Part shown: positions 1 to 64,000 of the stretch, in pieces
How the letters are laid out: every line of letters begins with the position of its first letter
How positions within the stretch are numbered: the first letter of the stretch is position 1
Origin: Bacteroidota bacterium
Lineage (GTDB): Bacteria > Bacteroidota > Bacteroidia > UBA8524
Reading direction: 5' to 3'
Assembly: GCA_008933805.1 (NCBI GenBank)
Contig: WBUH01000012.1
Coordinates: 62,001 to 126,000 of the forward strand
Length of the DNA: 64,000 nucleotides
Notes under the pieces: generated by a model
Seen by the model: the letters and a program-made list of their open reading frames with translations, nothing else
What the model was told of the DNA's origin: nothing
The model's database searches: none
Position numbers and translations under genes: made by a program

Positions 1-629
1 ATCTCCATTTCACGGGTCAAAGTATCAGTTGATACATCTTCTTTGTCCAACGCTACTGGATTCATTGCAGCAATCTGCATGGTAACATCTTTACCTGCAT
101 GAGCCACAGACTCGCTGGCAGGTTTGTTAAGTGCTACCAATACACCTAATTTATTGTTTAAGTGGATATAGCTAACAATAGCCTCACCGGTAAGTTTCTC
201 GTAGCTAGAAATTTCAATTTTCTCGCCGATTTTACCCACCATATCAGTAATGTGTTCTGAAATAGGGCGACCATCTTCCATTTTGATAGCCAATAGGCCG
301 TCAAGGTTTTCAGGAAGGTTGGCAAGAGCCAAATCAGCAAATTTTTGAGCGGTAGAAGTATACTCTTCGTTCTTAGCCACAAAATCAGTTTCGCAGTTAA
401 GGGCAATCATTACGCCTGTTTTACCGTCGGCAGTAATTGCAGTTGCAACAGCACCTTCAGCAGCATCGCGTCCGGCACGGCTGGCCGATACTTTTTGTCC
501 TTTTTTACGAAGGATATCTACAGCACCTTCAAAATCGCCATTAGCTTCTTCAAGGGCTTTTTTGCAATCCATCATACCTGCACCGGTCATTTGGCGCAGT
601 TTGTTTACGTCAGCAGCTGTAATAGCCAT
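1..629 (-). CDS. tsf: Translation elongation factor Ts, C-terminal part cut by window edge
   Basis: EF-Ts is the guanine-nucleotide exchange factor that regenerates EF-Tu-GTP in the cytoplasm. About 209 residues are visible. The N-terminal UBA-like domain carries the family signature TGAGMMDCKKAL (residues 15-26) and the core domain carries TDFVAKN (residues 81-87), the segment that contacts EF-Tu. The start is the ATG at 627-629; the gene continues beyond base 1, so its end is not seen. It follows rpsB by 71 bases on the same strand, the usual rpsB-tsf pairing, and is probably the last ribosomal-operon gene read from the promoter upstream of rplM. Confidence 0.97.
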   Translation of the reverse strand, partial: MAITAADVNKLRQMTGAGMMDCKKALEEANGDFEGAVDILRKKGQKVSASRAGRDAAEGAVATAITADGKTGVMIALNCETDFVAKNEEYTSTAQKFADLALANLPENLDGLLAIKMEDGRPISEHITDMVGKIGEKIEISSYEKLTGEAIVSYIHLNNKLGVLVALNKPASESVAHAGKDVTMQIAAMNPVALDKEDVSTDTLTREME

Positions 630-700
630 ACTATTCCTATCCTTTATTTAAGGGTTAAAATTTATTTTTGCAAAAATGGGGAACAGGTGTTACCCTAATA

Positions 701-1474
701 TTATTCCGCTGAAACTTCTTCTTCAGAACCGGTAGCTTGTACTGATTCTTCTTTGCCGCGTTCAGCTTCTACTTCGTCTTTTTCGCGTTTACGTTCTTGC
801 AAACCTTCAGCAATAGCATCAGTAATTACACGGGTAATCAACATGATTGATTTTGCTGCATCATCGTTTGCAGGAATTGGGAAATCGATGTTAGTAGGAT
901 CAGAGTTGGTATCAACAATACCAAACACAGGAATGTTAAGACGCATAGCTTCAGCTATAGCGATATGTTCGCGTTTTACGTCAACAACAAAAAGAGCTGC
1001 GGGTAAGCGGTTCATATCCTCGATACCACCCAAAACTTTTTGTAGTTTAAGTTTTTCGCGATCAAGCATTAAACGCTCTTTCTTCGACATGGTATCGTAA
1101 GTACCGTCTTTAGAAAGTTTATCAATGCTTTGCATTTTTTTGATTGACTTACGCACGGTGGCAAAGTTGGTCATCATACCACCCAACCAACGCTCAGTAA
1201 CATAAGGCATGTTAATGCGTTGCGCTTCAGCAGCTACTATTTCTTTTGCTTGTTTTTTAGTAGCTACAAAAAGCACCTTACGGCCTGATTTGATGATGTT
1301 TTTCATGGCTGACGCAGCTTCTTCAAGCTTTGCCTTGGTTTTATTCACATCGATAAGGTGAATACCATTTTGCTCCATGAAGATGAAGGGTGCCATCTTT
1401 GGGTTCCACTTTTTGGTAAGGTGGCCAAAGTGTGCACCTGCATCCAGTAAATCTTGTATATTGATGTTAGACAT
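701..1474 (-). CDS. rpsB: 30S ribosomal protein S2
   Basis: Small-subunit ribosomal protein S2, 257 residues, which binds 16S rRNA in the body-head junction. The N-terminus DLLDAGAHFGHLTKKWNPKM and the internal LFVATKKQA and RWLGGMMTN segments are S2 signatures. The last 30 residues are a highly charged, low-complexity tail rich in Glu, Lys and Arg; such tails are common in Bacteroidota S2. The gene lies 18 bases after rpsI and is followed by tsf, a conserved arrangement, so the four genes are very likely co-transcribed. Confidence 0.98.
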   Translation of the reverse strand: MSNINIQDLLDAGAHFGHLTKKWNPKMAPFIFMEQNGIHLIDVNKTKAKLEEAASAMKNIIKSGRKVLFVATKKQAKEIVAAEAQRINMPYVTERWLGGMMTNFATVRKSIKKMQSIDKLSKDGTYDTMSKKERLMLDREKLKLQKVLGGIEDMNRLPAALFVVDVKREHIAIAEAMRLNIPVFGIVDTNSDPTNIDFPIPANDDAAKSIMLITRVITDAIAEGLQERKREKDEVEAERGKEESVQATGSEEEVSAE

Positions 1475-1492
1475 TGTATGCTGTAAATAAAA

Positions 1493-1879
1493 TTAACGCT
1501 TGCTGAATTGGAATCTTTTCCTTGCTTTCTTTTGGCCGGGCTTCTTACGCTCAACCATACGTGAATCGCGTGTCATCAGGCCGTCTTTCTTCAAAGCAGG
1601 TTTGTGCGCTTCGTCAATTTCAACCAAAGCACGCGAAATGCCCAAACGAACAGCTTCAGCTTGACCGCTGATACCGCCGCCTTGTACATTTATTTTTGCG
1701 TCAAACTGCCCTGCAGTACCTGTTTTCTCAAAAGGCAAGTTTACCTGATATTGCAAGGTAAGCTCAGGGAAGTATGTTTTTAAATCCTTGTTGTTAATGG
1801 TAATTGCGCCGGTGCCGGGGGCCAGATAAACACGGGCTACTGCAGTTTTCCTACGGCCAATTTTATTAATCACGCTCAT
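1493..1879 (-). CDS. rpsI: 30S ribosomal protein S9
   Basis: Small-subunit ribosomal protein S9, 128 residues. The N-terminal signature GRRKTAVARVYLAPGTG and the C-terminal basic tail KKPGQKKARKRFQFSKR are diagnostic; in bacteria the SKR tail reaches into the ribosomal P site and contacts initiator/peptidyl tRNA. The gene starts only three bases after the rplM stop codon, implying translational coupling with L13, and is followed by rpsB. Nothing unusual was seen. Confidence 0.98.
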   Translation of the reverse strand: MSVINKIGRRKTAVARVYLAPGTGAITINNKDLKTYFPELTLQYQVNLPFEKTGTAGQFDAKINVQGGGISGQAEAVRLGISRALVEIDEAHKPALKKDGLMTRDSRMVERKKPGQKKARKRFQFSKR

Positions 1880-1882
1880 GTA

Positions 1883-2326
1883 TTACAGTTTAATTTCTTT
1901 AGGTTGTTGTGCCTGGTGTGGGTGCTCAGCGCCTGCATATACATGCAGGTTAAGACCTATTGCATTGCCTAATTTATTTTTTGGCAACATACGGCGCACT
2001 GCTTTTTCAACAATGGCAGTTGGTTTTTTAGCCATCAAATCTTTGGCAGAAATGAACCTTTGGCCACCGGGATAACCGCTGTATGAAACATACTCTTTGT
2101 CTTCCCATTTGTTGCCTGTAAGGCGAATTTTATCGGCGTTAATCACAATCACATTATCACCGCAATCCACGTGAGGAGTGAAGTTTGGTTTGTGTTTACC
2201 ACGGATAATTTTTGCCACTTCTGATGCAAAGCGGCCCAGCACTTTGTTCTCAGCATCTACTATAACCCACTCTTTGGTGGCAGTGGCATTGTTAGCAGAA
2301 ACCGTCTTATAACTTAGCGTATTCAC
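1883..2326 (-). CDS. rplM: 50S ribosomal protein L13
   Basis: Large-subunit ribosomal protein L13, 147 residues, an early 23S rRNA-binding assembly protein. Recognised from WVIVDAENKVLGRFASEVAK, the GDNVIVINADKIRLTGNK segment and the C-terminal YAGAEHPHQAQQP motif. It is the first gene of the rplM-rpsI-rpsB-tsf operon and is preceded by a textbook Bacteroidota promoter at 2355-2385. Length and sequence are normal for the family. Confidence 0.98.
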   Translation of the reverse strand: MNTLSYKTVSANNATATKEWVIVDAENKVLGRFASEVAKIIRGKHKPNFTPHVDCGDNVIVINADKIRLTGNKWEDKEYVSYSGYPGGQRFISAKDLMAKKPTAIVEKAVRRMLPKNKLGNAIGLNLHVYAGAEHPHQAQQPKEIKL

Positions 2327-2354
2327 AGCTATTACTTTATTTTTTTAAGGACGG

Positions 2355-2385
2355 CAAAGATATGACGTTTATTTTGAAAAACAAA
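2355..2385 (-). promoter_or_regulatory. Bacteroidota sigma-A-type promoter of the rplM operon
   Basis: On the minus strand the -33 element TTTG (2382-2385) is followed after exactly 19 bases by TATCTTTG (2355-2362), matching the phylum consensus TTTG-N19-TAnnTTTG. The predicted transcription start lies about 25 bases upstream of the rplM ATG. No other candidate was seen in this short gap. Confidence 0.8.
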
Positions 2386-2419
2386 CTCACCAAAAGTTTT
2401 TTTAAATACCCGAATACTT

Positions 2420-3241
2420 TTAGTGGATAATACTTTCCAATATTGACCCACAAGTATAAAACATTATCCTGTCAATAGAGCGTATAAAAGGAGTATTAAA
2501 TGTGACTTTGTTTGATTTGCTACTGATACGCCCCCATGTGTCTATTGCCTCTACAGTTGCGGAATAGAACGAAAACGGTTGTAGGTTTATCATGTCATAA
2601 TTAACATACAAAAGTGTTGAATCGTATTTGCTTGGTGTAAGAAATATATAGCCGTCAATTTTTTTTGAGCGGATGTATAATCTATATAGTATTGGCTCGT
2701 CTGAGGCTGTAGATATGTTAAAATCAGCATACATTGTTTCGCAACTAGTTCCTTCGTCGTCATATGAGCTTTCATTAAAGCTAAGAGTAGGTTTTGGTGG
2801 ATATTGTTTTAGCTCATTGCTATCCGCTACAATCCACCACGGATATATAGCTTCGGTTTTATACACTGTTTTTTTTCGGATATAATTCTTTTCAATTAGT
2901 GAAACAACATCGTTTGGGATTGAGGTATCATAATCCATACAGTAATTAGTCTTATAAGCCAATTTTTTTGCAGGTTTTAACACAGCTTGAATAAAACTAT
3001 ATTCTCCGATAGAAGAATCAACTAATTCAAAGGTAATTGTGTCAAACCGATTTATAAGATACATAAATCGCCCTTCTCGAATTTGACGCATATAATTATG
3101 TCCGCGCATGGTAACCACAAATAATGTGTTTTGGTTTATTGTAGATAGGTTAGGAGGCCAGATAGTAATGCCGGAGTATGAACAGCCAAAAGAAAGGTTG
3201 GTGGAAATTAGAAATACTATTATAATGGCCTTCATATACAA
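2420..3241 (-). CDS. Hypothetical secreted protein with fibronectin-III-like segment
   Basis: A 273-residue protein of unknown function. Residues 1-19 form a signal peptide (MYMKAIIIVFLISTNLSFGC); the Cys after Gly could be a weak lipobox, but the -3 residue is not typical. Around residues 150-250 the pattern PPKPTLSF ... YSATVEAIDTWGRISSKSN resembles a fibronectin type III fold, as in many exported Bacteroidota proteins. An ATG (3239) two codons downstream is an alternative start. The gene looks more AT-rich than the neighbouring ribosomal genes. It stands alone between the rplM operon and the divergent macrodomain gene. Function is unknown. Confidence 0.7.
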   Translation of the reverse strand: MYMKAIIIVFLISTNLSFGCSYSGITIWPPNLSTINQNTLFVVTMRGHNYMRQIREGRFMYLINRFDTITFELVDSSIGEYSFIQAVLKPAKKLAYKTNYCMDYDTSIPNDVVSLIEKNYIRKKTVYKTEAIYPWWIVADSNELKQYPPKPTLSFNESSYDDEGTSCETMYADFNISTASDEPILYRLYIRSKKIDGYIFLTPSKYDSTLLYVNYDMINLQPFSFYSATVEAIDTWGRISSKSNKVTFNTPFIRSIDRIMFYTCGSILESIIH

Positions 3242-3258
3242 GCAACGGCCTTTAGGTT

Positions 3259-3266
3259 TAATTTTG
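3259..3266 (+). promoter_or_regulatory. -7 promoter element (TAATTTTG) of macrodomain gene
   Basis: TAATTTTG matches TAnnTTTG and ends five bases before the ATG at 3272, so the transcript would begin at or within a few bases of the start codon (leaderless). No clear -33 TTTG was seen at the canonical distance. Confidence 0.5.
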
Positions 3267-3271
3267 TATAA

Positions 3272-3787
3272 ATGGAAATGAAAAGAATTTCACTTAGTAA
3301 AGAAGATATTACTAAAATGGCCGTCGATGCAATCGTTAATGCCGCAAATACTTCTTTGTTAGGCGGCGGCGGGGTAGACGGAGCTATTCATCGTACCGGA
3401 GGCGCTAAAATTTTGGAGGAATGCATTGCTATCCGAAACAGGCAAGGAGGGTGCGCGGTGGGCAAGGCTGTAATAACTACCGGGGGTAATTTACCTGCCC
3501 GCTTTGTGATACACACTGTAGGGCCTGTATGGAACGGAGGAAAGAGCAATGAAGAGACGTTGCTTGCCAATGCCTACCGAAACAGCTTACAAGTTGCTAT
3601 TGATAATGGTGTTGAAACTATAGCGTTCCCCAATATCAGTACAGGGATTTATCGTTTTCCAAAGCAACGCGCTGCTGAAATTGCCGTGCAAACCGTTAGC
3701 GCTTTTTTGGAGCAAAATACTGCATACAAAACGTGCAGTTTGTGTGTTTTGACGAAGAAAACTATGCTATATATGCTTTGTTATTAA
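3272..3787 (+). CDS. Macrodomain ADP-ribose hydrolase with C-terminal frame break
   Basis: Macrodomain proteins of this type (YmdB/MacroD-like) bind ADP-ribose and remove it from O-acetyl-ADP-ribose or mono-ADP-ribosylated substrates. Visible motifs are NAAN (23-26), [10 protein letters not shown] (31-40), FVIHTVGP (78-85) and [10 protein letters not shown] (121-130). The read frame ends in an atypical Cys/Lys/Met-rich tail after residue 153. Shifting frame there gives [17 protein letters not shown], the normal family C-terminus, ending at 3798, eight bases before the next gene. One A appears to be missing from the run at 3728-3731 (four instead of five), which would restore a 175-residue protein. 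The frameshift is either real, giving a damaged C-terminus, or a sequencing error. Confidence 0.88.
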
Positions 3788-3806
3788 AAGAAGAATAAAA
3801 GCACTA

Positions 3807-4160
3807 ATGAAACTTAACCATATAAATCTTACGGTGAATGATGCACAAGGTGCCCGAAGGTTGTTAGAGAAATATTTTGGTTTAAAGAGTATAGAAGGTG
3901 CTACGGATGACGCAACGTTTATTGCCCTAAAGGACGATGACGGAATGGTAATTACTCTTATGCAACAAGCTGCAAAGGAGATAACATGCCCTCTGACCTT
4001 TCATATAGGGTTTTTAATCCACAATGAAGCGAAGGTGAGGGAAATTTACACTTCGTTGAAAAACGATGGCTATGAGGTCGCAGAGCCTCGAAAATATAGA
4101 GGCAACTCTGTGGACTTATATTTTAAAACTCCGTATGGATTTACCATACAGGTAACGTAA
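3807..4160 (+). CDS. VOC-family (glyoxalase/bleomycin-resistance fold) protein
   Basis: A 117-residue single-module VOC protein. The N-terminus KLNHINLTVNDAQGARRLLEKYFGL and the C-terminal DLYFKTPYGFTIQV are characteristic paired beta-alpha-beta-beta-beta elements of the vicinal-oxygen-chelate fold; His4 and residues near DLYF would be metal or ligand positions. Such small proteins act as dimers in lyase, dioxygenase or ligand-sequestration roles, but the substrate cannot be read from the sequence. It lies close behind the macrodomain gene on the same strand and is probably co-transcribed with it. Confidence 0.85.
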   Translation: MKLNHINLTVNDAQGARRLLEKYFGLKSIEGATDDATFIALKDDDGMVITLMQQAAKEITCPLTFHIGFLIHNEAKVREIYTSLKNDGYEVAEPRKYRGNSVDLYFKTPYGFTIQVT

Positions 4161-4165
4161 TAAAA

Positions 4166-5659
4166 TCAGCGAACCACTTTGCGGTTTTGTTTCCAGTTTG
4201 ATACGCCTTGCTGGGTAGTTGTTTCGCCCTCGCTTTGGTTACCTTTTTGACTGCTGCTGAACATATAAGCAGCTAAAGCGGCAATTTTATCAGCCTCTTC
4301 GCTGGCTACATTTAGTTTTTCAGGCGTAAAGTATTGGGCAATAAAGTGGGTATCAAACTTACCTTCAATAAAAGCAGGATGTTGCATAGCAAAGGTGCCA
4401 AAGGGTAGGGTGGTTTCAATACCTGATACTTGATAATCCCTTATTGCACGCACCATACGGTCGATGGCTTCTTGGCGTGTAGCACCGTAGGTTACCAGCT
4501 TGGCAATCATAGGGTCGTAGTAAATGGGTATTTCCATCCCTTCTTCATAACTGTTGTCTACACGCACGCCTACACCCTCGGGTAGTCGGTAACGCTCAAG
4601 GCGGCCTATATCGGGCAAAAAGTTATTAGCAGGGTCTTCTGCACACACACGCAATTCAATAGCGTGTCCTTTTATAGTTAAATCGTCTTGGGTGAAACTA
4701 AGTTTTTCTCCCATTGCCACTTTAATTTGTTCTTTCACCAAATCAAGGCCGGTAATCATCTCAGTAACGGGATGCTCTACCTGCAAACGGGTATTCATTT
4801 CCAAGAAGTAAAAGTTAAGGTGCTCATCCACCAAAAACTCTACAGTACCTGCACTAAAATAATTACAGGCTTTGGCAACATTCACTGCCGCCTCGCCCAT
4901 TTTTTTGCGTACTTCCGGAGTAAGGCAACTACTTGGGGCTTCTTCTACCAATTTCTGATGGCGGCGTTGTATGCTGCATTCGCGTTCAAACAAATACACC
5001 ACATTACCGTGTTGGTCGCCCAATAATTGTATCTCAATATGTTTGGGTGAGCCTACAAACTTTTCAATAAACACTGCACCATCACCAAAGCTTGCGGTAG
5101 CTTCGCTAATAGCCATGTTCATTTGTTGTTCAAGCTCTTCTGAGTTTTCAACGGTACGCATACCTTTACCGCCTCCGCCTGCTGATGCTTTAATCAACAC
5201 AGGGTAACCAATGCTGTCGGCAATTTTGCGGGCTTCGTTCACATCGCTGATGGCGTAATCAATGCCGGGTACCATAGGTACGTCAAACTTTTTCACAGCT
5301 TGCTTGGCACCAATTTTACTACCCATTATCTCCATTGATTCTGCCGAAGGGCCAATAAAGATAAGCCCCGCCTCTTTTACCTTGCGGGCAAAGGCAGCAT
5401 TTTCTGATAAAAAGCCATAACCGGGGTGAATACCATCAACCCCTAAGCGTTTGGCTTCTTCAATAATTTTATCGCCCAACAGGTAGGATTGGTTGGATGG
5501 GGGAGGCCCCAAAAAAACCGCCTCATCGGCATAGCGCACGTGTAATGCATTACGGTCGGCTTCGCTATAAACGGCAACCGTTTTAATCCCCATTTCGCGG
5601 GCACTTTTCATCACACGGATGGCAATTTCGCCCCTGTTGGCAACAAGTATTTTTTTCAT
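4166..5659 (-). CDS. accC: Acyl-CoA carboxylase, biotin carboxylase subunit
   Basis: ATP-grasp biotin carboxylase (497 residues) that carboxylates biotin on the carrier protein, using bicarbonate and ATP. The biotin-carboxylase N-domain begins MKKILVANRGEIAIRVM. The ATP-grasp glycine loop KASAGGGGKGMR is near residue 160 and the catalytic EMNTRLQVEHPVTE near 290. The ATG at 5657-5659 was chosen because the family begins MKKILVANRGE; an in-frame upstream ATG at 5677 would add six unsupported residues. It is about 45 residues longer than classic AccC, ending in a polar tail with SNWKQNRKVV, so it may serve another acyl-CoA carboxylase. No carboxyltransferase or biotin-carrier gene is adjacent. 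Confidence 0.95.
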   Translation of the reverse strand: MKKILVANRGEIAIRVMKSAREMGIKTVAVYSEADRNALHVRYADEAVFLGPPPSNQSYLLGDKIIEEAKRLGVDGIHPGYGFLSENAAFARKVKEAGLIFIGPSAESMEIMGSKIGAKQAVKKFDVPMVPGIDYAISDVNEARKIADSIGYPVLIKASAGGGGKGMRTVENSEELEQQMNMAISEATASFGDGAVFIEKFVGSPKHIEIQLLGDQHGNVVYLFERECSIQRRHQKLVEEAPSSCLTPEVRKKMGEAAVNVAKACNYFSAGTVEFLVDEHLNFYFLEMNTRLQVEHPVTEMITGLDLVKEQIKVAMGEKLSFTQDDLTIKGHAIELRVCAEDPANNFLPDIGRLERYRLPEGVGVRVDNSYEEGMEIPIYYDPMIAKLVTYGATRQEAIDRMVRAIRDYQVSGIETTLPFGTFAMQHPAFIEGKFDTHFIAQYFTPEKLNVASEEADKIAALAAYMFSSSQKGNQSEGETTTQQGVSNWKQNRKVVR

Positions 5660-5744
5660 CAGCAATAAATTAAGCACACAACGGTGCTACCGTATAGTTG
5701 CAGGTATGCTGCAAAGGTGAAAATTATAATAAAGTATAAAATGA

Positions 5745-6212
5745 CTAAGCGGCCATTGGCTCGTTAATCATCGGAAGATCGATCCATTGTTTTTCGTGCT
5801 CGCTTACAGCGTTGATGCCCAAAATACCACCCCATGAGCGGGCTATGCTGTGTGCAAATGTTTTCCAGCTATTGTAAATATCGTGAGCAAACTTGTGTTT
5901 CAAACGTGGCAACACGGTATTAAGTTTAGCCAGTTCATCATTAATAATAGCATTTCTTTCTGCCGATGATTGAGGCAAAGCTGCAATAGCTTCTTCAATA
6001 TCTTGTTGTATGGTGTTCTCGACCTCGTGGTAATAGGGTTGCAAATCCAATTTTTCTGAAAACGCTTTAATATTAACCAATTTCACTGCGTGGTTCAGCT
6101 CTTGTTGCTCAATGGTGTTATCAGCACCGGCAATCAATACTGCAATAAGTGCAGGAGCCTTCAGCATCATTTCTTTTTCGTCTTGTGTAAGGGGTTCAAA
6201 TTCGTATATCAT
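5745..6212 (-). CDS. TerB-like alpha-helical protein
   Basis: A 155-residue, probably all-helical cytoplasmic protein without signal peptide or membrane segment. The N-terminal pattern ALIAVLIAGADNTIEQQEL is reminiscent of TerB/DjlA-type domains, which have an acidic ADG-like turn followed by a helix; the rest is two further amphipathic helices. Function is unknown and the TerB comparison is by pattern only. The gene is divergent from ccmB with a 100-base gap, which holds a candidate -7 element TAATTTTG on the minus strand (6233-6240). Confidence 0.6.
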   Translation of the reverse strand: MIYEFEPLTQDEKEMMLKAPALIAVLIAGADNTIEQQELNHAVKLVNIKAFSEKLDLQPYYHEVENTIQQDIEEAIAALPQSSAERNAIINDELAKLNTVLPRLKHKFAHDIYNSWKTFAHSIARSWGGILGINAVSEHEKQWIDLPMINEPMAA

Positions 6213-6300
6213 CGCATTATTTTTTCAGCCGTCAAAATTAAACAAAATCAGTAACTAAAACCCTTTTGATGCAAATTAGGCAAGGATGCTTTTTTGAAAC

Positions 6301-6308
6301 TACCTTTG
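6301..6308 (+). promoter_or_regulatory. -7 promoter element (TACCTTTG) of ccmB
   Basis: A perfect TAnnTTTG element ends four bases before the ccmB ATG (6313), predicting a leaderless or nearly leaderless mRNA. No clear -33 TTTG at 19 bases was found. Confidence 0.6.
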
Positions 6309-6312
6309 CGCT

Positions 6313-6975
6313 ATGGCACAACTATTATCAGAAGTTAAGCACCTGATGGCTAAAGATATGCGGCAGGAGTGGCGACAACGCTACGCTCTTAACGGTATTT
6401 TGCTGTATGTGGTGGCGGCTGTATTTGTAACCTATCTTTCGGTAAAAATTTCTGACAAACCTACGTGGAACGCCATTTTTTGGATAATTATTTTGTTTAC
6501 CTCGGTTAGCAGTGCTGCAAAAAGTTTTATACAAGAGGGTAGGGGGCGTTGGTTGTATTACTATCAGTTAGCCAGTCCGCAAGCTATTATAGTTTCAAAA
6601 ACGTTGTACAATAGCTTACTAATGATGGTAATGTGCGGCCTTTGCTTTGTGTTCTACACCTTATTAATGGGCAACATGGCCGATAACATCGGGATGTTTT
6701 TATTGGTTACGTTGTTAGGTAGTTTGGGCTTTTCGGCAGTAATGTCAATGACTTCTGCTATTGCATCAAAAGCAGGGAATAGTAATTTACTAATGCCTGT
6801 GCTTAGTATTCCTTCAATTATACCCTTGTTGCTGGTAACTATAAAAGCATCAAAAGCAGCCATCGACGGTTTATCAAACGATATCATCCTTCGCGACTGC
6901 CTTGTGCTCTTTGCCTTTTACATGGCTATATCTGCTATGGCGTATGTGCTATTTTCTTTTTTGTGGAAAGAATAA
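6313..6975 (+). CDS. ccmB: Heme exporter protein CcmB
   Basis: Six-helix inner-membrane permease of the System I cytochrome c maturation ABC transporter (CcmABCD), 220 residues, the usual family length. The N-terminal KDMRQEWRQRYALNGILLYVV segment and the RGRWLYYYQLASPQAIIVSK region are typical of CcmB. It works with the ATPase CcmA to release CcmE-bound heme for cytochrome c assembly. No ccmA, ccmC or ccmE lies next to it; a strong hairpin terminator follows directly, so here it is a single-gene unit. Cytochrome c substrates do exist in the window (di-heme protein at 20656-21855). Confidence 0.9.
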   Translation: MAQLLSEVKHLMAKDMRQEWRQRYALNGILLYVVAAVFVTYLSVKISDKPTWNAIFWIIILFTSVSSAAKSFIQEGRGRWLYYYQLASPQAIIVSKTLYNSLLMMVMCGLCFVFYTLLMGNMADNIGMFLLVTLLGSLGFSAVMSMTSAIASKAGNSNLLMPVLSIPSIIPLLLVTIKASKAAIDGLSNDIILRDCLVLFAFYMAISAMAYVLFSFLWKE

Positions 6976-6992
6976 AATAACGTCTAGCCTAT

Positions 6993-7032
6993 AAATAAGA
7001 AAGGCTTGCCAAATGGCACGCCTTTCTTATTT
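6993..7032. terminator. Bidirectional terminator between ccmB and the coiled-coil gene
   Basis: Inverted repeat with 18-base arms (6993-7010 and 7015-7032), one mismatch and a four-base loop, bounded by an A-tract on the left and a T-tract on the right. It can terminate the convergent transcripts of ccmB and of the minus-strand gene ending at 7053. Confidence 0.9.
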
Positions 7033-7052
7033 ATATTGTTTTAAGTGAAATA

Positions 7053-7946
7053 TTACTTCAACTCATAGTAACCGCTGGTATGCAGTTCACCGTCGATAAA
7101 GATATCAACCATATAAGTTCCTTTAGGGAATTTATATTTCTCGTCGGTAAAGTTCATACAGAAATCCTTTTTGGTTTTAGTGTAGTCAAAGGTTTCAGCA
7201 CCGGTATAGCCGGTTTCAATACCTTTACCTTTTACGGTAAACTTACCCTTTTCGCCCAGCACACCGCCTTCGGGTTGAGTTACACGCAGGTAAACTGTAT
7301 GTTCGCCCGGTTTAGCAAGCTTGTTGTCCATTACACTAAAGCACACTTCAAACTTCTCAGTACGACGAGCCAATCCTGTTTCAACAGGTTTGCCGTTGTA
7401 GCGTAGTTTAAAGGTGTTCACCTTTACGTACTCAATTTTAAGTGCCGAGGCATCGTTAATCTGGCTTTGCAGCGAGTCTTTGCTTTGGCTTACAAGAGTA
7501 AGGGTGTTTTTCAGTTGTTCGTTTTCAGCAGCCAGTTCATCAATCTTCTCAAGGTATTGGTCTCTAAGTGCTTTAATTTCTTCAAGCTCTTTTTTAAGGT
7601 CTTCAATCAATTTATCCATTGATTTTTTGTCCTTCACCATGGCTTTAATTCTGCCTTCGCGCTGCTTCAGTTTTTCTTTGGCTTCATCCAGTAACTTGTT
7701 CAGTTCTTCGTTGCTTCCCCTGTAACTTTCCAGTTCGGCCTGTGCCGCTTTTAATTCTCCTTCCACACTCACGCGGGCATCCACCAAACTGTCAATTACC
7801 ACTTCTTTCTCTTGAATAATCACTTCGCCGGTACCTCTTGCTTTGTACAAGTAAAAATTGCCGGCCAGCGAGCCCAACAATAGCAACAACAACACAATCA
7901 GTATTGCCTTGTTGCCCGATGATTTGTTCTCTTCCATAGTCTTCAT
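7053..7946 (-). CDS. Membrane-anchored coiled-coil protein of unknown function
   Basis: A 297-residue protein. A short cytoplasmic N-terminus is followed by one membrane helix (about residues 14-34, ILIVLLLLLLGSLAGNFYLY). A long heptad-rich coiled coil spans about 45-165, and a globular beta-rich C-domain (about 170-297) contains TGLARRTEKFEVCFSV, HTVYLRVTQPEGG and TYMVDIFIDGELHTSGYYEL. The C-domain faces the periplasm if the N-terminus is inside. An alternative ATG four codons in (MEENKSS) is possible. I do not recognise a named family; a scaffold or tethering role is only inference from the architecture. Confidence 0.75.
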   Translation of the reverse strand: MKTMEENKSSGNKAILIVLLLLLLGSLAGNFYLYKARGTGEVIIQEKEVVIDSLVDARVSVEGELKAAQAELESYRGSNEELNKLLDEAKEKLKQREGRIKAMVKDKKSMDKLIEDLKKELEEIKALRDQYLEKIDELAAENEQLKNTLTLVSQSKDSLQSQINDASALKIEYVKVNTFKLRYNGKPVETGLARRTEKFEVCFSVMDNKLAKPGEHTVYLRVTQPEGGVLGEKGKFTVKGKGIETGYTGAETFDYTKTKKDFCMNFTDEKYKFPKGTYMVDIFIDGELHTSGYYELK

Positions 7947-8058
7947 TTTTTTGGTTAATTACAAAACTAAAGGCTTTGCCCTATACTTTTTAAACAACAA
8001 AAGCAGGGTGTTTAGTATAGTATGCGTTGTGAAATAAGTAATCGGGCTTATTAATAGA

Positions 8059-9447
8059 TTAATAGCCCAATACCTTCATCATGCTTTCAGCAGTTTGCTC
8101 TGGTGCAAACAGGCGATAGGTAAGCTTACCGTCAACCTTATCAACAATCACATGCTTGGGCGCAGGTATCAAACAGTGTTGTATACCTCCGTAGCCGCCA
8201 ATACTTTCTTGGTAGGCTCCTGTGTGAAAGAAACCCATGTACAGTTTCTCACCTTCATTAATCACAGGCATAAACACCTGGTTGGTATGGGTGTCGCTGT
8301 TATAATAATCCTGACCGTCGCAAGTGATACCTCCAAGGTTAATACGTTGGAACGGCTTATCCCACATATTGATAGCCAACAGAATAAACTTTTGGCCTAT
8401 GCCCCAAGTATCGGGCAGGGTAGTAATAAATGAGCTGTCAATCATGTACCACAGCTCTTTATCGTTTTGCTCTTTTTGGCCTATAATAGAGTATATGGTG
8501 CCGCCGCTTTCACCAACAGTATATTGTCCAAACTCGCTATAAATAGTTGGTTCGGCTACACCGCAGTCGTCGCAGATGGTTTTTATATACATCACTATCT
8601 GGTCAATCATGTACGCATAATCATGCTCAACGCCCAGTGTGGTATAAATAGGCATACCGCCGCCTATATCCAGCCCTTCCAATTCGGGGGCTACTTTTTT
8701 CAAATCGCAGTAAACGTTTATCAACCTCGATAACTCACTCCAGTAATACGTGGTGTCTTTAATACCTGTATTCACAAAAAAGTGCATTAGTTTTAGTGAA
8801 TAGCGGGCATCATTTTTTATGCGTGATTCATAAAACTCCACCGCTTTTTTTGAACTAAGCCCTAAACGTGAGGTATAAAACGAAGAGTTAGGCTCTTCTT
8901 CAGTAGCAATACGTATCCCTAAATTTATAGTGGTTGGGTATTTTGTGTACAAATCAAGCTCTGAGGGATTATCTAACACCGCAACAAGGTTTACAAAACC
9001 AAGCTCTACCATTTCAACAATTTTGCGGGCATACTCTTCGGTTTTGTAGCCATTGCAAATTATTTCGCGGTCTTTGGGTAATAGCCCTTTTTGGTTCAGG
9101 TGTTTAATAATATCTAAATCAAACGAAGAAGAAGTTTCAAGCCCTACATTGTGCTTAAGAGCTTCTTCTATTATAAAATTAAAATGTGAGCTTTTGGTGC
9201 AGTAGCAATACTTATAGCCGGCGTTATAACTATATTTAGAAATTGCATTTTCAAATAATGTGTTCGATTTTTCAATCTGCATCCCCACTTTGGGCAGGTA
9301 CGTAAATTTTAATGGGGTTCCGTACTCCTCAATCATCTCCATCAACGGAATATCGTGAAAAGTAAGCTCAAAGTTTTTTAAATCAAACCCGTGACGGGGG
9401 AAGTAAAAAGTTTGCTCAATAAGGTCGATATATCTGTTCTTAATCAT
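8059..9447 (-). CDS. speA: Arginine decarboxylase (alanine-racemase fold, PLP-dependent)
   Basis: A 462-residue fold-type III PLP decarboxylase of the biosynthetic arginine decarboxylase group found in Bacteroidota; it would make agmatine from arginine for polyamine synthesis. The PLP lysine lies in YCTKSSHF (about residue 85). The phosphate/PLP-binding glycine run LDIGGGMPIY is near 275, and the second-subunit active-site Cys/Asp region GITCDGQDYYNSD is near 375. It is transcribed divergently from an arginase gene 129 bases away, so two enzymes competing for arginine sit back to back. Substrate specificity (arginine rather than ornithine or diaminopimelate) is inferred from overall resemblance. 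Confidence 0.85.
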   Translation of the reverse strand: MIKNRYIDLIEQTFYFPRHGFDLKNFELTFHDIPLMEMIEEYGTPLKFTYLPKVGMQIEKSNTLFENAISKYSYNAGYKYCYCTKSSHFNFIIEEALKHNVGLETSSSFDLDIIKHLNQKGLLPKDREIICNGYKTEEYARKIVEMVELGFVNLVAVLDNPSELDLYTKYPTTINLGIRIATEEEPNSSFYTSRLGLSSKKAVEFYESRIKNDARYSLKLMHFFVNTGIKDTTYYWSELSRLINVYCDLKKVAPELEGLDIGGGMPIYTTLGVEHDYAYMIDQIVMYIKTICDDCGVAEPTIYSEFGQYTVGESGGTIYSIIGQKEQNDKELWYMIDSSFITTLPDTWGIGQKFILLAINMWDKPFQRINLGGITCDGQDYYNSDTHTNQVFMPVINEGEKLYMGFFHTGAYQESIGGYGGIQHCLIPAPKHVIVDKVDGKLTYRLFAPEQTAESMMKVLGY

Positions 9448-9576
9448 TTGCTGCCCTAATTTTCGTATTATTGTGTTAATTTATTTCAGTTGTATTTTAG
9501 TTACTGTACAAATTGTTTTTAAAAAACAGGCGCAAAAGTATAACGAAGCTGACTATAAAACTAAGGAGTTTTTTAA

Positions 9577-10518
9577 ATGAGCACACGAAGAATAAAGGTT
9601 ATTGAGGTTCCTTCTGAATTAGGTGCAGGTACACGCGGTTCAAGTCTAGGTCCAACGGCATTACGCTTTGCCGACATGAACAAAGGGCGAAAAAAAATTA
9701 ACAAATATTTAACAGCGCGGGTTGGTGACCTTAACTACATGTTGAGCCACAACACGGCGTATGAAGATGCAAAAAATATCGACTCTATATCACAGATAAT
9801 TAACTCAATAGCACTTGAGGTAGAAAAAACATTGAGCGAAGGTGAGTTTCCGTTGATTTTTTCAGGCGACCATAGTAATGCCGCAGGAAGTATTGCCGGT
9901 ATTAAAAACTATTACGACGATAAAAGGTTGGGTGTGATTTGGATTGATGCCCACGCCGATATTCATTCACCGCTTACCACCCCTTCGGGAAATGTGCACG
10001 GTATGCCAATGGCTGTTTCGTTAGGGATTGATAACCGCGAGAACGCTATTAACGAAGAAGACGAGGCTACAATGGAGTATTGGAACGAGTTGAAATACGC
10101 CGGTAGCAAGGGGATCAGTCCTAAAATACTGCCAAGTGATATTGTGTATATAGATATACGCGATCTTGAACGCCAAGAGTGGGAGGTGATTGATAACTTA
10201 AATATTGAGTTTTATACCCCTAAAGAGGTAAAGGAAATTGGTATTGAGAAAGTGGCAAAAGAGACACTGGAATACCTTAAAAACTGCGATATTTTATACG
10301 TATCGTTTGATGTTGACAGCTTAGACCCAAGCGTTTCTGTGGGCACAGGCACACCTTATCCAGAAGGCCTGAATTTGTACGAGGCTAAAACGCTGCTGTA
10401 TAACTTGCTGCGCGACCCCAAAACTATCGCCTTAGAGATTACAGAAATTAATCCTTTGTTGGATAGCGAAAACAAAATGGCTCGCGCCGCCCTTGAGATT
10501 TTAGAAGAGGTGTTGTAA
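9577..10518 (+). CDS. rocF: Arginase (ureohydrolase family)
   Basis: A 313-residue binuclear-manganese ureohydrolase. Metal ligands are visible as GDHS (His99), DAHADIH (Asp124, His126, Asp128) and SFDVDSLDP (Asp245, Asp247). The substrate loop SGNVHGMPMAVSLG and the preceding SPLTTP match arginase (SGNLHGQPV in animal enzymes) rather than agmatinase, so the likely reaction is arginine to ornithine plus urea. An AAGGAG Shine-Dalgarno-like stretch lies about nine bases upstream of the ATG, unusual for this phylum. Because the neighbour is arginine decarboxylase, automated annotation may call this agmatinase; I consider that less likely. Confidence 0.85.
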   Translation: MSTRRIKVIEVPSELGAGTRGSSLGPTALRFADMNKGRKKINKYLTARVGDLNYMLSHNTAYEDAKNIDSISQIINSIALEVEKTLSEGEFPLIFSGDHSNAAGSIAGIKNYYDDKRLGVIWIDAHADIHSPLTTPSGNVHGMPMAVSLGIDNRENAINEEDEATMEYWNELKYAGSKGISPKILPSDIVYIDIRDLERQEWEVIDNLNIEFYTPKEVKEIGIEKVAKETLEYLKNCDILYVSFDVDSLDPSVSVGTGTPYPEGLNLYEAKTLLYNLLRDPKTIALEITEINPLLDSENKMARAALEILEEVL

Positions 10519-10540
10519 CACCCTTCTAAAAGTTTCCCAA

Positions 10541-10870
10541 CTAATCTTCATCATCAATCCACAAATTGGCAAGCGCATTTTGCAGCTCGGCCATGGCGTG
10601 TTGTTCCCGCTTTTTCATAGTAGCTGTTATGCCTTTGCGGTATATGGCTTCGGCTTCTTCTTTCCTGTTTTCACGCTCATACAATTTACCTAAATGGTAA
10701 TAAGTGGCCGTGTAGTCAGGTTGTGTGTTGTATAGAGTTTCAAAAATCGTTTTTGCCTCACCGTCATTACCCATGCCTACATATTCTATGGCTAATGCAT
10801 AGTTTAAAAACGCATCGTTCGGCGTATCAGCCAAAAACTGTTTCAGTTGTATTACCCGCTTGTTTTCCAT
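10541..10870 (-). CDS. Small TPR protein
   Basis: A 109-residue cytoplasmic protein made of about two and a half tetratricopeptide repeats. These are FLNYALAIEYVGMGNDGEAK, TYYHLGKLYERENRKEEAEAIY and a partial third ending in an acidic tail. TPR units mediate protein-protein contacts; no partner is indicated. It is convergent with the arginase gene and divergent from etfB; its start lies only 11 bases from the etfB -7 element. Confidence 0.8.
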   Translation of the reverse strand: MENKRVIQLKQFLADTPNDAFLNYALAIEYVGMGNDGEAKTIFETLYNTQPDYTATYYHLGKLYERENRKEEAEAIYRKGITATMKKREQHAMAELQNALANLWIDDED

Positions 10871-10880
10871 CTTTTTTCAA

Positions 10881-10888
10881 TACCTTTG
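10881..10888 (+). promoter_or_regulatory. -7 promoter element (TACCTTTG) for the etfBA operon
   Basis: TACCTTTG with a TTG about 18 bases upstream fits the Bacteroidota promoter consensus. It would give a leader of roughly 55 bases before the etfB ATG at 10949. Confidence 0.6.
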
Positions 10889-10948
10889 CAGTCCTTTTAA
10901 AAAAACAGGACCCAACTAAACTAACCCAAGTTAAATAATACTGTTTGA

Positions 10949-11686
10949 ATGAAAATTTTAGTTTGTATTAGTGTTGTTCCCGATACGACCACAAAAATCA
11001 CCTTCACCGATAATAATACCAAATTTAATGCTGCCGGTGTGCAGTTTATTATCAATCCGTACGATGAACTGGCTCTGACCCGTGCCCTTGAAATTACCGA
11101 GGCCGGCGGAGGAACAGTTACTGCAATAACCGTAGGGCTTGCTGATGCTGAAGCTAACATTCGCAAGGCATTGGCAATTGGTGCAAACGATGCGGTGCGT
11201 ATTAATGCCAACCCAACCGATGCTTTTTTTGTAGCTGCTGAAATAGCTGCTTATGCTAAAGACAAAGGTTTTGATTTGATACTTACCGGACGTGAAAGTA
11301 TTGATTATAACGGTGGTTTGGTGTGTGGTTTGTTGGCTGAAATGTTGGGCATACCCAGCGTGAACGTTGTTACCAAAATAGATGTAGCAGGTGGCGAAGC
11401 AATCCTAGTGCGTGATATTGACGGTGGTAAAGAAACCGTGAAAGTAGCATTACCCATAGTTGCCAGCGCACAAAAAGAGCTAACCGAGCCTCGTATTCCA
11501 AACATGCGTGGTATTATGGCAGCACGTACAAAGCCTTTGGCAGTTGTTGAGCCAAGTGCACACAAAGCGGCCTCTGCGTTTAATGCGTTTGAACTACCCG
11601 CAGCCAAAGCAGGTTGCAAAATGATTGCTGCTGAAAATGCAGGCGAATTGATAGCGTTATTGCACAACGAGGCAAAGGTTATCTAA
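10949..11686 (+). CDS. etfB: Electron transfer flavoprotein beta subunit
   Basis: The beta subunit (245 residues) of the heterodimeric electron transfer flavoprotein, which accepts electrons from acyl-CoA and other dehydrogenases and passes them to the quinone pool. Typical features are the N-terminal MKILVCISVVPDTTTKI, the NPYDELALTRALEI nucleotide-binding segment, the LILTGRESIDYNGG loop, and the C-terminal recognition region near LTEPRIPNMRGIMAA that docks with dehydrogenases. It is followed 50 bases later by etfA on the same strand. No ETF:quinone oxidoreductase gene is in the window. Confidence 0.95.
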   Translation: MKILVCISVVPDTTTKITFTDNNTKFNAAGVQFIINPYDELALTRALEITEAGGGTVTAITVGLADAEANIRKALAIGANDAVRINANPTDAFFVAAEIAAYAKDKGFDLILTGRESIDYNGGLVCGLLAEMLGIPSVNVVTKIDVAGGEAILVRDIDGGKETVKVALPIVASAQKELTEPRIPNMRGIMAARTKPLAVVEPSAHKAASAFNAFELPAAKAGCKMIAAENAGELIALLHNEAKVI

Positions 11687-11736
11687 TACGGAAATTGAAA
11701 AAAAGTTGTACCTTTATTAATCAGAAAAGATAAGAT

Positions 11737-12705
11737 ATGTCAGTACTGGTATTTGCTGAGAGCGTTGACGGAAAGTTTAAAAAATCTACTCTTGAGGCAG
11801 TTTCGTATGCCAAAGAAACCGCTACATTATTAGGAACCAAAACCATTGCCGTATCAATAGGCAATGTTGCCGAAGCCGATTTGAAGGCATTAGGTAATAA
11901 CGGTGCCGAAGCGGTATATGCTATTAACCTTGATAAATTTACCCCCGAAGCTTATAGCGCGGCTATTGCAGAAGTAGCTAAAAAAGAAAGCGCACAAGCT
12001 GTTATTATATCAAACACCTACACAGGCAAATCAGTTGCCCCACGTGTTGCTGTGAAACTTGATGCCGGTATTGCATCGGGTGTTGTTGCGTTGCCAACCA
12101 CATCAAACGGCTTTGTAGTACGTAAAAGTGTGTTTTCAGGTAAAGCATTTGCAGATGTAACAGTAACTACTGCTACTAAAGTATTGGCTATTACCCCCAA
12201 CTCATACCAAATAAATAACTACGGCGGCGAAGCTGCTGTTATAAACCACGATGCCCAAGTGGGTGCTGATGCATGGAAAACCCAAACTGTTGAGGTGAAC
12301 CGTGTAACAGGTAAAATACCTTTGACTGAAGCTGAATTAGTAGTTTCAGCTGGACGTGGTATGAAAGGCCCCGAAAATTGGGGAATGATTGAAGAACTTG
12401 CTGCTACTTTGGGTGCTGCCACAGCTTGCTCAAAACCTGTGAGCGATATGCACTGGAGGCCGCACGATGAACACGTAGGCCAAACAGGGATTACCATTAA
12501 ACCCAACTTGTATATTGCGGTGGGTATTTCAGGTGCAATACAGCACTTGGCAGGCGTTAGCTCAAGCAAAGTGATTGTAGCTGTGAATAAAGATCCCGAA
12601 GCTCCGTTTTTTAAAGCTGCCGATTACGGTATTGTGGGCGATGCTTTTGAGATTGTGCCCAAACTTATTGAAGCAGCTAAAAAACTAAAAGCTACATCTA
12701 ACTAA
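11737..12705 (+). CDS. etfA: Electron transfer flavoprotein alpha subunit
   Basis: The alpha subunit (322 residues), which carries most of the FAD site. The C-terminal FAD-binding domain shows VVSAGRGMKGPENWGMIEEL, then SDMHWRPHDEHVGQTG, then the conserved ISGAIQHLAGVSSSKVIVAV and VNKDPEAPFFKAADYGIVGD. It forms a heterodimer with the upstream etfB product and together they serve fatty-acid or amino-acid oxidation. The downstream DUF151 nuclease and nucleoside transporter genes follow closely on the same strand and may be co-transcribed. Confidence 0.95.
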   Translation: MSVLVFAESVDGKFKKSTLEAVSYAKETATLLGTKTIAVSIGNVAEADLKALGNNGAEAVYAINLDKFTPEAYSAAIAEVAKKESAQAVIISNTYTGKSVAPRVAVKLDAGIASGVVALPTTSNGFVVRKSVFSGKAFADVTVTTATKVLAITPNSYQINNYGGEAAVINHDAQVGADAWKTQTVEVNRVTGKIPLTEAELVVSAGRGMKGPENWGMIEELAATLGAATACSKPVSDMHWRPHDEHVGQTGITIKPNLYIAVGISGAIQHLAGVSSSKVIVAVNKDPEAPFFKAADYGIVGDAFEIVPKLIEAAKKLKATSN

Positions 12706-12732
12706 AAGAAAGACATAGAAGCCCCACTGCTG

Positions 12733-13338
12733 ATGCAAAAAATACGGCTTGAAATAGTAGGACTTACGTCAGGGCAAACGCACGGCTCATACACCCTTAT
12801 TTTGGGTGAAACGCAAGGCGACCGCAAACTGCCAATAATTATCGGCAGTTTTGAAGCACAAGCTATTGCGATTGAGATTGAAAAAATTGTGCCTTTCAGG
12901 CCAATGACTCATGACCTTTTTATCTCGTTTTGCCGTACTTTCAACATTGAAGTAGATGAAGTAGTTATATACAACCTTATCGAGGGGGTATTCTATTCAA
13001 AGATAATTTGCAAAATGGGTAATGAGCGGCACGAAATTGATGCGCGCACCAGCGATGCCATTGCATTGGCGGTGCGTTTCAATTGCCCCGTTACCACCTT
13101 TGAACATATCATGGAAATGGCAGGTATTAACCTGCAAGGTGACGAGGAGGACGAAGAAGGTCCTGCCCGTCCGGCATCTCCACCACAAGAAGAGCCTGTT
13201 TTAAAACGTGCACCCGGCCAAAACGATTACTCTAATTACACCATGAGTGAATTAGAATCGATGCTGGAAGAAGCTGAAGAAGTTGAAGACTACGAACGAG
13301 CGGCACGCATTAGGGACGAAATTCGAAAGCGCAGGTAA
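12733..13338 (+). CDS. Bifunctional nuclease (DUF151) with C-terminal UVR motif
   Basis: A 201-residue protein with two parts. Residues 1-135 form a DUF151/BFN domain, with signatures SYTLILGETQGDRKLPIIIG, FEAQAIAIEIE and RTSDAIALAVRFNCP. A linker rich in Pro and acidic residues leads to a UVR-type coiled motif at about 165-201 (MSELESMLEEAEEVEDYERA then ARIRDEIRKRR), like the UvrB/UvrC contact helix. DUF151 proteins are described as DNA/RNA nucleases in plants and related bacteria; the UVR motif suggests interaction with Uvr or Clp partners. It follows etfA by 27 bases. Confidence 0.88.
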   Translation: MQKIRLEIVGLTSGQTHGSYTLILGETQGDRKLPIIIGSFEAQAIAIEIEKIVPFRPMTHDLFISFCRTFNIEVDEVVIYNLIEGVFYSKIICKMGNERHEIDARTSDAIALAVRFNCPVTTFEHIMEMAGINLQGDEEDEEGPARPASPPQEEPVLKRAPGQNDYSNYTMSELESMLEEAEEVEDYERAARIRDEIRKRR

Positions 13339-13378
13339 TACCACTATGTACTTATTTTAACCTATAACCTATTAACCA

Positions 13379-14680
13379 ATGCCTGAACTTTCATTAATTA
13401 GCATTTTACGCGGGTTATTAGGTGTAGCGTTTTTAGTTGCAGTAGGTTGGGTGTTTAGCAGCAACCGTAAGCAAATAAACTGGAGGTTGATACTTGCAGG
13501 TCTTTTATTGCAAGTTGTGTTTGCAGTGCTGGTATTAAAAGTTGATTTCTTTTGGGCGTTTTTCAATACTATCGGTAACGGATTTGTTAAGGTACTTGAG
13601 TTTACCAATAAAGGCTCCGAGTTTTTGTTTGGTGAATTGGTAACGGATACCGAGAACTACGGAATTCTTTTCGCGTTTAAAATTCTGCCTACCGTTGTTT
13701 TTTTCTCAGCCCTTACCTCATTATTATATTATTTAGGCATTCTGCAAAAAGTAGTTTACGGTATTGCGTGGGTAATGAAAAAAACCATGCGTTTATCAGG
13801 TGCCGAAAGCCTTGCCGCAGCAGCCAACGTTTTTGTGGGCCAAACCGAAGCCCCTTTGGTGATAAAACCCTATATCCCCAAAATGACTCGTAGCGAAATG
13901 TTATGTCTTATGACGGGAGGGATGGCTACTATTGCAGGCGGTGTTATGTCGGCATTTATCGGCTTTTTGGGTGGAAATGACCCTGAAATGCAACGGTTTT
14001 TTGCCACACACTTACTTACAGCATCACTAATGTCGGCTCCGGCAGCCATTGTGGCCGCCAAGCTTATTGTGCCTGAAACCGAAGAATTTGACAGCAGCCT
14101 TAAAGTGAATAACGAAAAGCTCGGCACAAACATATTAGAGTCTGTTTCGATAGGTACTACCGAAGGGTTGAAACTTGCCGTAAACGTAGGAGCTATGCTT
14201 TTGGTATTTACGGCGTTGATATACTTATTAAACTCAATACTGATTGGGGTAGGGGATTTGACCGGACTGAACGAGGCCATTGCTGCCGGAACGGGCGGAA
14301 TGTACAAAGAGCTTTCATTTCAGTTTTTGTTGGGCCATCTGTTTTCGCCTGTTGCATGGCTTATCGGGGTAAACAACAACGATATATTTACCGTAGGGCA
14401 ATTATTGGGTGAGAAAACCATTCTTAACGAGTTTTATGCCTACACCAGTTTTGGTAACCTTAAAAACGCAGGGGTAATAGTTGATACCAAAACCATCGTT
14501 ATCACTACGTACGCTCTTTGCGGCTTCTCAAATTTTGCTTCTATCGGCATTCAAATTGGGGGTATAGGTTCGTTAGCTCCCGATAAACGGACTTTATTGT
14601 CTCAACTGGGGCTAAGGGCATTATTGGGCGGTACAATTGCCTGTTTGCTCACCGCAGCCATTGTGGGCATGTTCTATTAA
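13379..14680 (+). CDS. Concentrative nucleoside transporter (CNT/NupC family)
   Basis: A 433-residue inner-membrane symporter of the CNT family, importing nucleosides with sodium or protons. The signature region includes FVGQTEAPLVIKPYIPKMTR (nucleoside-binding helical hairpin), MTGGMATIAGGVMSAFIGFL, and ALCGFSNFASIGIQIGGIG in the second hairpin repeat. The many hydrophobic helices and the length agree with bacterial NupC proteins. The gene is preceded by the nuclease gene, compatible with a nucleoside salvage theme, although that link is inference. A short hairpin overlapping the stop codon (14679-14698) may act as a weak terminator. Confidence 0.93.
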   Translation: MPELSLISILRGLLGVAFLVAVGWVFSSNRKQINWRLILAGLLLQVVFAVLVLKVDFFWAFFNTIGNGFVKVLEFTNKGSEFLFGELVTDTENYGILFAFKILPTVVFFSALTSLLYYLGILQKVVYGIAWVMKKTMRLSGAESLAAAANVFVGQTEAPLVIKPYIPKMTRSEMLCLMTGGMATIAGGVMSAFIGFLGGNDPEMQRFFATHLLTASLMSAPAAIVAAKLIVPETEEFDSSLKVNNEKLGTNILESVSIGTTEGLKLAVNVGAMLLVFTALIYLLNSILIGVGDLTGLNEAIAAGTGGMYKELSFQFLLGHLFSPVAWLIGVNNNDIFTVGQLLGEKTILNEFYAYTSFGNLKNAGVIVDTKTIVITTYALCGFSNFASIGIQIGGIGSLAPDKRTLLSQLGLRALLGGTIACLLTAAIVGMFY

Positions 14681-14972
14681 GCCTTAAAACGAAGGCTTCT
14701 AAAAAATATTTCATTCTTCTTACAAATGCACTTTCGCCTTAGTAAAAGGCACTTTCAGACGAAACTCTTTTGTGAAAAGTTGCACTTAAACAAGTTTTTC
14801 GATAAAAAAAATTAGCAGGCCTTGCATTTTTAAAACTATTTTTCACTAAATTTACATAAACAATAGTTAAACCTAATTTCTGATAACGCCTATAGAATAA
14901 AACCTCTACTTTGTTTATTGCCTGCAAAGGCACAAGTTTTTTAAATACTTAATCAGGTTTAAAGGAGGTTTT
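14681..14972. other. AT-rich leader/promoter region of the sigma-factor gene
   Basis: Almost 300 bases without a gene. It holds an unusually strong Shine-Dalgarno sequence AAAGGAGG (14961-14968) four bases before the ATG at 14973, and a small hairpin TGCCT-GCAA-AGGCA near 14920-14934. A candidate -7 element TCTACTTTG lies just before it. A long 5' leader with a strong ribosome-binding site is uncommon in this phylum and may indicate high-level or controlled translation of the sigma factor. Confidence 0.4.
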
Positions 14973-15554
14973 ATGAAAATCCAACAAATCAGCGACCATG
15001 AGTTGGTTCAGCTCTACGTTAGTGGAAACGAGCCCTGTCTAGAGATGCTTATTAAGCGTCACAAGCGTAAAATCTTTACTACCATTTACCTTATCGTAAA
15101 TGACCGTTACATTGCTGAAGACCTTTTTCAGGAGACCTTCATTAAGGTAATACAGATGCTTAAGCATGAGAAGTACAACGAAGAGGGTAAATTCCTTCCT
15201 TGGGTAGTTCGTATTGCCCGCAACCTTGCCATTGATTATTTCCGTAAGGCAAAACGTACCCCAACTATTACCGATAGTGATGGCGAAGATATTTTCAGGT
15301 ACATTGAGCTGGCTGATGAAAACCGCGAGGAACAAATTATCCGTCGCCAAACTGAAAAACAATTGAGGCAGCTTATTAACCTTTTGCCTGAAGAACAAAA
15401 ACAAGTATTGGTATTGCGCCACTATGGGGATTTAAGTTTTAAAGAAATTGCCGACTTAACCCAAGTGAGCATAAATACCGCGCTGGGACGTATGCGATAT
15501 GCATTGAACAACCTGCGTAAAATGATGCTTGAAAAAGAAATTAGTTTGCATTGA
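14973..15554 (+). CDS. ECF-type RNA polymerase sigma factor
   Basis: A 193-residue sigma-70-family factor. Region 2 spans about residues 25-95, including DRYIAEDLFQETFIKVIQML and FLPWVVRIARNLAIDYFRKA (core and -10 binding). Region 4 spans about 135-185 with LLPEEQKQVLVLRHYGDLSF and the helix-turn-helix FKEIADLTQVSINTALGRMR. It redirects RNA polymerase to a specific promoter set. A perfect AAAGGAGG ribosome-binding site precedes the start. A small gene 49 bases downstream may encode its partner. No transmembrane anti-sigma gene is visible next to it. Confidence 0.92.
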   Translation: MKIQQISDHELVQLYVSGNEPCLEMLIKRHKRKIFTTIYLIVNDRYIAEDLFQETFIKVIQMLKHEKYNEEGKFLPWVVRIARNLAIDYFRKAKRTPTITDSDGEDIFRYIELADENREEQIIRRQTEKQLRQLINLLPEEQKQVLVLRHYGDLSFKEIADLTQVSINTALGRMRYALNNLRKMMLEKEISLH

Positions 15555-15603
15555 AATATTTTTAAAATAAATTCGTTAGAGTGTACAAACAGGTTTTACG
15601 CCT

Positions 15604-15849
15604 ATGAACTCTAACTTTACTACTAATGATTTACTGCTGTTTTTGTATGGCGAGATGAATGCTGACAAGGCCGCAGTACTTACCGAACAACTAATTACCG
15701 ATGTTGCTTTGAGGGCAGAGTTCCAGAAGTTGAAAGAAACTAAAGAACGACTGGATGCTGAGCAGTTTGAGCCGGATGCCACTACCATAAACATGGTGAT
15801 GGATTACTCGGCAAGTTATCACTCGGCCCCCGAGCACCACGCGGAATAG
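15604..15849 (+). CDS. Small acidic protein after the sigma factor, possible soluble anti-sigma
   Basis: An 81-residue acidic protein. The first half, NDLLLFLYGEMNADKAAVLTEQL followed by DVALRAEFQKLKETKERLD, resembles the N-terminal helical segment of anti-sigma proteins, although it lacks the zinc-binding His/Cys residues and any membrane helix. It sits 49 bases behind the ECF sigma gene on the same strand. Its position and this resemblance suggest it modulates the sigma factor, but that is inference. Confidence 0.7.
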   Translation: MNSNFTTNDLLLFLYGEMNADKAAVLTEQLITDVALRAEFQKLKETKERLDAEQFEPDATTINMVMDYSASYHSAPEHHAE

Positions 15850-15950
15850 CGTATCTACCCTATATAGTTTTAGGCAAGTTTTTTATTTGCCCTGTAAGCT
15901 GTGTGTAATCCGTATTAGGCCAATCTCTTAAAATTCCCTTATTTTGCTTT

Positions 15951-16607
15951 GTGCAAAAAAGCGAACGATTTAAAAAATTCATCGAATTTCAGCTCGAGAA
16001 CCATCCGCAAGTAGAAACCGAATTGCATTATACCAACCCGTTTGAATTGTTGGTAGCGGTTATTTTATCTGCCCAATGCACCGATAAAAGGGTAAACATT
16101 GTTACCCCGGCCTTATTTGCAGCATTTCCAAATCCTGAAGCTCTTGCAGCAACCAACTTTGATGAGTTGTTTCCCTATATCAAATCCATCAGTTATCCCA
16201 ATAACAAAACCAAGCACCTAATTGGCATGGCTAATATGCTGCTGAATGATTTTGGCGGTGAAATACCTGCTGATATTAAAGAGTTGCAAAAGTTGCCAGG
16301 AGTGGGGCGTAAAACGGCCAATGTAATAGCCAGTGTGATTTACAACATGCCTGCAATGGCTGTTGATACCCATGTTTTCAGGGTATCGGCGCGATTGGGA
16401 TTAACTACAAATGCTAAAACCCCGCTTGAAACTGAGAAACAGCTGGTGAAGTATATACCCGAAAAACACATTGCTACGGCCCATCATTGGCTTATCTTAC
16501 ACGGAAGGTATGTTTGTGTAGCCCGCAAGCCAAAATGCGAAATATGCGGCATGAATAGCTTTTGTAAATACTTTGAAAAGAATATTGCTAAAGGAATTGT
16601 GAGCTGA
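15951..16607 (+). CDS. nth: Endonuclease III (base-excision repair DNA glycosylase/AP lyase)
   Basis: A 218-residue HhH-GPD glycosylase that removes oxidised pyrimidines and cleaves the abasic site. The helix-hairpin-helix LPGVGRKTANVI holds the catalytic Lys121, and Asp139 lies in AVDTHVFRVSARLGL. A [4Fe-4S] cluster loop has Cys189, Cys196, Cys199 and Cys205 in the expected C-X6-C-X2-C-X5-C spacing. The start is GTG at 15951; a TATTTTG-like -7 element ends only four bases upstream, so the mRNA may be leaderless. Convergent with the DUF218 gene. Confidence 0.96.
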   Translation: MQKSERFKKFIEFQLENHPQVETELHYTNPFELLVAVILSAQCTDKRVNIVTPALFAAFPNPEALAATNFDELFPYIKSISYPNNKTKHLIGMANMLLNDFGGEIPADIKELQKLPGVGRKTANVIASVIYNMPAMAVDTHVFRVSARLGLTTNAKTPLETEKQLVKYIPEKHIATAHHWLILHGRYVCVARKPKCEICGMNSFCKYFEKNIAKGIVS

Positions 16608-16609
16608 TT

Positions 16610-17260
16610 TTACAGTTTGATTTGTACAGGCTCTCCTAAAAACTTCGGTTTCTTTTTCAGCACATAAACATCTAAAATAGCCTTTACACGGGCAAAATAC
16701 TCCCGTATTTGGGTGCGCAACCCATAGTAATTATCAACGTTTTGGGCGTTGTAGGCAGAAATACTTAACCCGTAGCAAGAGGCAAGAAATACGGCTCTTT
16801 CGTTATGAAACTCTTGTGATATCACAACAAAATTTGTTTGCCCGAACACTTTCCAGCAGCGGATAATGGAGTCTAAGGTTCTGAAACCTGCATAATCCAA
16901 TGTGATGCAACTATCCGGTACTCCGGCGGCAATAAGAGCCTGTCTCATGTCTTCGGGTTCATCGTACCCTTTTATATGATTATCACCGCTTACCAGCAGG
17001 TGTTTCACTTTGCCTGATTTAAACAGTTCTACAGCCGCTTTTATGCGGTATTCAAAGTATAAATTATTGTGTCCGTTTATAAGTTTGCGTGAAGTGCCTA
17101 ATACCAATCCCACGTTGGTTGCGGGAACCTCCGCAGCGGTTTTGTAAAGGTGGTTTTTAGCTTTTGATTCCACATGATGATTAGCCCAAGCAATAAATGC
17201 TGTGATAACGGCCAAGAAAAGCAGAAAGTATAGGAATATCTTTTTGTACAGCTTTTTCAT
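16610..17260 (-). CDS. DUF218/SanA-like membrane-anchored protein
   Basis: A 216-residue protein with one N-terminal membrane helix (about 6-25, KIFLYFLLFLAVITAFIAW) and a periplasmic DUF218 domain. The domain contains VGLVLGTSRKL, YFEYRIKAAVELFKSGKV, HLLVSGDNH, CITLDYAGFRTLDSIIRCW and FVVISQEFHNERAVFLA. This is the arrangement of SanA/ElyC-type proteins linked to envelope barrier function and vancomycin sensitivity in enterobacteria. The ATG at 17258-17260 is preferred because it places the membrane helix at the N-terminus; an upstream in-frame start at 17374 would add 38 residues without family support. Confidence 0.85.
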   Translation of the reverse strand: MKKLYKKIFLYFLLFLAVITAFIAWANHHVESKAKNHLYKTAAEVPATNVGLVLGTSRKLINGHNNLYFEYRIKAAVELFKSGKVKHLLVSGDNHIKGYDEPEDMRQALIAAGVPDSCITLDYAGFRTLDSIIRCWKVFGQTNFVVISQEFHNERAVFLASCYGLSISAYNAQNVDNYYGLRTQIREYFARVKAILDVYVLKKKPKFLGEPVQIKL

Positions 17261-17435
17261 CAGTTCAAAAATATTTAAAAAAACACTCGGTAAATATTTT
17301 TTTGAGGAAATATGATTGATTTGTTTCCCCTTGTGTAGTAAGGGTTTTAGCCTGTGATTTACGGATTGGCACAAAAAGTGTATTCTATACTATACAAAAT
17401 CTTAGCAGCCGCTAAGAGGAAAGGAGAACACAATT

Positions 17436-18185
17436 ATGAAAAAAATCTACACAACTCTCTCGCTTATTTTGTTTTTCACTGCTGCTTTTGCACAATGGGG
17501 AAGCGTATTTCACAATCACCAACAAAACAATCAGGTGTACTACCCCGCAAGCTCAGCTACAGCCGCGCTGCATCTTACCTTTCCTGCAACAAATAACTAC
17601 ACCATTACTATTGGGGCACAAAGCCTGAACTTTTACGGCAGCCAGTTTTTTCTTGAAAACATGAGCGCCGGCTTGCAAATGGTGAGCGTACGTTACATGA
17701 CAACTACGACTAACGGAAGTGCATGGCAAACTACTTACAACGGTGCTGTAAACTTTGAGGCCAATACCCGATTGTTTGCAACCGTTGATGCTTATGGGGT
17801 GTTGCGTATTACCCAACGCGAGGCTATTGGTCAAATTCCTCCTGTCAACCCACAACCCTTGCCTAATGTGTGTCCAACCCCTCAGCAACCACAAATTGTA
17901 TTTGCCACTCAACAACAAGCTGATGACTTGGTGAAGCGTCTTAAGAATGTTACGTTTGACAGCAAAAAAGTGTTAACCGCTAAAAATGCTTTAAAGAGCA
18001 ACCACTATACTGCCCAACAAGTGAAACAGTTATTGCTAACCTTTTCATTTGACAGTTATAAACTGGATGTAGCAAAATATGCCTACGATATGAGCTACGA
18101 TAAAGCTAACTTTTTTGCAGTAGGCGATGCTTTCAGCTTTAGCTCTTATGCAGACGAATTAGAGAAATACATTGCTTCTAAGTAA
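17436..18185 (+). CDS. Secreted DUF4476 protein
   Basis: A 249-residue exported protein. Residues 1-19 form a signal peptide ending AFAQ. The middle (about 30-130) is beta-rich and of unknown role. The last 90 residues (about 160-249) match DUF4476, a helical domain common in Bacteroidota, with DLVKRLKNVTFDSKKVLTAK, YTAQQVKQLLLTFSFDSYKL and a final FSFSSYADELEKYI. An AAAGGAG stretch lies about ten bases upstream of the ATG. A strong terminator follows at 18203-18241. Molecular function of DUF4476 is unknown. Confidence 0.85.
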   Translation: MKKIYTTLSLILFFTAAFAQWGSVFHNHQQNNQVYYPASSATAALHLTFPATNNYTITIGAQSLNFYGSQFFLENMSAGLQMVSVRYMTTTTNGSAWQTTYNGAVNFEANTRLFATVDAYGVLRITQREAIGQIPPVNPQPLPNVCPTPQQPQIVFATQQQADDLVKRLKNVTFDSKKVLTAKNALKSNHYTAQQVKQLLLTFSFDSYKLDVAKYAYDMSYDKANFFAVGDAFSFSSYADELEKYIASK

Positions 18186-18202
18186 TTGATTTACATAATT
18201 TC

Positions 18203-18241
18203 AAAGCCCGAAGGTTGAAACAAACTTTCGGGCTTTTTTTT
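18203..18241 (+). terminator. Rho-independent terminator of the DUF4476 gene
   Basis: Hairpin with arms AAAGCCCGAAGGTT and AACTTTCGGGCTTT (one G-T pair) followed by a run of eight to nine T residues, 18 bases after the stop codon. Confidence 0.9.
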
Positions 18242-18283
18242 GTTGAAATAGAATGATAGGATTTATCGTTACATTAGCTACCG

Positions 18284-18991
18284 ATGGGTTTTAATTTAAA
18301 CAGCCTGAACCTTAAATTGTTGACACTGCTGTTGTTGTTTTGTGCTTGCGGAAGCAACGAGGCACAAGAGGTGAGTCGATTTGAATCGTATGACACATTG
18401 AAGAGTTTTGTGAAAGAGTTAAAAGCGGAGTTCAATACAGCATACAAATCAGCATCAGAAAGTCAAAAAGACTCGCTACTAAAAGCCGCACACGATACAC
18501 TATCTACGTTAATTATTAAAGATTATTTCGGGCATTGGTACGGCACAGCATGGGAGTTTCATGGAACTACCAGAACCCCCAAAGAAGGAGCGATTGCCTG
18601 TGGGTATTTTGTAACTACTGTGCTTGAAGATGCAGGGTTTAATATCCCAAGAGTAAAGTGGGCTTGTGTTGCCTCTGAAACGATGATAAAAGGTATGACC
18701 AAGAAATTGAAACACATTATCAACCGTCCTGTATCTGAGGTTGAAGAATATATTCAACAAGCAGGTAAGGGGTTATATGTCGTAGGACTTGATAACCATA
18801 CGGGCTTTATCTATAACGATGGTAAAGTAATCCGTTTTGTACACTCTAATTACTATTTGCCGCAAGAAGGTGTAATGGCGCAAGAACTGGATAGCCATAA
18901 CCCGTTGAAGAGCTCAGGATACAGGGTAATTGGCAAAATACTGGATGATGCCATGATGAAAAACTGGATTTTGAGTAAACGGATGGAGTAA
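18284..18991 (+). CDS. Lipoprotein with possible NlpC/papain-like fold
   Basis: A 235-residue predicted lipoprotein: hydrophobic signal LLTLLLLFCACGS, in which the second Cys follows an Ala as in a lipobox. The central region TPKEGAIACGYFVTTVLEDAGF places a Cys at a helix N-terminus, and YVVGLDNHTGFIYNDGKVIRF supplies a His in a beta context. These are the arrangement and spacing of the Cys/His pair in NlpC/P60- or CHAP-like cysteine hydrolases, but the match is by eye and no family name is certain. It stands alone after a terminator and is convergent with the porin gene. A weak -7-like TACATTAG precedes the ATG. Confidence 0.7.
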   Translation: MGFNLNSLNLKLLTLLLLFCACGSNEAQEVSRFESYDTLKSFVKELKAEFNTAYKSASESQKDSLLKAAHDTLSTLIIKDYFGHWYGTAWEFHGTTRTPKEGAIACGYFVTTVLEDAGFNIPRVKWACVASETMIKGMTKKLKHIINRPVSEVEEYIQQAGKGLYVVGLDNHTGFIYNDGKVIRFVHSNYYLPQEGVMAQELDSHNPLKSSGYRVIGKILDDAMMKNWILSKRME

Positions 18992-18996
18992 AAGGC

Positions 18997-20226
18997 TTAG
19001 AAATAAGACGATATACCCACTTGTATGCCGCCTGTATTAGCAGGAGGGTTGCCCAAAATATCGCGTTGTTGCATATAGCGGTAGTTAAGGCGCAAAACAG
19101 TTTGCTGCACAGGCCTGAAACTAATGCCCGGTACTATGCCCCACAAATCTTCGGCTATGTTGGTGTTAGTTTCTTTAAACTTACCAACGTTCCAATCTAC
19201 ATATTCCAACCTAAGCGCCACACTCCAAATCGGCTTGTCAAACCCAAACATTTTCTTTTTATACACCGGTTGAACAAAATCAATAAAACCGCCTTGTTGC
19301 CTGTTTCCGTATTGTTGGCTGTATGTTTCGGGTACATCCACGTTTATCCACGCCCATTCACCAACAATGTAGGTGTTTAGTTTAGGTAAGGTAGTGTTAA
19401 AGTCTATGGCAAATACGTTTAAGCGGCGTTGTTTATCTAAACGCAAACCATCCTCTTCAAACTTATTATAAACTCCACCCATATACGATAGACCAATCTC
19501 TCCGATTTTTGAGTGACGAACGGCTCCTTTAACCGTTAGCAATGGTTTTCCGTTGCTACTTTCTTCAAAACGTTCTTTACTTGCTTTTGATGCGGGTAAA
19601 AATGTTTTATTCTCAGTATTGCTTATAATGTCGTTGTTAAAACCGTTGGTAAGGTAGGCTTCATATCCAAATGCCCAGTTTTTGCGGTACTGTTTACCAT
19701 ACAATCCAAACCCAACATTGCTCCACGTTGCGGGCAACATCTGGGTCATAGCGATAGGACGGTCGGTAAACTCCCATTTAGGGCCGTCGTGGTTTTGGTT
19801 AAATGCCCCAATGGGGTTCATTATTACTCCGCCTCGCAGGTTTAACAACGGGTTAAAACTGATGTCCATTGCGGCAAACTCAATTGATAGTTCCTTTCCG
19901 CCTTCTTCCAGTTCTATTTCCGATAAAAATTTAATCCTACGGTGTAGAGATGACGCTACAAACAGTGTCATACGGGGTAAACTAAAACTGTGACCATCCG
20001 TTACGCCATCTGTGCCAATGTATTGGTACTGAGCCTCAACATAGCCACCCAGCGATACAGGTACTTTGTTCACTTGCAAAAAGGGACGGTTGTATACAGC
20101 GTCCATATTCATCCCGGTTTGTTTTGATGTATCGGTCGGGACTCTTTTTAAGAGTGAGCTATCCATTTGCGCACGGGCAATAGTGGTGGCTATTACCATC
20201 AATGCGGCTATCAGTAATTTGTTCAT
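18997..20226 (-). CDS. Outer-membrane porin (phosphate-selective porin O/P-like)
   Basis: A 409-residue outer-membrane beta-barrel. A signal peptide (1-19, ending ARAQ) is followed by alternating amphipathic strands, for example LGGYVEAQYQYIG, LRGGVIMNPIGAFNQ and VLRLNYRYMQQRDILG, and a terminal aromatic residue (SSYF) as expected for BAM recognition. It resembles the OprO/OprP-like porins used for anion or small-solute passage. Its start overlaps the Rieske gene stop by the ATGA arrangement (20223-20226), so it is translationally coupled to the redox genes upstream. Confidence 0.85.
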   Translation of the reverse strand: MNKLLIAALMVIATTIARAQMDSSLLKRVPTDTSKQTGMNMDAVYNRPFLQVNKVPVSLGGYVEAQYQYIGTDGVTDGHSFSLPRMTLFVASSLHRRIKFLSEIELEEGGKELSIEFAAMDISFNPLLNLRGGVIMNPIGAFNQNHDGPKWEFTDRPIAMTQMLPATWSNVGFGLYGKQYRKNWAFGYEAYLTNGFNNDIISNTENKTFLPASKASKERFEESSNGKPLLTVKGAVRHSKIGEIGLSYMGGVYNKFEEDGLRLDKQRRLNVFAIDFNTTLPKLNTYIVGEWAWINVDVPETYSQQYGNRQQGGFIDFVQPVYKKKMFGFDKPIWSVALRLEYVDWNVGKFKETNTNIAEDLWGIVPGISFRPVQQTVLRLNYRYMQQRDILGNPPANTGGIQVGISSYF

Positions 20227-20651
20227 TTTAAAAGTACGCGTATGTATTCGTTTTCAATCAATACCTCAAAAGTTCTTAAATGTTGGTCGGCGGGGCCGTT
20301 TTGCACCTCGCCTTTGGAGGTAAATTCGCTGCCGTGTGCAGGACATTGAAGTCTGTCGCCAAATACTTGCAATTCTGCCCCTTGATGAGTGCATTGCATC
20401 AGCAGTGCACTGTATTCTTTTTCTCCAAAGCGATACACACAAATAGGGTATTGCAATTGGTCGTTTTGGGCAATTACATGGGGCAAATGTTTTTTCTCAC
20501 CTCCTTCAAAGGCCGACAAAGGGATTTTTAATGCTCCGTTTTCTAAGGCAGCGGTGTAGTACTTCATACCTCCGCAGCTTTGCAGTAAAGACATGGTAGC
20601 CAAGCCTAAACAGCCCACTCCACAAAGCTTTATAAATTCTTTACGGTCCAT
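20223..20651 (-). CDS. Rieske [2Fe-2S] lipoprotein
   Basis: A 142-residue exported Rieske protein. The N-terminus MDRKEFIKLCGVGCLGLATM and the lipobox-like LLQSC (Cys26) suggest a lipid-anchored periplasmic or outer-membrane protein. The Rieske cluster ligands are Cys87/His89 in CTHQG and Cys103/His106 in CPAHGSEF. The domain is small, like bacterial Rieske ferredoxins, and no cytochrome b gene is nearby, so it is not part of a bc complex here. It lies between a di-heme cytochrome and a porin, overlapping the porin by four bases, and probably relays electrons from the cytochrome. Confidence 0.93.
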   Translation of the reverse strand: MDRKEFIKLCGVGCLGLATMSLLQSCGGMKYYTAALENGALKIPLSAFEGGEKKHLPHVIAQNDQLQYPICVYRFGEKEYSALLMQCTHQGAELQVFGDRLQCPAHGSEFTSKGEVQNGPADQHLRTFEVLIENEYIRVLLK

Positions 20652-20655
20652 CTTT

Positions 20656-21855
20656 TTATAAGGATTCGATGAACTTGATTAGTAATGCTTTTTCAGCCTC
20701 GGTTAGTTGCTTGTATTGGGTGGTGCTGCCTGTGGCTTCACCGCCGTGTAACAATATAGCCTCATTAATAGTGCGTGCCCTGCCGTCGTGCATAAGAAAA
20801 TAATTCCCACCCTGCGAGTTGGGCGAAAGCCCGATGCCCCATAGGGGAGGGGTGCGCCACTCGGATGTGGTGGCAATACCTTCTGTATAGTTATCGTCAA
20901 GGGCAGGTCCCATATCGTGTAACAACAAATCGGTATAGGGGTAAAACGTTTTGTTTGATAACGCTTCAATATCCGATGTCGGCGTAGTCCATTGCGGAGT
21001 ATGGCATTGTGCGCAACCCACTGAAGCAAACAACACCCTGCCGTTTACTATATCGGTATTGTTTGGTGTACGTTGTATAGGTGCTTTTAGCGTTCGCAAG
21101 TAAAACACTACATCGTGCACTACGTTGTCAGAAACCTCAGGGTCGGCAGTTTGTTGGGTATATTGGTCGATGGGATTAAACGTTGACGTAATCCCCATAT
21201 CTTGATTATAGGCGTTAACGGTTTGATGTAACAAATCAATAGCGGCTGCTTTTTTACCGAAACGGCCAATGTACCTGCCGTTCATAGGTATGTGAAACGA
21301 TTGGGGTGTGAAATAGCTTGGTGCATCAATGTAATTAGGTCTGCCCGATATTCCGTCGCCGTTTAAATCGTTTGGGTCGGCTATGGCCAGCAACTGGGCA
21401 TCTGTAAGGGCAGCCAAAAAGCCGAGACCGGTATTTGCAGGCGGCATAAAGTTAGAAAAGGTAGCACCAGCAGGTAGTTTTTCAGGGTGATAACCGGGGA
21501 TGGCTCTGTTTTGCAACTGTGGCCCACCTTTATCTAAAAAGGTATTACCCAATGTGTCCGATTGCCCAAAACGGGTAAGAGTTGTAAAAGGATGCCCTTT
21601 ACCGTCGCCAGCATGGCAGCTTGCGCAAGAGGTGGCTACAAAAAAGGGGCCTAGGCCGGTTTGGGCTGTAAATACCTCGTTATTAAAGGCCACATCGCCG
21701 GCCAAAAAGCGGGCGTGTTCGGCAGTGGTTAATCCTTCCACCGGTCCGTCTAGCAATTCATCCTCGGCGGGCGGGGGCGGGATTAGTTTTTCACAGGCAG
21801 TAAAGCTGATGGTCAACAGCATTAAAATACCTATGAGTGTATACTTTGTTTTCAT
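20656..21855 (-). CDS. Di-heme c-type cytochrome (DUF1111 / di-heme oxidoreductase family) lipoprotein
   Basis: A 399-residue exported protein of the family formerly called thiol oxidoreductase. The start MKTKYTLIG at 21853-21855 is preferred over an upstream in-frame start at 21903 because it gives a clean lipoprotein signal ending ISFTAC. Two heme c motifs are present, CASCH (N-terminal third) and CAQCH (about residue 285). The C-terminal WRTPPLWGIGLS, HDGRARTINEAILLHGGEA and Met/His positions are characteristic of the family. The enzyme's substrate is not established. It is the first gene of a three-gene operon with the Rieske lipoprotein (four-base gap) and the porin. Confidence 0.9.
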   Translation of the reverse strand: MKTKYTLIGILMLLTISFTACEKLIPPPPAEDELLDGPVEGLTTAEHARFLAGDVAFNNEVFTAQTGLGPFFVATSCASCHAGDGKGHPFTTLTRFGQSDTLGNTFLDKGGPQLQNRAIPGYHPEKLPAGATFSNFMPPANTGLGFLAALTDAQLLAIADPNDLNGDGISGRPNYIDAPSYFTPQSFHIPMNGRYIGRFGKKAAAIDLLHQTVNAYNQDMGITSTFNPIDQYTQQTADPEVSDNVVHDVVFYLRTLKAPIQRTPNNTDIVNGRVLFASVGCAQCHTPQWTTPTSDIEALSNKTFYPYTDLLLHDMGPALDDNYTEGIATTSEWRTPPLWGIGLSPNSQGGNYFLMHDGRARTINEAILLHGGEATGSTTQYKQLTEAEKALLIKFIESL

Positions 21856-21970
21856 GGTTTTGTTTTCTGTGTGCAAAAATATAAATTTAGACTCGTCTAA
21901 CAAATTATTTTGAAAAGACTTTTTAAATTGGGAGAGATACGGACTGAAGTCAGTATCTGTTAAAATTACA

Positions 21971-22004
21971 AAAGCCCTCAGGACTTAAGTCCTGAGGGCT
22001 TTTG
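21971..22004. terminator. Perfect 34-base palindrome / bidirectional terminator with GGACTTAAGTCC core
   Basis: Perfect inverted repeat, arms AAAAGCCCTCAGGACTT and its complement, flanked by A- and T-tracts. It lies between the 5' end of the cytochrome operon and the 3' fragment of the M20 gene and would terminate minus-strand transcripts arriving from the M20/nuclease region. Its 14-base core AGGACTTAAGTCCT recurs in the palindrome at 25154-25185. Confidence 0.85.
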
Positions 22005-22028
22005 TTTGCGTAAGATTGTATAAAAATA

Positions 22029-22096
22029 TTAGTTGTTAGTCAATTCTTTCACAGCCATCCAAGTCATTAAGCCTACGCCAAGTTCAAGGGCGGTTT
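22029..22096 (-). pseudogene. Displaced original 3' end of the M20 hydrolase gene
   Basis: Read on the minus strand this fragment encodes the M20 C-terminus TALELGVGLMTWMAVKELTNN and a stop codon at 22029-22031. The first 44 bases (22053-22096) are identical to the intact gene's end at 23871-23914; the last eight codons then diverge (AVKELTNN versus ALRELL). The simplest reading is that this is the ancestral 3' end, separated from its gene by insertion of the 1.8-kb nuclease segment, which brought a replacement tail. Confidence 0.85.
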
Positions 22097-22133
22097 GTTA
22101 TGCCTAAAGGGTACTTTGTAATTATTGTCTTTA

Positions 22134-22466
22134 TTAAACCTGCTCTATAATTGAAGTCCCTAAATCCCTAAACATTTTTGGGGGGCTATTAATTGCGTGT
22201 TTCATGCTTACGTAAGATGGAAACGATAGTAGTTTGTCAATAACTGCTTCCTTAGTTGTGACTTTGATAGACAAATCTGTGTAAGAATGGTATTCATCTA
22301 TTAACTTGTGAAGTTTAAGTTTACCGTCTTTAAAATAGTCTTGATAAAGTATCAAAGTGTCAATATCAATAACAGTTATGGGTCTGATATTTTTTTTGTC
22401 AACCTTCTTAATTTTTTCTAGTTCTTCTTTAAACCACTGATTTATAAGTTTATTAAACCCAAGCAA
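22134..22466 (-). CDS. C-terminal part of the PD-(D/E)XK nuclease-like protein, out of frame
   Basis: This 110-codon frame begins with a TTG inside the upstream gene and continues its sense in another frame: LGFNKLINQWFKEELEKIKK joins naturally to the upstream FNCLG. Adding one T to the TTT at 22455-22457 (plus-strand AAA) fuses the two into a 567-residue protein. The region is helical and charged, with DIDTLILYQDYFKDGKLKLH and ending GTSIIEQV. It is therefore unlikely to be an independent gene; it is the tail of a frameshifted or miscalled one. It ends 37 bases from the left direct repeat. Confidence 0.65.
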   Translation of the reverse strand: MLGFNKLINQWFKEELEKIKKVDKKNIRPITVIDIDTLILYQDYFKDGKLKLHKLIDEYHSYTDLSIKVTTKEAVIDKLLSFPSYVSMKHAINSPPKMFRDLGTSIIEQV

Positions 22467-23836
22467 TTAAACATCCTCTCATGAAGAACGAGTATTGGGT
22501 ATATTTTTGCTTTACTTCTATTGTATTCATTATCATACTTTAAAGTTTTATTTAAAGTATTATGTATATTATCTGTAAGTTGAATAATTGCTTTTCTTCG
22601 GCCTCTTTCGTTTAAAAGCAATTTTTTCTGTAATTCACTTTTAATAGCTTCATAGTCGTATGAATGTTTTATCTCAGCACTGATAAGAATATCTTTCGAT
22701 TCAAAAATGAAGATATTATCCTCATTTCTTGAATAAAAATCAGGCTCTCCATCAATATTATATCGTTGTTTAATTTCTTCACCACTTAACTTCTTATAGT
22801 TATTTGGAAGTAAACTTTTGAGAATTTTATAAAAAAGTTCTTTTTCAGAAAAGAAATCACAATAAAAACTCCTGAAATCTTTGGTATGTTTTAATGTTTT
22901 ATCTTCTTCCCAAACTTTAAAAAATAGTCCTTTATGAATCTGCTCAATAGCGAATAGCGGATAAGTAATGCTATATGTAAAATCTTCTAACATTCTATAA
23001 AATGGCTTACTTCTTAGTTCGATAAAATCTTTTTCAGGATTTGATAATTTAGGAAACGTATTTACGAAACTATCTAAGAAATCACAAAACCAATCTCTAT
23101 TATTTCTCTCATTAGAGATTTGAATTGTAGTCCTGCCTTCTTGACGCCCTTCATTTAAAACAACCCATGTAAATGAAATAAGTTCTCTAAGAAGGTTTTT
23201 CCAATCATAGGCATTAAGTTTATTAATAAAGCTTTCCAATAATACTGGTTTTTCCTTTTCTAGAAACTCAAAGAATAGAACAGATTTTATTACTTGGCAA
23301 ATGTTAACGTTATGTAGATTGTAATTTATAAATTCATCTTTGGCTATGTTTGGAGTTAAGAAAACAGCGATTAGCTTTTCGTCTCCAGCAAGATATTCAT
23401 ACTTGTTCTTATGGCTTAGTTCCTTTTTATCGATTGTTTCGTTAATAAGTGTATACGCTTTGAAAATGTTTTGCTCAAGCTCAATATTTGTTATTGAATC
23501 AACTACTTCGTTTTGATTGTAACAATATTCATAAAGCTTTAAACTTGCTAATGGGTTGACTATTTTAAATTGCTTGTTTAGGCGTTTTTCTTTTTCTTTT
23601 ATCTTCTGACAAATTTGGTCAACAAATTCAGCATTTTCTTTACTACAATACCATGATAAGAAGTCATAGATGTTTTCTCTATTTGTTGGTTTGAATCCTA
23701 AGAAGTGTTCAGCAGCACTTAATAAAGTTGTTCGGCTAATACCACTTAGATAGGTATCTATCTTATCAGGAGGTGTATCAAAGACATCACTGTACCCTAA
23801 TAACAAAACTTGTGTAGAATAATTAGTGTGTGGCAA
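22442..23836 (-). CDS. Putative PD-(D/E)XK nuclease, cargo of the inserted segment
   Basis: A 464-residue, Lys/Asn/Ile-rich protein of no family I can name. Near residues 364-390 it shows GEPDFYSRNEDNIFIFESKD, with Asp366 and Glu379-Ser-Lys381 in the spacing of the PD-(D/E)XK nuclease core, followed by the helix YEAIKSELQKKLL and the strand KAIIQL. The N-terminal 350 residues are helical and unrecognised. The start is TTG at 23836, 16 bases after the M20 stop, with no ATG available, so translation and transcription may depend on the host gene. The gene is visibly more AT-rich than its surroundings. Single nuclease genes at such sites are often anti-phage systems, but no defence family was recognised. 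Confidence 0.7.
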   Translation of the reverse strand: MPHTNYSTQVLLLGYSDVFDTPPDKIDTYLSGISRTTLLSAAEHFLGFKPTNRENIYDFLSWYCSKENAEFVDQICQKIKEKEKRLNKQFKIVNPLASLKLYEYCYNQNEVVDSITNIELEQNIFKAYTLINETIDKKELSHKNKYEYLAGDEKLIAVFLTPNIAKDEFINYNLHNVNICQVIKSVLFFEFLEKEKPVLLESFINKLNAYDWKNLLRELISFTWVVLNEGRQEGRTTIQISNERNNRDWFCDFLDSFVNTFPKLSNPEKDFIELRSKPFYRMLEDFTYSITYPLFAIEQIHKGLFFKVWEEDKTLKHTKDFRSFYCDFFSEKELFYKILKSLLPNNYKKLSGEEIKQRYNIDGEPDFYSRNEDNIFIFESKDILISAEIKHSYDYEAIKSELQKKLLLNERGRRKAIIQLTDNIHNTLNKTLKYDNEYNRSKAKIYPILVLHERMFNCLGLINL

Positions 23837-23852
23837 TTGATAACAATTTGGT

Positions 23853-25043
23853 TTATAATAGTTCTCTCAAAGCCATCCAAGTCATTAAGCCTACGCCAAG
23901 TTCAAGGGCGGTTTCGTCAACATCAAAAGTAGGGGTGTGTACCGATGAAGTAATCCCTTTTGCTTTATTGCCCGTACCCAAGCGGTAAAAACAACTGGGC
24001 ACTACTTGACTGTAATAAGCAAAATCTTCCGACGCCATCCAAATATCCAAATCCACAATGTTTTCTTTGCCTACAAATTCTTCGGCATAGCTGCGGGCTG
24101 CGGCAGTAAGGGCCTCGTCGTTCCTCAAAAACGGATACCCTTTGTGTATATCAAACACACAGCTTCCGCCCATACTTTCGGCAATACCTTCGGCCATTTT
24201 CACCATACGGCGATGGGCTTCGGCACGCCATTCCTCGTTCAGTGCGCGGAAAGTGCCCTCTATTTTTACCTCGTTGGGGATAATATTAGTAGCTCCGTTG
24301 GCTATCACCTTGCCAAAACTCAACACACAAGGGTCAAGCGGGCTGCTGTTGCGGCTGATAATTTGTTGCAAAGCCACAATAATATGGCTGGCAATCAGCA
24401 CAGGGTCTATATTTTGTTGGGGTTGCGCACCGTGTCCGCCTTTGCCTTTTACGGTTACATACAATTCATCGGCACTGGCCATGTACAACCCGCTACGGAA
24501 ACCGATTTTTCCGGCTTCAATTTGGGGCATTACGTGCTGGCCAATCATCTTTTGCACTTTGGGAGCTTCAAGCACACCTTCTTTTATCAGTAACGATGCA
24601 CCGCCGGGTATTTTTTCCTCGCCGGGCTGAAACACCAGCTTTATTGTACCTTCCAGTTGGTCTTTCAGTTGGTTTAATATACGGGCTGTACCCAATAGCG
24701 ATGAGGTGTGCACATCGTGTCCGCAGGCGTGCATTACCCCTTCGTTTTGCGATTTGTAAGGGACATCGTTGGCTTCAACAATGGGCAAGGCATCCATATC
24801 GCCGCGCAAGGCAATGGTTTTGCTTTGCGGGTTACGCCCTTCAATAATCGCTATCACACCTGTTTCAGCCTTACGCTCGAAGCGGGTAATGCCGTACTCG
24901 GTCAGTTTAGCCTCCACAAACTTGGCGGTTTCGTATTCTTGGTACGAAAGCTCTGGGTGGCTGTGCAAATGGCGACGGTTGCCTATATTGTCGGAGCTAT
25001 ACTTGGCTGCTAACTCTTTTATTTGTGCCTTTAGTTGTTCCAT
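23853..25043 (-). CDS. M20-family amidohydrolase (N-acyl amino-acid hydrolase type)
   Basis: A 396-residue metal-dependent hydrolase of the M20D group (hippuricase/N-acetyl-diaminopimelate deacetylase-like). Motifs are ALRGDMDALPI, HACGHDVHT, the catalytic/metal segment VFQPGEEKIPGGA, IGQHVMPQ, and late DIWMASEDFAYYSQ and SSVHTPTFDVDE. A lid/dimerisation domain lies between about residues 180 and 290. The ATG at 25041-25043 is chosen; the upstream TTG (25052) adds only three residues. Its last 15 codons are also duplicated at 22053-22096; the present 3' end (ALRELL) appears to have been supplied by the inserted element. Confidence 0.93.
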   Translation of the reverse strand: MEQLKAQIKELAAKYSSDNIGNRRHLHSHPELSYQEYETAKFVEAKLTEYGITRFERKAETGVIAIIEGRNPQSKTIALRGDMDALPIVEANDVPYKSQNEGVMHACGHDVHTSSLLGTARILNQLKDQLEGTIKLVFQPGEEKIPGGASLLIKEGVLEAPKVQKMIGQHVMPQIEAGKIGFRSGLYMASADELYVTVKGKGGHGAQPQQNIDPVLIASHIIVALQQIISRNSSPLDPCVLSFGKVIANGATNIIPNEVKIEGTFRALNEEWRAEAHRRMVKMAEGIAESMGGSCVFDIHKGYPFLRNDEALTAAARSYAEEFVGKENIVDLDIWMASEDFAYYSQVVPSCFYRLGTGNKAKGITSSVHTPTFDVDETALELGVGLMTWMALRELL

Positions 25044-25119
25044 GATGGGCAAAGGTAAAGAATTGCAGAATTGTTGATTTATTGATTTTAGGATTTGTTG
25101 AGATGATGGTCTTTTGCTA

Positions 25120-25139
25120 TGACAGGTTAAAACCTGTCA
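25120..25139. repeat. Short palindrome upstream of the M20 gene
   Basis: Inverted repeat TGACAGGTT-AA-AACCTGTCA (9-base arms) followed by TTTTG. It sits 14 bases before a longer palindrome (25154-25185) in the gap between the M20 gene and the divergent hypothetical gene. No gene ends here, so a terminator role is not obvious. Confidence 0.6.
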
Positions 25140-25153
25140 CTTTTGTAATTACC

Positions 25154-25185
25154 TTTTTGCGAAGGACTTAAGTCCTTCGCAAAAA
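25154..25185. repeat. Perfect 32-base palindrome with GGACTTAAGTCC core
   Basis: Perfect inverted repeat with 16-base arms TTTTTGCGAAGGACTT and its complement. It shares the core AGGACTTAAGTCCT with the palindrome at 21971-22004, so the M20/nuclease region is bracketed by two related palindromes. Shape fits a bidirectional terminator, but both neighbouring genes diverge from this gap, so a REP-like repeat or attenuator is also possible. Confidence 0.7.
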
Positions 25186-25299
25186 GATAATTGGAATAAA
25201 GAGGGGTTTCAACGCCTTAGTCTTTGTGATTGCAATAAGAGGTAGTGCCTCAATATGATTGGTGAAAGAACGCTATCGGTATCTATTTAAAAACTGCGC

Positions 25300-25307
25300 T
25301 ACATTTG
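25300..25307 (+). promoter_or_regulatory. -7 promoter element (TACATTTG)
   Basis: TACATTTG ends five bases before the ATG at 25313. This supports that ATG as the true start and predicts a leaderless transcript; the in-frame TTG at 25259 lies upstream of the promoter. Confidence 0.6.
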
Positions 25308-25312
25308 CAATA

Positions 25313-26071
25313 ATGAGTTTAAAGATTGAAGTTCTAAATGCACTTGACAATTCACATGATGGGGGGTATAAGCGTTTTGTGTGGTTTAATGATATATACT
25401 CTTATCTAATTGAAAGCAGATTAAATGTATTCAGAGGGAAAGAAGAGACTTGGGCAATAGCCATAGAAAGAGTTGGTTTTAATCCAAGAGCAGGAAATAT
25501 CTTTTTGTCGATAACGTACTTTGGTAATTGTTTAACCAATTTAGAAAGGTATAATAATTATGTATGTAATGATTATCAAATAGGTTTACTAAACGATGAT
25601 GAAGTTGAGGAAACCATTGATGTTGATGTTTTAAAAGAAGATGCAAAACATTGGACAATAAGAGGACAGAAAATCCCGCTGGTTTACACTAAAGCTGATT
25701 ATAAAGATGCAGGTGTAAATATTAGCGATTATGATGCAAACGCAATAGGTGTAGAGGCTGTAGCAAGGGTGATAGCGTATAAACACAAAACTATTTTTTG
25801 TGCTACCGACCAAGAGTTGTATAAATCAATCCCAAGTAACTTAGATAAGATATTAGTATTAGATGAATGGTATCACATAGATTACCAACGTTTTTCAAAT
25901 GAATTTCATTCTGAATCAATGAATGGAGATGAAGATAATGACAAACCGAGCAGTTATGAAACATGGCAAATGATAGCGGACGTTATTACAAGCGGTAATG
26001 CAAACTTATATAAACCGACATTGAAACCAAATACCCATTGGAGCAACTATCCTGAGTCGGGAACTTTTTAA
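25313..26071 (+). CDS. Hypothetical cytoplasmic protein (uncharacterised Bacteroidota family)
   Basis: A 252-residue soluble protein with no signal peptide or membrane helix. Notable segments are ETWAIAIERVGFNPRAGNIF, ITYFGNCLTNLERYNNYV, a central IRGQKIPLVYTKADYKDAGV, and TIFCATDQELYKSIPSNLDK then ILVLDEWYHIDY. It resembles an uncharacterised family seen next to toxin/immunity and defence genes (my recollection is DUF7003, not verified). The ATG at 25313 is chosen because a -7 element ends five bases before it. It is AT-rich and stands alone next to the M20/nuclease insertion, so it may be accessory. Function unknown. Confidence 0.7.
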   Translation: MSLKIEVLNALDNSHDGGYKRFVWFNDIYSYLIESRLNVFRGKEETWAIAIERVGFNPRAGNIFLSITYFGNCLTNLERYNNYVCNDYQIGLLNDDEVEETIDVDVLKEDAKHWTIRGQKIPLVYTKADYKDAGVNISDYDANAIGVEAVARVIAYKHKTIFCATDQELYKSIPSNLDKILVLDEWYHIDYQRFSNEFHSESMNGDEDNDKPSSYETWQMIADVITSGNANLYKPTLKPNTHWSNYPESGTF

Positions 26072-26186
26072 AAGCAAGTGTCGTAGGGAACATTTTTGTT
26101 TCTAAAAACCTTCCACCTTCTGCGTCAAAAAAACGTTAACAATTACAATCGTTAATAATAAAGTTGGTACAAATGCTATTACTCAA

Positions 26187-26194
26187 TATTTTTG
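26187..26194 (+). promoter_or_regulatory. -7 promoter element (TATTTTTG) of the TPR lipoprotein gene
   Basis: TATTTTTG with TTG about 20 bases upstream (26164-26166). It places the transcription start near 26200, downstream of the first possible start codons, and so favours translation from the TTG at 26221. Confidence 0.55.
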
Positions 26195-26220
26195 CACACC
26201 TTGCAACAAACGCAACACAC

Positions 26221-27312
26221 TTGATAAAAAGTATAAAATATATTACCCCAAAACTGTTATTGGCAGCATTGCTAATGGCAGTATCGTTTTCGGCTTGTAA
26301 GAACAAAACCGGTGGCGAAGATGCCACAAAGTCACTGGAAGACAGCCTAGCGGAGAAGTACGGCAAAGGCTCGGAAGTAATTGCTCAATTGAACGAAGAC
26401 ATAGCCAACTCACCCAACAATCCCGAGTTGTATTACCGCAGAGCATTGCAGTGGGCAAGGGAGGAAAACCCCGTAAAAGCTTTGCTGGATATTAAAAAAG
26501 CGGTGAGCATGGAGCCTGAAAATGCCTTATACAGGTTTGCATTGGGCGAGGTGTATTTTGCTAACGACAGCGTAACGGGTGCAATGGCATCGTTTAACAA
26601 AGCGGTAGAGCTTAAACCCGATTTTACCGAGGCTTTGCTTAAGCTGGGCGAGTTGCAAATGATATTGTTTCAGTATAGCGAGAGTAATACTACTTTTGAT
26701 AAGTTGCTTGAGATTGACCCGAACAGTGCCGCTGCATACTATTATAAAGGTCGTAACTATGTGGGGATGAAGGATACCGTGCGGGGGATTATTCAATACA
26801 AAAAATCAGTATCGCTTGATAATGATTACTACGAGGCTTATGTGCAACTAGGCAGTTTGTTTTCGGTAAAAGGAGGCAAAACCAATCTGAAACTTGCCGA
26901 AGAGTACTTTACCAATGCAATACGAATAAAAGAACTAAGTGCCGAGGCTTATTACGCAAGGGCATTAGTGTATTATGATATGTCGGCGTTTGATATGAAC
27001 GCCTATGATAAAGCAAGAGCCGATTATGAAAAGGTATTGGCTATCGACCCTGATGATTACCGCCCGTATTCGGGCATTGGGTTGATAAACCTGAACCTTA
27101 ACCAGTTTGAAAAAGCCATTGAAGCTTTTGATAAAGCATTGATAATGAAACCTGATTATGTGCGAGGATATTATCTGCGTGCATTAACTTATGAAAGTAA
27201 GGGAGATTACCCCAGTGCGATAAAAGATTACGAACAGGTAGTATCAATGGATGGCGATTATGTTGCAGCCAAAGAAGCTTTGGCTGAGTTGAAAAAGAAA
27301 ACACGTAAATAA
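26221..27312 (+). CDS. TPR-repeat lipoprotein
   Basis: A 363-residue predicted lipoprotein. The signal [20 protein letters not shown] ends in the lipobox VSFSAC. The mature part has roughly eight tetratricopeptide repeats, for example [60 protein letters not shown] and [20 protein letters not shown]. Such proteins scaffold periplasmic or outer-membrane complexes. Start choice: an open frame extends to a TTG at 26164, but the promoter at 26187-26194 and the signal-peptide shape favour the TTG at 26221. It precedes thrS by five bases and may share a transcript with the thrS operon. Confidence 0.85.
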
Positions 27313-27317
27313 CAGCG

Positions 27318-29246
27318 ATGATAAAAATTACATTCCCGGATGGAGCCGTGAGGGAATACGCCGAGGGCGTATCACCCATGGAGGTAGCTAAGTCTATTAG
27401 CGAAGGGCTGGCGCGCAACGTGCTGGCAGCAGAAGTAAACGGAAAACGCACCGAAGCATCAACACCAATAACAACAGATGCTTCAATAAAACTATTTACG
27501 TGGAAAGATACGGACGGTAAAGAAGCTTTCTGGCACTCATCGGCGCATTTGTTGGCTGAAGCAGTGCAAAGCATTTTCCCCAAAGCTAAATTTGGTATTG
27601 GTCCCGCTATAGAAAACGGTTTTTACTACGATATTGATTTTGGTGGTGAGCCTGTTAATGCTGAGGTACTAACAAAGTTAGAAGAAAAGATGAAGGAGTT
27701 GGCCAAGCAAGACAATGCTTACGTGATGAGCGATATTAGCAAGGCCGATGCTATCGACTATTTTACCAAGAAAGGAGATAACCTTAAACTTGATTTGTTA
27801 CAGGATTTGCCCGACGGTGAAATAACTTTTTGCACCCAAGGCAGCTTTACCGATTTGTGCCGCGGTTTTCATATCCCATCAACAGGGTTTATAAAGGCAG
27901 TTAAACTGCTGAATATTGCAGGAGCTTACTGGCGCGGTGATGAACGCAACCAACAACTTACCCGTATATACGGTATTACATTCCCCAAGCAAAGCGAGTT
28001 GGATGAATACCTGCACTTGTTGGAAGAGGCAAAACGCCGCGACCACCGCAAGTTGGGTAAAGAACTTGAGTTGTTTACTTTTAGCGAGAATGTAGGCCCC
28101 GGTTTACCGTTGTGGTTACCTAAAGGAGCGTTGATACGTGAAAGGCTGACTAAGTTTATGCAGACTTCGCAAACCGATAGGGGATACCTACCCGTTATTA
28201 CTCCACATATCGGTAAAAAAGAGTTGTATGTAACCAGCGGTCACTACGAAAAATATGGTAAAGATTCTTTCCAGCCCATCAAAACCCCCGATGTGGATGA
28301 GGAATTTTTGCTAAAACCAATGAACTGCCCGCACCATTGCGAGATTTATAAATTCAAACCCCACTCATACAAAGATTTGCCTTTGCGTTTTGCTGAGTTT
28401 GGTACGGTGTACCGTTACGAGCAAAGCGGTGAGTTGAACGGTTTGACCCGTGTGCGCGGATTTACCCAAGACGATGCCCACATTTTCTGCCGTCCCGACC
28501 AAGTAAAGGATGAATTTAAAAATGTGATTGACTTAGTAATGCACGTTTTTGCCAAACTTGGTTTTGAGAAGTTTACTGCCCAAATATCGTTGCGCGATAA
28601 AGAAGACCGCAGCAAATACATTGGTACTGAAGAAAACTGGGAAAAGGCTGAAAATGCAATTATTGAGGCTGCTGCCGAAAAAGGACTTGTTACGGTTACC
28701 GAATACGGTGAGGCTGCTTTTTACGGTCCTAAGCTTGACTTTATGGTGAAGGATGCCTTGGGTCGCCAATGGCAATTGGGAACCATACAGGTGGATTACA
28801 ACCTGCCTGAGCGCTTTAAATTGGAGTACATAGGTGAGGATAACCAAAAACACCGCCCCGTAATGATTCACCGCGCACCGTTTGGTTCGTTGGAACGTTT
28901 CTTTGCTATTTTGACCGAACATTGCGCCGGTAACTTCCCGCTTTGGCTAAGTCCGGAGCAAGTTGCAGTGTTGCCGATAAGTGATAAGTTTCAAAATTAT
29001 GCTGAAAGTGTTTTAAATTATCTTAAAAAGTACGATATTCGCGGCTTCGTTGACGGACGGGCTGAGAAAATCGGTAAGAAAATCCGCGACGCAGAAGTAG
29101 GGAAGATACCTGTGATGTTGGTAGTAGGGGAGAAAGAAGAAGGAGAAAGTAAAGTGTCTGTCCGTAGGCATGGCATGGGTGATGTTGGATCGTTCTCGTT
29201 GCAGGATTTTGTAGCCTACTTTAACCAATTGATTGACGAAAACTAA
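27318..29246 (+). CDS. thrS: Threonyl-tRNA synthetase
   Basis: Class II aminoacyl-tRNA synthetase, 642 residues, the standard bacterial length. Order of domains: TGS (about 1-60), the editing N2 domain with [11 protein letters not shown], and the catalytic core from about 245. The core carries the zinc-site segment [12 protein letters not shown], motif 2 [20 protein letters not shown] and motif 3 [14 protein letters not shown]; an anticodon-binding domain follows from about 540. It is followed by infC, rpmI and rplT, the conserved thrS-infC-rpmI-rplT cluster. No T-box or leader element was seen upstream. Confidence 0.98.
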
Positions 29247-29253
29247 AATTAAC

Positions 29254-29258
29254 GGAGG
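29254..29258 (+). promoter_or_regulatory. Shine-Dalgarno sequence deciding the infC start
   Basis: GGAGG lies five bases before ATT (29264-29266). The phylum rarely uses Shine-Dalgarno pairing, so this site strengthens the case that the ATT codon is the genuine infC start. Confidence 0.75.
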
Positions 29259-29263
29259 TATAT

Positions 29264-29836
29264 ATTAGCTTACCTAACAAGCCGGGTGGTAATGGCCCCC
29301 GAAACTTCAGGACTCCAAGGAGGCTTGAACCTGAACACAGGATTAACGAACGTATCACAGCTACCGAAGTAAGGTTGGTTGGTGAGAACATTGAGCAGGG
29401 TGTTTACCCTACCCGAAAAGCGTTAGAAATTGCACGCGAACTAGAGATAGACTTGGTTGAAATATCACCCAATGCTACTCCGCCGGTTTGCCGTATAGTG
29501 GATTATAAAAAATTCCTTTACGAGCAAAAGAAAAAACAAAAAGAAATGAAGGCCAACTCCGTGAAATCGGTAGTGAAGGAGATTAGGTTCGGCCCCAATA
29601 CAGATGAGCATGATGTTGATTTTAAATTAAAACATGCCATCAAATTTTTGAGCGAAGGTGCTAAAGTACGTGCCTATGTATTTTACAGGGGACGTGCCAT
29701 TGTTTACAAAGAACGTGGCGAAGTATTGTTGTTACAATTTGCCGAGAGTTTGGCCGAGTATGGTAAAGTAGAGATGATGCCAAAACTTGAAGGTAAAAAG
29801 ATGATAATGATGATTGCCCCTAAGCCTAAAAAGTAG
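29264..29836 (+). CDS. infC: Translation initiation factor IF-3, starting at an AUU codon
   Basis: IF-3 (190 residues) binds the 30S subunit, blocks premature 50S joining and proofreads the initiator codon. The N-domain contains [20 protein letters not shown] and the C-domain [20 protein letters not shown] and [19 protein letters not shown]. The first ATG/TTG-type start in frame (29375) would delete the conserved INERI-EVRLVG segment, so the start must lie upstream. ATT at 29264 is in frame, has a GGAGG five bases before it, and reproduces the AUU start known from Escherichia coli infC, where IF-3 represses its own translation by rejecting AUU. Autoregulation here is inferred from that. Confidence 0.92.
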
Positions 29837-29930
29837 TTTTCAGTTGTTTGTTTTCGGTTAAAACCATAGGAAACAGAGAGCTGGTTGCAGAAATATTAAA
29901 TATTAAACAACGATTTAAACAGATATAGCA

Positions 29931-30131
29931 ATGCCAAAGATGAAAACAGTATCGGGTGCCAAGAAGCGTTTCAGGGTAACCGGTAGCGGAAAAATAAGGA
30001 TGAACCACTCGTTCAAACGTCACATCCTTACTAAAAAAGGTACTAAGCAAAAACGTAACCTTACTTATGCAGCTTACGTTTGCAAAGCCGATATGAACAA
30101 TGTTGAGCTAATGCTTACCATTGGTAAATAA
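29931..30131 (+). CDS. rpmI: 50S ribosomal protein L35
   Basis: Large-subunit protein L35, 66 residues, recognised from [20 protein letters not shown] and [19 protein letters not shown]. Third gene of the thrS-infC-rpmI-rplT cluster, 94 bases after infC. In other bacteria the rpmI-rplT pair is controlled by L20 binding to the leader mRNA; the gaps here were checked and hold only weak hairpins (for example around 30173-30186), so no regulatory structure can be claimed. Confidence 0.97.
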
Positions 30132-30214
30132 TTTTAAACCAATTTTTTAACACCGGGATTTAGCCTTAAGTCTCCGATTTCAATCGGGGCGCTAACTACC
30201 AAAAAATAAATACT

Positions 30215-30559
30215 ATGCCACGTTCAGTCAACTCCGTTGCCTCGCGCAAAAGAAGAAAAAAAGTCCTTGAGTTAGCCAAAGGCTACTGGGGCGCTCGCAA
30301 AAATGTATGGACAGTTGCCAAAACCACTGTAGAGAAGGGTTTGCAATATGCCTACCGCGACCGTAAAACCAAAAAACGCAATTTCCGTGCTTTGTGGATT
30401 CAGCGTATTAACGCTGCTACCCGCCAAGAAGGTATGAGCTACTCGGTATTTATGGGTAAAGTACACGATAAAAACATCGGTCTTAACCGTAAAGCACTTG
30501 CCGATTTAGCAATGAACAACCCTGAAGCTTTTAAAGCGGTTGTTAATGCTGTAAAATAA
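30215..30559 (+). CDS. rplT: 50S ribosomal protein L20
   Basis: Large-subunit assembly protein L20, 114 residues, which binds 23S rRNA early in assembly. Signatures: [36 protein letters not shown] and [20 protein letters not shown]. Last gene of the cluster, followed after 25 bases by a strong terminator at 30585-30610. Confidence 0.98.
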
Positions 30560-30584
30560 GTAAGTTCATTACTTCTAGATATAC

Positions 30585-30610
30585 AAAAGGGGCTTTATGC
30601 CCCTTTTTTT
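30585..30610 (+). terminator. Rho-independent terminator of the thrS-rplT cluster
   Basis: Hairpin AAAAGGGGC-TTTAT-GCCCCTTTT followed by further T residues, positioned 25 bases after the rplT stop codon. Its A-rich left flank also allows termination of the convergent rlmH transcript. Confidence 0.9.
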
Positions 30611-30633
30611 ATTTCTATCAAGTGAATTACAGA

Positions 30634-31107
30634 TTAAACGTGGTGATACGGTTCTCCCTTTAATATCGTAAAGGCGCGATACAGCTGTTCAGCAAAAATA
30701 AGGCGTACCATTTGATGCGAGAAGGTAAGAGGTGATAGTGAAACTTTGGCATCGGCACGGTTGTAAACTTCTTCGCTAAAACCATAAGCCCCTCCGATTA
30801 CAAATACAATTTGCTGGGCACCCCTGTTCAATAATTTCTGAACAAAATCAGCCAGTTGCGGCGATGTATATTGTTTACCGTTTTCGTCCAACAGTACCAA
30901 AATATCCCCTTGTCCTAATGTTTCTAAAATCAGTTTACCTTCTTTCTCTTTCAGTTCCTCTTTGCTCAGGTTCTTCGCATTTTTTATATCGGGCAAGGTT
31001 TGGGTCTCAAAACGGCAATAGTGTTTTAGTCGGCCTGCATAAATGCTAATACCTTCTTCCAAATACTTATCGGCAGTTTTGCCTATCCACAATAGTTTTA
31101 TTTTCAA
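30634..31107 (-). CDS. rlmH: 23S rRNA (pseudouridine-1915-N3) methyltransferase RlmH
   Basis: SPOUT-class methyltransferase, 157 residues, that methylates pseudouridine 1915 in helix 69 of 23S rRNA on assembled ribosomes. The trefoil-knot SAM site is visible as FVIGGAYGFSEEVYNRADAK, and the conserved C-terminus is SLSPLTFSHQMVRLIFAEQL then YRAFTILKGEPYHH. Length and sequence are typical. It is a single gene convergent with the L20 cluster. Confidence 0.97.
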   Translation of the reverse strand: MKIKLLWIGKTADKYLEEGISIYAGRLKHYCRFETQTLPDIKNAKNLSKEELKEKEGKLILETLGQGDILVLLDENGKQYTSPQLADFVQKLLNRGAQQIVFVIGGAYGFSEEVYNRADAKVSLSPLTFSHQMVRLIFAEQLYRAFTILKGEPYHHV

Positions 31108-31130
31108 AATGTATTTTATTTTTTGCCTAT

Positions 31131-31216
31131 TCGTCTTTGCGAGAAAGCCGTCTTCGGCTGACGAAGCAATCTGTTTCCTATACTCCGAGATTGCTTCGGA
31201 AGACCTCGCAATGACG
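31131..31216. repeat. Interspersed imperfect inverted repeat (TTGCGAG...GAAGCAATC type)
   Basis: The segment carries GAAGCAATCT (31163-31172) and its complement AGATTGCTTC (31188-31197), with TTGCGAG and CTCGCAA further out, forming a long imperfect hairpin. The words match an intergenic repeat that I recognise from many Bacteroidota and other genomes. It lies between rlmH and the 3' end of the copper ATPase gene. Confidence 0.6.
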
Positions 31217-31224
31217 CTGTACTT

Positions 31225-33069
31225 TTACCCAATCTTACGCCACTTTAGGCGAAGCGAGTTGCCAATTACTACCACATCACTAAAAGCCATGCTTAATGCA
31301 CCCAGCATGGGACTTAGGTAGCCCATAGCTGCCAATGGTATCGCCACTACGTTATAGGCCAATGCCCACAACAGGTTTTGCTTAATAGTACTGTAGGTTT
31401 TTGTACCAATGTGGTAGGCGGCCACCAGTTTATCCAGTTGGTTGCCAATAAGTACTATGTTGGCGCTTTGGCGGGCGGCATCCGTAGCATTTGATAGCGT
31501 AATGCCGATATCAGCCTGTGTAAGGGCGGGGGCATCATTAATCCCGTCGCCAACCATGGCCAGCTTGCCTTGTTGCGAAAGCTCTTTCAGTTTGCTTAGT
31601 TTATCCTCCGGCAGTTGACTGTGGTAAAACTCTTTTAGTCCCAAACGTTCGGCAACAAAGCTGCATTTCTTTTCATTATCTCCGCTCAACATTAGTGTGC
31701 GGATGCCTTTACTGTTTAAAAAGTCTATTACCGTTTTGGCTTCGGGGCGTACTTGGTCTTCAATATCAAAAGACGCTACCACCATTTTGTTGTAGCTAAG
31801 AAATATATCGGCATCATGTTTTATCTCGCCAGTATTGTCATCAACAAAATCACGGCTGCCCAAACGGTACACAATACCGGTGGCATCTTCGGCCATAATA
31901 CCTTTGCCCTTAATTTCTTCCACCTTCATAAACTCCATTTTGCGCCAGTTCCAATCTTTGTAGTCTTCTACAATCGATTTGGCAATGGGGTGGTTGCTCA
32001 CAGTTTCTAAACTGTATATCACTGATTTTGCAACAAAATCAGCGTAGTTGTAAGTGGTAAAGTTTTTTATACGGAAACGTCCGGTGGTAAGTGTTCCTGT
32101 TTTGTCAAACACTACGGTTTTTACTTTGCCCAGTTCTTCAATAGTGCCGGCACCTTTTATCAATATCTGGTTTTGCGCCGCACGACCCAAGCCTACCATT
32201 ACTGCTGTAGGTGTTGCCAATCCCATAGCGCAGGGACAAGAAATTACCAGCACGGCAATAGAGCGCAGCAGAGAGCCTGTGGCATCTACGCCAAAAGCAA
32301 AATAGGAGAGCAGGAAGGTAAGCAGGGCTAATCCCAGTACTACGGGTACAAATACCAAACTTACTTTATCACTGAATTTCTGTATAGGTGGTTTATGTGT
32401 TTGAGCATCTTTTACGGCTTGGGTAATTTTTGCTAAAAGGGTATCGCTACCTACCGCTGTTGCCTTGTAGTGTATTTTACCGTGATTAACCACAGTGCCG
32501 CTGACTACAGGCTTGTCTTTGTCTTTAAATACGGGCATACTTTCTCCCGTAATGGCCGATTCGTCAATTTCGCCGTCGCCGTTTATTACAGTTCCATCCA
32601 CTGCAATACTGTCACCCGTGGTGGCTTCAATCACATCACCTACTTTAATGTTTTTAAGTTCGGTAGTTTGTATTTCTGTGTGATTGGTAAGCAGGTTGTG
32701 AACCACCTTTTTCACCTTGGCAGGTTGTAATTTGTTCAACTCTTCAATGGCAGTTGTGGTGCGGGTAACTGCACGCTTTTCAATCAGGTTGCCAAGTAAT
32801 ACAAGAGTGATAATGGTTGCGGCGGTTTCAAAAAACAGGTAGTTTTTTTGTTCGGGCAGGCCTTCAAAAACTACCGAACCCCAAATACTGTAAACAAATG
32901 CCGAGAAAGAACCTAAAAATATCAGTACATCCATGTTGGGCGCACCAACTCTGGTAGAGTGATATGCACTTTTGCCAAAGTGGATGATGCCGATTGCCAT
33001 TACAGGCAGGCACAAGATAAACTGCACCCTTGGGTCGTGCAAAAAATGCCACGACACAGCCATGTGCAA
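31225..33069 (-). CDS. copA: Copper-transporting P1B-type ATPase, main part (frame-separated from its HMA domain)
   Basis: Inner-membrane copper exporter. In this frame 614 residues are open, with the metal-binding CPC in VISCPCAMGLATP, the phosphorylation site DKTGTLT, the nucleotide-domain SNHPIAKS and the hinge GDGINDAPAL. The first membrane helix lies upstream of the first start codon (AKFIISLLFSIPLVLHMAVS), in frame back to the A-run at 33136-33145. A one-base shift there joins it to the HMA domain gene at 33129-33380, giving a normal 718-residue CopA. Without that fusion the ATPase lacks its first helix, so the two frames must belong together. Confidence 0.93.
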   Translation of the reverse strand: MHMAVSWHFLHDPRVQFILCLPVMAIGIIHFGKSAYHSTRVGAPNMDVLIFLGSFSAFVYSIWGSVVFEGLPEQKNYLFFETAATIITLVLLGNLIEKRAVTRTTTAIEELNKLQPAKVKKVVHNLLTNHTEIQTTELKNIKVGDVIEATTGDSIAVDGTVINGDGEIDESAITGESMPVFKDKDKPVVSGTVVNHGKIHYKATAVGSDTLLAKITQAVKDAQTHKPPIQKFSDKVSLVFVPVVLGLALLTFLLSYFAFGVDATGSLLRSIAVLVISCPCAMGLATPTAVMVGLGRAAQNQILIKGAGTIEELGKVKTVVFDKTGTLTTGRFRIKNFTTYNYADFVAKSVIYSLETVSNHPIAKSIVEDYKDWNWRKMEFMKVEEIKGKGIMAEDATGIVYRLGSRDFVDDNTGEIKHDADIFLSYNKMVVASFDIEDQVRPEAKTVIDFLNSKGIRTLMLSGDNEKKCSFVAERLGLKEFYHSQLPEDKLSKLKELSQQGKLAMVGDGINDAPALTQADIGITLSNATDAARQSANIVLIGNQLDKLVAAYHIGTKTYSTIKQNLLWALAYNVVAIPLAAMGYLSPMLGALSMAFSDVVVIGNSLRLKWRKIG

Positions 33070-33128
33070 TACTAAAGGAATAGAAAACAGTAAAGAAATT
33101 ATGAATTTGGCCTCAAGCGAGAATAAGC

Positions 33129-33380
33129 TCAGGCGTTTTTTTTTTCAGAAGCGGTTGCTTTGTCTTTTACTACGGTATAGCCTAATCCTTCTATATTGTT
33201 TATCAGGGCATCTACAGACACATTGGTGTCTTTTAAAAACTTGGCTTCGTTGGTAGCATAGCTAACCACTACATCTTTAGCCCCGCCACGTTCCAATACC
33301 TTTTGCACGCTCATAGCGCAGCTGTTACAGGTCATGCCGTGTACTTCTAATTCAACCGTTTGCAATTTTTCGTTTTGCAT
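33129..33380 (-). CDS. Heavy-metal-associated (HMA) domain, N-terminal part of CopA or free copper chaperone
   Basis: An 83-residue HMA domain of ferredoxin-like fold with the copper-binding GMTCNSC motif (Cys18, Cys21) and a normal C-terminus up to GLGYTVVKDKATASEKKNA. It stops directly after a run of ten A residues (33136-33145 on the plus strand as T). Reading one extra A converts KKNA-stop into KKKRLSLFSLEAKF and continues into the copper ATPase. As written, the gene would give a free CopZ-like chaperone; slippage or a -1 shift would give full CopA. A base-calling error (ten instead of eleven A) explains it equally well. Confidence 0.85.
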   Translation of the reverse strand: MQNEKLQTVELEVHGMTCNSCAMSVQKVLERGGAKDVVVSYATNEAKFLKDTNVSVDALINNIEGLGYTVVKDKATASEKKNA

Positions 33381-33474
33381 GATACAAATTTACGTGATTT
33401 TGCTTGTGAAATAAGTGACTTTAATCATCCACGAGCGTATAATCTTAACAAGTAGCAGTTTTATTTGTTTAAAC

Positions 33475-33966
33475 CTATCGGGTTAATTCTTTTATAAGGT
33501 TTTTGTACTCAGGGTACTTGTTTGCAAGGGATTCATAGTCAGCTAACTCAAAATCAGCAAAATCAAAACCTGGGGCAACAGTACAACCTACTAGGGCGTA
33601 CCCTTCACCCTCAACCCGCGAGCCAAACCAACTTCCCGCTTTGATAGTTGTTTGAAACTGCTCACCCTTATCATAATCCCTTCCCAAACGGTGGGTAATG
33701 AGGGTTCCGTTTTCTTCGATTTCATAAACTGTAAGAGTAAAACCTTCGTAAAAGTGCCAGCCTTCGTCAGCAGCTATGCGGTGAAAAGCCGAAAACTGTC
33801 CGTTTTGCAGTAGAAAGTAAATTGAGGTACTTGCATTGCGCGTGCCTTTGAAGGCAGGCGGTAAGTTTTGCAGTAGTAGCGGAGAGCGGAACACTTCTTT
33901 AAATGCACCGCCCTCCACGTGGCTTTCAAGCCCTAATTTTTCAATCCAATATGCAGCAGATTTCAT
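33475..33966 (-). CDS. Cupin-fold protein of the DUF985 family
   Basis: A 163-residue single-domain cupin. Signatures: SAAYWIEKLGLESHVEGGAF, STSIYFLLQNGQFSAFHRIA, DEGWHFYEGFTLTVYEI and GSWFGSRVEGEGYALVGCTV then APGFDFADFEL. Family members bind small ligands; an enzymatic role is not firmly known. The ATG at 33964-33966 is chosen: the open frame runs upstream to 34140, but that part passes through the tRNA-His gene and its terminator, so it is not coding. Confidence 0.9.
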   Translation of the reverse strand: MKSAAYWIEKLGLESHVEGGAFKEVFRSPLLLQNLPPAFKGTRNASTSIYFLLQNGQFSAFHRIAADEGWHFYEGFTLTVYEIEENGTLITHRLGRDYDKGEQFQTTIKAGSWFGSRVEGEGYALVGCTVAPGFDFADFELADYESLANKYPEYKNLIKELTR

Positions 33967-34010
33967 CAAGGTAAAAATAATGTTTTTGAGGCTTGGCAAG
34001 GGTAAAATAA

Positions 34011-34040
34011 AAAAGCCCTGCATTTGCAGGGCTTTAATTT
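34011..34040 (-). terminator. Terminator of tRNA-His
   Basis: Hairpin AAAGCCCTGC-ATTT-GCAGGGCTTT directly downstream (minus strand) of the tRNA, followed on that strand by a T-rich tract. Confidence 0.8.
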
Positions 34041-34045
34041 TTTGG

Positions 34046-34119
34046 GGCGGATGATCGGGATCGAACCGACTACCTCTTGAACCACAATCAAGCGCTCTAA
34101 CCGAATGAGCTACAACCGC
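34046..34119 (-). tRNA. tRNA-His (anticodon GTG)
   Basis: Cloverleaf on the minus strand: acceptor GCGGTTG/CATCCGC (one T-T mismatch), D-arm GCTC/GAGC with GG in the loop, anticodon stem CTTGA/TCAAG with loop TTGTGGT (anticodon GTG), T-arm with TTCGATC. A G at 34120 provides the encoded G-1 opposite discriminator C73, the hallmark of histidine tRNA. CCA appears encoded at 34043-34045. Confidence 0.95.
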
Positions 34120-34181
34120 CGTTTGTTTTTGGGAGTGCAAAGATAATATTCAAATTCAATTTTCAAATTAGAAATGAAATT

Positions 34182-34928
34182 TTATTTACTAAACAAAACT
34201 TCAGCGTGTTGCCAATTTACAATATTCCAAAAGCTTTTTAGGTAATCAGCACGTTTATTTTGGTAATGGAGGTAGTAGGCGTGTTCCCATACATCCAAGG
34301 CCAATACAGGTATTCCTTGGGTTTCAGCAACGTCCATCAATGGGTTGTCTTGGTTGGGTGTGGTGGTAATTTCCAATCCTTTGTTGGTTTTTATCAGCCA
34401 AACCCAACCAGAGCCAAAACGGCCAGCACCGGCTTTTTCAAATTCTATTTTAAAGTTATCTAAACTGCCCCATTGTTTTGTGATGGCTTCCAACAAATCT
34501 CCTTTGGGTTGTTGTCCTGTGGCGGGAGTTAAAATCTTCCAAAAGAAGGTGTGGTTCCAATGGCCGCCGCCATTATTTCTAACAACGGTGCGCACATCTT
34601 CGGGCAATGTTGAAACACTTTGCAGCAGTTCTTCTAGCGACTTACCCATCATGCTTTGGTGGGCAAATTTAACTTCGTTCAGTTTTTTTATGTAGGCTGT
34701 ATGATGCTTGGTATAATGTATTTCCATAGTGAGCGCATCAATATGCGGCTCTAGGGCATTAAAAGCGTAAGGGAGTTTCTCTTGAACATACCCATCGGCT
34801 GTAGGGTAGGTTGCGGGCGCTACTTTAGTTATGGTTGCTTGTGTTGTTTTGCAAGCAAAACCGGGAGCTATGGCTATACCTGCGGCTAATACGGCTGTAG
34901 TTTTTATAAAATCTCGGCGGTGGGTCAT
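34182..34928 (-). CDS. Exported Fe/Mn superoxide dismutase
   Basis: Superoxide dismutase of the iron/manganese family, 248 residues including an export signal. The signal contains an RR-type motif (THRRDFIKTTAVLAAGIAIA) compatible with Tat export and a Cys (PGFAC) that may be lipidated. Metal ligands are His71, His126 (GGHWNH), Asp212 and His216 (DVWEHAYYLHY). The residues NNGGGH before the second ligand and the Gln in PNQDNPL are typical of manganese-dependent members, so Mn or cambialistic use is more likely than strict Fe; this is inference. It would detoxify superoxide outside the cytoplasm. Single gene. Confidence 0.93.
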   Translation of the reverse strand: MTHRRDFIKTTAVLAAGIAIAPGFACKTTQATITKVAPATYPTADGYVQEKLPYAFNALEPHIDALTMEIHYTKHHTAYIKKLNEVKFAHQSMMGKSLEELLQSVSTLPEDVRTVVRNNGGGHWNHTFFWKILTPATGQQPKGDLLEAITKQWGSLDNFKIEFEKAGAGRFGSGWVWLIKTNKGLEITTTPNQDNPLMDVAETQGIPVLALDVWEHAYYLHYQNKRADYLKSFWNIVNWQHAEVLFSK

Positions 34929-34988
34929 ATCCTCTGTGATGTGTATTGTAACAATAATAGTACTTCAAACATACTGCCATGTTCATAA

Positions 34989-35020
34989 AAAAAAGCCCTG
35001 CCGTATAACGGGCAGGGCTT
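34989..35020 (-). terminator. Terminator of the metalloprotease gene
   Basis: Hairpin with 10-base arms AAGCCCTGCC/GGCAGGGCTT (34993-35002 and 35011-35020), followed on the minus strand by a long T-run, 26 bases after the protease stop codon. Confidence 0.85.
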
Positions 35021-35045
35021 AATTTATTTAGCGTCAGTCTAAAAA

Positions 35046-37631
35046 CTATTCTGCTTTTAATGCTTTTTCAATTAGGAATATCACATACTCACGGTGAGCT
35101 TTGGTTTCGGCATCGCCTTTTAATTTGGCCACACGCATTTGTGAAAGGATGCTATTCATGGCTGCTAAGGCTGCTGATTTACTTACATGGTCGTATAGTG
35201 ATGTTTTATCCAATATTACAATCAGTCGTTTTACGTAAGATATTTGAAGGTTTTGGCGGATGGTATTTACATTGCCGTTTAAATCTTCTTTAAAAATAGC
35301 ATCGTTCAAATCGGTCAGCATTTCGTTTACGCTATACTTGTTACCATACAAGCGGCTATCAGTAAGACGTTCCATTACGGTACGGTGCATAATGTGTGAA
35401 AGCGCTGTGGTTTGTATTGCCAAGGCCCTGTCGTGTATTTTTGGGTCTTCTGTAGAACTAAAGAAGTTAAAGCCCCTGCGCTGCTCTTGCAAGTATTGGT
35501 ATAGGTTATCAGATGCTTTTAAAGCATTTGGGGCAAACACGTTTTCAGCCAAGGTTTTCATGGCTCGTTTTTGGTCTTCGTATTTTACAGGGGTGTAAGG
35601 TTGCGTAGCACCTTGTTGTCCCACCATCGCACGGTCTACATAAACACCGCCGATGTAGCGCGAGATAATAGATGCTGCACCTGCATATTCTGATGATAAT
35701 ACCAAGTAAGCAGTACGTAGTTGTTCGTACGATTGACCGGCAACACTAAACCTGTTTTTGATTTCGCCCATTACTTTGTTGGCTATTTGCATACGTTCAG
35801 TCATGTAGCCAATGGCATCGTTGCTAAGGTCGTTTACATTCACACGTGGGTCAATTGCTTTTCCGGGGCTGCGCATATCGTCAGCATCGTTACCAAAAAT
35901 CAATTTAGATTCAGTGCTGCGAGAAAGTATTTTTTCAAGGCGTGTTTTTTCAGCAGCCGCATCTTTTTCGGCAGTTGAATAACCAAATTCAATAGCCCAA
36001 TCGTCGTAAGGACCGGGTTTGGTGGTAAAGTAGTTGGTTTGTTTTTTACCGTCCAACCTAAAGTTGGTAGCAGGGTAATCCATTACTGAGCCAATCAAAC
36101 CAAAGGTTTCAACGGTGTTTTTATCAGCCAATTCTGCGGGGCTTAGCATTTGCGAAGCCTTCATGTTGTGATTAAGGCCCAATGTGTGTCCCATTTCGTG
36201 TAGGATAAGGTAGTGCAACGATTGTTTGATAAACTCATCTTTATCTGCTTGGGTGGCGTTGTTCACCATCATTCCGTAAAGTCCGAAAAGCGTAGTTTGG
36301 TGCAAGTAGTGGCCTGCTTCGCAGTAATGACCTACGTTTTTATCGTGGTTGTCGTTCATTTCGTTCAACATACCTTCAAGGCCAATGGTTCCAAATACAT
36401 CGTTTTGCTTCAAACGGTTGGTGATATAAATGTACTCAAGCATAATATCAGCACCCAAAATCTGTCCGGTACGTGGGTTTACAAAACTGGGGCCATATCC
36501 GCCAAACGGAGGGTTGGGCGAAGATGTCCAACGCAATACGTTGTAACGAATATCACCGGCGTCCCAAGTAGCAGTATCAGGTTGAATTTCCACTTTAACA
36601 GCGTTTTTAAATCCGGCTTTTTCAAAAGCCTGATTCCATTTCATACCAGCTTGTTTTATTGTTTCGCGGTATTCAACAGGGGTTGTATTCTCAATCCACC
36701 AAGTAATAGGTGTTACAGGCTCGTCAATAGTTAGTTCAGGGTTTTTCTTTTCAAGGTGCCAGCGGTGTATCACATCACGGTAGGGAGTAACACTTTCAGT
36801 GGTCATATCGTTAACCTCGTGTGTAAAATATCCTACGCGGGGGTCGTCATAACGTGGACTAAAACTGTTTGTCGGTACCTCGATAAAACTGTGTTGCAAC
36901 GTAACAGTAACACTACGTGCATCAGTAACCTCAGGACCGCCGCCAATTACAGGAGAAGGGTTGTCAAATACATAGTCTACAACAATGTCTGTATTCTCAG
37001 GGTAATTGCGTATGGTTGAGTACTTTGTTTTGGTTTTGCTTAAACCTCCCATGTTGAACATAAAAGCAGCTGTAGGGATTGGTAACGGAGTAGGTTTTAC
37101 CTTGCTAAGCCCTTCTGTTAAAAATATCGCATCAGCTTCAAGCAAATACTCACCTTTTGAGGTGTCTTCAGCTACAATTTTTTCGCTCAATAAAATTGAG
37201 GGGGAAATGTTTGCTGTAGCCGATTTACTGATGGCATTCGTTGAGTCGAAATAGAATCCGGTATTTTCTTTAACAAATTCAATACGATCATAAACCTTGC
37301 GCAGACTAAAAACTTCATTATCGCGGTAGGCACCTCTAAAATGGCCGGTAAGCACCAAACCGTTTTCAGCATAGTTAAAGTAAATAAACTCTTTACCTAA
37401 CTGAGCTTTTTTAATCACCATGTAAGCACTACCTGTAACGGTATCCTTATACAAGGTGAAAAGACCGTCGTTTTTAGTACAGTTCTTTGTCTTTTCTTTA
37501 ATCGAAACTGTTTTTGATTTATTTCCACCATCCGGAGGTGGGGGCATCTTAGGGCTTTGGGTTGTTTTTTTTGAGGCACACTGTGCAAAAACAAACACAG
37601 TGGCCATTAACAATGTAGTACGCGTTTTCAT
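35046..37631 (-). CDS. Zinc-dependent metalloprotease lipoprotein (DUF5117/DUF4953-like)
   Basis: A large exported protease, 861 residues. The signal ends in a lipobox-like VFAQCAS, then a Pro/Lys-rich linker. The DUF5118/DUF5117-type region follows (LFTLYKDTVTGSAYMVIKK, FIYFNYAENGLVLTGHFRGA). The zinc site HEMGHTLGLNHN sits at about residues 478-489, a metzincin-like HExxHxxGxxH with an adjacent Met/Pro turn region (GSVMDYPATNF). A long C-terminal helical part follows. The family is widespread in Bacteroidota; substrates are unknown. The gene is monocistronic with its own terminator. Confidence 0.92.
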   Translation of the reverse strand: MKTRTTLLMATVFVFAQCASKKTTQSPKMPPPPDGGNKSKTVSIKEKTKNCTKNDGLFTLYKDTVTGSAYMVIKKAQLGKEFIYFNYAENGLVLTGHFRGAYRDNEVFSLRKVYDRIEFVKENTGFYFDSTNAISKSATANISPSILLSEKIVAEDTSKGEYLLEADAIFLTEGLSKVKPTPLPIPTAAFMFNMGGLSKTKTKYSTIRNYPENTDIVVDYVFDNPSPVIGGGPEVTDARSVTVTLQHSFIEVPTNSFSPRYDDPRVGYFTHEVNDMTTESVTPYRDVIHRWHLEKKNPELTIDEPVTPITWWIENTTPVEYRETIKQAGMKWNQAFEKAGFKNAVKVEIQPDTATWDAGDIRYNVLRWTSSPNPPFGGYGPSFVNPRTGQILGADIMLEYIYITNRLKQNDVFGTIGLEGMLNEMNDNHDKNVGHYCEAGHYLHQTTLFGLYGMMVNNATQADKDEFIKQSLHYLILHEMGHTLGLNHNMKASQMLSPAELADKNTVETFGLIGSVMDYPATNFRLDGKKQTNYFTTKPGPYDDWAIEFGYSTAEKDAAAEKTRLEKILSRSTESKLIFGNDADDMRSPGKAIDPRVNVNDLSNDAIGYMTERMQIANKVMGEIKNRFSVAGQSYEQLRTAYLVLSSEYAGAASIISRYIGGVYVDRAMVGQQGATQPYTPVKYEDQKRAMKTLAENVFAPNALKASDNLYQYLQEQRRGFNFFSSTEDPKIHDRALAIQTTALSHIMHRTVMERLTDSRLYGNKYSVNEMLTDLNDAIFKEDLNGNVNTIRQNLQISYVKRLIVILDKTSLYDHVSKSAALAAMNSILSQMRVAKLKGDAETKAHREYVIFLIEKALKAE

Positions 37632-37960
37632 TATCTACTTTTTGTAATACTAAAAAGCAAATAAACGAAATAATACACACAATGGGTCATAATCGATAAA
37701 TGCTGTAGCAATTGTGATAAACTAAATATTAAATAATACCCATTACAATTATGAAAATATTTTTGCAAAAAAATGTAGCAGAATTACAATTACGCTGATA
37801 GATTTTAACACATTAATTAAGCTCAAATTTGAGACAGGGTTGCTATTAAATGTGTTTGTAATTGATTGTTTTTTAGTTGATTATACTGTAAAAAGAAAAC
37901 GGCATTGACTAATAAATTTAGTCAATGCCGTTTTTATTTATTTAAATAGTGGATTACTAA
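37632..37960. other. AT-rich intergenic region between the protease promoter and the AT-hook gene end
   Basis: About 330 bases without a gene, strongly A+T-rich, with many A- and T-runs of four or more. It contains the terminator at 37896-37934. No open frame, tRNA or clear promoter consensus was found. The AT-tracts would be good targets for AT-hook proteins such as the neighbouring gene product, but that is speculation. Confidence 0.4.
37896..37934 (-). terminator. Terminator of the XRE/AT-hook gene
   Basis: Near-perfect hairpin with 16-base arms (37896-37911 and 37919-37934, AAAACGGCATTGACTA and complement) and a seven-base loop, A-rich on the left and T-rich on the right; 27 bases after the stop codon. 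Confidence 0.85.
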
Positions 37961-38923
37961 TTACGACTTCTTAGGGCGTCCGGGACCGCGCTTAGCTTCA
38001 GCAGTAACCGGTTGAGCTGTAGTCTTAGCCGGACGGCCTGCACCACGTTTACCTGCGGCAGGAGCTGCAGTTTTAGCAGGGCGGCCGGGAGAACGTTTAA
38101 CCGTGGCAGTTACCTCGGGTTGTGATTTACGAGGACGACCGGGACCACGTTTTTCGCCTTGAGTTTCTGTTACAGGGCTTTTACGAGGACGACCGGGTGT
38201 ACGCTTTAACTCGCTGGTAGATTCCAACGGGCTTTTACGAGGACGGCCGGGTGTACGTTTTAGGGTTGTTTCTTCAAGAGGTTTAATACGGGGGCGTCCG
38301 GGGGTACGTTTTGCAACAGCAGTAGCGGCTGCATTTTTACGGGGACGACCTGGACCGCGTTTTTCGCCTGAAGCTGCGCTTACAGGTGTTTTACGAGGAC
38401 GGCCGGGGCCACGTTTTTCGCCGGTTTCATTGGCTTCAACGGGATTTTTACGAGGACGGCCGGGACCGCGACGTTCACCTGATGTAGCACTTACCGGATT
38501 TTTACGAGGACGACCTGGACCACGTTTCATTGCACCTTCTGAATCCGAATCAAATCCGCTAATTGCCGATGATTTACGGGGGCGGCCACGGCCGCGTTTT
38601 TCAGAAAGTACAGGAGCTGAGCCACCTAAGCGGCTAAGTACATTTTCAACCAATTTAGATAGATACTCAAGTTTATTGTATACTGAGTACATATTGGTGG
38701 TATCATCAAGATACATCATGCCCTCGCCAAAGTGTAACCAGATTTTATTTATTCCGAATTTCTCTTCTAAAATCTGAGTCACTTCTTGGCTGATGCTTTT
38801 TATTTGCCCTTCTTCCAGTTTATATACCGCAACCTGCGATATCCCCAACTCGCGGGCAAATTCATTTTGAGTAAGGCCGAGCTCTTTACGAACGGCCTTA
38901 AAACGCTCTGATGGTGTGTTCAT
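37961..38923 (-). CDS. XRE-type DNA-binding protein with twelve AT-hook motifs
   Basis: A 320-residue DNA-binding protein with two parts. Residues 5-62 form a Cro/C1-type helix-turn-helix (MNTPSERFKAVRKELGLTQN, FARELGISQVAVYKLEEGQI). A short middle region (65-105) leads to a basic tail of about 215 residues with twelve AT-hooks. Nine have the GRPRK core and the others are GRPRIK, GRPAK or GRPKK, spaced about 18-22 residues apart by Ser/Thr/Ala/Glu-rich linkers. Each hook binds the minor groove of AT-rich DNA, so the protein should combine a specific site with broad AT-tract binding, like a nucleoid-associated regulator. A perfect promoter lies at 38935-38965. Monocistronic, in AT-rich surroundings. 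Confidence 0.92.
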   Translation of the reverse strand: MNTPSERFKAVRKELGLTQNEFARELGISQVAVYKLEEGQIKSISQEVTQILEEKFGINKIWLHFGEGMMYLDDTTNMYSVYNKLEYLSKLVENVLSRLGGSAPVLSEKRGRGRPRKSSAISGFDSDSEGAMKRGPGRPRKNPVSATSGERRGPGRPRKNPVEANETGEKRGPGRPRKTPVSAASGEKRGPGRPRKNAAATAVAKRTPGRPRIKPLEETTLKRTPGRPRKSPLESTSELKRTPGRPRKSPVTETQGEKRGPGRPRKSQPEVTATVKRSPGRPAKTAAPAAGKRGAGRPAKTTAQPVTAEAKRGPGRPKKS

Positions 38924-38934
38924 AATTTATATTG

Positions 38935-38965
38935 CAAAGCTAATATTTATGTTAATTAATACAAA
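38935..38965 (-). promoter_or_regulatory. Promoter of the XRE/AT-hook gene
   Basis: On the minus strand TTTG (38962-38965) is followed by exactly 19 bases and TAGCTTTG (38935-38942), matching the TTTG-N19-TAnnTTTG consensus. The transcript would start close to the ATG at 38923. Confidence 0.8.
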
Positions 38966-39520
38966 TTTATTATCCGTTTTGTTTAAAGGTTATAGGATAA
39001 TAATTTAAATTATCTGTAAGTGTCTGTAAATCAGTGGTAAAAATTGTGTTTGCAAATTTTGCAAAAAGGGTGTTTTTTTACATCAACTGTACAAAAAAAT
39101 CACATACACATTTATAGGTTCTCATACTGTACTTACGCATAGTACGATGGTTTTAATTGTTTTTAATTTTCTTTTTTACAGTGCTTTAAGTGATAAATCA
39201 GTTGTTTATACAAATTATACTTATGACTGATAAATACTATTTTCTTCAAATACCAGCCAAATATTATGCCACAATATAAATTACCTTGGAATGATTTGGC
39301 TGAAACCACATTAGCAAACTATTTACCCAAATAATCAGGTTTAGTATAATTCTCTTGAATTTTTTGTAAGCTGTTATAATTCAGTATTAAACAGTCTTGT
39401 TAAGAAATTCTTATATATATCATACCAAACAGTTAACAGTTATTCTAAAGAATATTCACTATTAGATATAATCACCCTTTTGATGCAGAGATATTCAACT
39501 TTTCCCATTTTGGTAATACT

Positions 39521-39528
39521 TACATTTG
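39521..39528 (+). promoter_or_regulatory. -7 promoter element (TACATTTG) upstream of dinB
   Basis: TACATTTG ends ten bases before the TTG start codon of dinB, predicting a very short leader. No clear -33 element and no SOS-box-like palindrome were seen. Confidence 0.5.
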
Positions 39529-39538
39529 TAATACGGTT

Positions 39539-40711
39539 TTGAACACAGACAGACATATACTTCATATTGATTTAGACTCGTTTTTCGTATCGGTTGAACG
39601 GCTCCTTAATCCGGCTTTAATTGGTAAGCCTGTGGTGGTGGGCGGTTATAGCGATAGGGGAGTAGTCTCTTCGTGCAGTTATGAGGCTCGTAAGTTTGGG
39701 GTGCGGTCGGCAATGCCGGTTCGTCAGGCTTTGAAACTTTGCCCGCAAGCAATTGTGGTAAAAGGCAGCATGGGCGAATACGGGCGTTTCTCAAAAATGG
39801 TAACCCAGATAATTGCTGAACGAGCACCTTTGATGCAAAAGGCCTCCATTGATGAGTTTTATGTGGATATTAGTGGATTAGACCGGTTTTTCGGCTGCTT
39901 CAAATGGTCGCAAGAGTTACGGCAAGCAGTAATAAAAAACACAGGACTGCCTATTTCCTTTGGCTTATCAGTGAATAAGTGCATAGCCAAAATGGCTACC
40001 AACCAAGCCAAACCTAACGGTGAATTGTATGTACCTGCTGATGCTGTGCAAGCATTTCTGAAACCTCTCAATGTGGGAAAAATTCCCATGTTGGGAAAAA
40101 AGATGGAAGAGTCTTTGAATAAGATGGGGATTGTTACCATCGGGCAACTCGCTGCTTTAAATAAAGACTTTTTAGAGGAGCGTTTTGGTGAATACGGAAA
40201 GTATATATGGAAGCGCGCCAATGGTATTGATAACAGCCCTGTAGAGCCTTACCACGAACGTAAATCTATCAGTACAGAGAATACGTTTCATACTGATACC
40301 AATGATACAACGTTTTTAGATACGATACTTTCGGCAATGGTAGCGGAGTTAACCTATCGTTTGCGAAAGGAAAACATGATTACAAGCAGTGTTGCAGTGA
40401 AAATACGGTATGAGAATTTTGAAACACACATGCAACAAAGTGTGATTGATTTTACCAATGCCGATAATAAACTGTTGCAAAAGGTGCGCGAGATTTTTGC
40501 CAAAGCTTACCATAAAGGCAGGTTGGTAAGGTTGATAGGCGTGAAGTTTAGCAATTTAACACACGGGCAAGGGCAAGTTAACTTGTTTGATAATGCAGAT
40601 TTACCCGAGTTGTATAAGGCGATGGATAAAATAAAATCGAGGTTTGGCGAGGGGCTGATAAAAACCGCCACTGAGTTTGGAACAAAAAAGCGTCGTCCGC
40701 CCTCTAATTGA
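39539..40711 (+). CDS. dinB: DNA polymerase IV (Y-family translesion polymerase)
   Basis: A 390-residue Y-family polymerase for error-prone bypass of damaged DNA. The palm motifs HIDLDSFFVSVERL (residues 8-21) and SIDEFYVDISG (about 104-114) supply the catalytic Asp/Asp-Glu residues; CSYEARKFGVRSAMP is the fingers signature. The thumb has helix-hairpin-helix features, and a little-finger domain occupies the last 130 residues. No obvious beta-clamp peptide at the very end; GQVNLFD near 350 could serve. The start is TTG at 39539 (NTDRHILHIDLD). Single gene. Confidence 0.95.
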   Translation: MNTDRHILHIDLDSFFVSVERLLNPALIGKPVVVGGYSDRGVVSSCSYEARKFGVRSAMPVRQALKLCPQAIVVKGSMGEYGRFSKMVTQIIAERAPLMQKASIDEFYVDISGLDRFFGCFKWSQELRQAVIKNTGLPISFGLSVNKCIAKMATNQAKPNGELYVPADAVQAFLKPLNVGKIPMLGKKMEESLNKMGIVTIGQLAALNKDFLEERFGEYGKYIWKRANGIDNSPVEPYHERKSISTENTFHTDTNDTTFLDTILSAMVAELTYRLRKENMITSSVAVKIRYENFETHMQQSVIDFTNADNKLLQKVREIFAKAYHKGRLVRLIGVKFSNLTHGQGQVNLFDNADLPELYKAMDKIKSRFGEGLIKTATEFGTKKRRPPSN

Positions 40712-40713
40712 TG

Positions 40714-41058
40714 CTATGCGCTTGTTTCAGGTTTTAACTTTCTTCTTAAGTAGGCCGATAAAATCAAAACGATACCGATAACAAAACAAACTGCGGCTGC
40801 GCTTCTTGCAGGGTCGGCAAAATCAAAAAACTCACCCGTCATCCAGGTAGCGTTGGCGGTAATCCAAAAGCACACAGCAAGGTTGTGCATAAACTCAAAC
40901 TTGGTTTCAAAACTGCGATAGGCAATGTAAATGGCAAGAGCTATGGTGGGTGCAATCATGGTAATGCCCAGTGTTTTAAACTCCATGGCCCAGCAAAGGT
41001 CTTTTATCAGCCTTAGTACAATGTGGTAGTTCTCAAATTTGCGTTGCTTTTCGTCCAT
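40714..41058 (-). CDS. Small membrane protein of unknown function
   Basis: A 114-residue protein with three likely membrane helices, around TLGITMIAPTIALAIYIAY, MHNLAVCFWITANATWM and AAAVCFVIGIVLILSAYL. A soluble, charged N-terminus begins MDEKQRKFENYHIVLRLIKD and the C-terminal tail is positive. The ATG at 41056-41058 is preferred to the first in-frame ATG (41091), since the extra eleven residues look non-coding. Function unknown. It is convergent with dinB, leaving only two bases between stop codons. Confidence 0.7.
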   Translation of the reverse strand: MDEKQRKFENYHIVLRLIKDLCWAMEFKTLGITMIAPTIALAIYIAYRSFETKFEFMHNLAVCFWITANATWMTGEFFDFADPARSAAAVCFVIGIVLILSAYLRRKLKPETSA

Positions 41059-41236
41059 ACTGCAAATATGCAAACATCTTAGTATGTGCACTTAAACCCA
41101 AGAAAGATTTTATCTTTGTTTTAGATTTTCGCCTCTGAGAACTAAAACTCTTACGTCTGATATTGTTGATTGACAGAAAACCTTTTGTTTTCTGAAGCAT
41201 CCACTTTTTTCTATTTCAATCATCAATCATTTTTTT

Positions 41237-41758
41237 ATGCAACAACAAATTAGTTTAGTGCCGCTGCAGGCGGCTCAAATAGAAGTGTATGCCCAGCATC
41301 CGCAGCAATTATTTATACAATTGGGATTGGTTCCAAACGAGGCAGTAATCAATAGCTCATACATTGATTTTGGACAGGCTTTAAAAGAAGCCTTAGTAAA
41401 CACCATACTTCCTATTGTAAAAGCTAACCCAATGCACTGGGAGCTTTATACACAACACCTTGTGGTAGATACATTTTTGCACGTATGTGTTGGGGGAATA
41501 GGGTGTTTTATAAATCCTGACGAACCTAATAAAGCACACATAGGGTATTACATTTATGCAGGGTTTGAAGGGAAAGGCTATGCAAAAGCCGCTTTAGCTG
41601 AAATGGTAGAAAAGCTGTGGAGTAACACTGATATTATTGAAATAACTGCCACTGTTCCGTATGACCATACAGCCAGCCGCAGAGTACTTGAGCATAACGG
41701 CTTTGAAACTGTTGAATTGGAGGGTGGTATTGTGTGTTACCGTTTGCTAAAGAAGTAA
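41237..41758 (+). CDS. GNAT-family N-acetyltransferase
   Basis: A 173-residue GNAT protein. The acetyl-CoA-binding motif is visible as AHIGYYIYAGFEGKGYAKAALAE (G-x-G-x-A pattern, about 107-125), followed by the late strand ITATVPYDHTASRRVLEHNGF. This is the ribosomal-protein or small-molecule acetyltransferase (RimJ/RimL-like) pattern. The substrate is not predictable. A terminator follows at 41766-41799, shared with the convergent hydrolase gene. Confidence 0.88.
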   Translation: MQQQISLVPLQAAQIEVYAQHPQQLFIQLGLVPNEAVINSSYIDFGQALKEALVNTILPIVKANPMHWELYTQHLVVDTFLHVCVGGIGCFINPDEPNKAHIGYYIYAGFEGKGYAKAALAEMVEKLWSNTDIIEITATVPYDHTASRRVLEHNGFETVELEGGIVCYRLLKK

Positions 41759-41765
41759 GTTCATC

Positions 41766-41799
41766 AACTAAAACAGGGACTAATGTCCCTGTTTTAGTT
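41766..41799. terminator. Bidirectional terminator between the acetyltransferase and hydrolase genes
   Basis: Perfect inverted repeat with 15-base arms (AACTAAAACAGGGAC and complement) and a TAAT loop. The right arm overlaps the start of the minus-strand hydrolase 3' region by its T-tract. Its GGGAC-TAAT-GTCCC core resembles the GGACTTAAGTCC palindromes elsewhere in the window. Confidence 0.85.
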
Positions 41800-42477
41800 T
41801 TATATAAATGCCTTTATCTCGTAGGCAAGCCTGTTAACATCCACTTTGTTGTAGGGGTGCAGGGTGTTGGGTAATACGGCAAGTCGTCCGTTTTTAAGTT
41901 GTCTGTAAGCAATAATGGTTTCCTCCAAGCTCACCATATTGTCTTTATCGCCCAATCCCAATTGAATTTGGTTTTCTATCTGCGCAAAATCATCTTGGGT
42001 TAAGGCCGGTGCGTTACCCAAATCAATCATCATGTGGGCTGTTTTTTTACAAAGCAATTCCCAATTATCACCGTGCATGGCAGCAAGGCTTTGTGCAAAT
42101 GCAGGTACTTTTTCTTTTATCTTTTCGGTGTTTAGAAGTTTTGATTCGTTGGCAGCAATCTCAGGTGTCCAATTCAGCTTTGTACCTAAAGTCAAAATTT
42201 TCCCTGTTTGCCCCATGCCGTATCTTGCCATGTACATGGCTACATATCCGCCCATTGAATGGCCGAAAATGTGGGTTTCACCACCAATTGAAGTGTTTAT
42301 AAATGCTGCGGTTTCTTTTGCAAAGTGTTCGATGCTTAGGTTCTCAGGCATTGTTTTTTTGCCATGTCCGCCAAAATCAAACGTGTAAACATTGTAAGAA
42401 TCTTTAAGAAGCGGAAGCAGGTTCTCAAACTGTCCTGAAAATCCAAGTGCGCCGTGCAGCAATAACAGGTTTTGCAT
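41800..42477 (-). CDS. Alpha/beta-hydrolase
   Basis: A 225-residue alpha/beta-hydrolase. The oxyanion strand LLLLHGALG (residues 4-12), the nucleophile elbow GHSMGG (Ser about 73), an acidic residue around LGLGDKDNMVS and the catalytic His in NTLHPYNK complete the triad. The small cap suggests esterase or lipase-like action on small esters; the substrate is unknown. The ATG at 42475-42477 (MQNLLLLHG) is chosen over the in-frame ATG at 42504, which adds nine residues before the conserved strand. Confidence 0.88.
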   Translation of the reverse strand: MQNLLLLHGALGFSGQFENLLPLLKDSYNVYTFDFGGHGKKTMPENLSIEHFAKETAAFINTSIGGETHIFGHSMGGYVAMYMARYGMGQTGKILTLGTKLNWTPEIAANESKLLNTEKIKEKVPAFAQSLAAMHGDNWELLCKKTAHMMIDLGNAPALTQDDFAQIENQIQLGLGDKDNMVSLEETIIAYRQLKNGRLAVLPNTLHPYNKVDVNRLAYEIKAFI

Positions 42478-42568
42478 GGTGGTGTTTTTTTTGATGAGGT
42501 GCAAAATAAGTACTTTAAGTAATTACCTCCGAATGAAAGTTATGGGCTGGTGTTGGCAGGATAAAAAA

Positions 42569-42596
42569 CCAAAAGCCGCCTCCCGGCAGCTTTTGG
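42569..42596 (-). terminator. Terminator of the PKD-protein gene
   Basis: Hairpin with 12-base arms (CCAAAAGCCGCC and GGCAGCTTTTGG, one mismatch) and TCCC loop; on the minus strand a T-tract follows. It lies about 80 bases after the stop of the giant PKD gene. Confidence 0.8.
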
Positions 42597-42676
42597 GGTT
42601 CGCAACTGACCTGGGGGACAGTTGCAGCTAACTAACTATATATGGAATTTACAAGTCAGCCAAAGGTAAGAAATAC

Positions 42677-45600
42677 TTAGCGCAAAACCGTAATCGTACC
42701 GCTTAGGTTATGATGTTTTGTATCAATACCTAAAGCGTTGATTACATACACGTATGCGCCTTCCTGCACAGGTTCTCCTTTATAAGAACCATCCCAGCTT
42801 TCATCAAGGCTATAGCCTGTAAATATTTTTTCGCCGTAGCGATTGTAAATGTTTATCTCAAATGATTTTATGTAAGCCCCTACTACTGTAAAAATGTTGT
42901 TGTGTTCATCGTTGTTAGGGGTAAAGGCTGATGGTACAAACAAGCTTGAGCGACCATTTGCATCCGCAATGTTTGAGTAACTAACTATACCCTCATTGCT
43001 TACTGCCTTTACGCGGTACGCAATGCGTGCAAGGTTGTTAAACAGGTTGCTGTTATCAGTAAACAGAGTGTCAGTTGCGTTGTTGGTGGCCACTGTTACA
43101 AAATCGTTGCTGCTGTTTATTTGTTCTATTTCATAGTGGCTTATGCCTTCGTTCCATTGTTGGTACCCGATCCATTTTACATTCACATTGTCCTCGTTGT
43201 CGGCTTTTGCCTGTAGCAAAATGGTTTTACCAATATTTCCGTGAGCACTAACTGCACCGCAAATATCGGTTGTACGGGTGCGGTAGTAGTAGCTTTGGTT
43301 GTGAACGTTTACGGTTTCATCGGTAAAGCTCCAAACACCCACAGGAGCTTTAAAAATTTGGGTGTAAGTTTTTCCGTCTGTTGATTTTTCAAGCGTATAG
43401 TATTCAACGGGTGTTTTTTGTTGATAGTTCGGAGCAAATTCAATCAATATGTTTTTATCATCCTCTACGGTAGCACGAACCACATTGGCGGGGAACACAT
43501 CTTCAACATATATCGGGGTTGCGGTTGTTATGTTTGAGCTCGACAACAGTTCACCTGTAAATTGTTGTGCGTAAACTATATAGGAGTATGTATTGCCGCA
43601 ATAGGTTTGGGTGTCTGTATAGCGGGTCATATAAGCCGGTACCGTTTCAATCTTTTTGTATTCAGCTTCTTTGGCTTCTTTGCGGAAAATCTGATAATCG
43701 CGCACCGCTCCCCAACCTTGGTAGGCACTCCAATTAACGGTTACCTCGTTGGTGTCTGCTATCGTTTGAAGCAATACTGTGGTGTGGCCGCAGCTTTGTG
43801 ATAGTTTACCGCAGGCAGTAAGTGTTTTTATTTTATAAGTGTATGATTGTGAAAGTGTGTTCACGTTGTCATCGGTGAAAACAGTATCAGTAACAACGGT
43901 GATGGTTTTGTACAGTTGCTCAGGTTCGCCAACTGTGCTGCGGAAAATTTGGTAGGCGGCAAAGTTTACGTTGTTATGAGGAGTAAACTCAAGTTTAACC
44001 GAGTTGTTTTGTTGAACCGTTACCCTATACACATTGGGAGATTGTGGGGTTAGGGTATCAAACACAGTGATGTTTTTGCTGTTTTTTAGTGTGTCAATAC
44101 AGCCGTTGTTGTCTTCAACTACTAATGAAACTTTGTACTGGCCGGGTGTTGTGTAAATGTGAGCAAGGCTTTGGGCGGTATCTGTTTTGCCATCACCCCA
44201 AATCCATTGGCGGGTTTTGGTGCCTGCTTGGGTATTGGTTTTGTCGGTAGCTGTTATGGCACTGTTGCCGCATAGTTGGGTGTTGCTTATTTCAAAATCA
44301 GTATGCAGGTGCTTAATTTTAACGGTTTTGGTTTTTACAGCCTTGCATCCGTTGGCAGCAGAGGCTTTTAGCAGTACAGTATGTTCGCCTGTGTTTTTGA
44401 AAGTATGTTTTGCATGAAAGCATTCATGCGCTTCTTTTTCAGTAAACACCCACTCAAAATTGGCAGGTAGCTTTGTAGTATCAGTGGTGTTTGTAAAGGT
44501 GAAATTTTCGTGGGCGCATTTTCCGCTGAAAGTAAAATCAGGAGTTGGAGCTGCAAGACCTACAATAGGGTCTTTAACAGGGTACACAACCAAGCATCCG
44601 AAAGTATCTTCTAAAACCAAAGAAGGTTTGTAAGTACCCGCAAGGGTAAATGAACCCGAAGCAGAGGCACCAATGCTTAGTTGTCCGTTGCCCAAATCCC
44701 AGTTAACGGTTTTTGCGTTTTGGCTGTTGGCTGTAAAGTTGGCCGTAAAGGGTACACAGCCGTTATAACGGTCGATAGTATATGTGCCTGTGGGGCCGCC
44801 AATTTTTATTTTAGCTGTTTCTGTAACTGAGTCTGAGCAGCCTTGCTCATCGGTTACTTTATAGGTAATGCTGTATTGGCCGGGGTAAAAATAGGTTTTT
44901 GAGGGGGTTGGTAATATTGAGGTAGCACCATCGCCAAACCACCATTTTGCTGTTGTGATGGTTGTGTTCTCAGCAACGCTGGCATCAGCAAAACCGGTTA
45001 CCAAAGGTGGGCAAGTGGTAGCTGTTTTATCAGCTACAAAACCTGCTTTTATTTTCTTAATACCTACAGGGATAAATACTGTTGCAGAATCTGTACAACC
45101 CAGCCCTTGCTCGGTAACGGTTAAGGTGATTTTTGCTACTGAGTTTTGATGGTATTGTTGAGAAAAGCGGTTCACTGAGTAAACAGTCCTGTCGTTATAC
45201 ACCCAGTTGTAGCTTAGTTTTCCGGTGTGCATTGATGCTGCTGAATCGTGCATAAACTCAACCATTGTATTATCACAATTAAGGGTTTTGTTTGAAAGTA
45301 CCTGTGCCACCGGGTGTGACATTTTTATGTTTACAGCTTTAGTCACGGTACAGCCCAAATTGTCTTTTACGGTAAGATACACAGCGATGCCTTCTGTGTT
45401 CATTTTAGGCATGGCGGTTGTGAAGGTAAAGGGGATGGTATCAGCTAATGATGATACTTGGCTATAGTTATCACTCCAAGTAGCTTTTGCTACGCCGTAT
45501 TCTGACGATCCTACCTTTATTAATTGTGCATCCAACGGAAAGCAGCCTTTGTTTGGAGTTACGATTGGGGTATAATCAGGGCCTAATACTTTTATTGCTT

Positions 45601-47938
45601 GGGCTTGAGCTACAGTGTATTGGCATCCGTAGGCACCATGCACAGTTAACGTAATGTGTTGTAAACCGGGCAAAGCAAACTCAGGAGTAATGAATTTACC
45701 TTTTACTGTCGGTTGGTTACCTATTTTCCAAAAGCTGCTGTCGGCGCCGTTGGTTGTATCTGTTAGTAACACTGGGGTATTTGCACACAATGAATCGGCT
45801 GATTTGGTGAAGCCGGGGGTTAAAGGCTTGTTTATAGTAAAGATGTGGGCTTTGGTATCGGTGCAGCCTGTTGAGGTGTCTTTTACCAATAAATCAAGGT
45901 AGTGTTTGCCGGGTTGCAAATATTGTTTAAAGCTCTTTGTGGTGTTCACCATAATACCGTCAACGTACCAGTTAAAAATATGGCCGCCGTACGAAGCATT
46001 TTTGAAAGTTGTGGTATCAAGCACGCAAGGATTTTCAGTAATGCTAAAGGCAGCAATAGGGGCTTTAACAGTAATGTAGCTTGGTTTGGTGATGGTATCG
46101 GCGCAGCCGTTTGACATCGAAATAAGGCTAACGGTATGTTGACCGGGGTTTGCTTTATAATCGGCAAACGGGTGGGTTTCTTTTGAGGTGAAACTACCAA
46201 AATTCCATAAAAAGTTATCAATGTGTTGGCTTGTAATATCGGTTAGGTTGGTAAACTTCACGGCACCCATGTCTTTTCTGCATCCGGTAACTCGGTTTGC
46301 CTTAAAATCAGGTTTTGTTTTTTTACCAACTTTGATAGCATCAAACGTAAAGGTGTCTGAACAACCATTGTTTTCTGTTACAATCAAACGGGGGTAGTAG
46401 GTGCCTTCGGTAGCATAGGTTGTGCTAATGTCTTTTGCATTGCTGGTTACACCATTGCCTAAATCCCATGCATAGCTTTTTATTCCGTAGTATGCACTAC
46501 TATTATTGGTAAATGAAACAGCCAGTGGACCGCAACCGCTTTTTGCAGATGGACTAAACGAAGCGGTAACAGGTTTAATGCGAGCCAGACGTATTTTCTC
46601 GCTACTTGCTTTGCAGCCGTTAGCGTCGGTAATTACAAGCTTTACGTTGAACACACCAGAACTGTCGTACCGCTTAACAGGATTTTTTTGAGTAGAGGTG
46701 GTTCCGTCTCCAAAATCCCAAAACCAGCTTTGTGCAGTTGTGTTGGCCGAACTGAATGAGATGGTGTGAGGGGTATTGCAACTTACGGGGTTTGTATGTG
46801 CAAATAATACTGATGGGTTGGTTAGCACTTCAATACTGTCTGTTTTAACCAAAGTGTCGTTACAACCTTCTGGAGAAGAAATAACCAGTTTTATGCTGAA
46901 TTTTCCTGCGGTTGTATAAGTGTATGCGGTATCAGTGCCTATTGCAGAATCGCCATTTCCCAAAAACCATTTTATCGTAGCGTTTGAGGGGATGCCGGTG
47001 CCTGTGTTTTTAAAGTTTACGGTATGAGGCAGGCACCCTTTTTTATTTTCTAAGCTAAATTTGGCTTTAGTAGCACCAATGCTTATGTGAGTAGGAGAGA
47101 GCAACGTTGTTACACATTGGTTATCATCAGTAACGGTAAGGCTTACATTGTAGTTGCCTGTTTTGTTGTATGTAACCGAAGGGCTTTGAGCAACTGAACT
47201 GTCGCCATTGCCAAACTTCCATAAGTAGTTATAGGTTACGCCGTTTACAATCGGTGTAGTGTTATCAAACTTAACGTTTACGGGAGCTGTGCAGCCTCCT
47301 TTTGTATTGCTTGTAAAAGCAACTTTAGCGGGTAATGTAGTTTTTATATAGGCAGCTTTGTTTAGAAAGCTTTTGCAGCCATTGCTGTCAGTTACAATAA
47401 GGCTTACAGAAAATGAACCCTCGGTTGTAAATGTATGTTTTGGGTTTTTATCGGTAGATTGTGAGCCGTCGCCAAAGTTCCATAAGTAATCAGTAATCGA
47501 AACTGAAGATTGGGTTGCAGTATCTGTAAAACTAAATTCCTTTCCTGCACAGCCTTTTGTAACGTTGGCTTGAAAAGCAACTTCAGGGTTGGCAAATGTT
47601 CTTACTGCCAGGCTTTTTTCGAAAGTGTCTTTCGCCCCGTTTTTGTCAGTGATAATAAGTTTTACTGTATAGTTGCCGGCTTGGGTATAGATAGCTCCCG
47701 GATTTTTAAGTGCTGATGTGTTTCCGTTTCCAAAATCCCAGAAGTGCGATAGTCCCATACCAGTAGAGTTGTCGGTAAACTGAACAATAAGGGGTAAGCA
47801 TCCCTTGGTTTTGTCTTGACTGAAGTTTGCATTGAGAGTTACACCTGATTGGGCACCCAGCCTAGATGATAGAAGGCAGGTTAGCATAATAGTTAGTAAG
47901 CAGCACACAAAGGTGCGTTTTGTGTAAATTCCATTCAT
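42677..47938 (-). CDS. Giant PKD-repeat protein with gliding-motility (type B) C-terminal sorting domain
   Basis: A 1753-residue exported protein. A signal peptide (about 1-29, LLTIMLTCLLSSRLGAQ) is followed by about fifteen PKD-like Ig domains (residues 30-1290) marked by WDFGNGNTS, WNFGDGSQS, WIWGDGKTD and similar, each ending LxVTDxxGC. Fibronectin-III-like domains follow (about 1300-1650). The final 90 residues carry the gliding-motility-associated C-terminal domain (FVPSAFTPNNDEHN, FEINIYNRYGEKIFTG, ESWDGSYKGEPVQEGAYVYV). The type IX system would secrete it to the cell surface, where it probably acts as an adhesin-like fibre. Repeats differ from each other, so they are old. AT-rich upstream region, own terminator. 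Confidence 0.93.
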   Translation of the reverse strand: MNGIYTKRTFVCCLLTIMLTCLLSSRLGAQSGVTLNANFSQDKTKGCLPLIVQFTDNSTGMGLSHFWDFGNGNTSALKNPGAIYTQAGNYTVKLIITDKNGAKDTFEKSLAVRTFANPEVAFQANVTKGCAGKEFSFTDTATQSSVSITDYLWNFGDGSQSTDKNPKHTFTTEGSFSVSLIVTDSNGCKSFLNKAAYIKTTLPAKVAFTSNTKGGCTAPVNVKFDNTTPIVNGVTYNYLWKFGNGDSSVAQSPSVTYNKTGNYNVSLTVTDDNQCVTTLLSPTHISIGATKAKFSLENKKGCLPHTVNFKNTGTGIPSNATIKWFLGNGDSAIGTDTAYTYTTAGKFSIKLVISSPEGCNDTLVKTDSIEVLTNPSVLFAHTNPVSCNTPHTISFSSANTTAQSWFWDFGDGTTSTQKNPVKRYDSSGVFNVKLVITDANGCKASSEKIRLARIKPVTASFSPSAKSGCGPLAVSFTNNSSAYYGIKSYAWDLGNGVTSNAKDISTTYATEGTYYPRLIVTENNGCSDTFTFDAIKVGKKTKPDFKANRVTGCRKDMGAVKFTNLTDITSQHIDNFLWNFGSFTSKETHPFADYKANPGQHTVSLISMSNGCADTITKPSYITVKAPIAAFSITENPCVLDTTTFKNASYGGHIFNWYVDGIMVNTTKSFKQYLQPGKHYLDLLVKDTSTGCTDTKAHIFTINKPLTPGFTKSADSLCANTPVLLTDTTNGADSSFWKIGNQPTVKGKFITPEFALPGLQHITLTVHGAYGCQYTVAQAQAIKVLGPDYTPIVTPNKGCFPLDAQLIKVGSSEYGVAKATWSDNYSQVSSLADTIPFTFTTAMPKMNTEGIAVYLTVKDNLGCTVTKAVNIKMSHPVAQVLSNKTLNCDNTMVEFMHDSAASMHTGKLSYNWVYNDRTVYSVNRFSQQYHQNSVAKITLTVTEQGLGCTDSATVFIPVGIKKIKAGFVADKTATTCPPLVTGFADASVAENTTITTAKWWFGDGATSILPTPSKTYFYPGQYSITYKVTDEQGCSDSVTETAKIKIGGPTGTYTIDRYNGCVPFTANFTANSQNAKTVNWDLGNGQLSIGASASGSFTLAGTYKPSLVLEDTFGCLVVYPVKDPIVGLAAPTPDFTFSGKCAHENFTFTNTTDTTKLPANFEWVFTEKEAHECFHAKHTFKNTGEHTVLLKASAANGCKAVKTKTVKIKHLHTDFEISNTQLCGNSAITATDKTNTQAGTKTRQWIWGDGKTDTAQSLAHIYTTPGQYKVSLVVEDNNGCIDTLKNSKNITVFDTLTPQSPNVYRVTVQQNNSVKLEFTPHNNVNFAAYQIFRSTVGEPEQLYKTITVVTDTVFTDDNVNTLSQSYTYKIKTLTACGKLSQSCGHTTVLLQTIADTNEVTVNWSAYQGWGAVRDYQIFRKEAKEAEYKKIETVPAYMTRYTDTQTYCGNTYSYIVYAQQFTGELLSSSNITTATPIYVEDVFPANVVRATVEDDKNILIEFAPNYQQKTPVEYYTLEKSTDGKTYTQIFKAPVGVWSFTDETVNVHNQSYYYRTRTTDICGAVSAHGNIGKTILLQAKADNEDNVNVKWIGYQQWNEGISHYEIEQINSSNDFVTVATNNATDTLFTDNSNLFNNLARIAYRVKAVSNEGIVSYSNIADANGRSSLFVPSAFTPNNDEHNNIFTVVGAYIKSFEINIYNRYGEKIFTGYSLDESWDGSYKGEPVQEGAYVYVINALGIDTKHHNLSGTITVLR

Positions 47939-48386
47939 GTGTAAAAAGTTTTAAATTTTTAAAACTAAAATCCATGTCCGATTTGGAATTTTGGTGTTAA
48001 TACCCTCCCAGATGGATATTAACTTTCGCAAACCGTGTCACAAATTTCTAAAACTTTTTACTAAAATATTATACTTTTTATTTCGTTACCTGCTCTATTA
48101 CATCATTAATTGCTTTCAAAATTTGTTTTATTATTCTGATTGATAGTTTTTTATGGTGTTGTTAAGAATATTTCTAAATTGTATAGCTTGTTAAGCATGC
48201 TTAAATAGTTTTAAGTATTGAGTATTTTATTTTAAGTAAAAAACTAAAACGAGTGAAATGTTTTAAAAAATGAGTGCAAAAATTTAGAAAATTGATATTT
48301 TTTTCGACAGGATAGACAGTTCTATCCTTCCGGAATAGAAAACTTTAGAAAACGAGCAAATTTTTTAAGTAAAGAAGTTGGATTGC
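47939..48386. other. AT-rich region upstream of the PKD gene
   Basis: About 450 bases, strongly A+T-rich, without open frames of interest. It must contain the PKD gene promoter (a TAGTTTTA-like -7 candidate lies about 25 bases upstream of the ATG). A hairpin GGATAGA-CAGT-TCTATCC sits at 48310-48327, downstream of the nitrilase gene on the minus strand but without a T-tract. No RNA gene recognised. Confidence 0.4.
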
Positions 48387-49163
48387 TTAGATGCGAAACT
48401 TATCGGCATCAGTAAGAAAGGGCAGTGCAGCCCTAAATTTAAGCAGCTCAGGTTTTGATAGTTGATGCGTAATGATTTTAGATTCGGATACTGCATCTTC
48501 TACAATACTACCGTTAAAATCAACAATCATACTATCACCGCTATGGGCAAGGCTGTTGCCATCATTACCAATGCGGTTACTTGCCAGTACATACGTTTGG
48601 TTTTCAACCGCACGTGCAGGCAGTAGGGTGCGCCAATGGTGTGCCCTGCGTTGAGGCCAATTGGCAACATATACAAGTATATCGTAATTGTGTGTGTTGC
48701 GGCTCCATACCGGAAAACGTAAATCGTAGCAAATTAAAGGGCATATTTTCCAGCCCAAATAATCCACCAACAAGAGTTGTTCGCCCGCTTTGTAGTGTTC
48801 AGTTTCGCTACCTAAACCAAACAAGTGTTTTTTATCGTATTGGCTATACGTACCGTCGGGCTTCACAAACAACAAACGGTTAAAGTATCCGCCTTGGTCG
48901 GGAGCCATTATGCTGCCAATTATGGCAGCATTCGTTTTAGCCGCAGTGGTTTTCATCCACTCAAGGCCGCGTTCAAATGTCTCGGCAGCAAATTTTTCAG
49001 GCTTCATGCTGAAACCAGTGGTAAACATCTCAGGAAGGATGAATAAGTCAGTAGCAGCTGCTTTAGCCAACATATCATCAAACATTGCCAAATTTGCTTC
49101 CGTGTTTTCCCAGTGCAGGTCGGCCTGCACTACAGATACGTTTAAGATGTCCTTTTTTACCAT
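48387..49163 (-). CDS. Nitrilase-superfamily omega-amidase (YafV-like)
   Basis: A 258-residue carbon-nitrogen hydrolase. The triad is Glu45 (LPEMFTTGF), Lys111 (YDKKHLFGLG) and Cys145 (LICYDLRFP). This FGLGSE/YDLRFP type matches YafV/omega-amidases, which hydrolyse 2-oxoglutaramate or the alpha-keto-amide left after glutamine-dependent transamination. It overlaps the upstream aminotransferase gene by seven bases, so they form one operon: the transaminase makes the keto-amide and this enzyme drains it, making the reaction irreversible. The specific pathway (methionine salvage) is inferred from this pairing. Confidence 0.92.
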   Translation of the reverse strand: MVKKDILNVSVVQADLHWENTEANLAMFDDMLAKAAATDLFILPEMFTTGFSMKPEKFAAETFERGLEWMKTTAAKTNAAIIGSIMAPDQGGYFNRLLFVKPDGTYSQYDKKHLFGLGSETEHYKAGEQLLLVDYLGWKICPLICYDLRFPVWSRNTHNYDILVYVANWPQRRAHHWRTLLPARAVENQTYVLASNRIGNDGNSLAHSGDSMIVDFNGSIVEDAVSESKIITHQLSKPELLKFRAALPFLTDADKFRI

Positions 49164-50323
49164 TTACTGATATTGCACAAAATTTCTGCCGCTTTTTCTA
49201 AGGTCTCGTTTTCTTTGGCAAAACAAAAACGCACCACTTTATTGTCTTCTCCGTGTGAGTAGAATACAGATACGGGGATTGAAGCAACTTTATATTCTTT
49301 AGTAAGCCTTATGGCAAACTCAGTATCTTTTTCTTTTGAAAGTTTTTCGTAGCCAGCTAATTGAAAGTACGAACCGTTGCAGGGGAGCAGTTTAAATTTA
49401 CTGCCTTTTAACAATCCCGCAAAATAATCGCGCTTTTGCATGTAGAACGCTGAAAGTTCAAGCCAAGCATCTTTATTATCTAAAAAGGTAGCTATGGCAT
49501 GTTGCATAGGCGTATTGGTACTAAAGGCCATAAACTGGTATATCTTTCTAAACTCAGCCATCAGGTTGGCAGGGGCCATGCAATAGCCAATCTTCCAGCC
49601 TGTGGTGTGAAAAGTCTTCCCGAAAGAGGATACTATAAAACTACGCTCAGCAAGCTTTGGGTAGCGGGCTACACTTTGGTGTTCAATGCCGTCAAAAATG
49701 ATATGTTCGTACACCTCATCGCTCAATATCACAATATCAGTTCCTTCGGTAATTTTTTGCAGCTTTTCCATATCCGCTGATGATAATACGGAGCCCGTAG
49801 GGTTGTGGGGCGTATTAATAATAATCATGCGGGTTTTAAACGTAATCAGCTTTTTTATCGATTCCCAATCCACCCTGTACTCAGGGAATTTCATAGGTGC
49901 AAACACCGGTCTGCCTCCGTTTATTAATATAGCAGGTAAATAGCTGTCGTAAGCGGGTTCAATAATAATCACTTCGTCGCCTTCGCGCACAACTGCCGTA
50001 ATTGCTGCCCACAATGCCAACGTGGCACCGGGCGTAACGGTTATTTCAGTGTCGGGGTTATAATCCGCACTGTATAATTCGTTGGTTTTTTCGGCAATCT
50101 TTTCGCGCAACAAAGGCAGTCCCGGCATGGGAGCGTATTGGTTGTGTTGGTTTTTCATGGCTGTGGTAACCAAATCAACCAGCACCGGCGAACAGGTGAA
50201 ATCAGGGAAACCTTGAGAAAGGTTAATGGCCCCCGATTCTTTTGCCAACGCACTCATCACTGTAAAAATAGTGGTTCCGTGTTTGGGTAGTTTGGAGGCA
50301 ATGCTTCCGTCAAACTTTAGCAT
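49157..50323 (-). CDS. Methionine-type aminotransferase (class I/II, YbdL-like)
   Basis: A 388-residue fold-type I PLP aminotransferase. The PLP lysine lies in SSFGKTFHTTGWKIGYCMA (about residue 234). Other signatures are INLSQGFPDFTCSP, ITVTPGATLALWAA and NTPHNPTGSVLS. The closest named type is YbdL, a glutamine/methionine aminotransferase that accepts 2-oxo-4-methylthiobutanoate, fitting methionine salvage. Gene start overlaps nothing upstream; its 3' end overlaps the omega-amidase by seven bases. A degenerate tRNA lies 100 bases upstream. Confidence 0.9.
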   Translation of the reverse strand: MLKFDGSIASKLPKHGTTIFTVMSALAKESGAINLSQGFPDFTCSPVLVDLVTTAMKNQHNQYAPMPGLPLLREKIAEKTNELYSADYNPDTEITVTPGATLALWAAITAVVREGDEVIIIEPAYDSYLPAILINGGRPVFAPMKFPEYRVDWESIKKLITFKTRMIIINTPHNPTGSVLSSADMEKLQKITEGTDIVILSDEVYEHIIFDGIEHQSVARYPKLAERSFIVSSFGKTFHTTGWKIGYCMAPANLMAEFRKIYQFMAFSTNTPMQHAIATFLDNKDAWLELSAFYMQKRDYFAGLLKGSKFKLLPCNGSYFQLAGYEKLSKEKDTEFAIRLTKEYKVASIPVSVFYSHGEDNKVVRFCFAKENETLEKAAEILCNISKW

Positions 50324-50425
50324 ATCAACACTTTGACTTGTAAACCGCCAAAGATATAAGTCGAGGTTTAATAGTTATAAACAATTTGCTTGATTTTAAA
50401 AAGTTTAATAAGCAATAAAAGATTG

Positions 50426-50499
50426 AGCGGGAAACGAGGCTCGAACTCGCGCCCCCCCAGCTTGGGGAGCTGAAGCTCTATCAGCTGAGCTACTAAGGC
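50426..50499 (-). tRNA. Degenerate tRNA-Gly-like gene (anticodon CCC), probably pseudo
   Basis: The 3' half is a clean glycine-tRNA half: anticodon stem CAGC/GCTG, anticodon CCC, T-arm GCGAG-TTCGAGC-CTCGT and acceptor 3' strand TTCCCGC. The 5' acceptor strand reads GCCTTAG and does not pair with it (expected GCGGGAA). The D-loop has GA instead of the invariant GG, and position 33 is C instead of U. These three defects suggest a pseudo-tRNA, a recombinant of two tRNA genes, or a tRNA with a non-decoding role. Confidence 0.55.
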
Positions 50500-50851
50500 A
50501 GGTACGCAAATTTAAAATGTCGCTTTCAAACGTCAAGCACGGTTTTTGTATGCAATATTATCAGGTATATATAATAAGTGTGTCGTCAAATAGTTTGTAC
50601 AACTGTATAGATAATAGCACTATCAAGCCTTCATACCTTATTGGGGTTAAAATTGACTTATGAACAGCTATCCACAGTTATAAAACTGTCAAAGTCAATA
50701 AACTATACAGTAGCCTGTGTAAATCAAATCTACGTTAACTACTATTATCGTTGAATTTGTTGTAACTTATTGATTAGTAATGTTTTATAAAATTGGCATG
50801 TTAATTGTTAGTTAATAGCGGTTTAAATAAAGTTTAACTAATATTTAAAGT
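50500..50851. other. AT-rich region upstream of the glucosaminidase gene
   Basis: About 350 bases, A+T-rich, with no open frame or RNA gene recognised beyond the tRNA edge. It must hold the promoter of the gene at 50852; no canonical TAnnTTTG element close to the start was found. Confidence 0.4.
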
Positions 50852-51526
50852 ATGAACACCAGGAATTTCAGTATCCATTACCAAGACCAAAACGGTAGGT
50901 GGGTTATTTGCCGGAATGACCAGTGCCAAGACTTTGCCATTTTGAATTTGATTACAAACAAGAAGCTGCTTACTATCACCTTATTGTTGATAGCGGCTGC
51001 TGTGGCAGTGGCATACGCCCCCATGATGCCATCATTTAAGCGAAATGTAGTTCCGGTTGCGATAGCTGATACAGAAGCTGCACCGGTGGCAAAAGATACC
51101 ATCCCCGCCTTAACAGATGAAAATTTGCTAGTTGAGATTAAAAACCAAGGGATTATTTGTGAGAAGCATGTATTGGCACAGGCAAAATTAGAATCGCTGC
51201 ACCTTACCTCGTATTTGTGCCGCAATGCAAATAACCTGTTTGGAATGCGCTACCCCGGAAAGCGTGAAACCACTGCAATTGGGGTGTATTTGCAAGGACA
51301 GGATACTATTATATATGGTAATCCGTCAGAATTGAAGAAATATCTTACCAAGCCTACCTATGCTGTATATGCAAGCTGGGTAGATGCGGTAAAAGACTAT
51401 AAGCTGTGGCAAGAGAGTGCCTTTGACCTAGAAGGAAAATACCTCAGCTTTTTAAATCGTATTTATGCCGAAGCTCCTGACTACGTACACGTAGTGGACA
51501 AAATGGCTAAAAAGATTCAGGACTAA
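50852..51526 (+). CDS. Membrane-anchored glucosaminidase-domain protein
   Basis: A 224-residue protein with a short cytoplasmic N-terminus, one membrane helix (about 37-57, KLLTITLLLIAAAVAVAYA), a linker, and a periplasmic glucosaminidase (GH73-like) domain from about residue 95. Signatures are HVLAQAKLESLHLTSYLCRN, ANNLFGMRYPGKRETTAIG and YAVYASWVDAVKDYKLWQE. The Glu in AKLES is the expected general acid. Such domains cleave N-acetylglucosaminyl bonds in peptidoglycan. The substrate is inferred from the family. Followed by a terminator at 51560-51593. Confidence 0.88.
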   Translation: MNTRNFSIHYQDQNGRWVICRNDQCQDFAILNLITNKKLLTITLLLIAAAVAVAYAPMMPSFKRNVVPVAIADTEAAPVAKDTIPALTDENLLVEIKNQGIICEKHVLAQAKLESLHLTSYLCRNANNLFGMRYPGKRETTAIGVYLQGQDTIIYGNPSELKKYLTKPTYAVYASWVDAVKDYKLWQESAFDLEGKYLSFLNRIYAEAPDYVHVVDKMAKKIQD

Positions 51527-51559
51527 GTTTTAGCCCTGATTTGTTCATAGTTAGGTTAG

Positions 51560-51593
51560 GAAGCCCCGCCGGGAGGATGGGGCTTCTTTTTTA
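51560..51593 (+). terminator. Terminator of the glucosaminidase gene
   Basis: Hairpin GAAGCCCC/GGGGCTTC (51560-51567 and 51579-51586) with an 11-base loop followed by a T-run, about 33 bases after the stop codon. Confidence 0.85.
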
Positions 51594-51651
51594 TTTTAGC
51601 ATCTATCAATCACATTACTTAAATGTTCAATGCTAAATGTAAAATGCCCGA

Positions 51652-51659
51652 TATCTTTG
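51652..51659 (+). promoter_or_regulatory. -7 promoter element (TATCTTTG) of trmN6
   Basis: TATCTTTG ends four bases before the GTG start codon at 51664, predicting a leaderless mRNA and supporting GTG as the start. Confidence 0.6.
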
Positions 51660-51663
51660 CGGC

Positions 51664-52383
51664 GTGAGTCAGATTTTCCGTTTTAAGCAATTTAATATCA
51701 ACCAGCAGGATTGTGCCATGAAGATTGGTACCGATGCTATGCTAATGGGCAGTCTTGCCCAACCGGTTGATGCGCAGAATATTTTAGACATAGGTACGGG
51801 CACAGGTGTGCTGGCATTAATGATGGCACAGCAATGCCCCCATGCGATAATTGATGCAGTAGAACCCGATAGTATTATGGCTGTGAGGGCTGCTGAAAAT
51901 TTTGAAAACAGTACCTGGGACTATCGCCTTACTTTATACAACGAGGCACTGCAAGAGTATACCAATTTGGGTATTATCCATTATGAATACATACTATGTA
52001 ACCCCCCGTATTTTGAACCGTCGCCTACTACAAGGCCGGACAGAATAAATGCACGCAGCACGGTTACTTTAACCTTTGATGAACTGATGGCCTATGGCGA
52101 GCAATTGCTGGACGCGCAGGGAAAAATGGGAGTGATTGTACCTGAAGGTGAATATGAAAAACTGTTGGTTGCTGCACAAAAAGTAGGTTTGCATCCTGTA
52201 AGGCAAGTATTGATAAGCAGTTTTGAGAATAGTCCGGTGATACGACGCGTTACTGAGTTTGCTAAAAAAGCACCTGTTGAGGTAGAACAAGACAGTTTAT
52301 TCATTTATAATGAAGACAAAACGTGGAGCGAAAAGTACACCGTACTCACGGCTGAGTTTCACAACCTTGATAAAGAAGCGTAA
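51664..52383 (+). CDS. trmN6: tRNA1(Val) (adenine-37-N6)-methyltransferase
   Basis: A 239-residue Rossmann-fold methyltransferase of the TrmN6/YfiC family, which methylates adenine 37 of tRNA-Val. The SAM-binding DIGTGTGVLALMMAQ (42-56) and the amino-group-methylating NPPY (113-116, LCNPPYFEPSP) are present, as is the N-terminal FRFKQFNINQQDCAMKIGTD found in this family. The start is GTG at 51664, directly behind a -7 element. Probably co-transcribed with the deoxynucleoside kinase 54 bases downstream. Confidence 0.92.
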   Translation: MSQIFRFKQFNINQQDCAMKIGTDAMLMGSLAQPVDAQNILDIGTGTGVLALMMAQQCPHAIIDAVEPDSIMAVRAAENFENSTWDYRLTLYNEALQEYTNLGIIHYEYILCNPPYFEPSPTTRPDRINARSTVTLTFDELMAYGEQLLDAQGKMGVIVPEGEYEKLLVAAQKVGLHPVRQVLISSFENSPVIRRVTEFAKKAPVEVEQDSLFIYNEDKTWSEKYTVLTAEFHNLDKEA

Positions 52384-52437
52384 GAATTTATCCATAACAG
52401 TTGCACAATAGGGTGTTTTAGGCTTTAATTTGAAAGT

Positions 52438-53052
52438 ATGCATATAGCTATAGCAGGAAATATTGGTTCGGGTAAAACAACGTTAACTACCCTTTTGGCA
52501 AGGCATTACGGATGGGAACCCCACTATGAGGACGTTGAAGACAATCCCTATATCAGCGATTTTTATGAAGATATGCCCCGTTGGTCGTTCAACCTTCAAA
52601 TCTATTTCCTTAACAGCCGCTTTAATTCTATTATGCAAATACGCGAAACGGGTCGCAATGTGATACAAGACCGTACCGTGTATGAAGATGCTTACATCTT
52701 TGCTCCCAACTTGCATGCTATGGGGCTAATGAGTACCCGTGATTTTGAAAACTACACCCGCCTGTTTAATACACTGAACGAGTTTATTAAAGGGCCTGAT
52801 TTGCTAATATACCTGCGTGCCAGCATACCTACACTGGTAAATCAAATACAACGCCGTGGCCGTGATTACGAAGATGCTATCCGTTTGGATTACTTGAAAC
52901 GCCTGAACGAACGTTACGAGGCATGGATTAGTACCTATTCAGGAGGCAAGCTATTGGTGCTTGATGTTGACAATCTTAATTTTATTGACAACCAAGAGCA
53001 CTTTGGCGAAGTACTACGCAAAATTGAAGCTGAGATAAACGGTTTGTTTTAA
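52438..53052 (+). CDS. Deoxynucleoside kinase
   Basis: A 204-residue dNK-family kinase that phosphorylates deoxynucleosides for salvage. The P-loop is GNIGSGKTT (residues 7-15), followed by the catalytic Glu in EPHYEDVEDNPY and the DRTVYEDAYIF (DRS/ERS-type) segment. The lid region is QIQRRGRDYEDAIRLDYL (R-R-G-R). The specificity (deoxyadenosine, deoxyguanosine or pyrimidine) cannot be read. A concentrative nucleoside transporter elsewhere in the window (13379-14680) would supply substrates. Confidence 0.93.
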   Translation: MHIAIAGNIGSGKTTLTTLLARHYGWEPHYEDVEDNPYISDFYEDMPRWSFNLQIYFLNSRFNSIMQIRETGRNVIQDRTVYEDAYIFAPNLHAMGLMSTRDFENYTRLFNTLNEFIKGPDLLIYLRASIPTLVNQIQRRGRDYEDAIRLDYLKRLNERYEAWISTYSGGKLLVLDVDNLNFIDNQEHFGEVLRKIEAEINGLF

Positions 53053-53129
53053 GCGATTATTCCTCTCTTTACACAAAGAGTTTTTCATCGATATTTTTGT
53101 TTTTTCTTACGATAAGGTTGTGGTAGCAA

Positions 53130-53137
53130 TATCTTTG
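53130..53137 (+). promoter_or_regulatory. -7 promoter element (TATCTTTG) of the lipoprotein gene
   Basis: TATCTTTG ends four bases before the ATG at 53142, again predicting a leaderless transcript. Confidence 0.6.
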
Positions 53138-53141
53138 CGAT

Positions 53142-54605
53142 ATGCTACAATTCTACCTTAAACCATTACTATTTTTATTTTTTAGCAGTGTACTGTTGTC
53201 TTCATGCTCACCAACTATAAAACGTTGGGGAATAGGGGTAAGTGAGATGAAAGACCAGTCTGTTACTTATAAACCTCAGCAAAACATCTTTAAGGATTAT
53301 GGCTGGACGAGGCCAAATATTGCAAGCGAAAAGATAAGTTTTTCCAATGGGAGTACCCAAATAAACTGGGCAGGACAAAACTACGCGTTGGTTCAAAAAG
53401 ATTCGAATACTTTAGCACTTGTATCTTCAACAGGAGCAGATACTTTAGTAAGTGAAGAAAAACTATCTGCAAAAGATATTTATTACAACAGAAGTATCCT
53501 CAATATCATCACCATTCAACGTGAAAGGTGGGTATCACACACTTCTTATGAAAGTAAGTCTGTCCCTGTTCAAAGGTCTAGACAAGTTTCTTATCAAACC
53601 TATAACTATTCAACCAAATCATACACCACACAATACCGTACAGAGCATTATACGTCTTACGAATACAGGATGGTGCCAGTAACAACATGGCGTTGGGAAA
53701 CATACACTGAACAAGATGTAGAAATACCGGCGTATAAATACTATGGTTTTAAAGTGGGGGATACGTACTTATTAGTGTATAAAATTACGGTAGGCGAGGA
53801 GTTTGAATATTATGTGCAAAATGCAGGCTACTTGATAGGACTGGATAAGGATAAACTAAACTATGTAGGGATAGATGTAAACTCAAACGGGCTTTACAAT
53901 GATGAAATTGACCAAATAATGTTTAATTCATGGAATCCCTATTCAAAATCATCATCATACGTTAAACCTAAAGTATCGTTTCTAGAGAATTTTTGGTTGC
54001 CATACAATAAGTTGGAGAACGACTATATGGTAAAAATAGAGCATATAGATAATGAGTTCAGTTTTCTATACGAGAATAACAGGTTCTATAAAAACAAAAA
54101 GAAGGGGCGTGTAAAATTTACCAATGTGCCCAAAACAGCTTCATTAGTAGCTAACGGAAAAACCTATAAAATCAAAAACAACAAGAGGTACAAAATACAA
54201 TACGGTAAGTATAAAATTAAGATTACAAGGCCGGGATACATGGATTATGAGCAATCGATATTGGTAGATGTTTATAGTGAAAACCATACGGTAAATTATG
54301 ATTCTGTTGGTCGCTCAGGGGTGGTAATCATTGAGAATATATTTCTTGGAAGCTACTTTGTAACAGTTACCTCTGAAAACGGTTACTCAAAAACTGAATT
54401 CAATGCTACCTACTTAAATGTACCAATTGGAAAAAACAAAATTAAAATATATGATGGTGGTGTTAGCTATGAGTATGAGGTTGATGTTAGTGCTTATGGT
54501 AAAACCACCATTGATTTTGAAGCCGAACTTAAAAAGCTGAAGTCAGAGGAAGCTCCATCCAGCGAAGAAGAGAAGCAGAATGAAACTACTCCTGCAGAAG
54601 AATAA
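53142..54605 (+). CDS. Large lipoprotein with PEGA-like C-terminal domain
   Basis: A 487-residue exported protein: signal FLFFSSVLLSSC with a lipobox-like LSSC, then a middle region with a striking Ser/Tyr/Thr-rich stretch (about 130-190, including KSVPVQRSRQVSYQTYN and TYTEQDVEIPAYKYY). The C-terminal part (about 320-460) has PEGA-like beta repeats such as GRVKFTNVPKTASLVANGKT and YGKYKIKITRPGYMDYEQSI. PEGA modules occur in surface lipoproteins. The last 20 residues are acidic (EEAPSSEEEKQNETTPAEE). No family name for the middle part; function unknown. Confidence 0.7.
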   Translation: MLQFYLKPLLFLFFSSVLLSSCSPTIKRWGIGVSEMKDQSVTYKPQQNIFKDYGWTRPNIASEKISFSNGSTQINWAGQNYALVQKDSNTLALVSSTGADTLVSEEKLSAKDIYYNRSILNIITIQRERWVSHTSYESKSVPVQRSRQVSYQTYNYSTKSYTTQYRTEHYTSYEYRMVPVTTWRWETYTEQDVEIPAYKYYGFKVGDTYLLVYKITVGEEFEYYVQNAGYLIGLDKDKLNYVGIDVNSNGLYNDEIDQIMFNSWNPYSKSSSYVKPKVSFLENFWLPYNKLENDYMVKIEHIDNEFSFLYENNRFYKNKKKGRVKFTNVPKTASLVANGKTYKIKNNKRYKIQYGKYKIKITRPGYMDYEQSILVDVYSENHTVNYDSVGRSGVVIIENIFLGSYFVTVTSENGYSKTEFNATYLNVPIGKNKIKIYDGGVSYEYEVDVSAYGKTTIDFEAELKKLKSEEAPSSEEEKQNETTPAEE

Positions 54606-54643
54606 CCCTGCATTGTTAATTTGTTGGGCAATCTCAAAAAAGT

Positions 54644-54651
54644 TACCTTTG
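54644..54651 (+). promoter_or_regulatory. -7 promoter element (TACCTTTG) of hppD
   Basis: TACCTTTG with TTTG about 20 bases upstream matches the Bacteroidota promoter consensus. The leader before the ATG at 54675 would be about 20 bases. Confidence 0.65.
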
Positions 54652-54674
54652 CCCATGTTTAAACATTCATTTTA

Positions 54675-55799
54675 ATGGAAAGAACAGCCTTACAAGACAC
54701 CGTTACCGATGTAGATTTTTTACCACTTAACGGTACTGATTACGTAGAATTTTACGTGGGCAATGCTAAACAAGCAGCTCACTATTATAAAACTGCCTTT
54801 GGTTTCCAAAGCCATGCTTACGCCGGTCCTGAGACGGGTGTGCGCGACCGTGCGTCGTATGTGTTAGTACAAAACAAATTACGTTTTGTGTTTACAACCC
54901 CATTGCAGCCTGACGGCGCTATTGCTGATCATATTTTTAAGCACGGTGATGGTGTAAAAGTACTTGCTCTATGGGTAGACGATGCCCGCAGCGCATGGGA
55001 AGAAACCACCAAACGCGGTGCCAAAAGCTATATGGAGCCTGTGGTTGAAAAAGACGAACACGGTGAAGTAGTGCGTGCGGGTATCCATACGTACGGTGAT
55101 ACCGTTCACATTTTTGTGGAACGCAAAAACTACAACGGTTTGTTTATGCCCGGCTTTAGGGAGTGGAAAACCAATTACAATCCCACTGAAACAGGGTTGT
55201 TATACGTTGACCATTGTGTAGGTAATGTGGGTTGGAACGAAATGAACACTTGGGTTGATTTTTATGCCCGTATCATGGGTTTCCAACAAATTCTTTCGTT
55301 TGACGATAAAGACATTTCAACTGAATACTCGGCCTTGATGAGTAAGGTAATGAGCAACGGTAACGGACGTATCAAATTCCCTATTAACGAACCTGCCGAA
55401 GGCAAAAAGAAATCACAGGTTGAAGAATACCTTGATTTTTACAAAGGCCAAGGTGTGCAACACGTAGCAATTGCTACCAATAATATTATTGAAACCGTAA
55501 CCGACTTGCAAAACCGCGGTGTTGAGTTTTTGAAAGTACCGGCTACTTACTACGAAACAGTGCTTGACCGCGTAGGTAAGATTGACGAAGACCTTGCTCC
55601 ATTAGCTGAGTTGGGTATTTTGATTGACCGCGACGACGAAGGGTATTTGTTGCAAATATTTACTAAGCCGGTAGAAGACCGTCCTACGTTGTTTTATGAA
55701 ATTATACAGCGTAAAGGCGCAAAATCGTTTGGTAAAGGAAACTTTAAGGCGTTGTTTGAGGCCATTGAACGCGAACAGGAGTTGAGGGGGAATTTATAA
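54675..55799 (+). CDS. hppD: 4-hydroxyphenylpyruvate dioxygenase
   Basis: Non-heme iron dioxygenase (374 residues) of tyrosine degradation, converting 4-hydroxyphenylpyruvate to homogentisate. Two VOC modules are present. The C-terminal catalytic module carries the iron ligands: His in YVDHCVGNVGWNEM, His in GVQHVAIATNNII and Glu in FYEIIQRKGAKSF. The family's substrate-binding NEPAEGKKKSQVEEYLDFY segment is also present. A TIGR00730 gene follows after three bases, so the two are in one operon; no homogentisate dioxygenase gene is next to it. Confidence 0.96.
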   Translation: MERTALQDTVTDVDFLPLNGTDYVEFYVGNAKQAAHYYKTAFGFQSHAYAGPETGVRDRASYVLVQNKLRFVFTTPLQPDGAIADHIFKHGDGVKVLALWVDDARSAWEETTKRGAKSYMEPVVEKDEHGEVVRAGIHTYGDTVHIFVERKNYNGLFMPGFREWKTNYNPTETGLLYVDHCVGNVGWNEMNTWVDFYARIMGFQQILSFDDKDISTEYSALMSKVMSNGNGRIKFPINEPAEGKKKSQVEEYLDFYKGQGVQHVAIATNNIIETVTDLQNRGVEFLKVPATYYETVLDRVGKIDEDLAPLAELGILIDRDDEGYLLQIFTKPVEDRPTLFYEIIQRKGAKSFGKGNFKALFEAIEREQELRGNL

Positions 55800-55802
55800 T
55801 CA

Positions 55803-56537
55803 ATGACGGATACTAAACCGCACAGTAAAGAAGAACTTGAGCTGCTGGAAGGCCCGCGCAAACGCCTAAGCGATTTAGGGCTGGCCTTTAAAGTGTTTAA
55901 AGAGTTTGTAAGGGGTTTCAGAGTGTTGCACTTTGTAGGTCCTTGCGTAACTGTTTTCGGCTCTGCCAGGTTTAAAGAAGACCATAAGTATTACCAATTG
56001 GGCGTAGAGGTTGGAAAAAACCTAGCCCAATTGGGTTTTACCGTAATGACGGGGGGAGGTCCCGGTATTATGGAAGCAGCTAACCGCGGGGCTTATGAAA
56101 ACGGCGGTCGCAGCGTTGGTTGTAATATTGAATTACCGTTTGAGCAGTACCCCAACAAATACCTGCACAAGTGGGTAGGTATTAAGTACTTTTTTGTGCG
56201 CAAGGTGTTTTTGGTAAAATACAGCTACGCACTGGTAGTATTGCCCGGCGGCTTCGGTACCTTGGATGAGATGGCCGAAGTGCTTACGCTTATTCAAACC
56301 AAAAAGATTGAAAACTTTCCGGTGGTACTTATGGGCACCGAATATTGGAACAAGTTTATGGAGTTTGTTGATTTTATGGCAGAGGAAAAAACCATCGACG
56401 TACAGGATAAGAAACTAATGTTGGTGACGGATGACATGAAAGAAGCCATGGATTACATACAAACCCATGCCGTTGTTAAATACGGGCTGCGCAAAACAAA
56501 AGCCAAAGGCCGTTGGTGGCTGGGCGAAAGTTATTAA
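55803..56537 (+). CDS. LOG-family (TIGR00730) Rossmann-fold protein
   Basis: A 244-residue LOG/lysine-decarboxylase-like protein. The signatures are VTVFGSARFKEDHKYY, MTGGGPGIMEAANRGAYENG and PGGFGTLDEMAEVLTLIQ (catalytic PGGxGT...E). Members hydrolyse nucleoside 5'-monophosphates to release the base, for example cytokinin phosphoribohydrolase, and some handle other nucleotides; the substrate is open. Starts three bases after hppD and is followed by a DUF1801 gene, all on the same strand. Confidence 0.92.
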   Translation: MTDTKPHSKEELELLEGPRKRLSDLGLAFKVFKEFVRGFRVLHFVGPCVTVFGSARFKEDHKYYQLGVEVGKNLAQLGFTVMTGGGPGIMEAANRGAYENGGRSVGCNIELPFEQYPNKYLHKWVGIKYFFVRKVFLVKYSYALVVLPGGFGTLDEMAEVLTLIQTKKIENFPVVLMGTEYWNKFMEFVDFMAEEKTIDVQDKKLMLVTDDMKEAMDYIQTHAVVKYGLRKTKAKGRWWLGESY

Positions 56538-56540
56538 ACT

Positions 56541-56939
56541 ATGAATTCCGTTGAGGAATACATTTCTTTTCTTCCCGCTGATGAACAGGGAATTACAGCA
56601 TACTTACGCAACATTATCTTAGAAACCTCGCCGAAGTTTACAGAGAAACTTTCATACGGTGTTCCCTATTTTTATATCAACTCAAGGGTTTGCTTTATTT
56701 GGCCGGCATCTTCGCCCTTATCTATTCACAAACAGGGCGTGCAGCTTGGTTTTTGTAAAGGTAATCAACTAAGCAATCTTAACGGTATAATGGATATGGC
56801 TGATAGAAAAGAAGTGGGCATCGTACTTTTTAAAGCGTTGAGTGAAATAAACGAGGAGTTAGTAAAAGAGCTATTGTTTGAAGCCATAGAATTAGATGCT
56901 TTAGTGGCCACCAGACGGAAGAAGAAGAGAAGTTCTTAG
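56541..56939 (+). CDS. DUF1801 protein
   Basis: A 132-residue cytoplasmic protein of the DUF1801 (YdhG-like) type: SVEEYISFLPADEQGITAYL at the N-terminus, FTEKLSYGVPYFYINSRVCF and a helix ending EEANELVATRRKK-like basic tail. The start is three bases after the preceding gene, so translational coupling is likely. Function of the family is unknown. The gene ends a three-gene run with hppD and the LOG gene. Confidence 0.8.
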   Translation: MNSVEEYISFLPADEQGITAYLRNIILETSPKFTEKLSYGVPYFYINSRVCFIWPASSPLSIHKQGVQLGFCKGNQLSNLNGIMDMADRKEVGIVLFKALSEINEELVKELLFEAIELDALVATRRKKKRSS

Positions 56940-57036
56940 ATACTACATCTTGTGCTTCTCGAAAGGCGCAAAAAACTGGCAATCTACTCGACATCCCCTC
57001 GTGTTCCATCTTTCTATGGGAAGGTTTGCGCGATGG

Positions 57037-57060
57037 TTATCCTGAGCCTGTCGAAGGGTG
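57037..57060. repeat. Short interspersed repeat word (CCTGAGCCTGTCGAAGG)
   Basis: The word CCTGAGCCTGTCGAAGG (57041-57057), in the gap between the DUF1801 gene and fmt, is a motif I recognise as dispersed in intergenic regions of many bacterial genomes. An open frame running through it (56952-57173) appears to be an artefact. Confidence 0.5.
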
Positions 57061-57185
57061 CTGCGGTTTCCCTCTTTGTGAGAGCTTGTGGAAAGGATAA
57101 GGAGGGAGAAAGTGTCCTAATGGGTTGCTCTCTCATCATTATAGAAGCAAGTGCGGAAATTATACTTACCTAACCGAAGGATAAC

Positions 57186-58115
57186 TCACCCCAATTTGGT
57201 AATAGTCGATATATCAAAACCCCGTAAGAACTCTTCAACCCCCATTCTTTTCTTACCTTCCAGTTGGATGTCTTTTAAACTCAGCCAGCCATCGGCACAG
57301 GCTACTTTTATATACTTCTTGTTGTCAGAAAGAAGGGTGCCGCTTGTTGCGGTCGATTCGCCAGTTTCTTTATCTGCCCAAAATACTTTTAAGGTTTGTG
57401 TGCCTAGTTTTGTCCACGCAGTAGGGTAGGGTGATAAGCCACGTATGAAGTTATAAACCGCCTCGGTGGTTTTTGAAAAATCAATCAAGCAATCGTCTTT
57501 AAAAATTTTAGGGGCGTGTTTGGTTTCAACGCTCAAGTCTTGTTCTTCCAATACATAGCTGTTGCTTCCAATAGCGGTTAAAGTACGCACCATCAATTCC
57601 GCCCCAACTACCATTAATTTATCATGCACAGTGCCCGCAGTGTCGGTTTCTGTAATTTCAATTTTGTCGCGTAAAATAATACTGCCGGTATCAATTTGAT
57701 GTTTTAAGAAAAAGGTAGTTACTCCCGTTTCTTTTTCGCCATTAATTACCGCCCAGTTTATCGGAGCGGCACCGCGGTATTGGGGTAATAACGAACCGTG
57801 TAGGTTGATAGAACCCAAGGGAGGCATGTTCCAAACGGCTTCGGGTAACATCCTAAAGGCAATTATTACAAATAAATCGGCATTATAAGCCCGTAGTTCT
57901 TCAATAAAATCAGGGTTTTTAAGCTTCTCCGGCTGTAATACGGGTAAGTGATGTTCTACTGCAAATTGTTTCACAGCCGATTGCTGCAACTTTAATCCCC
58001 GTCCGGCTTGTTTATCCGGAGCAGTCACCACTGCCGCTACTTCAAACCCCGCTTCCATGATTTTTTGCAACGATGCAACCGCAAAATCAGGAGTTCCGAA
58101 AAATATAATCTTCAA
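57186..58115 (-). CDS. fmt: Methionyl-tRNA formyltransferase
   Basis: A 309-residue enzyme that formylates Met-tRNA for initiation. The N-terminal Rossmann-like domain starts KIIFFGTPDFAVASLQKIM. The folate/catalytic segment is INLHGSLLPQYRGAAPINWAV, with His of LHGSLLP and Asn and Asp in the usual positions (GVTTFFLKHQIDTGSII). A C-terminal OB-like domain begins near 205. The start is TTG at 58113-58115, giving the family's N-terminus KIIFFGTPDFA without extra residues. It is a single gene convergent with the DUF1801 gene. Confidence 0.95.
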   Translation of the reverse strand: MKIIFFGTPDFAVASLQKIMEAGFEVAAVVTAPDKQAGRGLKLQQSAVKQFAVEHHLPVLQPEKLKNPDFIEELRAYNADLFVIIAFRMLPEAVWNMPPLGSINLHGSLLPQYRGAAPINWAVINGEKETGVTTFFLKHQIDTGSIILRDKIEITETDTAGTVHDKLMVVGAELMVRTLTAIGSNSYVLEEQDLSVETKHAPKIFKDDCLIDFSKTTEAVYNFIRGLSPYPTAWTKLGTQTLKVFWADKETGESTATSGTLLSDNKKYIKVACADGWLSLKDIQLEGKKRMGVEEFLRGFDISTITKLG

Positions 58116-58269
58116 ATCAGTATCTTTATAATATAAATTTGTTGAATGACAATCCTTTAGCTACAACTTTTGGCCTTGGATTTGCGTTTACAAAAGTACG
58201 TGCAACATTTGGTTACAAAAAGCACTCTATTGAAGTAAGGGCAAAGTCGTATTTTTTAATACTAATTGA

Positions 58270-61200
58270 TTGAAACTAAGTTTCTATAAATGTATTTGGG
58301 CTGTTTTAGCGGTTGTGTGTTGTGTTACAACTACACAAGCGCAGATAACCTTTATTGAAAATAGGGGACAGTGGAAAAATACAGTGAAATATAGGGCCGA
58401 CATACCCGGAGGGCATTTGTATGTTGAAAACGGAAAGCTACATTACATACTAGCCGACCCTGCTCCCTTTAAAGAAATGCACGATAAGCATTTTTACGAT
58501 AAGCCTGTTCAAATGCACTATTTCAGAGTGATTTTTGAAGGAAGCAACGCTACTCCAACCTATAAAAACGAGCAAACCAGTCCTACTTATTACAATTATT
58601 ATTTAGGAAATGACCCTTCAAAATGGGCAACAGGGGTGGCCGGTCATCATAAGATAACCATGCAGGAAATATATCCCGGTATCGATTTGGAGATATATTC
58701 GTCACGCAACCACTCACTTAAGTATAATTTAATTGTAAAACCCGGTGCCAATCCTAACGTAATTAAAATGCGTTACGAAGGGCTTGACGATATGCACCTT
58801 TCAGGCGGTCAACTGCATTTGCAAACCTCTGTGGGTGAGATTTATGAAATGGCTCCCATCTGCTATCAGTTAAATGATACGGCTGTGAAGTTTGTAAAAA
58901 CCGAGTATTCATTAAAGGATAACCTGCTAACATTTGATATCAAAGAAAAATACAACCGCAAAAAGAGCTTTGTAATTGACCCTGAATTGGTGTTCAGTAC
59001 TTATTCAGGTGCACTGGGTGATAACTGGGGTTTTACAGGTACTTGGGATAATGCGGGGAATGCCTATAGCGGCGGTGCTGCCTATGCATACGGTAATCCG
59101 GGTTTGGGCGGTTCTGATGGAAGTTTCCCTGTTACTACGGGTGCATTTCAACGTATTTTCAGAAATGGGGTAGAAGGCACCAATGAAGATTTAGCGCGCG
59201 ATGCCACTGTTTATAAAGTCAGCAGTGATGGTACTTCATTAATTTATGCTACCTACTTAGGCGGCACACACAACGAAGAGCCGCACAGTATGGTGGTAAA
59301 CAGCCGCGATGAATTGGTAGTGTTTGGTACTACGTTTTCGAACAATTTTCCCGTGGCTACCAATGCTTTTGACAATAGTTTTAACGGGCAGGCCGATATT
59401 TTTGTATTTGTATTAAGTGCTGATGGCAGAAGCATGGTGGGCTCAACATTCATCGGCGGCTCACGCATTGATGGATTGAACGGCAACGCAAACCCTGCCG
59501 GCACCCCATTGGCATACAATTACGGCGACCAATACAGGGGCGAGGTTATAGTAGATAAACAAAATAACATTTATGTGGCTACCAGCACTCAATCAAGTGC
59601 AGGGTTTCCTATAAAATCAGGATTTCAAACCACATTAGCCGGCCAGCAGGACGGGTGTGTTTTTAAACTGAACGAGGATGTAACGTCTCTTAGCTGGAGT
59701 ACTTATTTAGGTAGCCCCGGCTTTGATGTATGTAACGGTATTGATTTAGACAGTAGGGGCGATGTGTATGTGGCAGGAGCCACTACTTCTGTTATAACCA
59801 GTATAGCGGCAGGTATGGGCGAAACTACTAATCCTCCAGGTGGAAATGGTGATGGCTTTTTAGCAAAAATTTCGTCTGACGGGGTGCAGTTGCTTAACGC
59901 TACATACGTAGGTACTAATTTATACGACCAAGCATATTTTGTAAAGGTTGATAAATACGACAATCCTTATGTAACGGGACAAACTGAAGGTGTTTGGCCG
60001 GTTACACAACCTATTTATACTCATTCTGATGGCGGACAGTTTATTTGTAAATACACTCCCGACCTTAAAACCCGTAGCCGTTCAATGGTGTATGGGCATG
60101 GTTTTGTAAGGCCTCAAATTTCGCCTTCGGCATTTTTGGTGGATGAATGTGAACGTATATTTGTGAGTGGTTGGGGTGGTACGGTGAACGATGCTCCGGC
60201 AGGTCATGGCGGTAGTACTTCACAAATGACTATTACTAATGATGCCTATCAAAAAACTACTGACGGTTCTGATTTTTACATTGCCGTATTCTCACAAAAC
60301 TTAGATACAATTTTATACGGTACATTTTTTGGTGGTGTACGTTTTAGCCCCGCACAGGGCGAACACGTAGACGGTGGTACCAGTCGTTTCGATCGTAAAG
60401 GGATAATTTATCAATCGGTATGTGCAGGTTGCGGAGGAAATAGCTTGTTTCCTACAACACCCACTGCACACTCCCGCACAAACAATAGCAACAACTGTAA
60501 TAACGCGATACTAAAACTGGATTTTGAAAACCTGAACCGCGCACCCGTTATGAACGATGCGTTTTACTCAGTAGTAGCAAAAGACAGTCTTGAGTTTACC
60601 GTGTATGGCACAGACCCCGACCGTTACGATACGCTTTATTTCGAGTCGGATTTGGGTGCATTTAACGACCCTAATTTTCCGGGTGCAAAACCACAGATAA
60701 ACACCACACAACGTGCATTGAGGCAAGTTCCGTTATCTTTTAAATGGAAAACAGATTGTGAACACGTAACTGGTGATACCATTTTCATGAAATTTAAGTT
60801 GCACGATAAGGGTTGCCCCGATATGAAAACCGACTCTGCAACGATAAAAATATTGGTTCAGGCACCGCCCTTGCTAGACCCTCCTGATGTGTTGTGTGTA
60901 GTGCCCGCCACTACAAGCAGTATTAAATTAAGGTGGAGCGGTGTGGATACGTTGAGTAAATACTTTTCGCACGTAATGATTCAAAAGACCGACCCTCAAG
61001 GCAACTCAACGTTATTAGGGCCTTTTAAAAAGGGAGACCCTTTTGAGTACACGGATAAAAATGTATTAGACTACCGCAACCGTAACTATTGCTACTCTAT
61101 ATATACTGTAAACATTTGCGAAAAGAAAGGGCCCAGCTCTTATACCATTTGTACAAAAGACCAATTTAATGCGCCTATAAAAGCTACCGAGCTTATTACA

Positions 61201-62013
61201 GCAACGGTAGTGGATAACGAAAATGTGAAGTTAGTTTGGTTTGATACCAAAGAGGATGACTTTGAGACCTATTTAATTTACCGTTCGCCACGCACTGCCG
61301 GCAACCACTTAGATAAGTTTGAGTTTTACGGTTCTACTGACGCCTCTACTGATACCATCTTTATTGATGATAAAGTGAAGGTGAACAATGAATCGTTTTG
61401 TTACCAAATACAAGTAACTGATAAATGCGGTCACATCAGCCGCAACAGCAACAAGGCTTGTAATATTGTATTGCGCGGACACAGCGAACCTTACCTGCAT
61501 ACATTGCGTTGGGACGAATACAAAGAGTGGGAAGTAGGGGCTGATAATTATGAACTTATCCGTTGGGACGACCGCATTGACCCTAAGAAAACCATTTATC
61601 AGGGTGCACCTGCGGTATTAAACTACAACGACGAAGATTTTGATTATGACTGGGGTGGATATTGGTATAAAGTGGTGGCTCATGAAAGCCAAGGAAACAA
61701 CGCTATTTCAGAGTCGAACGAAATATACTTAATACAAAAACCATTGCTGCACGTTCCTACCAGCTTTACACCTAATAGCGATAAATTAAACGACAGTTGG
61801 GGCCAGGTGGATGTGTTTGTGAAAGACTATCACATGCAGGTGTATAACCGTTGGGGCGAGAAGGTATTTGAAAGCTTTGACAAAAACGAACAATGGGTTG
61901 GCGATTTCGCCCGCACAGGCCCTGCCGATGATGTGTTTATATGGATTGTACGCTATACCGGATGGGATAACAGTATCCATAACAAAAAAGGCACAGTAAC
62001 AATACTAAATTAA
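58270..62013 (+). CDS. Giant exported protein with SBBP-type repeats and gliding-motility C-terminal domain
   Basis: A 1247-residue T9SS type-B cargo protein. After a signal peptide (about 1-24, ending TTQAQ), the first 240 residues (FIENRGQWKNTVKYRADIPG, HGKITMQEIYPGIDLEIYS-like, KYNLIVKPGANPN) match the conserved N-domain of Bacteroidota proteins of this kind. A beta-propeller-like SBBP repeat region follows (about 250-700, YLGGTHNEEPHSMVVNSRDE, AYFVKVDKYDNPYVTGQTEG). Then come fibronectin-III-like domains (about 860-1160) and the C-terminal sorting domain (HVPTSFTPNSDKLND, MQVYNRWGEKVFESF). The start is TTG at 58270. It is expected at the cell surface, with adhesive or structural role inferred. 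Confidence 0.92.
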   Translation: MKLSFYKCIWAVLAVVCCVTTTQAQITFIENRGQWKNTVKYRADIPGGHLYVENGKLHYILADPAPFKEMHDKHFYDKPVQMHYFRVIFEGSNATPTYKNEQTSPTYYNYYLGNDPSKWATGVAGHHKITMQEIYPGIDLEIYSSRNHSLKYNLIVKPGANPNVIKMRYEGLDDMHLSGGQLHLQTSVGEIYEMAPICYQLNDTAVKFVKTEYSLKDNLLTFDIKEKYNRKKSFVIDPELVFSTYSGALGDNWGFTGTWDNAGNAYSGGAAYAYGNPGLGGSDGSFPVTTGAFQRIFRNGVEGTNEDLARDATVYKVSSDGTSLIYATYLGGTHNEEPHSMVVNSRDELVVFGTTFSNNFPVATNAFDNSFNGQADIFVFVLSADGRSMVGSTFIGGSRIDGLNGNANPAGTPLAYNYGDQYRGEVIVDKQNNIYVATSTQSSAGFPIKSGFQTTLAGQQDGCVFKLNEDVTSLSWSTYLGSPGFDVCNGIDLDSRGDVYVAGATTSVITSIAAGMGETTNPPGGNGDGFLAKISSDGVQLLNATYVGTNLYDQAYFVKVDKYDNPYVTGQTEGVWPVTQPIYTHSDGGQFICKYTPDLKTRSRSMVYGHGFVRPQISPSAFLVDECERIFVSGWGGTVNDAPAGHGGSTSQMTITNDAYQKTTDGSDFYIAVFSQNLDTILYGTFFGGVRFSPAQGEHVDGGTSRFDRKGIIYQSVCAGCGGNSLFPTTPTAHSRTNNSNNCNNAILKLDFENLNRAPVMNDAFYSVVAKDSLEFTVYGTDPDRYDTLYFESDLGAFNDPNFPGAKPQINTTQRALRQVPLSFKWKTDCEHVTGDTIFMKFKLHDKGCPDMKTDSATIKILVQAPPLLDPPDVLCVVPATTSSIKLRWSGVDTLSKYFSHVMIQKTDPQGNSTLLGPFKKGDPFEYTDKNVLDYRNRNYCYSIYTVNICEKKGPSSYTICTKDQFNAPIKATELITATVVDNENVKLVWFDTKEDDFETYLIYRSPRTAGNHLDKFEFYGSTDASTDTIFIDDKVKVNNESFCYQIQVTDKCGHISRNSNKACNIVLRGHSEPYLHTLRWDEYKEWEVGADNYELIRWDDRIDPKKTIYQGAPAVLNYNDEDFDYDWGGYWYKVVAHESQGNNAISESNEIYLIQKPLLHVPTSFTPNSDKLNDSWGQVDVFVKDYHMQVYNRWGEKVFESFDKNEQWVGDFARTGPADDVFIWIVRYTGWDNSIHNKKGTVTILN

Positions 62014-62022
62014 GCCTCAGGG

Positions 62023-62589
62023 TTAGGCTTCTATATCCTCAACCTCGTAGTGGGTTTCTCCATTATTATTAATAAAGAAATAGATTTTAAAGGTACTTTC
62101 AGTATCGGGTTTGTTGATCATAAAGGTAAACTCATACTCTTTGTTTATCTCATTATACCCTTCAAACTTCATATCGTATAATATCGAACGATTAAAAAAA
62201 TCGTCGTTAAACTCGTCCTTAAAATTGTGTTTGGTTACTTTTATTTCCTTGCCCTTGTAGTCAGGGCCTTTAGGGGTTAAAAAGTATTCAAAGTCATAAT
62301 ACACATCCATAATCTTTTTGCCCATTGCATTGCCCGGAAACACCACCATGCTGGTATCAATAGTGTTCTTCTGAAGCCTCACACTATAGAGTTTACCGTT
62401 TAGTTTAAAAGAAGTGTCGCGGCTGTCCCTCACAGGAGCTTCGGGAAAATTGTGTTGCACTATTGCCGGTGCAGAAGAAGCAGAATCATTAGAGGCGGTG
62501 TCGGCCGTTTGGGTGGTTTGTGTATTGTTTTTACAAGCAGCCAAAGCCAACAGCATTAAACTAATGTACAAATAAGTATTACGTTGCAT
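62023..62589 (-). CDS. Lipoprotein of unknown function
   Basis: A 188-residue predicted lipoprotein: LYISLMLLALAACKNN ends in the lipobox LALAAC. A Thr/Ser/Asp-rich linker (TQTADTASNDSASSAPA) leads to a beta-rich C-domain with VRLQKNTIDTSMVVFPGNAM, YYDFEYFLTPKGPDYKGKEI and NDDFFNRSILYDMKFEGYNE. No family recognised. It is convergent with the giant gene at 58270 (nine bases between stop codons) and divergent from the PNGase-like gene. Confidence 0.75.
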   Translation of the reverse strand: MQRNTYLYISLMLLALAACKNNTQTTQTADTASNDSASSAPAIVQHNFPEAPVRDSRDTSFKLNGKLYSVRLQKNTIDTSMVVFPGNAMGKKIMDVYYDFEYFLTPKGPDYKGKEIKVTKHNFKDEFNDDFFNRSILYDMKFEGYNEINKEYEFTFMINKPDTESTFKIYFFINNNGETHYEVEDIEA

Positions 62590-62730
62590 TCTTACAGGTA
62601 ATATGGGGTGAATTACTACAACAAATTTAGCAGGATAAACTCTAAATAAGCAAAGGGAGTTTTGGGTAATAACTATTTCATCAAAGCAATTAAAAGCTGT
62701 AATATTGCCATCTCTTAACCATCACATAAT

Positions 62731-64000
62731 ATGCGTAAGTTTTTATTACTCAGCTATGCTATCCTTTGCATTTCGTTTCTTAAAGCCGCACCCGGCGATA
62801 CTATTAAAGTAAAAAGCCACGATAAAGTGCACATGAATTGGTACGGTAATTTCGACCGTAAGGCAAAATTCCCGGATGCTTCTAAAACATTTAACCGCAT
62901 TTTGATGCACTACACGTTGGGTTGCCCAACGGGTGGTTGCAGCGAGTGGGATTACACTACCCAAGTACAATTAAGGCACCGCACCGGCAAAATGGACAGT
63001 ACCCTTAAACAAACCCCTAATTTTAAGGTGGGCGGTGTTGCTAAAGATTCGTTAAGGTATAGCACAACGGTTACTTATAAATACACCTTCAATGCAGTTA
63101 CTAAAACTACCGACAGTACTGCGAATGATACTCTTAAGATTGATATTTATGGCGATTCATTAACTCCGTTAACCATTACCCAAAGTATTTTCGGGTGGGC
63201 GGGGGATTATTACAAGCCTGTTTTTGACACTACTGGAGCCAAAATTGACTCGGTGTATGTTGGGTACGATGCACTGTTAAAGCGCAAAAACTATAACTAC
63301 TACGAGGTGTTTGAAGTGATTGATAACTTTGAGTTAGGTCGCGTTATTACACCATACAACGGGGGCGTGCCTACTACATGGCAATACACTTATACGTTTG
63401 ATGTAACCGACTACGCCAGCTTATTGAAGGACAGCGTTGAAATACGTGCCCACTACAGCGGTTATCAGGACGGGTTTACGATTACCCTTGATTTTGAATT
63501 TGTGGAAGGTACACCTGCTCGTGAGTGCTATAAAGTGATTCCGTTGTGGAACGGCTCATCTGCATACGGTGCTAACCCATCTATTGAGAACTTTTTAGTG
63601 GCTCGCAACGTGGCTATTGATGCTCAAATGAAACAAGCGGTTGTTCGCATTATACAAACCGGACATGGTTTTGGCGGCGCGGATAACTGTGCGGAGTTTT
63701 GCCAAAAAGAACACTATTTGAAAGTAGGCGGACAAACCCGCTTCCAAAAAGTGATTTGGCGCGACAACTGCGGTAAAAACCCTATTTATCCGCAAGGAGG
63801 TACTTGGGTGTACGACCGTAGCAACTGGTGCCCCGGTGCTGAAGTATGGCCTTATGATTACGACGTAACTCCATACATTACTGCCAACAGTAATGCTACT
63901 ATTGATTTGGATATGGAAAGCTATACCAATCAAGGGAACAGCAATCAATCGTACATTATATCGGGAGCATTGTTTTTGTACAAAGAGAATAACTTTGACA
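62731..64000 (+). CDS. Peptide-N-glycosidase F-like secreted protein, N-terminal part (cut by window edge)
   Basis: About 423 residues visible of a secreted protein. A signal peptide (about 1-19, LLLSYAILCISFLKAA) is followed by a beta-rich domain containing LGCPTGGCSEWDYTTQVQLR, and later AVVRIIQTGHGFGG then NCAEFCQKEHYLKVGGQ and CGKNPIYPQGGTWVYDRSNW then CPGAEVWPYD. These Cys-, Trp- and His-rich motifs resemble the C-terminal domain of PNGase F, which releases N-glycans from glycoproteins, and related copper-binding monooxygenase-like folds. The catalytic Asp/Glu residues cannot be assigned by eye, so activity is uncertain. The gene runs off the right edge. Confidence 0.82.
   Translation, partial: MRKFLLLSYAILCISFLKAAPGDTIKVKSHDKVHMNWYGNFDRKAKFPDASKTFNRILMHYTLGCPTGGCSEWDYTTQVQLRHRTGKMDSTLKQTPNFKVGGVAKDSLRYSTTVTYKYTFNAVTKTTDSTANDTLKIDIYGDSLTPLTITQSIFGWAGDYYKPVFDTTGAKIDSVYVGYDALLKRKNYNYYEVFEVIDNFELGRVITPYNGGVPTTWQYTYTFDVTDYASLLKDSVEIRAHYSGYQDGFTITLDFEFVEGTPARECYKVIPLWNGSSAYGANPSIENFLVARNVAIDAQMKQAVVRIIQTGHGFGGADNCAEFCQKEHYLKVGGQTRFQKVIWRDNCGKNPIYPQGGTWVYDRSNWCPGAEVWPYDYDVTPYITANSNATIDLDMESYTNQGNSNQSYIISGALFLYKENNFD

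Follow-up and report, generated by a model that had tools for sequence, protein, structure and literature searches.

A putative PD-(D/E)XK nuclease gene flanked by 44-bp direct repeats at the 3′ end of an M20 peptidase gene in a Bacteroidota genome

The M20 gene and its duplicated end

Within the 64-kb stretch of DNA that was analyzed (the window), an intact gene for an M20 peptidase is followed by an AT-rich segment, which is bordered on both sides by the same 44 bases from the end of this gene (Table 1). The features are all located on the minus strand, and "outer" accordingly refers to the low-coordinate side. An earlier note on this DNA had described a perfect 44-base direct repeat with copies about 1.8 kb apart, and this was confirmed, with an exact spacing of 1818. 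Together with its flanks the repeat comprises 53 nt, 51 of which are identical. No other exact repeat in the window reaches 20 nt; in simulated sequence the longest repeat measured 15–18 nt (20 Markov simulations). In the 4.29-Mb genome the 44-bp core occurs at two places only, both at the M20 locus. A cluster of imperfect direct repeats of 27–132 nt was also observed in the window, at 38122–38527.

The tails behind the two copies, read on the minus strand, are those given in the earlier note, i.e., ALRELL and a stop codon behind the inner copy and AVKELTNN and a stop codon behind the outer one. The tail after the outer copy resembles the tail of the M20 family, A[LV]K[EQ]LGN, and the strong hairpin which follows it fits the original terminator of the M20 gene. 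A perfect hairpin with the core AGGACTTAAGTCCT flanks the M20 unit on both sides (21968–22005 and 25147–25192) and is found elsewhere in the genome as well (stretches L182, L188, L193, L207, L210 and L212); it may be a terminator-like element or a dispersed palindromic repeat. A DUF7003 gene (25259–26071) is oriented divergently to the M20 gene.

The ALRELL tail, which according to the earlier note came with the insert, is not arbitrary: the insert-borne TTGAGAGAACTA and the native GTGAAAGAATTG agree at 8 of 12 positions, and only 0.6% of the insert positions reach such a score. As similarity to M20 ends sharply at the left edge of the outer copy, with nothing similar to the left of it, and a diverged M20 tail extends past the right edge of the inner copy, the insert probably supplied a variant M20 end. 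A block of 44 nt without any mismatch, followed by 4 mismatches in 12 nt, does not look like the uniform drift which would follow a simple duplication.

The insert has a length of 1.77 kb and a GC content of 29%, compared to 49% for the M20 gene and 41% for the window, and no recombinase or transposase is present in it. Its gene begins 16 bp from the M20 stop codon and ends 37 bp from the outer copy. The earlier description of an AT-rich segment with one nuclease-like gene is correct for the composition and for the number of genes, but the reading frame is split into open reading frames (ORFs) of 464 and 110 amino acids. As homologues are continuous across this point, both ORFs are to be regarded as one gene that is split by a frameshift, which would be due either to a one-base lesion in the copy of the window or to an error in sequencing. 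A programmed −1 frameshift at G GGT TTA is unlikely, as no supporting structure could be found (z −0.2) and the site is absent in the homologues.

Table 1. Features at the 3′ end of the M20 gene (positions in the window).
Feature	Position	Strand	Basis
Terminator-like hairpin after the native M20 end (−31.6 kcal/mol, z −8.6)	21968..22005	.	folding
Presumed native M20 3′ end (VKELTNN and stop), cut off from its gene	22029..22052	-	sequence
Outer 44-bp copy, abrupt start after the insert	22053..22096	-	repeat search, junction comparison
Segment between the repeats, 29% GC	22097..23870	-	composition
C-terminal 110 amino acids of the putative nuclease, other frame, one-base frameshift near 22460	22134..22466	-	homologues open through this point
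N-terminal 464 amino acids of the putative nuclease, putative TTG start, motif PDFY-x10-ESK	22442..23836	-	ORF, alignment of 6 homologues
Insert-borne substitute for the M20 3′ end (TTGAGAGAACTATTATAA)	23853..23870	-	sequence
Inner 44-bp copy (att-like), coding for TALELGVGLMTWMA	23871..23914	-	exact repeat search
M20 peptidase gene, 399 amino acids, intact, ending in the insert-borne ALRELL	23853..25052	-	Pfam PF01546, E 2e-42

The nuclease family and its neighborhoods

The residues P365, D366, E379 and K381 of the insert protein are invariant in six aligned homologues. An arrangement of the type PD...ESK is the signature of PD-(D/E)XK nucleases. Judged by its sequence, the insert protein appears to be a member of this superfamily, belonging to an unnamed family in which the catalytic motif is conserved. 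Neither Pfam, NCBIfam and PADLOC nor the PDB yielded a match to the nuclease, and a structure model from the single sequence (pLDDT 36) was too poor for a fold search. Homologues are mostly single proteins of about 580–600 amino acids with 26–35% identity from other Bacteroidia. They were found in 12 of 395 genomes of the class and in 14 of 395 genomes of the phylum, both counts including the genome of the window. They also occur on Hymenobacter plasmids, and the search of phages and viral contigs revealed no homologue.

Several homologues cluster with defense genes, as judged by inspection. One adjoins a tyrosine integrase and DRT8 (L046), one lies behind Septu PtuA and an HNH gene (L047) and one is located beside an nSTAND3 protein (L044). 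AbiE and MmeI genes also occur among the neighbors of homologues. A further homologue, in genome G309, is a single-gene cassette in an integron-type array (L045), whose integrase passes the XerA/integron-integrase cut-off. In this array (L045 6521–16000, contig C23 of a member of the Bacteroidia) the integrase is followed by single-gene cassettes, one of which is the nuclease homologue; the cassettes are parted by two classes of attC-like repeats of about 125–145 nt, and the main class folds better than shuffled sequences (z −3.1 and −2.6). Outside of this integron no nuclease homologue was found to be flanked by repeats like those in the window.

The idea that the cargo could be an anti-phage nuclease gains support from the homologues beside defense genes, and the insert gene probably encodes such a nuclease. 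As the family has no match in Pfam, NCBIfam or PADLOC, is scattered over the Bacteroidia, adjoins known anti-phage systems and once forms an integron cassette, it appears reasonable to regard it as a new defense candidate. This family may be a more useful outcome of the analysis than the insertion.

Origin of the insertion

Among about 110 M20 loci from other genomes, all of them outside the genus and with the nearest M20 genes being 69–72% identical, there was none with the nuclease gene near M20, and the tail was not repeated in this manner at any of the 80 loci which were checked for it. As neither the nuclease nor a repeated tail occurs at these loci, the gene appears to have been acquired horizontally. 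A nuclease that is vertically conserved behind M20, or two tail copies in genomes without the nuclease, either of which would speak against an insertion, were not seen in this comparison; vertical conservation is ruled out by the roughly 110 loci, and the M20 3′ end does not appear to be a recurrent hot spot, as no other repeated tails were found. Taken together, the AT-rich insert, the hairpin, the abrupt left junction, the variant tail and the absence from the other loci bear out the earlier claim of an insertion at a gene's 3′ end, and an insertion by which the end of the M20 gene was restored is well supported. It would illustrate how a single defense-type gene, positioned after a housekeeping gene that stays intact, can use the transcription unit of the latter.

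Elements of tyrosine recombinases integrate at the 3′ ends of genes and leave a restored gene end and identical cores behind. Direct repeats are present at both ends of the insert, one of them restoring the end of the target gene, and as this is the way in which such elements integrate, these repeats most likely represent attL and attR. The integrative element to which they would belong, either small or shrunken, would have lost its recombinase or received it in trans, i.e., it would be a CIME-like remnant, a reading which we favor with about even confidence. Reciprocal recombination between an incoming DNA circle and the final 44 bases of the M20 gene would have left 44 bp on both sides and replaced the last codons by the variant of the insert. 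The site would previously have read GAAACCGCC up to the 44 bp and then directly GTGAAAGAATTGACTAACAACTAA, without any nuclease gene. The promoterless nuclease gene would be read from the M20 transcript, and transcription would stop at the former terminator of M20.

The recombinase may have been lost or may have been supplied in trans, and the genome encodes 15 tyrosine recombinases which could act in this manner. Twelve stretches of the genome with recombinase genes were examined, and the 44-bp core is absent from all of them. A remnant of this type would not have to share a genome with its parent element. Six related tyrosine recombinases of about 410 amino acids (L167–L172, on contigs C11, C27, C19, C4, C12 and C13 of the same genome, G000) sit in mutually similar islands, which suggests a family of integrative elements; att repeats were not found within 20 kb of them. 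Against a remnant with att sites it has to be said that a larger element would have to have decayed in such a way that everything was lost except for a gene nearly touching both ends.

The main rival to the att-remnant reading is a RecA-dependent single crossover within the 44 identical bases, by which a related donor's M20 3′ end together with the nuclease gene, circularized or not, would have been integrated; in a variant of this scenario one end was joined by homology and the other illegitimately. We consider this possible, albeit doubtful. The variant tail would then be the donor's M20 end, and both this M20-like tail and the abrupt left junction would be accounted for without any recombinase. 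A ComEC gene is present in the genome, and there is a precedent in E. coli, where circularized incoming DNA integrates by a single crossover and leaves 109–950 bp of duplicated homology (PMC3240628). However, the scenario needs a nuclease gene that was already located behind M20 in the donor, while no M20 gene was present near any of the nuclease homologues found, and 44 bp are short for RecA between diverged strains.

The diverged M20 tail on the insert side is predicted by site-specific as well as by homologous integration, but not by a simple target duplication. This bears on a further scenario, in which the nuclease gene was inserted by an unspecified route together with a long duplication of its target, as is known for restriction-modification genes in Helicobacter; PMC3031569 and PMC1643837 credit the first description to Nobusato et al. 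(2000). The nuclease gene, the absence of a recombinase and the long duplication match this pattern as far as the citing papers outline it. A plain duplication predicts no M20 similarity past the identical block, yet the insert-side tail agrees with the native one at the 8 of 12 positions mentioned above, although such a short stretch allows only a weak exclusion. As a methyltransferase partner is absent as well and such repeats are missing from the rest of the nuclease family, this origin appears unlikely.

The earlier note had further suggested a minimal mobile architecture without a recombinase of its own. This claim is not supported, as no second unit of this type was found in about 1.0 Mb of the same genome (some of the examined stretches overlapping), the homologues outside the integron are not bracketed by repeats and the cargo carries a frameshift, a finding as compatible with a decayed remnant as with a mobile unit. 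Candidates for second instances in L193 and L209 proved to consist of dispersed non-coding repeats and tandem paralogues; in L193 (2429–4621) dispersed GC-rich non-coding repeats surround small AT-rich ORFs. A defense "satellite" of 1.8 kb, which consists of a single gene, relies on a recombinase in trans and integrates at gene 3′ ends with its own replacement end, is very unlikely. An active minimal single-gene element which is mobilized in trans and uses gene 3′ ends is likewise very unlikely: its compact layout with margins of 16 and 37 bp and the integron cassette of G309, according to which the gene can travel alone, are set against the single instance, the frameshifted cargo and the lack of an att site shared with the resident recombinases examined. 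The insertion rather looks like a remnant or a by-product of ordinary recombination than like a new kind of mobile element.

That a 44-bp overlap wrongly joined contigs of two strains is highly improbable, as both junctions are biologically sensible (a restored gene end and a terminator) and both sides run on into intact genes, even though the genome is a draft of 40 contigs and the one-base frameshift lies inside the segment. Target duplications made by transposases are far shorter than the 44-bp repeat, and as a transposase is absent, too, a transposon can be rejected. Insertion as an integron cassette was rejected as well, as the repeats in the window fold no better than shuffled sequences (z 0.6 and −1.1), i.e., lack an attC fold, and as the genome contains no recombinase above the XerA/integron-integrase cut-off.

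Comparison with known systems

With integron cassettes the insert shares a single promoterless gene lying in the direction of transcription of its host gene, and the G309 homologue is itself a cassette; unlike a cassette, however, the insert has no attC fold, and its 44-bp repeat is sequence of the target gene. The insertions of restriction-modification genes in Helicobacter pylori, as outlined in the papers citing them, resemble the locus in the nuclease gene, the long direct duplication and the absent recombinase, whereas the insert in the window brings a variant target end and no methyltransferase. Single-crossover or homology-facilitated integration likewise leaves duplicated homology around an insert, which here amounts to 44 bp only. 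A CIME (cis-mobilizable element) is a decayed integrative element which retains attL and attR without a recombinase (PMC5704250). The insert differs from it in comprising one gene, with no cognate ICE or IME found in the genome, but resembles it in the absence of a recombinase, in the direct repeats at a gene's 3′ end and in the restoration of this gene end.
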